A stretch of 32,377 nt of DNA from Eubacterium sp. GTDB lineage: Bacteria > Bacillota > Clostridia > Lachnospirales > Lachnospiraceae. Positions 1-32,377 of this stretch are shown here, piece by piece; the first letter of the stretch is position 1, and the number at the start of each line of letters is the position of its first letter. The position numbers and the translations under genes were made by a program. Location of the stretch: positions 1-32,377 of the forward strand of contig JALEKC010000031.1 in the NCBI GenBank assembly GCA_022769325.1. Direction: 5' to 3'. The notes beneath the pieces were generated by a model that did not search any database, had not been told where the DNA came from, and saw only the letters and a program-made list of their open reading frames with translations.

Positions 1-116
1 TGATATAATGAGCACAGCGACGCTTGCGCTTGCGCAAAGCGGCATTGTGCGAATGCCCTCAAGGAGCCGTTAGGCGACATGATATAATGAGCACAGCGAC
101 GCTTGCGCTTGCGCAA
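1..116. repeat. 37-bp direct repeat, two copies with 79-bp period
   Basis: Bases 1-37 and 80-116 are identical; each begins TGATATAATGAGCACAGCG. The 42 bases between them contain two small inverted repeats: GGCATT/AATGCC (41-57) and GCC-gtta-GGC (67-75). The first copy touches the window edge, so more units may lie upstream. The second copy runs up to the small membrane protein gene at 159. A 12-base piece of the spacer (GAGCCGTTAGGC, 64-75) recurs at 1787-1798, which suggests a dispersed repeat family. The identity is read directly; that it is a dispersed element is inference. Confidence 0.8.
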
Positions 117-122
117 GCGCAA
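103..122. repeat. Perfect 20-bp palindrome
   Basis: The bases TTGCGCTTGC followed by GCAAGCGCAA are exact reverse complements. The palindrome forms at the end of the second direct-repeat copy; the first copy carries an extra A and has only part of it. It lies about 36 bases upstream of the ATG at 159. It could be a protein-binding site or the terminus of a small repeat element. There is no T-tract, so it is not an intrinsic terminator. Confidence 0.8.
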
Positions 123-158
123 ACAATTTGGGACATTTGGCAGAAAGGAAAAGAGAAG

Positions 159-344
159 ATGGAAGAAAAAGAAGGTATCATGGGTCGCATCAAAGATATT
201 ATAAATGGAACGACAGATGCCGAACGAGCTAGAAAAGCAGGAATGCAGGGGAAGATTGATCAGGCGGATCATGTATTTCAATTCTTATTGCTTTTGTTTG
301 GCCTTGGCTTCTGGGTTGTCATGATTTTGAAAATGTTCCTATAA
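159..344 (+). CDS. Small single-span membrane protein, function unknown
   Basis: This is a 61-aa protein I do not recognise. Residues 1-39 are charged and hydrophilic (several Glu, Lys, Arg, Asp). Residues 40-60 form one hydrophobic segment (FQFLLLLFGLGFWVVMILKM) reaching the C-terminus, which suggests a tail-anchored membrane protein with its N-terminus in the cytoplasm. I chose ATG 159 because AAAGGA lies 9 bases upstream. The frame is open further up to ATG 87 and to position 24, but that extension is encoded by the repeat and palindrome and has no Shine-Dalgarno sequence at a usable distance. The DUF951 gene follows 16 bases downstream, so the two may be co-transcribed. A truncated remnant of a larger membrane protein is possible. 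Confidence 0.55.
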   Translation: MEEKEGIMGRIKDIINGTTDAERARKAGMQGKIDQADHVFQFLLLLFGLGFWVVMILKMFL

Positions 345-360
345 GGGAGACGAAAAAAGG

Positions 361-534
361 ATGGAATTTGAGATAGGACAGGTTATTAAACTAAAAAAAC
401 CTCATCCCTGTGGAGAAAACCGTTGGGAAATTCTGCGGGTCGGTATGGATTTTCGATTGAAATGCCAGGGGTGTGGGCATCAGGTAATGGTGCCAAGAAA
501 AGTGGTAGAGAAAAATTTTAAAGGTTTCTTATAA
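361..534 (+). CDS. DUF951 family small protein
   Basis: This 57-aa protein begins MEFEIGQVIKLKKPHPCG and contains Cys17 plus a C-x2-C-G-H motif (LKCQGCGHQV, Cys35 and Cys38), then a basic C-terminus. This matches the DUF951 family (B. subtilis YyzM-like), small Firmicutes proteins commonly encoded just upstream of rpsF. Family function is unknown; the cysteines suggest metal binding, which is inference. The ATG follows a GGGAGACGAAAAAAGG purine tract. The stop codon is only a few bases before the rpsF promoter, so some rpsF transcription may come from here. Confidence 0.85.
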   Translation: MEFEIGQVIKLKKPHPCGENRWEILRVGMDFRLKCQGCGHQVMVPRKVVEKNFKGFL

Positions 535-541
535 AAAATAC

Positions 542-570
542 TTGCTTTTGGGAACTAATCATGGTACAAT
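542..570 (+). promoter_or_regulatory. Sigma-A promoter for rpsF-ssb-rpsR
   Basis: TTGCTT (542-547) and TACAAT (565-570) are separated by exactly 17 bases. The expected start of transcription is near 575-579, about 90 bases before the rpsF start codon, leaving room for a regulatory leader. Confidence 0.7.
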
Positions 571-600
571 GGTATTCCGTGATGTAAAAATCATAATTCC
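571..600 (+). promoter_or_regulatory. Candidate S6:S18 autoregulatory leader with CCG bulge
   Basis: The sequence can fold as an outer stem (GG-t-ATT with AAT-t-CC), a bulged CCG (577-579) and an inner hairpin (TGAT, loop gtaaaa, ATCA). The known S6:S18 mRNA-binding motif in rpsF leaders is a bulged CCG flanked by a stem and a hairpin. The difficulty is that the outer left arm lies between the predicted -10 element and the expected start site, so it is transcribed only if the start is earlier than predicted or transcription reads through from upstream. The stems are short and A/T-rich. Confidence 0.4.
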
Positions 601-665
601 TTGTTCTTTTCAGGGATTTTATCCTCTTGAGAAGAGCCAGAGACCAAAAGGAGGTGCAGGCAACT

Positions 666-953
666 ATGAATAAGTATGAATTAGCTTTAGTTGTTAGTGC
701 AAAAGTTGATGACGAAGTAAGAAATGCCACTGTCGAAAAAGCAAAAGAGTATATTACTACTTTCGGCGGTACGATTACAAACGTCGATGAATGGGGCAAG
801 AAAAAACTTGCTTATGAAATTCAGAAGATGAATGAAGGCTTTTATTACTTTATTCAGTTCGACTCAGAGCCGGATACACCGGGTGAAATCGAGCAGAGAC
901 TTCGCATTATGGACAACGTGCTTCGATACTTATGCGTAAAACAAGAAGCATAA
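666..953 (+). CDS. rpsF: 30S ribosomal protein S6 (bS6)
   Basis: This 95-aa protein is bS6, which sits on the platform of the small ribosomal subunit and pairs with S18. The N-terminus MNKYELALVV and the central DEWGKKKLAYEIQKMNEGFYYFIQFDSEP stretch are family hallmarks, and the length is usual. The start is ATG 666, preceded by AAAAGGAGG at about 9-10 bases; the frame is open upstream to a TTG at 627 but that extension is not part of the family. It is first in the rpsF-ssb-rpsR operon, and ssb begins 20 bases after its stop. Control by an S6:S18 leader is possible (see 571-600). Confidence 0.97.
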   Translation: MNKYELALVVSAKVDDEVRNATVEKAKEYITTFGGTITNVDEWGKKKLAYEIQKMNEGFYYFIQFDSEPDTPGEIEQRLRIMDNVLRYLCVKQEA

Positions 954-972
954 GAAAAGGAGGAATCCTTCC

Positions 973-1425
973 ATGAATAAAGTAATTTTAATGGGTAATT
1001 TAACGAGAGATCCTGAGATTCGTTATTCTCAGAATGAAAATTCGTTGGCAATCGCTAGATTTAGTATTGCAGTAAACCGTAGATTTAATCGCCAGGGCGA
1101 GACCGACACGGACTTCTTTAATTGTACAGCATTTGGTAAGCAGGCAGAATTCGTTGAAAAATATTTCAAGCAGGGTTCACGTATGTTGCTGACCGGACGC
1201 GTTCAAAATGACAATTATACCAATAAAAATGGTGAGCGTGTATACAGCGTCCAGATTATTGCAGAGGAGATTGAATTCGCTGAGAGAAAGAGCACGGCCG
1301 ATGCCAATGCATCACGTGGCGGTGCGTCAAACTTTGGTGGAGGCACTCCGGAGCCAGCCATGGCAGCAGATGACGATTTTATGAATATTCCGGATGGAAT
1401 TGAAGACGGTTTACCATTTAACTAA
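973..1425 (+). CDS. ssb: Single-stranded DNA-binding protein
   Basis: This 150-aa SSB has one OB fold at residues 1-105 (MNKVILMGNLTRDPEIRYS, FNCTAFGKQAEFVEKYFKQG, GRVQNDNYTNKNGERVYSVQ), a Gly/Ala-rich disordered linker at about 108-130, and an acidic tail. The tail ends DGIEDGLPFN. The usual protein-interaction tip is DDDLPF, so here one Asp is replaced by Gly and one Asn follows the Phe. It coats single-stranded DNA in replication and repair and recruits partners through the tail. It lies between rpsF and rpsR, the standard bacterial order, with AAAAGGAGGA before the ATG. Confidence 0.97.
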   Translation: MNKVILMGNLTRDPEIRYSQNENSLAIARFSIAVNRRFNRQGETDTDFFNCTAFGKQAEFVEKYFKQGSRMLLTGRVQNDNYTNKNGERVYSVQIIAEEIEFAERKSTADANASRGGASNFGGGTPEPAMAADDDFMNIPDGIEDGLPFN

Positions 1426-1440
1426 AAGGAGGTAAATCAA

Positions 1441-1707
1441 ATGGCTTATAACAAGGGAAATGGTTCTGATTCTCCAATGAGAAGAAGAGGCCCTCGTAGA
1501 AGAAAAAAAGTATGTGCATTTTGTTCTGACAAAGAGCATGATTATATCGATTATAAAGATGTTGCAAAATTGAGAAGATTTATGTCTGAGAGAGGAAAAA
1601 TCCTTCCTCGTCGTATCACAGGAACATGTGCAAAACATCAACGTGCTTTAACAGTAGCTATCAAACGTGCCCGTCACGTGAGCTTGATGCCATATACTGT
1701 AGACTAA
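1441..1707 (+). CDS. rpsR: 30S ribosomal protein S18 (bS18)
   Basis: This 88-aa bS18 is a platform protein that binds 16S rRNA together with S6. The core runs from [21 protein letters not shown] to the basic C-terminal region. The N-terminus is Arg-rich ([11 protein letters not shown]). Cys25, Cys28, Cys63 and His66 (CAFC and CAKH) suggest the zinc-binding form of S18 rather than the cysteine-free paralog; that is inference from the spacing. AAAAGGAGG precedes the ATG. It is last in the operon and is followed by an intrinsic terminator. Confidence 0.97.
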
Positions 1708-1723
1708 TTTAAAAAATTCAGAA

Positions 1724-1775
1724 GGACTGTCAGCCAGCATGTAACAATTGGCATGCTGGGATGGCAGTCTTTTTT
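1724..1775 (+). terminator. Intrinsic terminator of the rpsF-ssb-rpsR operon
   Basis: The stem pairs GACTGTCA with TGGCAGTC and CCAGCATG with CATGCTGG across a small internal loop, with a 10-base apical loop (taacaattgg). A run of six or seven T residues follows from about 1770. Confidence 0.9.
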
Positions 1776-1786
1776 GTGTATACGAT

Positions 1787-1798
1787 GAGCCGTTAGGC
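1787..1798 (+). repeat. Partial copy of the repeat seen at 64-75
   Basis: GAGCCGTTAGGC here is identical to 64-75, and the following bases (aagatgac versus gacatgat) are loosely similar. It lies just after the rpsR terminator. It contains the small GCC-gtta-GGC inverted repeat. Twelve bases could match by chance in a 32-kb window, but both copies being intergenic makes a shared origin more likely. Confidence 0.5.
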
Positions 1799-1834
1799 AA
1801 GATGACATTAGTTGCAACAACTTAATTTGACACA

Positions 1835-1855
1835 AACCACAACTTTGTTATGGTT
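1835..1855. promoter_or_regulatory. Inverted repeat overlapping the gdpP -35 region
   Basis: AACCACAAC (1835-1843) and GTTATGGTT (1847-1855) are inverted repeats with 8 of 9 positions matching and a 3-base centre. The right arm overlaps the start of the -35 element TTGCGA (1854-1859). This is the usual place for a regulator site. The role is inference. Confidence 0.45.
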
Positions 1856-1882
1856 GCGAAAAAAAGGGATTTGTGCTATAAT
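1854..1882 (+). promoter_or_regulatory. Sigma-A promoter for gdpP-rplI-dnaB
   Basis: TTGCGA (1854-1859) and TATAAT (1877-1882) have 17-base spacing, and TGC directly before the -10 forms an extended -10. It lies about 100 bases before the gdpP start and after the rpsR terminator, so the gdpP operon is probably transcribed separately from the ribosomal operon. Confidence 0.8.
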
Positions 1883-1933
1883 GATGTCATATTTGCGAAA
1901 GTTACGAAAAAACGAGAAGTCTATGACATTATT
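1880..1933. promoter_or_regulatory. ATGACATTA-type inverted motif downstream of the gdpP -10
   Basis: AATGATGTCATA (1880-1891) and TATGACATTATT (1922-1933) are inverted repeats matching at 11 of 12 positions, 30 bases apart. A third copy of the half-site, ATGACATTA, is at 1802-1810. Transcription probably starts near 1889, inside the left arm, so this is more likely a DNA operator than an RNA stem. Confidence 0.4.
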
Positions 1934-1982
1934 TATTAGGGGAGGAGCAAAGATCCCGGTGGGGAGATTGGAGGAATAGCAT

Positions 1983-4037
1983 TTGAAGGGAAACCGAATT
2001 CAGGGAACACTTCGTTCTTATTTGCGGTGGCCGTTGTTGTTGACGCCGCTTCTGTTTGTAATGAATATTCATATTTACTTTGTGGATGTAAAAGCGGGGG
2101 CCATCATGACACTTTATGTGTCATTATATACAATCATTGCCTTCTTGCTTTTATATTATAAAAGAGGACAGTTGCTGAAAGATATTGTCACCTATGCCAT
2201 CCGTTTTAATCATACCACAAAGAGACTAGCCAATGACTTAGACATTCCTATTTTGATTGCGGACTGGAGTGGAAATTGTCTTTGGCACAATAATAAATTT
2301 AAAGAAAATTTTTGCCCGGAGGGGACAAAAAATAAATTTGCAGTAGATTCTGTGATTCCCAATCTTACGGTGGAAACCTATCCTAAAACTTATGAAAAAA
2401 ATTCGGAGATACATTTCCATTGTGAGGATGTCTTTTACAAGGCAGTGATTCAAAAAGTAAATGTTGATAAAATGCCGGAGAAAGAGGGGGGAAGTGCGGA
2501 TACCATGGGATTGGGAGATAACTTTTATGTATTTTTTATTTATGATGAAACAGAAATTGTTCATTATATTAAAGAAAATAATGAACAGCGTCTGGATGTG
2601 GGACTTTTATATATTGATAATTACGACGAGTCCCTTGAGCCGGTGGATGAAGTGCGGAGAGCTCTTTTGTCCGCTATGCTGGATCGTAAAATCAACAAAT
2701 ATATGTCAAAAATTGATGCTATTACCAAAAAATTAGAAAAAGATAAGTATATATTCCTATTTAAGCACAAATATCTGTCCTATCTTCAAAATGATAAATT
2801 TTCTCTTCTGGATGATATTCGAAATATCAATGTCCGGGAAGAAGGGACGATTACGATTAGTATGGGAATTGGTACCCAAGGCGAGACATATAAAAAGAGA
2901 CAGGAATATTCCCGTACGGCAATCGATTTGGCCCTTGCACGTGGGGGGGACCAGGTGGTTGTGAAAACAAAAGATAATTTATTATACTATGGTGGAAAGA
3001 GTCGCCAGCAGGAAAAGAATACACGAGTAAAAGCACGAGTAAAAGCCCATGCGCTTCGAGAATCCATCGAGGCGGCAGAACAGGTTATCATTATGGCACA
3101 TCGCATGCCCGATGAAGATGCTCTGGGAAGCGCCGTGGGAATCTATCGCATTGCGGATTCTTTGGGGAAACCTGCCCATATTTTGATTAATAAAGTATCC
3201 TCATCATTGCGTCCGGTGGTAAATATGTTACTGGAAAATGGTAATTATCCGGAAGATTTTATCATCAGCGGAGAGACGGCAAAGGAGATTTTTACAGAGG
3301 GAACCTTGCTGGTTATTGTGGATGTCAATCATGTGTCTTACACGGATGAACCGGCATTGGTTGAGAAAGCCTCCAGTTTGGTGGTTCTTGATCATCACAG
3401 ACAGTCGGGAGAATCTTTTGCCAATCCGACTTTGTCATATATCGAGTCTTACGCATCCTCCGCATGTGAGATGGTGGCGGAAGTTTTGCAATATGTAGGA
3501 GATGAAGTGAAATTAAAACCCTATGAAGCGGATGTTATGTATTCCGGAATTATGATAGATACCAATAATTTCTTAAATAAACCAGGGGTGCGAACTTTTG
3601 AGGCTGTTGCGTTTTTGCGCCGTTCCGGTGCCGATATCAGCAAAATTCGCAAACTGTTTCGCTGTGATATTCACGAATACAAAATTCGTGCCCAGGCGGT
3701 GCAGAATACGGAAATCTATATGGATTATTATGCTATTTCCCAATGCGATGCCAATGAATGTGAATCGCCTACTATCATAGGCGCCAAGATTGCCAATGAA
3801 CTTCTGGATATCGATAAAGTAAAAGCCACCTTTGTTTTGACAGAATACGAAGGAAAGATTTACATTAGTGCCAGGTCTATCGATGAGTTGAATGTTCAAA
3901 TCGTCATGGAGCGCCTGGGGGGTGGCGGACATATCAATAGCGCAGGTGCTCAACTCGAAAACTGTACATTGGCAGAAGGCGTTGAGATTTTGCACCAGAC
4001 GTTGCAGCAGATGAAGCAGGATGGAGATTTGATATAA
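1983..4037 (+). CDS. gdpP: Cyclic-di-AMP phosphodiesterase GdpP (PAS-GGDEF-DHH/DHHA1)
   Basis: This 684-aa membrane protein hydrolyses c-di-AMP, a messenger controlling osmotic and wall homeostasis. It has two membrane spans (about 16-34 and 38-58), a PAS-like region (about 75-180), a degenerate GGDEF region (about 200-335, no GGDEF signature visible), then a DHH domain (PDEDALGS near 374-381, IVDVNH, LDHHR, GIMIDTNNF) and a DHHA1 domain with GGGGHINSAG near 644. All expected metal-binding motifs are present, so it should be active. The start is TTG 1983, supported by TTGGAGGA about 8 bases upstream. The order gdpP-rplI-dnaB is typical of Firmicutes. The linker before DHH contains a 12-bp tandem duplication (3023-3046). 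Confidence 0.95.
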   Translation: MKGNRIQGTLRSYLRWPLLLTPLLFVMNIHIYFVDVKAGAIMTLYVSLYTIIAFLLLYYKRGQLLKDIVTYAIRFNHTTKRLANDLDIPILIADWSGNCLWHNNKFKENFCPEGTKNKFAVDSVIPNLTVETYPKTYEKNSEIHFHCEDVFYKAVIQKVNVDKMPEKEGGSADTMGLGDNFYVFFIYDETEIVHYIKENNEQRLDVGLLYIDNYDESLEPVDEVRRALLSAMLDRKINKYMSKIDAITKKLEKDKYIFLFKHKYLSYLQNDKFSLLDDIRNINVREEGTITISMGIGTQGETYKKRQEYSRTAIDLALARGGDQVVVKTKDNLLYYGGKSRQQEKNTRVKARVKAHALRESIEAAEQVIIMAHRMPDEDALGSAVGIYRIADSLGKPAHILINKVSSSLRPVVNMLLENGNYPEDFIISGETAKEIFTEGTLLVIVDVNHVSYTDEPALVEKASSLVVLDHHRQSGESFANPTLSYIESYASSACEMVAEVLQYVGDEVKLKPYEADVMYSGIMIDTNNFLNKPGVRTFEAVAFLRRSGADISKIRKLFRCDIHEYKIRAQAVQNTEIYMDYYAISQCDANECESPTIIGAKIANELLDIDKVKATFVLTEYEGKIYISARSIDELNVQIVMERLGGGGHINSAGAQLENCTLAEGVEILHQTLQQMKQDGDLI

Positions 4038-4072
4038 GAATTTCCCATATCAATAAATGGAGGTAGAACAGT

Positions 4073-4519
4073 ATGAAAGTTATTTTGTTGGAAGATGTAA
4101 AATCTCTTGGAAAAAAGGGAGAAGTAGTCAATGTAAATGACGGCTATGCAAGAAATCTTTTATTTAAGAAAAATCTTGGAATCGAGGCTACCAAGCAAAA
4201 TCTTAATGATTTGAAATTGCAAAAGCAAAATAATGATAAGTTGGAAGCAGAGCGCCTTCAGGAAGCGAAAGATTTGGCCAAGGAACTGGAGCAAAAAGAA
4301 GTTGTTCTTGCCATCAAGGCGGGTTCGGATGGTCGTGTGTTTGGCTCGGTTTCCACGAAAGAAATTGCAGAAGCTGCCAAGGAACAATTGGGATACGAAT
4401 TGGATAAAAAGAAAATGCAGCTGAAAGAAGCCATTAAAAGCATTGGAACCTTTCAGGTTCCGGTAAAACTTCATCCGAAAGTGACTGCTCAGTTAAAAGT
4501 GGTGGTAAAGGAGAAATAA
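4073..4519 (+). CDS. rplI: 50S ribosomal protein L9 (bL9)
   Basis: This 148-aa bL9 binds 23S rRNA near the L1 stalk. The N-terminal domain [30 protein letters not shown] is diagnostic. A long charged helix follows (about 45-75), then the C-terminal domain ([18 protein letters not shown], ending [17 protein letters not shown]). Length is usual. TGGAGG is placed about 10 bases before the ATG. It lies between gdpP (35 bases upstream) and dnaB (6 bases downstream). Confidence 0.97.
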
Positions 4520-4525
4520 AACAGC

Positions 4526-5866
4526 ATGGAAGAACAAATCATAAAAAAAATTCTTCCACATAGCACAGAAGCAGAGCAATCCGTAATTGGTGCCATGATT
4601 ATGGATCAGGAAGCTATTTTGACTGCCTCTGAGATTTTGGTGGCAGATGATTTTTACAATCCCCAATTCCGGACGCTTTATGATGCTATGCTGGGGTTGT
4701 ATCAGGAAGGGAAACCCGTAGATTTAGTTACATTGCAAAATCGCCTGCAGGAAATGAATGTGCCGGCTGAACTTTGCAGTGTTGAATTTATCAGCAATAT
4801 CATTGCGGCGGTTCCCACTTCTGCCAATGTCAAATATTATTCCGAAATCGTCCGGGAAAAGTCAGTTTTGCGAAGACTGATACGTGTCAGTGAGGGGATT
4901 GCCAATGAGTGTTATCAGGACAATGAAAAATTAGAAGATACACTGGAGAAAGCAGAAAAGCAGATTTTTGATGTGGTACAAAATCGTGCAAGCAGTGATT
5001 TTGTACCTATACGACAAGTAGCTTTGGAAACATTGGAAAGTATTCAGAGTGCAGCAAAAAATGTGGGAGCTGTCACCGGAGTATCCACTGGATTTTACGA
5101 TTTGGATGCCAGAACAGCGGGATTGCAAAAGTCAGATTTAATCCTGATTGCGGCTCGTCCCTCCATGGGGAAAACCGCATTTGTACTAAATATCGCGGAA
5201 AATGTGGCCATTAAAAATAATATTACCACTGTCATTTTTAGTTTGGAAATGTCACGAGTTCAGTTGGCAAAACGATTGATTTCCATGAATTCCCACGTGG
5301 ATTCTCAAAAAATTCGTACCGGTCAGCTGGAAGACAGCGAGTGGCGTGATTTGACAGAAAGTACGGTGACATTGGGAGAATCGGCATTGGTCATTGATGA
5401 CACGCCGGGAATCAGCATTGGCGAACTTCGCTCCAAATGTCGTAAGCTAAAAATAGAAAAAGACCTCGGTTTGATTATCATTGACTATTTGCAATTGATG
5501 TCCGGCTCCGGAAATCATAAAAATGAATCCAGGCAGCAGGAGATTTCTGATATTTCCCGTGCGTTAAAGGCTCTTGCCCGTGAAGTTGACTGCCCGGTTA
5601 TTGCACTTTCCCAGCTGAGTCGTGCGGTGGAAAAGCGAGATGACAAGCGGCCGATGCTTTCGGACCTTCGAGAATCCGGAGCTATCGAGCAGGATGCCGA
5701 TGTGGTGATGTTCATTTACCGAGATGAATATTACAACAAAGATTCCGATAGTAAGGGGATTACAGAGATTATCATCGGAAAACAAAGAAATGGTCCTACT
5801 TGTACCGTTCAATTGAAGTGGTTGGCGGAACTTACGAAATTTGCCAATTTGGAGATGAGATCCTAG
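4526..5866 (+). CDS. dnaB: Replicative DNA helicase DnaB (DnaC in Bacillus naming)
   Basis: This 446-aa hexameric helicase unwinds DNA at the fork. The N-terminal domain (about 10-110, PHSTEAEQSVIGAMIMD) contacts primase; the C-terminal RecA-like domain carries Walker A ARPSMGKTAF with Lys216, the Walker B region LIIIDYLQLMSG, and the late motifs LSQLSRAVEKR and DLRESGAIEQDADVVMFIYRDEYY. Length is normal and no intein is present. The ATG lies 6 bases after the rplI stop, using AAAGGAG located inside the end of rplI (12-base spacing), so translation is probably coupled. No clear terminator follows. Confidence 0.97.
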   Translation: MEEQIIKKILPHSTEAEQSVIGAMIMDQEAILTASEILVADDFYNPQFRTLYDAMLGLYQEGKPVDLVTLQNRLQEMNVPAELCSVEFISNIIAAVPTSANVKYYSEIVREKSVLRRLIRVSEGIANECYQDNEKLEDTLEKAEKQIFDVVQNRASSDFVPIRQVALETLESIQSAAKNVGAVTGVSTGFYDLDARTAGLQKSDLILIAARPSMGKTAFVLNIAENVAIKNNITTVIFSLEMSRVQLAKRLISMNSHVDSQKIRTGQLEDSEWRDLTESTVTLGESALVIDDTPGISIGELRSKCRKLKIEKDLGLIIIDYLQLMSGSGNHKNESRQQEISDISRALKALAREVDCPVIALSQLSRAVEKRDDKRPMLSDLRESGAIEQDADVVMFIYRDEYYNKDSDSKGITEIIIGKQRNGPTCTVQLKWLAELTKFANLEMRS

Positions 5867-5937
5867 AAAAAAGGCAAAATGTGTCGAGGGTTCTATTCTT
5901 TTGTCACACGGTTTTTAAAAAGAAGGAAGATAATCAC

Positions 5938-5965
5938 TTGAAGTCCTTTTTCTTAATGTTATACT
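5938..5965 (+). promoter_or_regulatory. Sigma-A promoter for the MerR-type gene
   Basis: TTGAAG (5938-5943) and TATACT (5960-5965) have 16-base spacing with an extended TGT before the -10. It ends about 48 bases before the start codon. Confidence 0.65.
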
Positions 5966-6013
5966 TGAACTTGAGGGACAAGTATTCATTAAGGAAAGGA
6001 CTGATTTTATTTT

Positions 6014-6586
6014 ATGAAAGAACCGGTACAATTATGCTATACCATTTCAGAAGCAGCTAAAGTAATGGAAGTGGAGCCTCACGTTTTGCGCTATTGGGAA
6101 GAAGAACTGGGATTGGAAATCTCCAGAAATTCCATGGGGCATCGGATATATACGGACGATGATTTGAAGATATTTCGCTCCATTAAGCAGTTAAAAGCCA
6201 ATCACGTGGCATTAAAAGATATTCGACTGCAAATTGTAACATCGGGAGAAAAAATACCGTGTAAAAAAGAATTGGAAAATGAATTCTGTGGCGATAAAAT
6301 GACACAATTTAAGCATATACTATCTAATATCATAAAAGAAGCCATAAATGAGAATACCGGCGAATTAAGTGCACATATCAGCTCGCAGGTCTCCGATGAT
6401 GTACGCAAAGAGATGGATTATCTCTCCCGGGTACATGAAGAAGAGCAGGAAGCGCGGTTTAAAAAATTGGATGAGACGATACGGACATTGCAAAAAGCCC
6501 GACAGGAAGCAGCCGTTGCAGAGATGAAAGAAAAGAAACCGAAAAAGAAAAAACGTTTATTTCAACGTCAGGTAAAAGGTTTGTAA
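6014..6586 (+). CDS. MerR-type DNA-binding protein with C-terminal coiled coil
   Basis: This 190-aa protein has an N-terminal MerR winged helix-turn-helix (about 9-75: YTISEAAKVMEVEPHVLRYWEEEL, HRIYTDDDLKIFRSIKQLK). A linker follows and then a charged helical region from about 125 to 175 that looks like a coiled coil. The tail is very basic (KKPKKKKRLFQRQ). There is no effector-binding domain of the drug- or metal-sensing types. The layout resembles RacA-like chromosome-anchoring proteins as well as MerR regulators, but I cannot choose between them. It has its own promoter. The start ATG 6014 has AAGGAAAGGA about 13 bases upstream, a long spacing. The target is unknown. Confidence 0.8.
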   Translation: MKEPVQLCYTISEAAKVMEVEPHVLRYWEEELGLEISRNSMGHRIYTDDDLKIFRSIKQLKANHVALKDIRLQIVTSGEKIPCKKELENEFCGDKMTQFKHILSNIIKEAINENTGELSAHISSQVSDDVRKEMDYLSRVHEEEQEARFKKLDETIRTLQKARQEAAVAEMKEKKPKKKKRLFQRQVKGL

Positions 6587-6623
6587 AATCTTTCACAAAT
6601 CATGAATTTTTTTTCATAAGTAC

Positions 6624-6652
6624 TTGCATTCTGTTTGGTTAAATGTTATAAT
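6624..6652 (+). promoter_or_regulatory. Strong sigma-A promoter for the Ig-like protein
   Basis: TTGCAT (6624-6629) and a perfect TATAAT (6647-6652) have 17-base spacing with an extended TGT. With an AAAGGAGG ribosome-binding site and a strong terminator, the single gene is probably well expressed. Confidence 0.85.
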
Positions 6653-6722
6653 GTTCTCACAATATTGCCGTGCGTATTTGTCGGTTTTCACAAATATGGA
6701 CGCAAAAATAAAAGGAGGAAGA

Positions 6723-7658
6723 ATGTTTATGTTCTCAAAAGTATCAAAGAAAATTGTAGCAGCAACACTGGCAGTAGCAGTAACCGTTTCTTGTGCAAGC
6801 ATTGCTGATACAAAAGATGCATCTGCTGCAGCAAAATTGAGCAAAAAATCACTCAGCATGACTGTTGGTGGAAAAGATGTAAAATTGAAAGCAAGTGCAA
6901 AAGCAAAATGGTCTACCAGCAACAAAAATGTTGCAACTGTTAAAGGGAAAGGTAAGACCGGTACCGTTACCGCTGTAGGTAAAGGTTCTTGTACAATTAC
7001 TGCTAAAGTAGGTAAGGAAAAACTTTCTTGCAAAGTAAAAGTAGCGGCAGCTAAAGCTGGTACCGTTATTTATGACTTGGCAAAAGAGACAGGATCAAAC
7101 GCTGAGACTGGTGAGTCTTGGGCAGCACCTGTAAAATGTCCTTACAGCACATTCAAGTACGACAGTTTCTCTATGTGGCTCTGCCGTGCAACATTCTATG
7201 ATCCAGCGAATGGTGGTAAAGACTACAGAGGTAAGAAAATCAATTGTTCTGTAACAATTAAGAACTCTGGTAAGAATGACCTTGCTGAACTTGGTTTCTG
7301 CTTCAACTATACCAAAGGTGGAAGCGACGGTTCTTATCCATTCGCATTCCATGTAATCGACTCTAAGTTGAGAGCTCAGCTTGCTAAGAAAGCTGGTAAG
7401 AAATGGTCTCTTGCAAATGTAAAGAAAGACAATCAGCACAAACATGCAACTGTAAAAGAAGGAAAAATCAAGAAGGGTAAAACTTATACATATAACTTCT
7501 CCTTCACAATTCCTGCAGATGCTATGAATGGTGACAAAGATGAAGAGACAGGTTTGAACTACCCAATCATGTTCTTCATTCCTAACTTGAAAGATAACTC
7601 ACCATATCAGACAGGTGACCAGATCACAGTATTGAAAGCTAAATTTACAGTAGGTTGA
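6723..7658 (+). CDS. Secreted protein with bacterial Ig-like (BIG2) domain
   Basis: This 311-aa exported protein has a signal peptide (basic SKVSKK, hydrophobic core about 11-25, likely cut after ASA near residue 36). Residues 40-108 form a BIG2-like domain (LSMTVGG, WSTSNKNVATV, GTVTAVGKGSCTITAKV). Residues 113-311 are a Trp/Tyr/Asn-rich region that reads like a beta-sandwich; I do not recognise its family. No LPxTG motif, SLH domain or terminal membrane anchor is present, so it is secreted or non-covalently surface-bound. Starts at 6723 (4 bases after AGGAGG) and 6729 (10 bases) are both possible. A monocistronic unit with strong promoter and terminator. Substrate or polysaccharide binding is only a guess. 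Confidence 0.8.
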   Translation: MFMFSKVSKKIVAATLAVAVTVSCASIADTKDASAAAKLSKKSLSMTVGGKDVKLKASAKAKWSTSNKNVATVKGKGKTGTVTAVGKGSCTITAKVGKEKLSCKVKVAAAKAGTVIYDLAKETGSNAETGESWAAPVKCPYSTFKYDSFSMWLCRATFYDPANGGKDYRGKKINCSVTIKNSGKNDLAELGFCFNYTKGGSDGSYPFAFHVIDSKLRAQLAKKAGKKWSLANVKKDNQHKHATVKEGKIKKGKTYTYNFSFTIPADAMNGDKDEETGLNYPIMFFIPNLKDNSPYQTGDQITVLKAKFTVG

Positions 7659-7700
7659 TTTCGTTAGGAATATCGTATCTACCGATTATACTTTTAGTAA

Positions 7701-7743
7701 AGAAAGACCCGGATTTCAAACAATCCGGGTCTTTCTTTTTTTA
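7701..7743 (+). terminator. Intrinsic terminator of the Ig-like gene, perhaps bidirectional
   Basis: A perfect 15-bp stem (AGAAAGACCCGGATT with AATCCGGGTCTTTCT, loop tcaaac) is followed by a T-run to 7743. On the other strand the stem is followed by TTTACT, so it may also weakly stop the converging GH13 gene that ends at 7767. Confidence 0.93.
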
Positions 7744-7766
7744 AAATCAATTCGTTGAAGAAAGCT

Positions 7767-9113
7767 TTATTGAGGAATCCAAATCTCTCCCTGACAGGCA
7801 GGAAGTGAGACATGGATACTGCCATTTTCAGAAGTGATGATTTCACCGAACAAGGCACCTTTATAGGTTTCGGAAGTGGCCCCGGTTATGGTGAAAGAAG
7901 CTTCTGTATCATCATTATTGACAGAGACCAAAACGGCATTGCCCTCCAAAGTGCGGCTAAAGGCAAATTGCCGATTGGTTAATACTCTTTCTTGATATTC
8001 TCCGTAGGAAAGCTCCTTTGTTTCCTGACGAATTTTCCCTAGTTTTGTAATCAATGACGTACAAGGGTTATCTGTATAGGCATCGGAAAAATCATGGAGA
8101 GCGAGATGAGGTCTCAAGGAATCATCGGAGCCTTTTTCTTTTTTTCCTTCGATGCCAAATTCCGAACCGTAGTATAGAGAGGGAATGCCAGGTAAAGTAT
8201 ATAAGAGAACATGAACCGGGTAAAAATGGTCTTTGTTCTTTAATTTCGTATAAATCCTTTCGACATCATGATTGTCCACAAAATTGTATAAATTTATATT
8301 GTTAGTATTGTTGCCAATCATTTCAAATAAATGTTTGATGGTGTGGGCAATCTCAAAATAATTGTAGTCATTGTGACCGGAAAAAAGGGCTTTGTGCAAT
8401 TGATAATTGGTTACGGAATGCAACGTACCTTCGTTGACCCAACGTCCATAATCTCCATGGATGACTTCTCCCATCAACCAAAAATCCTCTTTCACTTCGT
8501 TTGCTGTTTGTCGAAGAGTTTTCATAAAATCAAAATCCAGTACATCTGCTGCATCAAGACGTATTCCATCAATGTCAAATTCAGATACCCAGAAACGAAT
8601 GATATCACAGATGTAATCCTTTACAGCGGGATTGCGCTGGTTGAGTTTGACGAGTAGGTTATAGCCTCCCCAATTGTCGTAAGAAAATCCATCATTATAT
8701 TCATTATTTCCATAAAAATTTACGTTACAATACCAATCCAGGTAAGGAGAAGACTCCCGATTTTTTAGGATATCCTGAAAGGCAAAAAAGTCACGCCCTG
8801 TGTGATTGAAAACGCCATCGAAAATAACACGAATTTCTTTTTCATGACAATAGGCAACAAAGTCTTTCAAATCCTCGTTGGTGCCAAGACGGCAGTCCAG
8901 TTTTTTGTAATCCGTTGTTTCATATCCATGACCCACTGATTCAAAAAGAGGGCCAATATAGAGAGCATTGCAACCAAGGGATACCAGGTGGTCAACCCAT
9001 GGAAGACATTCCTTGAGACGATGCTCCACAGTTTCATAAGTATTTTGCTTCGGTGCACCACAAAGTCCCAGAGGGTAAATGTGGTAAAAAATTGCTTCAT
9101 CATACCAAGCCAT
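7767..9113 (-). CDS. Cytoplasmic alpha-amylase family (GH13) glycosidase
   Basis: This 448-aa GH13 enzyme hydrolyses alpha-glucosidic bonds in maltodextrin-like substrates. All four conserved regions are present: DGVFNH (99-104), GIRLDAADV with nucleophile Asp187, GEVIHG with acid/base Glu216, and FVDNHD with Asp283. A short C-terminal beta domain follows from about 365. There is no signal peptide (MAWYDEAIFYHIYPL), so it acts in the cytoplasm on imported oligosaccharides. Exact specificity (maltogenic amylase, neopullulanase-like or alpha-glucosidase) cannot be read. AAAGGAG precedes its ATG. It is the only - strand gene here, divergent from the export operon, and no maltodextrin transporter is nearby. 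Confidence 0.92.
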   Translation of the reverse strand: MAWYDEAIFYHIYPLGLCGAPKQNTYETVEHRLKECLPWVDHLVSLGCNALYIGPLFESVGHGYETTDYKKLDCRLGTNEDLKDFVAYCHEKEIRVIFDGVFNHTGRDFFAFQDILKNRESSPYLDWYCNVNFYGNNEYNDGFSYDNWGGYNLLVKLNQRNPAVKDYICDIIRFWVSEFDIDGIRLDAADVLDFDFMKTLRQTANEVKEDFWLMGEVIHGDYGRWVNEGTLHSVTNYQLHKALFSGHNDYNYFEIAHTIKHLFEMIGNNTNNINLYNFVDNHDVERIYTKLKNKDHFYPVHVLLYTLPGIPSLYYGSEFGIEGKKEKGSDDSLRPHLALHDFSDAYTDNPCTSLITKLGKIRQETKELSYGEYQERVLTNRQFAFSRTLEGNAVLVSVNNDDTEASFTITGATSETYKGALFGEIITSENGSIHVSLPACQGEIWIPQ

Positions 9114-9169
9114 AATGGTTTCTCCTTTATCATAATGAATTTGACATATTAATGCCAGCTGATAATACT

Positions 9170-9198
9170 ATTATACTACATTTTTCTATAAATGTAAT
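9170..9198 (-). promoter_or_regulatory. Probable promoter of the GH13 gene
   Basis: Read on the - strand, ATTACA (9198-9193) and a perfect TATAAT (9175-9170) have 17-base spacing. The -10 is about 57 bases upstream of the start codon. The -35 is weak (4 of 6). Confidence 0.5.
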
Positions 9199-9243
9199 TT
9201 TAATTTTATTTTAATTAGTAATAGTATAATAAGTTCATATAAA

Positions 9244-9272
9244 TTGAGTTTTGCAATGAGTTATGATATACT
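9244..9272 (+). promoter_or_regulatory. Sigma-A promoter for the ABC export operon
   Basis: TTGAGT (9244-9249) and TATACT (9267-9272) have 17-base spacing with an extended TGA. It ends 39 bases before the GTG start at 9312. The 198-base gap to the divergent GH13 gene holds both promoters and is very A/T-rich. Confidence 0.75.
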
Positions 9273-9311
9273 GAAAGAAGCAGATTTTTGAAACAGAATG
9301 GAGGAAGACGA

Positions 9312-10337
9312 GTGAAGAGAAGGTTAATAGCGACAGTTGGAGTAGCACTGTGTCTGACCGGATGTGGGATTTTGCCCACGGAAGAAGAGTTCGATGTTGC
9401 CCCGGTGTTGAAAGAATATGAAGGGGCAAGTTTTAATAAAGTGACGGTGACAAGAGGAACGCTGGAAAAAACGGAGGAAATCTCAGGAAAATATAAAGGA
9501 ACCGTGAAAGAAGATATCGAGCCGGATGGTGCCAGCGTCATCAAGAAAATATATGTCAAAAAAGGTGACCGGGTCAAGGCAGGGGATGTGGTGATGCAAT
9601 ACGAACTGCCGGGGAGTGAAAAAACATTAAAAGAATCTAACGAAAAGATTGAAAAGACGAAACTTCAGATAACTCAGGCCAGAGAATTGATGAAATTAGA
9701 AGTGGAAAAGCAAAAGAAAATCGGCGGTGGCAGTAAAGAAATTACCAATGCCAGAAATCAGTATGAGCAACAAATCAAGGCGTTGGAATCCAGTTTGGAA
9801 TTGTTAAAAATGGATGCCAAAATTGCCAAAGAAGAAATCGAAGAAGAGCAAATCACAGCATCCGTAAATGGCGTAGTAACGTATGTGGATTCCAAGGCAG
9901 AAGGTACTTATGGAACCGAGGGCGAAGCGGCGATAAAGATTGAAGGGAAGAAGAAAAACCGATTTGAGGCAAATAGCAAATATGCTTCCCATTGTAAAGA
10001 GGGAGACATTGTCACCATAGAGGTACGAGGACAAGAATATAAAGCAACGGTAAAAAAAGATCCTGAATCCACGGATTCCGTATATTTTTACCCGAGAAGC
10101 AAACTCAATCTGGAAGATGGAACCGTATGCTCCTATCAGGTGATTTTAAAAGAGAAAAAAGATATTTTATATCTGCCGTCTTCTATTGTATATTCCATGG
10201 GAGATAAACATGTTGTATATTATGAAGATGCCAATGGGTTAAAATCAACCAAGGAAGTTTCCATCGGAGAAACCATTGACAACTTTGTAGAGATTACCGC
10301 CGGCTTGGAAGAAAATGAACAAGTGATAGCAAATTAA
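9312..10337 (+). CDS. Lipoprotein HlyD/MacA-like adaptor, first of three
   Basis: This 341-aa extracytoplasmic adaptor belongs to the membrane fusion protein type that pairs with MacB-like ABC permeases. The GTG start at 9312 follows GGAGG; residues 1-18 are a lipoprotein signal with lipobox LTGC (Cys18), so it is lipid-anchored on the outer face of the membrane. A split lipoyl-like domain (about 73-100, KKGDRVKAGDVVMQYELPG, and 180-205) flanks a coiled-coil hairpin (about 101-180). Beta-barrel regions follow to the C-terminus (GLEENEQVIAN). First gene of the operon; the next starts 31 bases on. In a Gram-positive such adaptors probably act in substrate handling at the permease. Substrate unknown. 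Confidence 0.88.
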   Translation: MKRRLIATVGVALCLTGCGILPTEEEFDVAPVLKEYEGASFNKVTVTRGTLEKTEEISGKYKGTVKEDIEPDGASVIKKIYVKKGDRVKAGDVVMQYELPGSEKTLKESNEKIEKTKLQITQARELMKLEVEKQKKIGGGSKEITNARNQYEQQIKALESSLELLKMDAKIAKEEIEEEQITASVNGVVTYVDSKAEGTYGTEGEAAIKIEGKKKNRFEANSKYASHCKEGDIVTIEVRGQEYKATVKKDPESTDSVYFYPRSKLNLEDGTVCSYQVILKEKKDILYLPSSIVYSMGDKHVVYYEDANGLKSTKEVSIGETIDNFVEITAGLEENEQVIAN

Positions 10338-10368
10338 GGAAAAGGCGAAGGATTGGAGGTTACAAAAA

Positions 10369-11487
10369 GTGAAAAAAAGCAGACAGATAGGAGCGATCCT
10401 TTTAGCTGTGTCGATGATAACTTGTGGTTGTGGAAAATCGGCAGCCAACCAAGAAGATGTACCGGAATTAATGGAAGCAGTTGGGGTTGATATGGATACC
10501 GCAGTGGTAACCAAGATGGACCTCAGCGGCGTGACATCTTTTTCGGCTCAGATTGTACCCAAAATAGAAAAGATGGCCTTTCTTTCTTCCGGAAGTATTG
10601 ACCAGATGAAAGTGTCTATCGGAGATAAGGTAAAGAAGGGGCAGCTTCTGGCAACCCTGGCCGGAGGCAGTGGAAGAGTTAAGAGCCTCACGGAAGAGAT
10701 TGCCACATTGAAAGAAAATAATGCGGGAATCAATCAGCAGAGCGAATATGATATTGAAATGCTGGAAGAGAACCTTTCGGACTTGAAGAAGCAATACAAA
10801 GCTGCAAAAACAAAGCAGGAGAAAAAGCAGCTAAAAATGCAGATTGTGGAAAAAGAAGAAGATATTAAGATAGCAAAAGTGAAATTAAAACAGCAAAAAG
10901 AAATGCAACAATTGGAAATTCGACAAAAAGAAGCAGATATAGCAACAGCAAAGAAAAGTACCAAAAACTCAAAATTGTATTCTACCATTGATGGGGAAGT
11001 AATCAGTACCAGTGGTGGCAATGGCTATATGGTACAAGGGGGGAACGTGGCAATTCAAGTGGCCAATATGAAGGCTCCGCGTTTGAAAACCCAATATGTT
11101 TCCGACAGTAAGTTGGCGAAAGCAAGCAGCTATGTTGCCATTGTGGATGGGAAAAAATACGAGGTTGAAGTGGAAGAGCAGGAGGTATCCAGACAGGATG
11201 TTGAAATGGGAAACTATCCCAAAAACAGTTGGTTTGATTTTGTCTCTGATTCGGTAGATGCCAAGGTCGGCGGGTCAGCAACCATAGAACTCTATACCGA
11301 TACGGTGAAAGATGCACTGGTGGTACCGGCAAATGCAGTATTTCGCTCCAAAGAAGAATCCTATGTATATCTTGTGGAGGGGGATGCCAAGACGAAAACC
11401 GTTGTAAAGACAGGAACGGAAACCGATGCGTATATACAATTAGAAAGCGGAGTAAAGGAGGGCGATGTTGTTTATGTGGAAGGTTAA
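10369..11487 (+). CDS. Lipoprotein HlyD/MacA-like adaptor, second of three
   Basis: This 372-aa adaptor has the same architecture as the gene before it but is clearly diverged. It has a GTG start with TTGGAGG upstream, a lipoprotein signal ending ITCGC (probable Cys21), a lipoyl-like half (about 70-100, IGDKVKKGQLLATLAGG), a long coiled-coil hairpin (about 103-200, rich in Lys, Glu and Gln), the second lipoyl half (TIDGEVISTSGGNGYMV) and a C-terminal beta domain with ALVVPANAVF and ESGVKEGDVVYVEG, typical of RND/ABC adaptors. Its last 14 bases overlap the start of the third adaptor, which implies translational coupling. Substrate unknown. Confidence 0.88.
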   Translation: MKKSRQIGAILLAVSMITCGCGKSAANQEDVPELMEAVGVDMDTAVVTKMDLSGVTSFSAQIVPKIEKMAFLSSGSIDQMKVSIGDKVKKGQLLATLAGGSGRVKSLTEEIATLKENNAGINQQSEYDIEMLEENLSDLKKQYKAAKTKQEKKQLKMQIVEKEEDIKIAKVKLKQQKEMQQLEIRQKEADIATAKKSTKNSKLYSTIDGEVISTSGGNGYMVQGGNVAIQVANMKAPRLKTQYVSDSKLAKASSYVAIVDGKKYEVEVEEQEVSRQDVEMGNYPKNSWFDFVSDSVDAKVGGSATIELYTDTVKDALVVPANAVFRSKEESYVYLVEGDAKTKTVVKTGTETDAYIQLESGVKEGDVVYVEG

Positions 11488-12622
11488 ATATATCATAACC
11501 ATAAGTATGGCGATTCTTCTTTTATCCGCTTGCGGAAATGAAAAAAGTCAGGGGACGGGGGAAGTACTTCTTTATGAAAAGGAGGAAACGGCATCCGGAA
11601 GTGCAATCCAGCAAGAAGAATATGAAACTACGGAAGTTCGTCAGGAAACCTATAAAGAAGAATATTACGATAGTGCCGAGTTAGAATATACCGATACGGA
11701 AACCATCTATATTGATGATGAAGATGCCGTATTGGATGCGGTTAAAGTAAAAAAAGATCAGAAAATTAACAAAGGAGATGTCTTGGCGGTGTACCATGTA
11801 GAGACATCCAAAACCAAATTGCAAAAAGAGAAGATTTTGGTACAGCAGGCCCGTGCCAATTATGAGTCGGGGCTCAGCAATCTTCAGAATGCACTGTCCC
11901 AGGCGGAAAATGAGTTAATGACGGTGAAAAATGCAGCAGAGAAGAAGATTAAGCAGTTGGAAATCAAGAAGCAGAAGGAAGAAATCGCCAATTACAAAAA
12001 AGGGGAAAAAGATGTCATTGACCAGGAAAAGAATTATGCACAACTGGTAAGACGTCAAAACAAAACCAAACTGGTTGCGAAAAAAAGCGGAGTGGTGACT
12101 TCCACCGGAAAAGAATATGTGGGAGATGAGATTGATGCCTCCAAAAAAATTGTGGAAATGCGCAGCAACAACAAATGGGTCTTGAAGGTAAAGGATCCGG
12201 ATTCCAAATTGCGTTACAATATGGATGTGTCCGTGAGACTTGGGAAAAATATGAAAGATTACCAAAATGAAGTCAAAGGGAAAGTCATTACAGCAGCAGA
12301 CATAACAGGTGTTGAAGAGACGGACGAGTCCGGTGACAATATTGTATATGTAGAAGTCTCTTCGGCGGATAAGAAAAAATACAATTTTGAAAAATCCAAT
12401 GTTTATGTATATGCCGTTTCCTTCGCCGTGAAAGATGCACTGGTGGTAGATGCGGAAGCGATTAACCAGGAGGCAGTGGAATTCTCCAATAAACTTTATG
12501 TCAATGTATTGGAAAATGGAAAAATTCACAAACGGTACATCGTAAGTAATTATAATACAGAAACAGAATATCTGGTGGAACAAGGCGTCAGTGCCGGACA
12601 GACACTTGCGATATTGAGATAG
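11474..12622 (+). CDS. Lipoprotein HlyD-like adaptor, third of three
   Basis: This 382-aa adaptor has lipobox LSAC (Cys20), an acidic linker rich in Glu, Tyr and Thr (about 25-80), a lipoyl-like half with KKDQKINKGDVLAVYHVE, a coiled-coil hairpin (about 115-200), the second lipoyl half (TKLVAKKSGVVTSTGKEYVG) and a C-terminal beta domain ending QGVSAGQTLAIL. It is the most diverged of the three. The start is uncertain: ATG 11465 is only 2 bases from AAAGGAGG, TTG 11468 is 5 bases away and ATG 11474 is 11 bases away. It overlaps the second adaptor and is followed 17 bases later by the permease. Confidence 0.82.
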   Translation: MWKVKYIITISMAILLLSACGNEKSQGTGEVLLYEKEETASGSAIQQEEYETTEVRQETYKEEYYDSAELEYTDTETIYIDDEDAVLDAVKVKKDQKINKGDVLAVYHVETSKTKLQKEKILVQQARANYESGLSNLQNALSQAENELMTVKNAAEKKIKQLEIKKQKEEIANYKKGEKDVIDQEKNYAQLVRRQNKTKLVAKKSGVVTSTGKEYVGDEIDASKKIVEMRSNNKWVLKVKDPDSKLRYNMDVSVRLGKNMKDYQNEVKGKVITAADITGVEETDESGDNIVYVEVSSADKKKYNFEKSNVYVYAVSFAVKDALVVDAEAINQEAVEFSNKLYVNVLENGKIHKRYIVSNYNTETEYLVEQGVSAGQTLAILR

Positions 12623-12639
12623 GAGGCGCGGAGAGAACG

Positions 12640-15465
12640 ATGATTCGATTTATTAAACAAAAGTTGATACATAAAAAGTGGATGGTTGTCTGTCTGTTGA
12701 TTGGTAATATTTTATTGGCAGCGATCGCCAGCAGCAATCCCATGTATCGGGATGCGGCTCTGGAAAAGACATTGAAGTCTAAATATTCCAAGTATATCGA
12801 AGAAACCAATAAAGATCCCGGAGTGCTTTCTTTTTCTTCATCCGTTAATGCAGGAAAAAACAATGGAGAAGAATTTAAACAAATGGGAGAGACGGCGACA
12901 GAAGCTGCCGAAACTCTTGAGGTAGAGCAAAATTACCTGGTGAGTTTGTTTGAAACGTCCAAGGTTCGAGGGGAATATTTGCAGTCCAGGGGTAATAAAA
13001 CCACCACAAAATCCATGCGAATTGCCATGATGTCCGACTTAAAAGACCATATTTCCATCCTTGCCGGAGAATGCTATTCCGATGAACGTTTGGAAGATGG
13101 GGCATTGCCGGTGATTCTCAGTCAGCGTGCTATGAGTAAACTGGACGTGGTTCTGGGAGACGAAATGTCCTTTGAAAAATTGAAAAATGCAGATGGCTCA
13201 GATATTAAAGTGAAAATTGTGGGTGTTTTTGATGCGAAGGATTATTCGGATAATTATTGGGTGCAAAGCCCAAGTGAATACTATCTGGAAGTATTTACCA
13301 GCCCTAAATTATTTGAGAGCATTTTTATCAATTATGAAAAACCGGCCTTTAATATAACCGGTCAATGGAATCTTGTTTTTGATTATGAGAATGTAAAACC
13401 GGGGCAGGTAAATGCTTTGGTAAAAAATACGGAAACTTTGTGCCGAGAAGGTGCCAACGGAAGAAACTCTGCCATCGAGGAACCGGATTATCTGGCTGTT
13501 TTGCGAGATTACCAAACCACAGCAAAGAAGGTCTCCACGACCCTTTTGATTTTGCAGATTCCGGTTCTTGCCCTTTTGCTTGCCTTTATTTTCATGATAT
13601 CAAGGCAGATGCTGGATCTTGAACAAAATGAGATTGCTTTGCTGAAAAGCCGAGGAAGCAGTCGCAATCAGATTTTGTTGATTTATACCATACAGTCGGC
13701 AATTTTGTCCATTGCCAGCAGTATTGTGGGGGTTCCCCTGGGCTTTTTCATGACAAAAGCTCTCGGTTCCACCAACGGATTTTTGGAATTTATTCAGAGG
13801 AAGGCTTTGCATGTAAGTTTGAGTCCCGGAGTCTTTTTATATACGTTGGGAGCTATCTTGATTTCCATAGCCGTGATGGTTCTTCCGGTAATAAAAGATG
13901 CCAATGTGACTATTGTCAATGTAAAACACCGCAATATTGGTAACAAGCCAAATATATTCAGTCGGGTTTATCTGGATGTGATTTTCCTTGCAGTATCGTT
14001 GTACGGCTTATATTCATTTACTGCACGAAAATCGGAATTGATGACAAGTATGTTGGAAGGAGATTCGCTGGATCCGTTTTTGTTTATTTGTTCTTCCCTA
14101 TTTATCATTAGTGCCAGCCTGGTAGGACTTCGCCTCCAGCCATTGTTGATAAAAATCGTATATTACATAGGAAGAAAATTTTGGAAACCGGCATTTTTTG
14201 CTTCTTTCCTGCAAATTATCCGTACGCGGAAAAAACAGGGATTTATGATGGTGTTTTTGATGTTCACCGTGTCTCTTGGAATCTTTAATTCCACCGTGGC
14301 CCGGACCATATTATCCAATTCCGAAAAAGGGATTGATTATAGCAATGGGGCGGATTTGGTCCTTCAGCAGCCATGGGAGGACAATTCCCTTTTGATGCAA
14401 TATTATACCGATTTGGAATTAACTTATACGGAACCGGATTTCGGAGTGTATGAATCCATGGAAGGGGTTACGGCAGCCACAAAGGTTTACAAAAATGATG
14501 AGATAGAAACTTCTTACAAGAGTAAAGAAGGGGGAAATAGTGTCAAGACAACGTTGATGGGAATTGATACCAAAACCTTCGGGGAGACCGTGTCAAAATT
14601 CCAGACCGACTTGCTCCCGGTTCATATTAACCGTTACTTAAATTCCATGGCAAAACGTTCGGATGCCGTACTTTTGAGCATGAACTACCATACCAATTAT
14701 GGTATGCGTCTGGGTGATACCATTACCTATACCAATGACGAGGGAGTAGAAGCCCAGGGAGTTGTGTACGGATTTGTGGATTATTTCCCGAGCTATATTG
14801 AGACCACTCATGAGTTGAATGAGGAAAATAAACTGGTTTCCACAGAAAATTATCTGATTGTGGCAAATCTGGCGCAAGTCCAGCAAAACTTTGGTCTCCG
14901 CCCCTATCAGGTGTGGTTGAAAACCGATGGAAGTTCCCGATTCATTTATGATTATGCGAAGAAAAATAATATTACCTATACAACATTTGAAGATGCTTCT
15001 GCCCAAAAAGTGGAAGTGAAAAATGATGCTTTATTCCAGGGAACCAATGGAATTCTCACCATGAGTTTTATCATTATTTTGATTTTATGTTGTACCGGAT
15101 TCCTGATTTACTGGATATTGTCCATTCGCCAGAGAGAATTGCTTTTTGGTGTCTTTCGTGCCATGGGTATGTCCAAGGGCGAGATTATTCAAATGCTAAT
15201 CAATGAGCAGATATTCAGTTCCGGTATTTCCATTATCATTGGAACCATAATCGGCCTTTTGGCATCCAAGATGTTTGTTCCGCTGGTACAGATTTTCTAT
15301 GCGTCCACCGACCAGGCAATTCCATTGGAAGTTGTCAATGAGACGTTGGATATGGTTCGATTGTTTAGCATCATCGGCATTGTAATTATTGTTTGTATGG
15401 TTGTGCTTGGTAAGTTGATTTCGAAGATTAACATTTCTCAGGCATTGAAACTTGGCGAAGATTAA
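12640..15465 (+). CDS. FtsX/MacB-type ABC transporter permease
   Basis: This 941-aa permease has a membrane span near the N-terminus (about 14-31), a large outside domain (about 32-295), a first FtsX core with three spans (about 300-322, 347-372, 395-417), two more spans (about 445-460 and 478-497), another span near 535-552, a second outside domain (about 555-800) and a second FtsX core (about 803-935). The cytoplasmic coupling segments LLKSRGSSRNQI and FRAMGMSKGEII are conserved FtsX features. Two FtsX units in one chain suggest it could work as a monomer, or as a dimer of fused halves. GGAGG precedes ATG 12640. It is flanked by three adaptors and two ATPases, which makes it the membrane core of the operon. 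Confidence 0.9.
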   Translation: MIRFIKQKLIHKKWMVVCLLIGNILLAAIASSNPMYRDAALEKTLKSKYSKYIEETNKDPGVLSFSSSVNAGKNNGEEFKQMGETATEAAETLEVEQNYLVSLFETSKVRGEYLQSRGNKTTTKSMRIAMMSDLKDHISILAGECYSDERLEDGALPVILSQRAMSKLDVVLGDEMSFEKLKNADGSDIKVKIVGVFDAKDYSDNYWVQSPSEYYLEVFTSPKLFESIFINYEKPAFNITGQWNLVFDYENVKPGQVNALVKNTETLCREGANGRNSAIEEPDYLAVLRDYQTTAKKVSTTLLILQIPVLALLLAFIFMISRQMLDLEQNEIALLKSRGSSRNQILLIYTIQSAILSIASSIVGVPLGFFMTKALGSTNGFLEFIQRKALHVSLSPGVFLYTLGAILISIAVMVLPVIKDANVTIVNVKHRNIGNKPNIFSRVYLDVIFLAVSLYGLYSFTARKSELMTSMLEGDSLDPFLFICSSLFIISASLVGLRLQPLLIKIVYYIGRKFWKPAFFASFLQIIRTRKKQGFMMVFLMFTVSLGIFNSTVARTILSNSEKGIDYSNGADLVLQQPWEDNSLLMQYYTDLELTYTEPDFGVYESMEGVTAATKVYKNDEIETSYKSKEGGNSVKTTLMGIDTKTFGETVSKFQTDLLPVHINRYLNSMAKRSDAVLLSMNYHTNYGMRLGDTITYTNDEGVEAQGVVYGFVDYFPSYIETTHELNEENKLVSTENYLIVANLAQVQQNFGLRPYQVWLKTDGSSRFIYDYAKKNNITYTTFEDASAQKVEVKNDALFQGTNGILTMSFIIILILCCTGFLIYWILSIRQRELLFGVFRAMGMSKGEIIQMLINEQIFSSGISIIIGTIIGLLASKMFVPLVQIFYASTDQAIPLEVVNETLDMVRLFSIIGIVIIVCMVVLGKLISKINISQALKLGED

Positions 15466-15477
15466 GGGAGGACAGCG

Positions 15478-16158
15478 ATGGAAAATATTTTAATGACACA
15501 GGGAATTAAACAGGCATTTCCAATTGGCTCCGGTGGAGAGTTTGTAGTCTTGCATGATATCAATATTCAGATTCCCAAAGGAAAACTTACGATGCTTCGC
15601 GGGCGCTCCGGTTCCGGAAAGACAACGCTTATGAATATTTTGAGTGCGTTGGATTATCCCAAAGAAGGGTCGGTGGTCTTTGAAGGAGAAGCACTGGAAC
15701 AGATGAATGACCATCAGCGGGAAGAATTTCGCAAAAATCATGTGGGATTTGTCTTTCAGTCGGTGGCATTGATTCCCATGATGACAGCCTTTGAAAATGT
15801 GGAATTTTTGCTCCGTCTGGCGAAATATCCCGGCAATAAGCGGGCAAGAGCGGAAGAATGCCTGAAATTGGTGGGATTGGGACAGCGTATGCATCATATG
15901 CCCCAGGAATTATCCGGAGGAGAACAGCAGCGTGTGGCTATTGCCCGTGCTATTGCACACAAGCCCAAGATTATTTTTGCAGATGAACCGACGGCAGAGC
16001 TGGACACAGCTACCGGTCTTCAGGTTATGAAGATATTCAAAGAATTGATTGAAAAAGAAGAAGTAACAATTGTTATGACAACTCATGATATGGGGTTGTT
16101 GGATATTGCAGATTGCATTTATCATTTGGAGGATGGTGAGATTGTTGATGAAAAATAA
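15478..16158 (+). CDS. ABC transporter ATP-binding protein, first of two
   Basis: This 226-aa ATPase is of the LolD/MacB/FtsE class. Motifs: Walker [12 protein letters not shown]-loop [12 protein letters not shown], signature [15 protein letters not shown], Walker [14 protein letters not shown] with catalytic Glu, and H-loop TTHD. All are intact, so it should hydrolyse ATP. GGGAGG lies just before ATG 15478, 12 bases after the permease stop. The next ATPase begins inside its last codons (ATG at 16148, 11-base overlap), which suggests equal production and possibly a heterodimer. Partner permease is the gene before it. Confidence 0.93.
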
Positions 16159-17152
16159 GAAAATAGATGCTGTCATGGAAAAAATAAATGATTTTCGTCA
16201 TATCAACCGCCAGACATCCGGGGGAGTAAGTGTGGATGAAACCATGGATATTCCGGATGATGTGATGATAGAATGTGACGGTCTTGTTAAAATATACAAA
16301 ACAAAAGACATCGAAGTGCTGGCTTTACAGGGACTGGATTTGACGGTAAAGCGAGGCGAATTGATGGCCATTATCGGAAATAGTGGAAGCGGAAAGTCTA
16401 CCTTTCTTAATATGATAGGAGGATTGGACCGCCCATCTGCCGGGAAATTATATGTAGATGGAAAAAATCTGTTTCAGATGAATGAAGAGGAATTGGTGGA
16501 ATACAAAAGAAGTACGGTGGGATTTGTGTGGCAGAATAATGCAAGAAATCTTCTTCCGTATCTGACTGCCTGGGAAAACGTAATGACCCCTATGCTGTTT
16601 ATGAAAGATGGAAAGAGCGAGGCAGAAAAAAAACAGCGGGCAGAGGAACTCTTGGAATTGGTAGGTCTTTCCAAACGGAAAGATAATAAACTGAGTCAGC
16701 TGTCCGGAGGAGAGCAGCAGCGAGTAGCCATTGCCATTGCCCTTGCCAATGAACCTAAACTTCTGCTTGCCGACGAGCCTACCGGAGCCGTGGACCGAAA
16801 GACGGCGGATGATATTTTAGATATGTTCCGCAAACTCAATGAGCAGTTGGGAATTACCATTGTTATCGTAACTCATGACAATGAGCTGGCATCCAAAGTT
16901 AATCGAGTGATTTCCATTCGGGATGGAAAAACCAGCAGTGAGCGTATTATGAAAAATGAATACAAAAATCGTCTGGAAGATATTTCTATCGAGTGGCAGC
17001 ATGAAGAGGCACAGGAAGAATTTGTTGTGTTAGATCGTGCCGGAAGAATTCAGATTCCGTCGGAATTGCTCAAAGAAATGGGGATGAATGGAAATAAAGT
17101 AAAAGTTGAATTTGTGGATGGTAAAATTGTTATTGAAAAACCCGAAGAATAA
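16148..17152 (+). CDS. ABC ATPase with C-terminal SpoVT/AbrB-like domain, second of two
   Basis: This 334-aa protein has an unusual N-terminal extension (about 1-38), a complete ABC ATPase (about 40-260; Walker A GNSGSGKST, Q-loop VGFVWQNNARNLLP, signature [15 protein letters not shown], Walker B LLLADEPTGAVD, H-loop VTHD), a charged linker (about 260-288) and residues 290-334 resembling a SpoVT/AbrB swapped-hairpin domain: VVLDRAGRIQIPSELLKEMG, then VKVEFVDGKIVIEKP. That domain is known mainly in DNA-binding transition-state regulators and antitoxins, where it dimerises. Here it could dimerise the ATPase or let it bind its own operon DNA. ATG 16148 overlaps the first ATPase; its ribosome-binding site GGAGGA is 14 bases away, so coupling is likely. 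Confidence 0.88.
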   Translation: MKNKKIDAVMEKINDFRHINRQTSGGVSVDETMDIPDDVMIECDGLVKIYKTKDIEVLALQGLDLTVKRGELMAIIGNSGSGKSTFLNMIGGLDRPSAGKLYVDGKNLFQMNEEELVEYKRSTVGFVWQNNARNLLPYLTAWENVMTPMLFMKDGKSEAEKKQRAEELLELVGLSKRKDNKLSQLSGGEQQRVAIAIALANEPKLLLADEPTGAVDRKTADDILDMFRKLNEQLGITIVIVTHDNELASKVNRVISIRDGKTSSERIMKNEYKNRLEDISIEWQHEEAQEEFVVLDRAGRIQIPSELLKEMGMNGNKVKVEFVDGKIVIEKPEE

Positions 17153-17161
17153 TGCTACACT
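17133..17161 (+). promoter_or_regulatory. Sigma-A promoter for the NodB gene, inside the preceding gene
   Basis: TTGAAA (17133-17138) and TACACT (17156-17161) have 17-base spacing with an extended TGC. The -35 and spacer lie in the last codons of the AbrB-tailed ATPase, and the -10 is just after its stop. The start codon is 54 bases beyond the -10. Confidence 0.65.
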
Positions 17162-17214
17162 AGTACTGTTAAAAGAAAAAGACAGGAAAATGAAGTGAAT
17201 GGAGACGGTGTTTT

Positions 17215-18072
17215 ATGAGTGGAAGACGAGAATATAGAAAACGACAATGGCGACGAAGACAGTCCAGAAAATTAGAACTTTTATTGAAAGGTTCCATGAT
17301 TGCAGCAGTTGTGCTTGTTCTTGTTTTGATTGGTATTAAGGTTGCCTCCACTGTACAAAGTCGCAATGAGCAAAAAAGAGCGGAAGAAGCTTTGAATCAA
17401 CAGCAGGAGAAGATGGTAGAGACACCTCTGGTAGAGGAGCCAACACCTCCGCCTACACCAGTGCCCAAAGATAAAGCGGTGGCATTGACATTTGACGATG
17501 GACCTTCTCGGGACAATGACGGAAAAATCATTGAGACGCTCCAGGCAAATGGAGCTCACGCTACCTTTTTTGTGTTGGGAAATCGTGCCCGGGTGGATGG
17601 TGATATTATGCAAATGATAACGGGTGCCGGATGTGAGATTGCCAGTCACTCCTGGGATCATCCACAACTTAGTAAGATAAAATGGAAAAAAGTGAAAAGT
17701 CAGTTAAAGCGGACGGATGATATTGTGGCAAAACTTTTGAACGGGTATCAGATTACCCTGCTTCGTCCTCCTTATGGTTCCATTAGCAAGACCATGCGAA
17801 AGAAAATCGATAAGCCAATGATTTTGTGGAGCTTGGATACCTTGGACTGGAAAACCCGCAATGCGAAAAAAATATTCAACGGTGTGAAAAAAGAAGTCAA
17901 AGATGGGGATATCATTTTGATGCATGATATTCATCCGGAGACGGCGGAGGCCTTGACGAAGATTGTTCCGTGGCTTTCCGAACAAGGATATGATATGTTG
18001 ACCGTCAGTGAACTGATGGAACGCAAAGGAAAAAAACTGGAGGCAGGAAAAGCCTATCTGGATGCAAATTAA
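17215..18072 (+). CDS. Membrane-anchored polysaccharide deacetylase (NodB/CE4)
   Basis: This 285-aa CE4 enzyme removes N- or O-acetyl groups from glycans. It has a very basic N-terminus (about 1-25), one membrane span (27-44), a Pro/Thr/Glu-rich stalk (about 70-85) and a NodB domain (87-270). The catalytic motifs are intact: TFDDGP (base Asp94, metal ligand Asp95), HSWDH (His145, His149), RPPYG (from Arg184), SLDTLDW and LMHDIH (His237). The catalytic domain faces outside. Peptidoglycan N-acetylglucosamine is the most usual substrate for this layout; xylan acetyl groups are an alternative, given the glucuronoxylan genes next to it. It has its own promoter. Confidence 0.92.
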   Translation: MSGRREYRKRQWRRRQSRKLELLLKGSMIAAVVLVLVLIGIKVASTVQSRNEQKRAEEALNQQQEKMVETPLVEEPTPPPTPVPKDKAVALTFDDGPSRDNDGKIIETLQANGAHATFFVLGNRARVDGDIMQMITGAGCEIASHSWDHPQLSKIKWKKVKSQLKRTDDIVAKLLNGYQITLLRPPYGSISKTMRKKIDKPMILWSLDTLDWKTRNAKKIFNGVKKEVKDGDIILMHDIHPETAEALTKIVPWLSEQGYDMLTVSELMERKGKKLEAGKAYLDAN

Positions 18073-18086
18073 TATTGGAAATGAAT

Positions 18087-18118
18087 GTGGAGTTCTCTGA
18101 ATTTTTCGGGAACTCCGC
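18087..18118 (+). terminator. Hairpin between nodB and uxaC, possible weak terminator
   Basis: GTGGAGTTC (18087-18095) pairs with GAACTCCGC (18110-18118) over 9 positions including one G-T pair, with a 14-base loop. Only TTGTGG follows, so there is no real T-tract. It may be a weak terminator, a processing site or a regulatory stem. I found no convincing promoter for uxaC in this gap. Confidence 0.4.
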
Positions 18119-18167
18119 TTGTGGTGAAACAAAAAATAGAACAATACAGAAATGAGGTAATAAGACA

Positions 18168-19574
18168 ATGAAACCATTTATGGATGAAGATTTTATTCTT
18201 TCAACCGAGACAGCTAAGAAACTTTATCATGAATATGCTGAAACGACTCCGGTTTTGGATTACCATTGCCATCTGGAACCCAAAGAAATTGCCGAAGACC
18301 GTATGTTTAAAAATATAACGGAATTGTGGCTTGGAGGAGATCATTACAAATGGAGAATCATGCGCTCCAATGGAGTGTCGGAAAAATATATTACGGGAGA
18401 TGCCAGTGATGAAGAAAAATTTCATGCATTTGCCAAAGCATTACCAAAGGCAATTGGAAATCCCATGTATCACTGGTGTCATTTGGAATTGCAACGATAT
18501 TTTGGGATTCAGGATACTTTGAGTGAAAAAAACTGGAAGGAAATCTACAATGCCTGTAATGAAAAACTACAGTCGCCGGAAATGTCTGCCAAAAATCTGA
18601 TTCGCATGTCCAACGTGACCCTGGTATGCACCACTGATGACCCTATCGATGATTTACATTATCATCAGCAAATAAAAGCAGATAAAGATTTTGAAGTTCA
18701 GGTACTGCCGGCATGGCGCCCGGATTTGATTATGTGTCCGGAAAAAGAAGATTTTCTTTCTTATGTGCAAAAACTGTCAGAAGTCAGCGATGTGGATATT
18801 ACGGGATTTGATTCCTTGAAGGAAGCTTTGATTCAACGTTTGGACTATTTTGTGGACAATGGTTGTCTGATTACAGACCATGGATTGGATTATCCGCAAT
18901 TCCGTCCGATACCGGAGGAGGAAATGGATATTCTGGTACGGCGCTGTCTTTCCGGGGAGCATCTGGAACTGGAAGAACTTCTTCAATACAAAACCATGCT
19001 GATGCTGTTCTTAGGAAAAGAATATGCCAAGAGAAATCTGGCAATGCAGCTTCATTATGGAGCCAAGAGAGAAAATAATGAAATCGTTTACAAAAGTGCC
19101 GGGGCCAATGCCGGAATCGATTGTATCAATGAAAAGGGATTTAGTGCGGAAGTGGCGGATTTCCTCAATGCTCTCAGCAAGACCGGAGAATTGCCAAAGA
19201 CCATTTTGTATTCTCTTAATCCGGTGGACAATGCTGTGATTGGCACGATGTTGGGATGTTTCCAAAATGAAGATGCGGTTGGAAAGATTCAACAGGGTTC
19301 CGCTTGGTGGTTTAATGACCACAAATATGGCATGACACAGCAGATTACCTCTCTTGCCAGTCTGGGCCTTTTAGGAAACTTTATCGGAATGCTGACGGAT
19401 TCCAGAAGCTTTGTATCTTATCCAAGACATGAATATTTCCGTCGTATTTTGTGCGATTTCATCGGAAAACTTGTGGAGAATGGAGAATATCCACAGGATT
19501 ATGAAGTGCTTGGTGAGATGGTAAAAAATATTTCGTATTATAATGCAGTGAATTATTTTGGATTTGATTTATAA
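18168..19574 (+). CDS. uxaC: Glucuronate isomerase (uronate isomerase)
   Basis: This 468-aa enzyme converts D-glucuronate to D-fructuronate, and D-galacturonate to D-tagaturonate, as the first step of hexuronate breakdown. The family signature is seen in PVLDYHCHLEPKEIAEDRMF (metal-binding HxH, His34 and His36 region), ITELWLGGDHYKWRIMRSNG, TTDDPIDDL, GAKRENN, and WWFNDHKYGM. Length is normal and no residue is obviously missing. A GAGGT sequence precedes the ATG. GH115 follows 40 bases on, and the two make a logical pair: GH115 frees glucuronic acid, UxaC isomerises it. Later pathway genes (uxuA, uxuB, kdgK, kdgA) are not in the window. Confidence 0.97.
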   Translation: MKPFMDEDFILSTETAKKLYHEYAETTPVLDYHCHLEPKEIAEDRMFKNITELWLGGDHYKWRIMRSNGVSEKYITGDASDEEKFHAFAKALPKAIGNPMYHWCHLELQRYFGIQDTLSEKNWKEIYNACNEKLQSPEMSAKNLIRMSNVTLVCTTDDPIDDLHYHQQIKADKDFEVQVLPAWRPDLIMCPEKEDFLSYVQKLSEVSDVDITGFDSLKEALIQRLDYFVDNGCLITDHGLDYPQFRPIPEEEMDILVRRCLSGEHLELEELLQYKTMLMLFLGKEYAKRNLAMQLHYGAKRENNEIVYKSAGANAGIDCINEKGFSAEVADFLNALSKTGELPKTILYSLNPVDNAVIGTMLGCFQNEDAVGKIQQGSAWWFNDHKYGMTQQITSLASLGLLGNFIGMLTDSRSFVSYPRHEYFRRILCDFIGKLVENGEYPQDYEVLGEMVKNISYYNAVNYFGFDL

Positions 19575-19616
19575 TAGTGCATTCCATGAGATGGGTAAAT
19601 TGGAAAGGAGAGAATG

Positions 19617-22451
19617 ATGACATTTACATTAGTAGGAGATAAAGCAGCAGAGATATGGATTGATAAAGGGGGTTCCGATTATAAGGGACTTTCCCATGTG
19701 GCAAAGATTCTTTCTTCGGATATCAAAATGGTGACAGACAAAGAGCCTCAGATTGTCTCTGAGATAAATCAGGAGCCTCAGATTGTTGTAGCCACCAAGG
19801 GAACCTCTGATTTAATCGCACAATGGGAAAAAGAGGAAAAGATTGATCTGGCACCATTGGAAGGAAAGCGAGAGGTTTTCTCCCTTCAATTTGTCCGGGT
19901 TGATAATGTTCCCAAACTGGTTATCGTGGGAACAGAAACCATTGCAACATTGTATGGAATGTATTATATTTCAGAAAAAATAGGAGTTTCGCCTTGGGTA
20001 TACTGGGCAGATGTGATTCCGGCAAAGAAGGAAACCATTGAATTCGATGATTCTATTTGTACGGTATCCAAGGAGCCTTCGGTGAAATATCGTGGATTCT
20101 TTATGAATGACGAATGGCCCTCTTTGGGGAACTTTGTCATGAATACCTTTGGCGATTTCAACGAATTCTTCTATGAGAAAGTCTTTGATTTGCTTCTTCG
20201 TCTAAAAGGAAATTATTTCTGGCCGGCAATGTGGTCTGCCTCCCTTCCACTGGATGGCTCGGAGGATCCGCTTGCAATTTTAAAATTGGGAACCGAGCTT
20301 GGTATCACCATCGGACAATCCCATCATGAGCCATTAACCCGTGCCAGCGAAGAATGGGACAAGGTAAAAAGCGATACCAACAATGTGGGATATGGAAAAG
20401 ATTGGAATTATTACACCAACAAAGAAGGTCTTTATCGCTATTGGGAAGATGGAATGAAGCGAGATAAGGACTTCAAGCATATGATTACCATCGGAATGCG
20501 AGGAGAACGCGATACGATGATGTTGGGTGAAGATTCCAGTATTCAGGAAAATGTGGAATTGCTTCGCGAAATTATTACGGATCAAAATAAAATTATCAAA
20601 GATACCGGTTGTGACCACATGCCGAAGATGTTGGCATTGTACAAAGAGGTGGAAGGATTTTATTATGGTGGAAATGGTGTCAAAGGACTGCGTTCCTGGG
20701 ACGGCCTGGACGATACGATTTTACTCCTTTCCGATGACAATTTTGGAAATGTAAGAACGCTGCCAACCAAGGATTTGAAGGATCGTAATCCGGGCTGGGG
20801 CTTGTATTATCATTTTGATTACCATGGTGCCCCGATTTCCTATGAGTGGGTAAATTCTACCCCATTGCCAAAAGTATGGGAGCAGGTAACTATGGCATAT
20901 GAATATGGTATCCGGGATTTGTGGATTGTGAATGTTGGAGATATTCGCCCGGATGAACTTCCATTATCTTACTTTATGGCACTGGCCTATGATTTTGAAT
21001 CCATGGGTACCGGGCATGCCAATCAAACTGATGCCTTTCTTGCTTCCTGGGTGGAGCAGCAATTTGGTGCCCATATCAAAGAGGAAGAAACCAAAAAAGA
21101 AATTGCGGATGTGTTGCGTGAGTATGCAAGAATTCATGGCATGCGCAGACCGGAGGCCATGAATCCTCAGGTATATCATGTGGCCCATGATGATGAAACA
21201 AAACGAATGATTACACGTTGTACCAACTTGATGAAAAAGGCAGAGGAATTGCAGACGAAGATTCCGGAACTGTCCAAGGATGCCTTTTTCGGACTGGTAT
21301 ATTATCCGGCCGTGGCTGGGATGAATTTGCAGTTGATGAATTTGCATGCAGCATTGGCCAATTGGTATGCAAAATATGAATTAGCTGCAGCCAATACATA
21401 TGATGCATTGGTAAAACAGGAGATTGAACGTGACCAGAAACTTACGGATTATTATAATAAAGAGATGGCAGGTGGCAAATGGGATGGAATGATGCTTTCT
21501 CCGCATGCATGTTTTGTGACATGGAATGATGAGGGATGGCACTATCCGGAAACCAACACCATTTGTATCAATACCAAGAGCAAAATGATGGTTCATGCAG
21601 AAAATGCCGATGATTTCGTGAACGAAGGAAACATTTCTTTACCGGAATTTACAGAGCTTGGAAATGAAACTTATCATATTGAAATTGCCAATGCTGGGGC
21701 AGTTCCATTTGACTACACGATTTTGGCAGAAGACGGAATATGTGTAAGTCAGACCGAGGGAAAAGTGGAAAATGGAATCGTGACGGTAGATGTCAGCATT
21801 GAGCGAAAAGAGCACGAGTCCTTTACCCGCACATTGACAATTTTAGGGGCAGATTGCAAGATAAATGTCACGGTAAACTATACGGCAGCAGTGGATGTTC
21901 CGGAAGGAACCTTTATCCAGCGAGATGGAATTGTATCGATGGAAGCCGGACATTTTGCCTCCAAAGAGGCATTTGAAGGATATGAGTTTGAAGAATTGAA
22001 AGCCTATGGAAAAACTTTATCTTCTATGAAAATATATCCGTCAGATCGTAACTTTGAGGAAATCGGAGAAGCTCCGTCTTTGACCTATGGAGTCTATGTG
22101 AAAGAAGCAGGAACCTATAGTCTGAAAGCCATTACGGCACCAAGCAACAACCTGGAGGATGGTCGCACCATGCGGTATGCTGTGAAAGTGGACGACGGCA
22201 GCTTGCAAGTTGGAGATACCATTCCGGAAAAAGATTATAATATCGGTGGTGGTCCATGGGAAGAAAAATCCTGGTCCATGGGAGTTTTGAATAACTGCCA
22301 TTATGGAATTACCACCCATGAATTAAAAGCCGGCTATAATGAAATTCATTTTTATGGAGTGGAAGCCGGATTGGTTTTGCAGAAACTGGTATTGTACCGT
22401 GACCAACTTCCTGAGTCCTATCTTGGACCACAGGAAAGTCCACAGGCATAA
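19617..22451 (+). CDS. GH115 family alpha-glucuronidase
   Basis: This protein of about 944 aa belongs to GH115, enzymes that remove (4-O-methyl-)glucuronic acid side chains from glucuronoxylan. The N-terminal domain (about 1-150) is followed by the catalytic barrel (about 155-490), with KYRGFFMNDEWPS, KGNYFWPAMWSASLP, GQSHHEPLTRASEEW and YYHFDYHGAPISYEW recognisable. A helical domain (about 490-640) and the C-terminal beta-sandwich (about 770-930) complete the family layout. There is no signal peptide, so it acts in the cytoplasm on imported aldouronic acids. ATG 19617 is 6 bases after AAAGGAG; ATG 19614 is also possible. A 14-base direct repeat (19743-19756 and 19773-19786) encodes EPQIV twice. 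Confidence 0.93.
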   Translation: MTFTLVGDKAAEIWIDKGGSDYKGLSHVAKILSSDIKMVTDKEPQIVSEINQEPQIVVATKGTSDLIAQWEKEEKIDLAPLEGKREVFSLQFVRVDNVPKLVIVGTETIATLYGMYYISEKIGVSPWVYWADVIPAKKETIEFDDSICTVSKEPSVKYRGFFMNDEWPSLGNFVMNTFGDFNEFFYEKVFDLLLRLKGNYFWPAMWSASLPLDGSEDPLAILKLGTELGITIGQSHHEPLTRASEEWDKVKSDTNNVGYGKDWNYYTNKEGLYRYWEDGMKRDKDFKHMITIGMRGERDTMMLGEDSSIQENVELLREIITDQNKIIKDTGCDHMPKMLALYKEVEGFYYGGNGVKGLRSWDGLDDTILLLSDDNFGNVRTLPTKDLKDRNPGWGLYYHFDYHGAPISYEWVNSTPLPKVWEQVTMAYEYGIRDLWIVNVGDIRPDELPLSYFMALAYDFESMGTGHANQTDAFLASWVEQQFGAHIKEEETKKEIADVLREYARIHGMRRPEAMNPQVYHVAHDDETKRMITRCTNLMKKAEELQTKIPELSKDAFFGLVYYPAVAGMNLQLMNLHAALANWYAKYELAAANTYDALVKQEIERDQKLTDYYNKEMAGGKWDGMMLSPHACFVTWNDEGWHYPETNTICINTKSKMMVHAENADDFVNEGNISLPEFTELGNETYHIEIANAGAVPFDYTILAEDGICVSQTEGKVENGIVTVDVSIERKEHESFTRTLTILGADCKINVTVNYTAAVDVPEGTFIQRDGIVSMEAGHFASKEAFEGYEFEELKAYGKTLSSMKIYPSDRNFEEIGEAPSLTYGVYVKEAGTYSLKAITAPSNNLEDGRTMRYAVKVDDGSLQVGDTIPEKDYNIGGGPWEEKSWSMGVLNNCHYGITTHELKAGYNEIHFYGVEAGLVLQKLVLYRDQLPESYLGPQESPQA

Positions 22452-22569
22452 ATTGATTTACAAAAATTTGTACGACAAAGAATGCCAACCAAAACCATGT
22501 TATTACGGATTTATCAATCCGGGAATTGAGGCGGTTAATAAAAAATAAATAAAACCAGGAGGATTTGTT
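22452..22569 (+). other. Intergenic region before potA: inverted repeat, hairpin and 26-codon frame
   Basis: This gap holds TACAAA-aa-TTTGTA (22459-22472), a possible operator, and a small stem CGGATT-tatc-AATCCG (22506-22521) without a T-tract. A frame from TTG 22468 to stop 22548 would encode 26 residues containing ECQPKPCYYGFINPG, a protein-like composition, but with no ribosome-binding site before it. It may be a gene remnant. I see no convincing promoter here, so potABCD transcription may come from upstream or from a promoter I cannot recognise. Confidence 0.4.
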
Positions 22570-23640
22570 ATGGCTGAAAAATGTATTGAGCTAAAAGGAA
22601 TCACCAAAGCATTTGACGGACAAATCGTTCTAGATCATATGAATCTCGATATTCATGAGAATGAATTTGTAACCTTGCTTGGACCAAGTGGATGTGGAAA
22701 GACAACAACTTTGCGAATTATGGGAGGCTTTGAGACGGCAGACGAAGGACAGGTTCTGCTTTATGGCAATGACATCGCCCGTGTGCCGGCAAACAAACGA
22801 CCCATCAATACGGTATTTCAAAAATATGCGCTGTTTTCTCACATGAATATCGAGGAAAATATTGCATTTGGATTAAAAATCAAGAAAAAATCGAAAGAGT
22901 ATATTCGTGATAAGATAAAATATGCATTGAAATTGGTAAATCTGGATGGCTATGAGAAAAGAATGCCGGATTCCCTCAGTGGAGGTCAGCAGCAGCGAAT
23001 TGCCATCGCACGTGCTATTGTGAATGAACCCAAGATATTATTGCTGGATGAGCCTTTGGGAGCCCTGGATTTGAAAATGCGTCAGGGGATGCAGTATGAA
23101 CTTATTCGTCTCAAAGAAGAATTGGGTATCACCTTTGTATATGTTACCCATGATCAGGAAGAGGCATTGACTATGTCCGATACCATTGTGGTGATGAACC
23201 AAGGCTATATTCAGCAGATTGGAACGCCGGAGGATATCTATAATGAACCACAAAATGCCTTTGTGGCAGATTTTATCGGGGAGAGCAATATTCTTTCCGC
23301 TACGATGGTTCGAGATCGTCTGGTAAATATCCAGGGACAGAATTTTGAATGTGTGGACGTGGGCTTCGGGGAAAATAAACCGGTGGATGTGGTGATTCGT
23401 CCGGAGGATATGATACTTGTACCACCGGAGAAAGGTACCATCCGTGCGAGAGTAAAATCCCTTGTTTTCAAGGGAGTGCACTATGAAATGGAGATGGAAG
23501 CCCTTGGATTTACCTGGCTGGTACATAGCACCAGTCTTGCAGAAGTGGGAAGCGAAGTGGGTCTGTTTATTGATCCCTTTAACATCCAGATTATGCACAA
23601 ACCCGAAAATGAGGCAGAGGAGGCGTTTGCTGGTGAATGA
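22570..23640 (+). CDS. potA: Spermidine/putrescine ABC transporter ATP-binding protein
   Basis: This 356-aa ATPase powers a polyamine importer. The ABC domain (about 5-235) has Walker [10 protein letters not shown] (Lys44), Q-loop [13 protein letters not shown], signature [15 protein letters not shown], Walker [13 protein letters not shown] and H-loop VTHD; it is followed by PotA-type residues [24 protein letters not shown] and a TOBE domain (about 275-350). CAGGAGG precedes the ATG. potB begins inside its final codons. The set potA-potB-potC-potD is complete and in the usual order. Confidence 0.95.
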
Positions 23641-24460
23641 GAATAAAATGACCAGACGGCTCTCTTATCCCTATGTCGTTTGGATGGCAATCTTTGTCAT
23701 TGTGCCATTGATTATCGTCTGCATTTACGGATTGACCGACAGCAATGGCTCTTTTACATTGGAAAATGTGAAAAGCATTGCCGAACCGGTACATTTGAAA
23801 GCCTTATTTTTGTCACTCAAATTATCTATCATAAGTACCATCTTATGTTTTGTCCTTTCTTTGCCCTTGGCATTGATTATTCGTGGACTTCATTTAAAAA
23901 GCAGTGGATTTATCATATTTATCTTCATATTGCCGATGTGGATGAATTTTTTGCTTCGAACCATTGCGTGGCAGTCCCTTTTGGAAAAAACGGGAGTTAT
24001 CAATACGTTCCTTCAATTTTTAGGGCTGCCAAAACAAAATTTAATCAATACGGAAGGGGCCATTATCCTGGGTATGATTTACAATTTTTTGCCCTTTATG
24101 GTTCTTCCCATCTATAATTCTCTTGTTAAAATTCCTCAGGATACCTTTGATGCGGCAAAGGACCTGGGAGCAAATTGGGGGCAGACCTTGTGGCATATTA
24201 CATTGCCACAGATATTGCCGGGAATTGTCAGTGGGATTACCATGGTGTTTGTTCCCTCTATGACAACCTTTGTAATCTCCAATTTGCTCGGGGGAGCCAA
24301 GATTAATTTAATTGGAAATGTGATTGAACAGGAATTTACCACTGCCAATAACTGGTATGGTGGAGCCGGATTATCCATTGTCCTCATGATATTGATTCTT
24401 GGAAGTATGGCAATCATGTCCCACTTTGACAAGGACGGAGAGGGGGCTGCAATATGGTAG
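23633..24460 (+). CDS. potB: Spermidine/putrescine ABC transporter permease
   Basis: This 275-aa permease has about six membrane spans (first at about 16-36) and the cytoplasmic EAA-type loop [24 protein letters not shown] that contacts PotA. The start is GTG 23633, overlapping the end of potA by 8 bases, with AGGAGG 9 bases upstream; ATG 23648 is an alternative. It overlaps potC by 7 bases. Substrate class is inferred from the family and operon. Confidence 0.93.
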
Positions 24461-25242
24461 GAAAAGCAATTGCAAAAATCAGTGGAAAAATCTACCTGAT
24501 TTTGATTTTTATTTTTTTATATGCGCCCATTGCCACGTTGATTGTATTATCCTTTAATGAATCAAGATTTCGGGGAAAATGGGGAGGCTTTAGCCTGAAA
24601 TGGTATGAGAGTCTCTTTTCCTCCAAAGATATTATGGAGGCTCTTTGGACGACGTTATTGCTGGCCTTTTTGTCCGCTTTGATTGCCACAATTCTTGGAA
24701 CCATGGTTTCTTTTGCCATGGACCGGATGAAAAAACTGCCACGGATGATATTGATGACAGTAACCAATATTCCGATGTTAAATGCAGATATTGTAACCGG
24801 AATTTCCTTGATGCTTTTGTTTATTGCCCTTCGTTATAAAATGGGATTTAGCAGTGTATTGATGGCCCATATTACGTTTAATCTGCCCTATGTGGTACTA
24901 AGTGTTTTGCCTAAATTAAAGCAGATTAATAAAAGTGTATTTGAGGCAGCATTAGACTTAGGGGCAAGTCCGCGGTATGCCTTTATAAAAGTGGTATTTC
25001 CGGATATTTTACCGGGTATTCTCACGGGTTTTTTGTTGTCATTTACCATGTCATTGGATGACTTTATTATTACACATTTTACCAAAGGCGTGGGGATGGA
25101 TACCTTGTCAACAAAAATCTATGCCGAAGTGCGAAAGGGCATCAAACCTGAGATTTATGCTCTTTCAAGCATTCTATTTGCAGCAATATTTATTATATTA
25201 ATTTGTATCAATCGAAAAAAGAAAGTAGAGGAAAATAGATGA
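24454..25242 (+). CDS. potC: Spermidine/putrescine ABC transporter permease
   Basis: This 262-aa permease is the second membrane subunit of the importer. It has about six spans, starting with YLILIFIFLYAPIATLIVLS, and an EAA-type loop AALDLGASPRYAFIKVVFPDILPG. PotC family features include FNESRFRGKWGGFSLKWY. ATG 24454 overlaps potB, and its TGA stop overlaps the ATG of potD (ATGA), so the four genes are tightly coupled. Confidence 0.94.
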   Translation: MVGKAIAKISGKIYLILIFIFLYAPIATLIVLSFNESRFRGKWGGFSLKWYESLFSSKDIMEALWTTLLLAFLSALIATILGTMVSFAMDRMKKLPRMILMTVTNIPMLNADIVTGISLMLLFIALRYKMGFSSVLMAHITFNLPYVVLSVLPKLKQINKSVFEAALDLGASPRYAFIKVVFPDILPGILTGFLLSFTMSLDDFIITHFTKGVGMDTLSTKIYAEVRKGIKPEIYALSSILFAAIFIILICINRKKKVEENR

Positions 25243-26321
25243 AAAATAAGATGAAAAAAGTGATGGCATTGACTCTGGCAACGATGGTATTTGTAACTGG
25301 TTTGACAGCCTGTGGGACAGGAGAAAATCAGACGGCAGATGCCGGCGAATTATATATCTATAACTGGGGGGAATATTTCTCTCCGGATGCTTTGGAGCAA
25401 TTTGAAGAAGAAACCGGTATTCGGGTGACTTATGATGAGTTTGAAACCAATGAGGTAATGTATCCTATTATTTCCAATGGTGCTGCTTCTTATGATTTGG
25501 TCTGCCCATCGGATTATATGGTGCAGCGAATGATTGGGGAGGACTTATTGGAAGAGATAAATCTTGACAATGTGCCCAATTTGAAATATGTGGATAGCCA
25601 ATATATAGAGGCCAGCAAAGAATTTGATCCGGGAAATAAATATAGTATCCCGTATCTTTGGGGAACTGTCGGCATATTATACAATAAAACCATGGTAAAG
25701 GAGCCGGTAGACAGCTGGGCAATTTTATGGGATACCAAATATAAAGACAATGTATTGATGCAAAAAAGTGTCCGGGACGCTTTTGGAATCACTCTGAAAT
25801 ATCTTGGATATTCCCTGAACAGTACCGATGAAAAACAACTGGAGGAAGCAAAACAAAAGTTGATTGAGCAAAAAAAATCCGGAGTTGTACAGGCTTATGT
25901 TGTGGATGAAGTGAGAGACAAGATGATTGGAAATGAGGCGGCAATCGGTGTGATTTATTCGGGTGAAGCTTTGACCTGTCAGGAGGAAAATCCGGATTTG
26001 GAATATGTGATTCCGAAAGAGGGAAGTAATTTGTGGATTGATTCCTGGGTTATTCCGAAAGGGGCAAAGAATAAGGAAAATGCAGAGAAATTTTTGAATT
26101 TCCTCTGTAAACCGGAAATTGCCAAGATGAATTTTGACTATATTACCTATTCGATTCCGAATGAAGAAGGACGCAAATTGATTGAAGACGAGTCCTATAG
26201 AGAAAGCCAAATTGCATTCCCTGACTGGGATTCTTTGACCAATTGCGAGACATTTAAATATCTGGGAAATGAAGTTGACAAAATGTATAATGATAAATGG
26301 AAGGAGATTATGGCACAATGA
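25239..26321 (+). CDS. potD: Spermidine/putrescine-binding lipoprotein
   Basis: This 360-aa solute-binding protein captures the polyamine outside the membrane. It has a lipoprotein signal with lipobox LTAC (Cys25), then a periplasmic-binding-protein type 2 fold with PotD-like LYIYNWGEYFSPDALEQFEEE, YDLVCPSDYMVQRMI, PYLWGTVGILYN and WIDSWVIPKGAKN. AGAGGA lies 6 bases before the ATG; its TGA stop overlaps the ATG of the following flavoprotein gene. Putrescine versus spermidine preference cannot be told. Confidence 0.95.
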   Translation: MKNKMKKVMALTLATMVFVTGLTACGTGENQTADAGELYIYNWGEYFSPDALEQFEEETGIRVTYDEFETNEVMYPIISNGAASYDLVCPSDYMVQRMIGEDLLEEINLDNVPNLKYVDSQYIEASKEFDPGNKYSIPYLWGTVGILYNKTMVKEPVDSWAILWDTKYKDNVLMQKSVRDAFGITLKYLGYSLNSTDEKQLEEAKQKLIEQKKSGVVQAYVVDEVRDKMIGNEAAIGVIYSGEALTCQEENPDLEYVIPKEGSNLWIDSWVIPKGAKNKENAEKFLNFLCKPEIAKMNFDYITYSIPNEEGRKLIEDESYRESQIAFPDWDSLTNCETFKYLGNEVDKMYNDKWKEIMAQ

Positions 26322-26923
26322 AAGTAATGCTTATCAATGGGAGTGCAAAAGAAAAAGGATGCACCTATACCGCCCTTAGTGAAGTGGAACGGGGATTGAA
26401 AGAAAGTGGCATAGAGACGGAGATGATTTTTCTCGGAGTCAAACCACTGCCGGATTGTATGGGATGTGGAAAATGTCGGGAAACCGGAGAGTGTGTATTT
26501 CAGGATATCGTCAATGAAATCGTGGAGAAAGCAAAAACCTGTGATGGTTTTGTATTTGGTTCTCCGGTATATTATGCTCATCCGAGTGGAAGACTTTTAT
26601 CTGCCTTGGACCGTATCTTTTATTCCGGCAGCAAAGAGTTTGCTTTTAAGCCGGGGGCAGCGGTGGTAAGTGCAAGACGTGGCGGTACAACAGCTGCATT
26701 AGAGGCCATTCAGAAGCATTTCTCCATCAATCAGATGCCCATTGTGACATCCAATTATTGGAGTATGGTACATGGAAATACTCCGGAAGAAGTCAGACAG
26801 GATAGAGAAGGCATGCGAACCATGTATAATCTTGGACGGAATATGGCATGGATGCTCTCTTGCATTCAAGCAGGACCGGAGCACCCGCAAAATGAAAAAG
26901 AGAGTACCAATTTTATACGATAA
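26318..26923 (+). CDS. NADPH-dependent FMN reductase / iron-sulfur flavoprotein family
   Basis: This 201-aa flavodoxin-fold protein starts MKVMLINGSAKEKGCT (phosphate-binding loop for FMN). It has a cysteine cluster C-x2-C-x2-C-x5-C (Cys47, 50, 53, 59 in DCMGCGKCRETGEC), like the compact cluster of iron-sulfur flavoproteins, followed by DGFVFGSPVYYAHPSG, a typical FMN-binding loop. It probably transfers electrons through FMN and perhaps a 4Fe-4S centre; the physiological substrate is unknown. Its ATG overlaps the potD stop (ATGA), so it is co-translated with the polyamine importer, an association I cannot explain. AAGGAG is 11 bases upstream. Confidence 0.85.
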   Translation: MKVMLINGSAKEKGCTYTALSEVERGLKESGIETEMIFLGVKPLPDCMGCGKCRETGECVFQDIVNEIVEKAKTCDGFVFGSPVYYAHPSGRLLSALDRIFYSGSKEFAFKPGAAVVSARRGGTTAALEAIQKHFSINQMPIVTSNYWSMVHGNTPEEVRQDREGMRTMYNLGRNMAWMLSCIQAGPEHPQNEKESTNFIR

Positions 26924-26930
26924 ACCCTCG

Positions 26931-26959
26931 TTGACGAAAGGGATAAGAGTCGCTATAAT
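26931..26959 (+). promoter_or_regulatory. Sigma-A promoter for the hprK cluster
   Basis: TTGACG (26931-26936) and a perfect TATAAT (26954-26959) have 17-base spacing. It starts 8 bases after the flavoprotein stop and ends 50 bases before hprK. It is the best -35/-10 pair in the window and may drive hprK through the HPr gene. Confidence 0.88.
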
Positions 26960-27009
26960 GAAAGTAGTATACAAAGAGAAAGCAGTTATGTGAAGAAGGG
27001 AGAATTGTT

Positions 27010-27933
27010 ATGTACACAGTAGATTTGCAGGATTGCATTGATAAGATGAATCTAGAATGTCTGACACCGGAAGTGGATATTTCCAATATTAAAATTTCAC
27101 AGTCGGATATCAATCGTCCGGCACTTCAGTTGGCTGGATTTTTTGACTATTTTGACCATCATCGGGTTCAAATCATCGGTCATGTGGAAAATACTTATAT
27201 GGAAAAGCAGGGAATTGAATACAGCATAGAAATGATGGGGCGTATTATGTCCTATAAGGTGCCCTGCATTGTTTACTGTCGTGACATGGATGTTCCGGAG
27301 GCCATTCTCGAAGTGGCAAGGAAAGCCGGTGTACCGATTTTGCGTACGGACCAGACCACCTCTTCCTTTTCTTCGGAATTAAACCGCTGGCTGAAAGTGG
27401 AATTGGCACCCCGCATTAGTATTCACGGCGTTTTGGTGGATATATACGGGGAAGGTGTGTTAATCACCGGTGAAAGTGGCATTGGTAAAAGTGAAGTGGC
27501 ACTGGAATTGATTCATCGCGGACATCGTCTGGTATCGGATGATGTGGTTGAGATTAAAAAAGTGAGCGATGCCACATTGATTGGAACCGCTCCGGATATC
27601 ACCCGACATTTTATCGAGCTTCGCGGTATCGGAATTATCGATGCCAAAGCCCTGTTTGGTGTGGAAAGTGTAAAAAATACCCAATCCATTGATTTGGTTA
27701 TCAAATTGGAAGAGTGGGATAAAGAGCAGGATTATGACCGCATGGGACTGGAAGAAAATTATATCGAGTATCTTGGAAATAAAGTGGTTTGCCACTCCAT
27801 TCCCATTCGACCGGGACGTAATCTTGCCATTATATGTGAGTCGGCAGCCGTTAATTTCCGTCAGAAAAAGATGGGTTATAATGCGGCAAAAGAGTTGTAC
27901 AATCGTGTTACGGCAAGATTGCCGGAAGAATAA
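27010..27933 (+). CDS. hprK: HPr kinase/phosphorylase
   Basis: This 307-aa enzyme phosphorylates, and removes phosphate from, the regulatory serine of HPr and HPr-like proteins, controlling carbon catabolite repression. The N-terminal domain (about 1-130) is followed by the catalytic domain with Walker A GESGIGKSE (Lys160), VSDDVVEIKK, and the signature ELRGIGIIDAKALFGVESV. All expected motifs are present. AAGGGAG precedes the ATG. Its probable substrate, an HPr-like protein, is encoded five genes downstream at 31596. Confidence 0.97.
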   Translation: MYTVDLQDCIDKMNLECLTPEVDISNIKISQSDINRPALQLAGFFDYFDHHRVQIIGHVENTYMEKQGIEYSIEMMGRIMSYKVPCIVYCRDMDVPEAILEVARKAGVPILRTDQTTSSFSSELNRWLKVELAPRISIHGVLVDIYGEGVLITGESGIGKSEVALELIHRGHRLVSDDVVEIKKVSDATLIGTAPDITRHFIELRGIGIIDAKALFGVESVKNTQSIDLVIKLEEWDKEQDYDRMGLEENYIEYLGNKVVCHSIPIRPGRNLAIICESAAVNFRQKKMGYNAAKELYNRVTARLPEE

Positions 27934-27962
27934 ACCAAGAATGGTCTGCAAGGAGGAAAGTC

Positions 27963-28889
27963 ATGGAAAAGTTTTACATTGGTGTAGATGTCGGTGGAAC
28001 ATCCATTAAAATGGGAATGTTTTCCCATACAGGTGAATTGCTGGAAAAATGGGAAATTCCTACCCGGGTGGATGAGGATGAGGATACGGACCGCATTTTG
28101 CCGGATATTGCGGAAAGCATTGAGAAAAAGAGAGCAGAAAAAAATGGAAATATCGTGGGAATTGGTCTGGGAATTCCAGGACCGGTGACAAATGATGGGG
28201 TCGTTTTGAAATGTGCCAATATCCATTGGCCGGTATTTAATGTCAAAGAAAAATTGTTTGATTTGACAGGAGTTGCCAATATTCGGGTTGGCAATGATGC
28301 CAATGTAGCTGCCCTGGGGGAAATGTGGAAAGGCGGTGGTCGCGGTTATGACAGCATTGTCATGGTAACACTGGGAACCGGTGTGGGAGGCGGTGTTATC
28401 CTTGGAGGAAAGATTTTGACCGGAACCCAAGGAGCTGCGGGAGAAATCGGACACTTGACGGTGGAATATGGAGAAGAGGAAACATGTAATTGCGGAAAAA
28501 AAGGCTGCCTCGAGCAATATGCCTCGGCTACCGGAATTGTCCGTATGGCCCAAAAACAAATGTCACCCCAGTCTTCTTTGGCAAAGTTAGAAGAAGTGAC
28601 AGCAAAGGATATTTTTGATGCGGCCAAAGCCGGAGATGAATATGCACTTCATGTGGTGGATGAATTTGCACGCTATCTGGGAGTAGCCCTTGCCAATGTG
28701 GCACAGATTCTTGATCCGGAAGCTTTTGTCATCGGTGGCGGAGTGGCACGGGCCGGAAGTATTATCACAGAAAAAGTAGATAAATATTATGATGAAAATG
28801 TGATGTTTGCCCTGCGTGACAAACAATTTCACTTAGCAGAATTAGGAAATGATGCCGGCATTTACGGTGCTGTGCGGATGGTGCTATAA
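27963..28889 (+). CDS. glcK: ROK family glucokinase
   Basis: This 308-aa ROK kinase probably phosphorylates glucose to glucose-6-phosphate with ATP. It has the ATP-binding DVGGTSIKMG near the N-terminus, GIPGPV, GNDANVAALGEMW with the catalytic Asp, GTGVGGGVI, EIGHLTV and the zinc-binding CNCGKKGCLEQYAS. All are intact. There is no N-terminal helix-turn-helix, so it is an enzyme, not a ROK repressor. CAAGGAGG precedes the ATG. Sugar specificity is inferred from the family. Confidence 0.93.
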   Translation: MEKFYIGVDVGGTSIKMGMFSHTGELLEKWEIPTRVDEDEDTDRILPDIAESIEKKRAEKNGNIVGIGLGIPGPVTNDGVVLKCANIHWPVFNVKEKLFDLTGVANIRVGNDANVAALGEMWKGGGRGYDSIVMVTLGTGVGGGVILGGKILTGTQGAAGEIGHLTVEYGEEETCNCGKKGCLEQYASATGIVRMAQKQMSPQSSLAKLEEVTAKDIFDAAKAGDEYALHVVDEFARYLGVALANVAQILDPEAFVIGGGVARAGSIITEKVDKYYDENVMFALRDKQFHLAELGNDAGIYGAVRMVL

Positions 28890-28905
28890 GAAAGGAATCA
28901 AAACA

Positions 28906-29772
28906 TTGATACAATTAAAAGAGGGAGAGCTTCTTCGCAATCATACTACCTTTCGCATCGGTGGTGCGGCCAAATACTATGCCTTGCCGAAAAATGCGGA
29001 AGAAATTATGGAAGCCATTGATTTTGCAATTGTAAAGGGACTGCCATATTATATTTTAGGAAAAGGAAGTAATGTTCTTTTTCCGGATAAAGGGTATCCG
29101 GGAGTCATCATCGAAGTGGGAAAAGCCATGGAAAAGATGGAAAAAACCGGAGAAGAGGAAATTCGTGCCCAGGCAGGTGTTTCCTTAAGTGCCTTAAGTA
29201 CCTTTGCAGCCAAAGAAGGGCTGTCGGGTCTGGAATTTGCCAGTGGAATCCCGGGGACTTTAGGTGGGGCCATAACCATGAATGCCGGTGCCTATGGCGG
29301 AGAAATCAAGGACTGTCTCACGAAGGCAAGGGTAATGGATGAAGACGGAAATATACGTTGGCTTACAACAGAGGAACTGCAATTGGGATATCGGAGCAGT
29401 TTGATTCAGAAAAAATCCTATATTGTACTGGAAGGTGTATTTCGCTTGAACCCTGGAAAGACCGAAGAAATTCAAGAAAAAATGAAAGAATTGAATGCCA
29501 GGAGAAGAGACAAGCAACCATTGGAATATCCAAGTGCCGGAAGTACCTTTAAACGTCCGGAAGGATATTTTGCCGGGAAATTGATTGAAGATGCCGGGCT
29601 TCGAGGATACCGGGTAGGAGATGCCCAGGTGTCGGAAAAGCACTGTGGCTTTGTGATAAATCGGGGAGAGGCAACCTGTGAGGAGGTTCTTCAATGTATC
29701 CGTGATGTACAGGAAAAAGTACAGGAACAATTTGGAGTATTGCTGGAACCGGAGATACGCATTATTGACTGA
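28906..29772 (+). CDS. murB: UDP-N-acetylenolpyruvoylglucosamine reductase
   Basis: This 288-aa FAD enzyme reduces UDP-GlcNAc-enolpyruvate to UDP-MurNAc for peptidoglycan synthesis. FAD-binding motifs NHTTFRIGG, LGKGSNVLFPD and GIPGTLGGAITMNAGAYGGEI are present, with catalytic Ser in YPSAGSTFKRP and the late SEKHCGFVIN. The start is TTG 28906, 9 bases after AAAGGA and 16 bases after the glcK stop; no ATG is available nearby that does not overlap glcK deeply. Co-transcribed with glcK and rapZ. Confidence 0.95.
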   Translation: MIQLKEGELLRNHTTFRIGGAAKYYALPKNAEEIMEAIDFAIVKGLPYYILGKGSNVLFPDKGYPGVIIEVGKAMEKMEKTGEEEIRAQAGVSLSALSTFAAKEGLSGLEFASGIPGTLGGAITMNAGAYGGEIKDCLTKARVMDEDGNIRWLTTEELQLGYRSSLIQKKSYIVLEGVFRLNPGKTEEIQEKMKELNARRRDKQPLEYPSAGSTFKRPEGYFAGKLIEDAGLRGYRVGDAQVSEKHCGFVINRGEATCEEVLQCIRDVQEKVQEQFGVLLEPEIRIID

Positions 29773-29792
29773 GAAAAGAAAGGAGGGCGAAG

Positions 29793-30683
29793 ATGAGATT
29801 TGTTATAGTAACGGGTATGAGTGGAGCAGGTCGTTCTTCTGCCATGCGCATTTTGGAAGACGATGGATATTTTTGTGTAGACAATTTGCCGGTATCCCTT
29901 CTGCCCACCTTCATGGAACTGACAAAAAATTCCAGTGAGCAGATAGAAAAAGTTGCTCTGGGACTGGATATTCGCGTGGGAGAAGAAGTACTTCGAGAGA
30001 CGGCAAGTGTGCTTCGTTCCCTAAAAGCCAAGGGGTACGAATTTGAAATTTTGTTTTTTGAGGCAAGTACACCGGTTTTGGTGAAAAGATATAAAGAAAC
30101 CAGACGGCTGCATCCTCTTGCAAAGGGAGGGCGAATTGACTCCGGCATAGAAGATGAGCGGGAATTGCTGATTGAATTAAAGAGCAGTGCAGATTATATT
30201 ATAGATACCAGCACTCTTTTAATTCGGGATTTAAAACAGGAACTGGAGCGTATTTTTGAAGAAGACCATTCCTGCAATTTCTATCTGACCTTTGTATCCT
30301 TTGGGTTCAAATATGGAATTCCAACGGATGCCGACCTGGTTTTTGATGTGCGCTTTTTGCCCAATCCCTTTTATATCGATGAATTGAAACCATTGACAGG
30401 GAATGACAGTCCGGTTTTTGACTATGTCATGAACAGTGATACGGCAAAAACATTTTTATCCAAATTGAAAGATATGTTGGATTTTTTGATTCCCAACTAT
30501 ATCACCGAAGGAAAAAATCAATTGGTGATTGCCATTGGTTGTACCGGGGGAAAACATCGTTCGGTAACGCTGACCAATGCCATCTATGAAAAGTTTGAAA
30601 ATTCCCATTATGGATGTAAAAAAGAACACCGAGATATTGAGAAGGACAGGTTGAGAAATATATGTCGTTTTCCAGAAAAGTAA
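29793..30683 (+). CDS. rapZ: RapZ/YvcJ family nucleotide-binding protein, Walker A Lys replaced by Arg
   Basis: This 296-aa protein matches the RapZ (YvcJ) family: DDGYFCVDNLPVSLLP near the N-terminus, LGLDIRVGEEVL, the mid-region ETRRLHPL, FVSFGFKYGIP, DVRFLPNPFYIDELKPLTG and IGCTGGKHRSV. In E. coli RapZ is an RNA-binding adaptor that controls glucosamine-6-phosphate synthase; B. subtilis YvcJ binds nucleotides. Here the P-loop reads GMSGAGRSS, with Arg14 in place of the usual Lys. AAAGGAGGG precedes the ATG. It overlaps whiA by 22 bases. The yvcK/glmR gene that often sits between them is absent. Confidence 0.95.
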   Translation: MRFVIVTGMSGAGRSSAMRILEDDGYFCVDNLPVSLLPTFMELTKNSSEQIEKVALGLDIRVGEEVLRETASVLRSLKAKGYEFEILFFEASTPVLVKRYKETRRLHPLAKGGRIDSGIEDERELLIELKSSADYIIDTSTLLIRDLKQELERIFEEDHSCNFYLTFVSFGFKYGIPTDADLVFDVRFLPNPFYIDELKPLTGNDSPVFDYVMNSDTAKTFLSKLKDMLDFLIPNYITEGKNQLVIAIGCTGGKHRSVTLTNAIYEKFENSHYGCKKEHRDIEKDRLRNICRFPEK

Positions 30684-31570
30684 AAGAAGAACTTGCCGGT
30701 CAGATAAGCCGGGCGAGACATTGTCAAATCGCTGAACTAGCAGCACTTTTTTCCTGCTGTGGTCATGTGGTCCCACAGGATGAGCGAAACTTTTTCGTAA
30801 AATTTGTCACAGAAAACTTGACAGTTGCGAAAAAATATTTTATCTTAGTTAAGAAAGCATTTCATTTTGATATTGAGTTGTCGGTGCGAGGGCATCAATA
30901 TCTCATATACATACTGGAACCGGAGGATGCATTGGTTTTTTTGCAGGCCTTGAAGATTTTTGAGGGCAAGGCTCTTGTCCATGAATTGGTCATTCAAAGA
31001 AACTGCTGTAAACGTGCATTTGTCCGGGGTATTTTTCTGGCTTGTGGTTCTGTGACGGACCCGGAGCGTGGATATCATCTTGAAATGGCAGTAGGCACGG
31101 TAAGAAAGGCAGAAGAATTGGTGAAGATTCTGGCTGATTTTCAAATTCCGGCAAAAGTGGTGGAACGGAAGAAAAACTATATTGTGTATATAAAGGAAGG
31201 GGCGCTTATCGTAGATTTACTCAATGTGATGGAAGCTCACGTGGCATTGATGGATTTTGAAAATGTCCGGATTTTGAAGGAGATGCGAAATTCTATTAAT
31301 CGTCAGGTAAATTGTGAAACTGCCAATATCAAAAAGACAGTATCAGCAGCCACCAGACAGATTGAGGATATACGATATATCAAAGAAACATTAGGTTTTG
31401 GGACGCTTCCCAAAGGATTGGCAGATATAGCTAAACTCCGATTGGAATATGCAGAGGTATCACTAAAGGAGCTTGGAGAAATGTTAGATCCGCCCATTGG
31501 GAAATCCGGTGTCAATCATCGGCTTCGAAAGTTGAGCAGTATTGCAGAGGATTTAAGACAACGTCAGTAA
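30662..31570 (+). CDS. whiA: DNA-binding protein WhiA
   Basis: This 302-aa protein belongs to the WhiA family, which controls division and, in actinomycetes, sporulation genes. It starts SFSRKVKEELAGQIS, followed by a degenerate LAGLIDADG-like domain (about 20-200) and a C-terminal helix-turn-helix (about 215-300: GFGTLPKGLADIAKLRLEY, VSLKELGEMLDPPIGKSGVNHRLRKL). The ATG lies 22 bases inside the end of rapZ, so translation is coupled. Length is normal. Confidence 0.96.
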   Translation: MSFSRKVKEELAGQISRARHCQIAELAALFSCCGHVVPQDERNFFVKFVTENLTVAKKYFILVKKAFHFDIELSVRGHQYLIYILEPEDALVFLQALKIFEGKALVHELVIQRNCCKRAFVRGIFLACGSVTDPERGYHLEMAVGTVRKAEELVKILADFQIPAKVVERKKNYIVYIKEGALIVDLLNVMEAHVALMDFENVRILKEMRNSINRQVNCETANIKKTVSAATRQIEDIRYIKETLGFGTLPKGLADIAKLRLEYAEVSLKELGEMLDPPIGKSGVNHRLRKLSSIAEDLRQRQ

Positions 31571-31595
31571 GAAAGCCAGGAGGAAAAAAAGTAAA

Positions 31596-31847
31596 ATGAT
31601 TGTGAAAAATGTTGAAGTGAAAGCAACCGATAACGGAGCACATTTGATTGCCATGCTTGTGCAGCTGGCAAGTCAGTTTAAAAGTAAGATTAATATTAAA
31701 AAGGATGACAAAATGGTAAATGCCAAGAGCATCATGGGAATGATGGCAATTGGTTTGACACCGGGACAGAGCATTGAAGTAAATATTGATGGCGAAGATG
31801 AAAATGCTGCGATAGAAAGCATTGAAAATTATCTTCAAGGAAAATAA
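31596..31847 (+). CDS. HPr-like protein with altered phosphocarrier loop (Crh-like role)
   Basis: This 83-aa protein has the HPr fold signatures LVQLASQFKS, VNAKSIMG and the late GEDENAAIESIENYL. The regulatory serine (Ser45 in KSIMG, the usual Ser46 site) is kept. The active-site loop normally GxHARPA instead reads NGAHLIAM, with no Arg-Pro and two residues fewer between the N-terminus and LVQ; aligned from LVQ, the catalytic His position becomes Gly14. Transfer of phosphate from enzyme I is therefore unlikely, whereas phosphorylation by HprK remains plausible, as in Bacillus Crh. The gene is 25 bases after whiA, the place of crh in Bacillus. CAGGAGG precedes the ATG. Confidence 0.88.
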   Translation: MIVKNVEVKATDNGAHLIAMLVQLASQFKSKINIKKDDKMVNAKSIMGMMAIGLTPGQSIEVNIDGEDENAAIESIENYLQGK

Positions 31848-31857
31848 TAGAGAAACC

Positions 31858-31900
31858 AATAGCCTCTTCCCCTTATTGGAGAAGAGGCTATTACTATTTT
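31858..31900 (+). terminator. Probable terminator after the HPr-like gene
   Basis: A perfect 12-bp stem (AATAGCCTCTTC with GAAGAGGCTATT, 11-base loop) begins 11 bases after the stop codon. It is followed by ACTATTTTG, so the T-tract is short. It probably ends the hprK operon, perhaps with leakage into dnaE. Confidence 0.7.
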
Positions 31901-31927
31901 GAGAAGGATGAAGAATGGAGGGAGAGC

Positions 31928-32377
31928 ATGGCAAAGGTTCCATTTACGCACCTTCATGTGCATACGGAATATAGTTTGCTGGATGGTGCCAGTAAAATTG
32001 ATGAGCTGGTGACTCGGACAAAAGAATTGGGGATGGACAGCATTGCCATTACCGATCACGGTGTGATGTATGGCGTGGTGGACTTTTATCGTGCTGCCCA
32101 TGCAGCGGGTATAAAACCGATTATCGGATGTGAGGTATATGTTTCCCCAGGTTCCCGTTTCGAACGGGAAGTCGGACAGGGAGAAGAGCGCTACAACCAT
32201 TTGGTGCTTTTGGCAGAAACTGATCAGGGATATAGTAATTTAATGAAAATTGTTTCCCGCGGATTTACGGAAGGATTTTATTATAAGCCGCGAGTGGATT
32301 ATGAAGTGCTGGAAATGTTTCATGAGGGAATCATCGCTCTTAGTGCCTGTCTGGCAGGAGCCGTTGCATCCCGCCTG
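31928..32377 (+). CDS. dnaE: DNA polymerase III alpha subunit, N-terminal part (cut by window end)
   Basis: The first 150 codons are present and the frame is open to the window edge. The PHP domain is clear: THLHVHTEYSLLDGASKIDEL, SIAITDHGVMYGVVDFYRAA, IGCEVYVSPG, YNHLVLLAE and IALSACLAG. This is the start of DnaE, the replicative polymerase catalytic subunit. The PHP metal-binding residues seen so far (HLHVH, DHG) are intact, which suggests a possibly active exonuclease or structural metal site. GGAGGGAG precedes the ATG. No promoter is obvious in the 80 bases before it. Confidence 0.95.
   Translation, partial: MAKVPFTHLHVHTEYSLLDGASKIDELVTRTKELGMDSIAITDHGVMYGVVDFYRAAHAAGIKPIIGCEVYVSPGSRFEREVGQGEERYNHLVLLAETDQGYSNLMKIVSRGFTEGFYYKPRVDYEVLEMFHEGIIALSACLAGAVASRL

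Follow-up and report, generated by a model that had tools for sequence, protein, structure and literature searches.

MacA-type adaptors are known from export, and both MacAB and the Gram-positive MacAB-like systems have a single adaptor gene and a single kind of ATPase. A MacA-type adaptor has a lipoyl domain interrupted by a helical hairpin, followed by a beta-barrel and a membrane-proximal domain, and is anchored at its N-terminus by a lipid or a transmembrane segment. MacAB, YknXYZ and Spr0693-0695 resemble the locus described here in having an anchored adaptor of the MacA type, a permease of the FtsX type and an ATPase of the LolD/MacB type, whereas the present locus differs in its three adaptors, its double permease on a single chain, its two unlike ATPases and its AbrB-like domain. 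MacB entries are given as dimers (PMC5985334) and Spr0694-0695 is described as dimeric (PMC5768738). YbbAP-TesA of E. coli, of which YbbAP is reported to extract hydrophobic compounds, is similar in that its permease is a single pseudosymmetric chain, for which 10 transmembrane helices and two ectodomains are given, and in its two ATPases per permease, bound by YbbP through two coupling helices, but it uses the same ATPase twice and has the hydrolase TesA as a partner, with no adaptor named in the available text (PMC12646458). Two different ATPase genes are present here, a distinction from YbbAP evident from the genes alone. BceAB, which has a two-component partner, shares a single-chain FtsX permease, the second closest in fold, but differs in its single ectodomain where the permease model here has two, and in having no adaptor (PMC5985334). 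The nearest precedent for unlike adaptors is TriABC-OpmH of Pseudomonas aeruginosa, in which two different adaptors are needed by one pump and are argued to share one hexamer (PMC13328181, PMC8277102). TriABC-OpmH differs in being an RND pump with an outer membrane channel and in having two adaptors, not three.

The window (the whole 32,377-nucleotide stretch of Eubacterium sp. DNA that was analysed) carries the six genes of the three-adaptor operon at positions 9312-17152, all on the plus strand and with coordinates agreeing with those of an earlier note on this DNA (Table 1). The composition put forward in that note, namely three lipoprotein adaptor genes, a double-FtsX permease of 941 aa and two complete ATPases with an 11-base overlap, was confirmed, and the motifs of both ATPases are intact. 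An earlier start is possible for the open frame of N2, at 16085.

Table 1. Features of the three-adaptor operon and the gene that follows it
Feature	Coordinates	Strand	Remarks
A1, lipoprotein adaptor, MacA/RND_mfp type	9312..10337	+	GTG start (9312) preceded by a GGAGGA-like ribosome site
A2, second lipoprotein adaptor	10369..11487	+	GTG start; RND_mfp profile match
A3, third lipoprotein adaptor	11465..12622	+	23-base overlap with A2; MacA profile and AlphaFold
Permease, 941 aa, two FtsX stretches	12640..15465	+	YbbP-like fold
N1, ABC ATPase	15478..16158	+	Walker A, signature, Walker B and H-loop present
N2, ABC ATPase, motifs present, C-terminal extension	16148..17152	+	11-base overlap with N1
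AbrB/MazE-like domain, C-terminus of N2	17012..17149	+	
Polysaccharide deacetylase gene, directly downstream of N2	17215..18072	+	Present in 17/84 loci

A1 and A2 matched the RND_mfp profile TIGR01730 at 1.3e-20 and 6.6e-18, respectively, both below the curated cut-off, and A3 was the weakest of the three by Pfam and NCBIfam. The family profile of A3 matched MacA (4dk0) at 1.9e-17 over profile positions 51-378. An AlphaFold model of A3 (pLDDT 83.8) exhibited lipoyl halves and a helical hairpin as well as additional strands, and it matched the structures of MacA and AcrA in a Foldseek search of the PDB. The A3 profile also matched, at 1.4e-9, PDB entry 6vej, a chain of 695 aa whose name describes joined RND adaptors; this is TriA-TriB, and the joining of the two is man-made. 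The claim that the doubtful third gene encodes a true adaptor is borne out by profile, AlphaFold and PDB matches, the structure-prediction check having been run on A3, which is on its predicted structure a MacA-type adaptor. A1 and A2 are putative MacA-type adaptors by virtue of their RND_mfp matches and mutual profile matches with A3. Among loci complete by position, a lipobox-like pattern was present in 67/71 A1, 42/46 A2, 42/46 A3 and 25/25 fused genes.

The permease contains two PF02687 (FtsX) stretches. In its model (pLDDT 77) approximately 10 transmembrane helices were counted by eye, together with two ectodomains of about 220 aa each; in the topology read from the model, each half has its extracytoplasmic domain inserted between TM1 and TM2. 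YbbP was the first fold match, over the full length (TM-score 0.44-0.47 by query), followed by BceB, with MacB and LolCDE also matched, and the permease profile matched LolC at 1e-4. These features place the permease in the type VII ABC (FtsX) superfamily, as a YbbP-like single chain that would share the internal pseudosymmetry of that protein. A MacB-type layout, with the ATPase fused N-terminally to a four-helix dimeric permease, was not found, the ATPases being separate and the permease double with approximately 10 helices. Since the permease is closest in fold to the single-chain YbbP and not to MacB, the system is not simply of the MacAB type.

The four catalytic motifs were complete in all 75 uncut N2 and in 77 of 79 uncut N1 proteins, and the Q-loop pattern used here fitted 75/75 N2 and only 52/79 N1. 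The best NCBIfam match of N2 was LolD, below cut-off; many families matched N2, so that the similarity to LolD is general to that branch of ATPases. Two distinct ATPases with intact motifs and a single-chain permease of two halves fit the proposal that the ATPases pair as a heterodimer on the two FtsX halves, and N1 and N2 may form such a pair.

A feature absent from the earlier note is an AbrB/MazE-like domain at the C-terminus of N2, present in this protein in 76/78 relatives and in 0/82 N1. Twenty-four of 42 members matched PF04014 at E ≤ 0.01 (best 5.1e-7), the domain of the window doing so at 4.9e-5 with 23.6 bits against a cut-off of 24.7. Matches to AbrB and MazE in the PDB were weak (E 0.014-0.028) and ranked under chance-looking SRP matches. 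The AbrB fold normally works as an intertwined dimer, and AbrB carries an arginine pair; DNA binding by the domain was not adopted as a reading because this pair is missing from the tail in the window. No recognised ABC ATPase with an AbrB-like tail was found in a literature search that most subscription journals lay outside, and the presence of this domain on one of two ATPases is conserved.

The earlier note had proposed a search across genomes for the same six-gene order. Of 72 relatives on sufficiently long contigs, 71 carried every component by gene position, which argues that the six-gene set is not due to chance, and 69/72 were clean at gene level after profile checks. L143 is an exception without a recognisable A2/A3, and L059 is without N2 and has a shortened N1. 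Among 34 loci from other families, one adaptor lay beside the permease in 28 and three adaptors in 3, with 3 unclassed; in 9/34 no N1 or N2 was seen beside the permease. In the adaptor tree A1, A2 and A3 (37 rows each) and the single adaptors (28) each formed one side of a branch, with the A1 group lying nearest to the single adaptors from other families. The permease tree contained one change between single and three adaptors, with a support of 100. The single adaptor in most loci of other families and the one change on the tree provide an evolutionary answer to the question of why there are three adaptors.

A2 and A3 form one gene in 29/84 loci. By eye, no signal peptide was visible at the 29 fusion junctions, and the anchor of A3 itself is lost. 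With full profiles the first half of the fused genes was best matched by A2 in 29/29 and the second by A3 in 28/29; with profiles built from other loci the figures were 27/29 and 28/29, one fused half being best matched by the A1 profile in L129, L140 and L142. Four changes from split to fused genes were counted on the permease tree, leaving out the cut loci L021 and L058 as well as L143; counting those as split gave 7. The repeated fusion suggests that the adaptors are built together into one mixed assembly, which is favoured by the 29 natural fusion genes and the near-strict co-conservation. The mixed ring suggested in the earlier note is to that extent supported; with an even, MacA-like stem it is disfavoured. 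The hairpin spans of the adaptors in the window are unequal (96, 118 and 105 residues), and some A1 lack the hairpin, the span being only 29 in four loci. Spans co-varied at most weakly (Spearman 0.29, p 0.016, kinship ignored, for A1-A2; -0.10 for A1-A3; 0.14 for A2-A3) in a comparison that left out L021, L058, L103, L122, L143 and any row in which the two anchor glycines were not both present. A uniform, MacA-like funnel does not fit these spans.

The adaptors might alternatively act separately, each as an oligomer of its own or for a substrate of its own, and use the one permease by turns. This would suit the three distinct groups and the hairpins of differing length that co-vary at most weakly, but appears very doubtful, since A2 and A3 became one chain approximately four times with loss of the anchor of A3, and almost every usable relative has retained the three adaptors together. 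The suggestion that the adaptors act on different substrates is made less likely by the same fusions.

No substrate was found in the operon neighbourhood, the same outcome as in the earlier note. The loci with a polysaccharide deacetylase gene are those nearest the window. In 7 loci the operon is flanked by lipoprotein genes of one cluster, most of them DUF6034; of seven flanking lipoproteins scanned, six matched PF19499 and one, in L061, matched nothing. Among near relatives DUF6034 occurred in 11/22 genomes with the transporter versus 0/39 without; family-wide, at E ≤ 0.001, the counts were 13/47 versus 57/350 (p 0.066), assuming that two draws of 397 genomes are identical. The genome of the window gave no DUF6034 match, and the literature search returned no paper with DUF6034. 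With the family-wide co-occurrence weak and the genome of the window without a match, these lipoproteins were rejected as cargo and kept as a weak lead. SpoVA-like, BlaI-like and FtsW/MurG-like neighbours occurred in few loci each, mostly of one clade (several named by eye). FtsW-like and MurG-like genes, named by eye, lie upstream in L184 and L185, and response-regulator-like genes cluster only in L124, L125 and L137. No TesA-like hydrolase was recognised by eye among recurrent neighbours. As no neighbour was general, the neighbours being partly annotated, they were set aside as a clue to the substrate.

Several of these neighbours bear on the possibility that the system works chiefly as a mechanotransmitter, in the manner of FtsEX or BceAB, in which ATP would move extracellular parts to control cell-wall enzymes or lipoproteins and no substrate would be carried. 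The position of BceB next after YbbP among fold matches and the absence of a hairpin in some A1 would agree with this, as would the deacetylase, DUF6034 and FtsW/MurG neighbours; none of the latter is general, however, DUF6034 co-occurs weakly across the family, response-regulator-like genes cluster in only 3 loci, and the export role of MacA-type adaptors speaks against it, so that a mechanotransmitter is considered unlikely. Neither LolCDE nor YbbAP is known to use a MacA-type adaptor, and no general lipoprotein or hydrolase was seen among the recurrent neighbours listed; an extractor of the LolCDE/YbbAP kind, pulling lipids or lipoproteins from the outer leaflet and handing them to the adaptors, is on this evidence improbable. 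Such a role would be in keeping with the LolC match of the permease and with a fold closest to YbbP, for which extraction of hydrophobic compounds is reported in the available text (PMC12646458), and also with the LolD match of N2, the latter being general to its ATPase branch.

The reading preferred here, to which a probability of roughly 0.55 is assigned, is that of a type VII ABC exporter that originally had one adaptor and two ATPases and in which a single triplication of the adaptor gave rise to an obligate mixed assembly, A2 lying beside A3. At its core, a single YbbP-like permease chain would imitate the MacB dimer with its two FtsX halves and be powered by N1 and N2 paired as a heterodimer. 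The lipid-anchored assembly of A1, A2 and A3 would be seated on the two ectodomains outside the membrane. If the tree is rooted on an ancestor with one adaptor gene, A1 and a common ancestor of A2 and A3 would have arisen before A2 and A3 separated, and the copies would have come to depend upon one another in a hetero-assembly in which A2 and A3 are neighbours at a 1:1 ratio. As it closes under the action of ATP, the permease would force an amphipathic substrate, taken up from the outer leaflet or from the zone outside the membrane, into and through the adaptors and so away from the membrane. Export is the probable direction because adaptors are present; YbbP itself works with a lipid hydrolase. 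An extended form of this exporter model, regarded as rather unlikely, has the single triplication convert a homomeric adaptor ring into an ordered, obligate ring with three unlike subunits upon the pseudosymmetric permease, and the AbrB-like domain tie two whole transporters together on the cytoplasmic side. If true, this would be a kind of quaternary architecture new to ABC exporters, and the natural series from one to three to fused adaptors would show how a protein ring gains complexity.

The literature search, with most subscription journals outside it, yielded no recognised description of a three-adaptor FtsX exporter. The fused genes fix the neighbour relation and 1:1 ratio of A2 and A3, which is useful for structure work. 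The six genes encode a genuine and broadly conserved membrane pump of gut Clostridia, with a single extracellular helper protein expanded to three different ones. Living relatives with one adaptor, with three, or with two of the three fused share this kind of permease and ATPases; comparing them offers a test of how adaptors are arranged and what role they play where there is no outer membrane.

The six-gene set that the earlier note had read from the sequence was borne out, comprising three lipoprotein adaptor genes (A1, A2 and A3 in gene order), a 941-residue permease with two FtsX stretches and two ABC ATPases, N1 and N2, which are different proteins. All three adaptors of the window have lipoprotein-like N-termini. 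A1 and A2 matched the RND_mfp family at 1.3e-20 and 6.6e-18, both under the curated cut-off. Because family searching gave A3 only a weak biotin-lipoyl match, this protein was tested by profile and AlphaFold. A profile of 27 A3 proteins matched MacA (4dk0) over profile positions 51–378 at 1.9e-17, and A1 and A2 matched the A3 profile and one another in profile comparison. The AlphaFold model of A3 (mean pLDDT 83.8, residues 1–50 unordered) is predicted to place lipoyl-like strands on either side of a helical hairpin, with further strands after it. Foldseek returned AcrA, MacA (5nik and 4dk0) and MexA, among others, at moderate TM-scores (0.57 by query against 5nik) that were put down to probable hinge motion. 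By the earlier note's own criterion, a structure prediction in which one or two of the three genes proved not to be adaptors would refute the reading; run on A3, the doubtful gene, it yielded a MacA-like protein and so no refutation.

Coordinates of the operon and its downstream neighbour in the window
Feature	Position	Strand
Six-gene operon (A1, A2, A3, permease, N1, N2)	9312–17152	+
Polysaccharide deacetylase gene, adjoining the operon downstream	17215–18072	

One copy is present in the window's genome, which is a draft at 87% completeness. Strong permease matches (E ≤ 3.1e-129) were found in 22 of 61 close relatives, and matches at E ≤ 1e-30 in 47 of 397 family, 57 of 391 class and 8 of 299 phylum genomes, the window's genome being counted in each case and the sets overlapping. 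Named records carrying the permease include Lachnospiraceae, Roseburia, Lachnoclostridium, Eubacterium (with E. xylanophilum ATCC 35991) and other Clostridia; they gave 33 loci, one of which (L063) is an 18-residue end. The analysed set comprised 84 loci besides the window (32 named-record loci, 51 further loci and L021), with two repeats (L092 and L093) dropped and four genomes contributing two loci each. Contigs were long enough on both sides for 72 of the 84. Judged by gene position, 71 of these 72 held every component; A2 and A3 were split in 46 of them and fused in 25. The exception, L059, lacks N2. Its adaptors are fused and its N1 is shortened, and the locus is perhaps decaying. Since L143 (no recognisable A2 or A3) and L103 (A2 spread over two frames) also fail profile checks, made with profiles from named loci only, 69 of 72 loci were clean at gene level.

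A single gene encoding 622–860 residues replaces A2 and A3 in 29 of the 84 loci. With full profiles, A2 was the best match of the first half in 29/29 and A3 of the second in 28/29 (exception L124); with named-locus profiles the counts were 27/29 and 28/29, the first halves of L140 and L142 and the second half of L129 being nearer A1. In 18 of 28 fusions the match to A3 begins at profile column 42–52, past the signal peptide and lipobox, and no signal peptide was seen by eye at the 29 junctions. A2 and A3 are accordingly fixed at a 1:1 ratio as neighbours in these loci, with one lipid as their anchor. A second lipobox, flagged by pattern in the fused genes of L115 and L142, was not borne out by the junction sequences.

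The permease model (pLDDT 77.0, pTM 0.67), its helices read by eye, predicts approximately 10 transmembrane helices and two ectodomains of some 220 residues each, after the first and seventh helix. Foldseek gave E. coli YbbP as its first two matches, both full-length (E 1.1e-19 and 9.7e-19; TM 0.44 and 0.47 by query), followed by BceB; MacB, LolC/E and others came only after that, aligned along roughly half the length. PMC12646458 describes YbbP as a pseudosymmetric single chain to which two YbbA ATPases bind via two coupling helices. The likeness to MacB drawn in the earlier note thus holds at superfamily level and not as the nearest architecture.

By pattern search, all 75 uncut N2 proteins have the Walker A, signature, Walker B and H-loop motifs; the same four were seen in 79, 79, 77 and 78, respectively, of 79 uncut N1 proteins, the exceptions being L059 (shortened) and L095, which misses the Walker B pattern used. 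The Q-loop pattern fits 75/75 N2 versus 52/79 N1. A C-terminal AbrB/MazE-like motif occurs in 76 of 78 N2 proteins (exceptions L021, cut, and L058, masked) and in 0 of 82 N1. At E ≤ 0.01, 24 of 42 N2 tails matched PF04014 (best 5.1e-7); that of the window fell just under the cut-off. A PDB profile search with the N2 tail ranked AbrB and MazE (E 0.014–0.028) below SRP proteins, whose matches look like chance. By eye, the domain is carried by all 25 N2 tails shown from 34 loci of other families and likewise by the plasmid copy of Paenibacillus cellulosilyticus. The C-terminal domain of N2 is called AbrB/MazE-like here with good, though incomplete, confidence.

The span between lipoyl halves contains the hairpin; its length is 96 residues in A1, 118 in A2 and 105 in A3 of the window and is steady among the window's closest relatives. 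Co-variation across loci was at most weak, with Spearman coefficients of 0.29 for A1–A2 (69 loci; p 0.016, ignoring kinship), −0.10 for A1–A3 (68 loci) and 0.14 for A2–A3 (71 loci). In L100, L133, L134 and L139 the A1 span is a mere 29 residues, too short for a coiled-coil hairpin. These features tell against the mixed adaptor ring of the earlier note as a straight, equal-walled stem such as that of MacA; a mixed assembly, if real, is not of that form. Where there is no outer membrane channel for the adaptors to contact, an unequal stem may be of no consequence. A pump that uses two different adaptors has a precedent in TriABC (PMC8277102, PMC13328181).

Among the 34 loci fetched from other families (28 picked among class-search matches, 6 from the phylum search), three adaptors were present in 3 (L168, L169 and L197) and one adaptor directly upstream of the permease in 28; L173 and L189 (both cut) and L180 (none recognised) gave no adaptor class. 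Three adaptors also occur in L141, a locus from a different family within the window's order. The best profile of the 28 single adaptors was A1, save in L192 (A3) and L193 (A2). P. cellulosilyticus is a named one-adaptor example, ordered ATPase, adaptor, permease, ATPase. A further adaptor lies farther upstream in L178. In L184 and L185, both one-adaptor systems, N2 is followed by an adaptor-like gene, and FtsW-like and MurG-like genes (named by eye) lie upstream; in the genome of L184 a second permease match lies beyond the adaptor-like gene. The permease is adjoined by both ATPases in 23 of the 34 (counted by eye), by N2 only in L189 and L193, both of which are cut, and by neither in 9 (L173, L174, L175, L177, L180, L182, L183, L196 and L199). 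All of these nine but L173 and L180 pair an adaptor with the permease, the two ATPases being absent alongside, and these seven may draw ATPases from elsewhere in the genome.

In an adaptor tree of 139 rows, which has many long end branches, each of the four groups (A1, A2, A3 and the single adaptors) is separated from all other rows by a single branch, with SH-aLRT support of 99, 99, 91 and 95, respectively (lowest for A3); A1 is the group nearest the single adaptors. The permease tree (100 rows, after setting aside 10 near-identical loci and 9 that were cut or odd) needs a single switch between the one-adaptor and three-adaptor states, and four switches between the split and fused arrangements of A2 and A3. 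If the singles are taken as the root, which is an assumption, the split form is ancestral with approximately four origins of fusion. The picture is one of serial duplication, in which a single adaptor would have given rise to A1 and an A2/A3 ancestor, and the latter to A2 and A3.

No clue to substrate was found among annotated neighbours, and recurrent flanking genes vary by clade. The deacetylase gene occupies this downstream position in 17 of 84 loci, all around the clade of the window, and hints at a connection to the cell wall. Lipoprotein genes of one cluster, at times several in a row, flank the operon in L061, L124, L127, L129, L130, L140 and L142; six of seven scanned proteins matched DUF6034 (PF19499), that of L061 having no Pfam match. 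BlaI-like repressor genes, all of one cluster and named by eye, lie upstream in L032, L033, L034, L037, L040 and L059; in L033 a large membrane protein follows.

Mechanotransmission is established for MacB. Alongside the components, A3 and permease folds, ATPase motifs, co-conservation, tree pattern and fusion demonstrated here, the most likely working is one in which N1 and N2 would pair as a heterodimer beneath the halves of the permease, all three adaptors would sit together on the two ectodomains, and ATP-driven closure would move an amphipathic substrate outwards by mechanotransmission. No description of this three-adaptor system was found in the literature searched. The system is real and conserved; it belongs with the known type VII exporters as a variant and does not make up a kind of its own.
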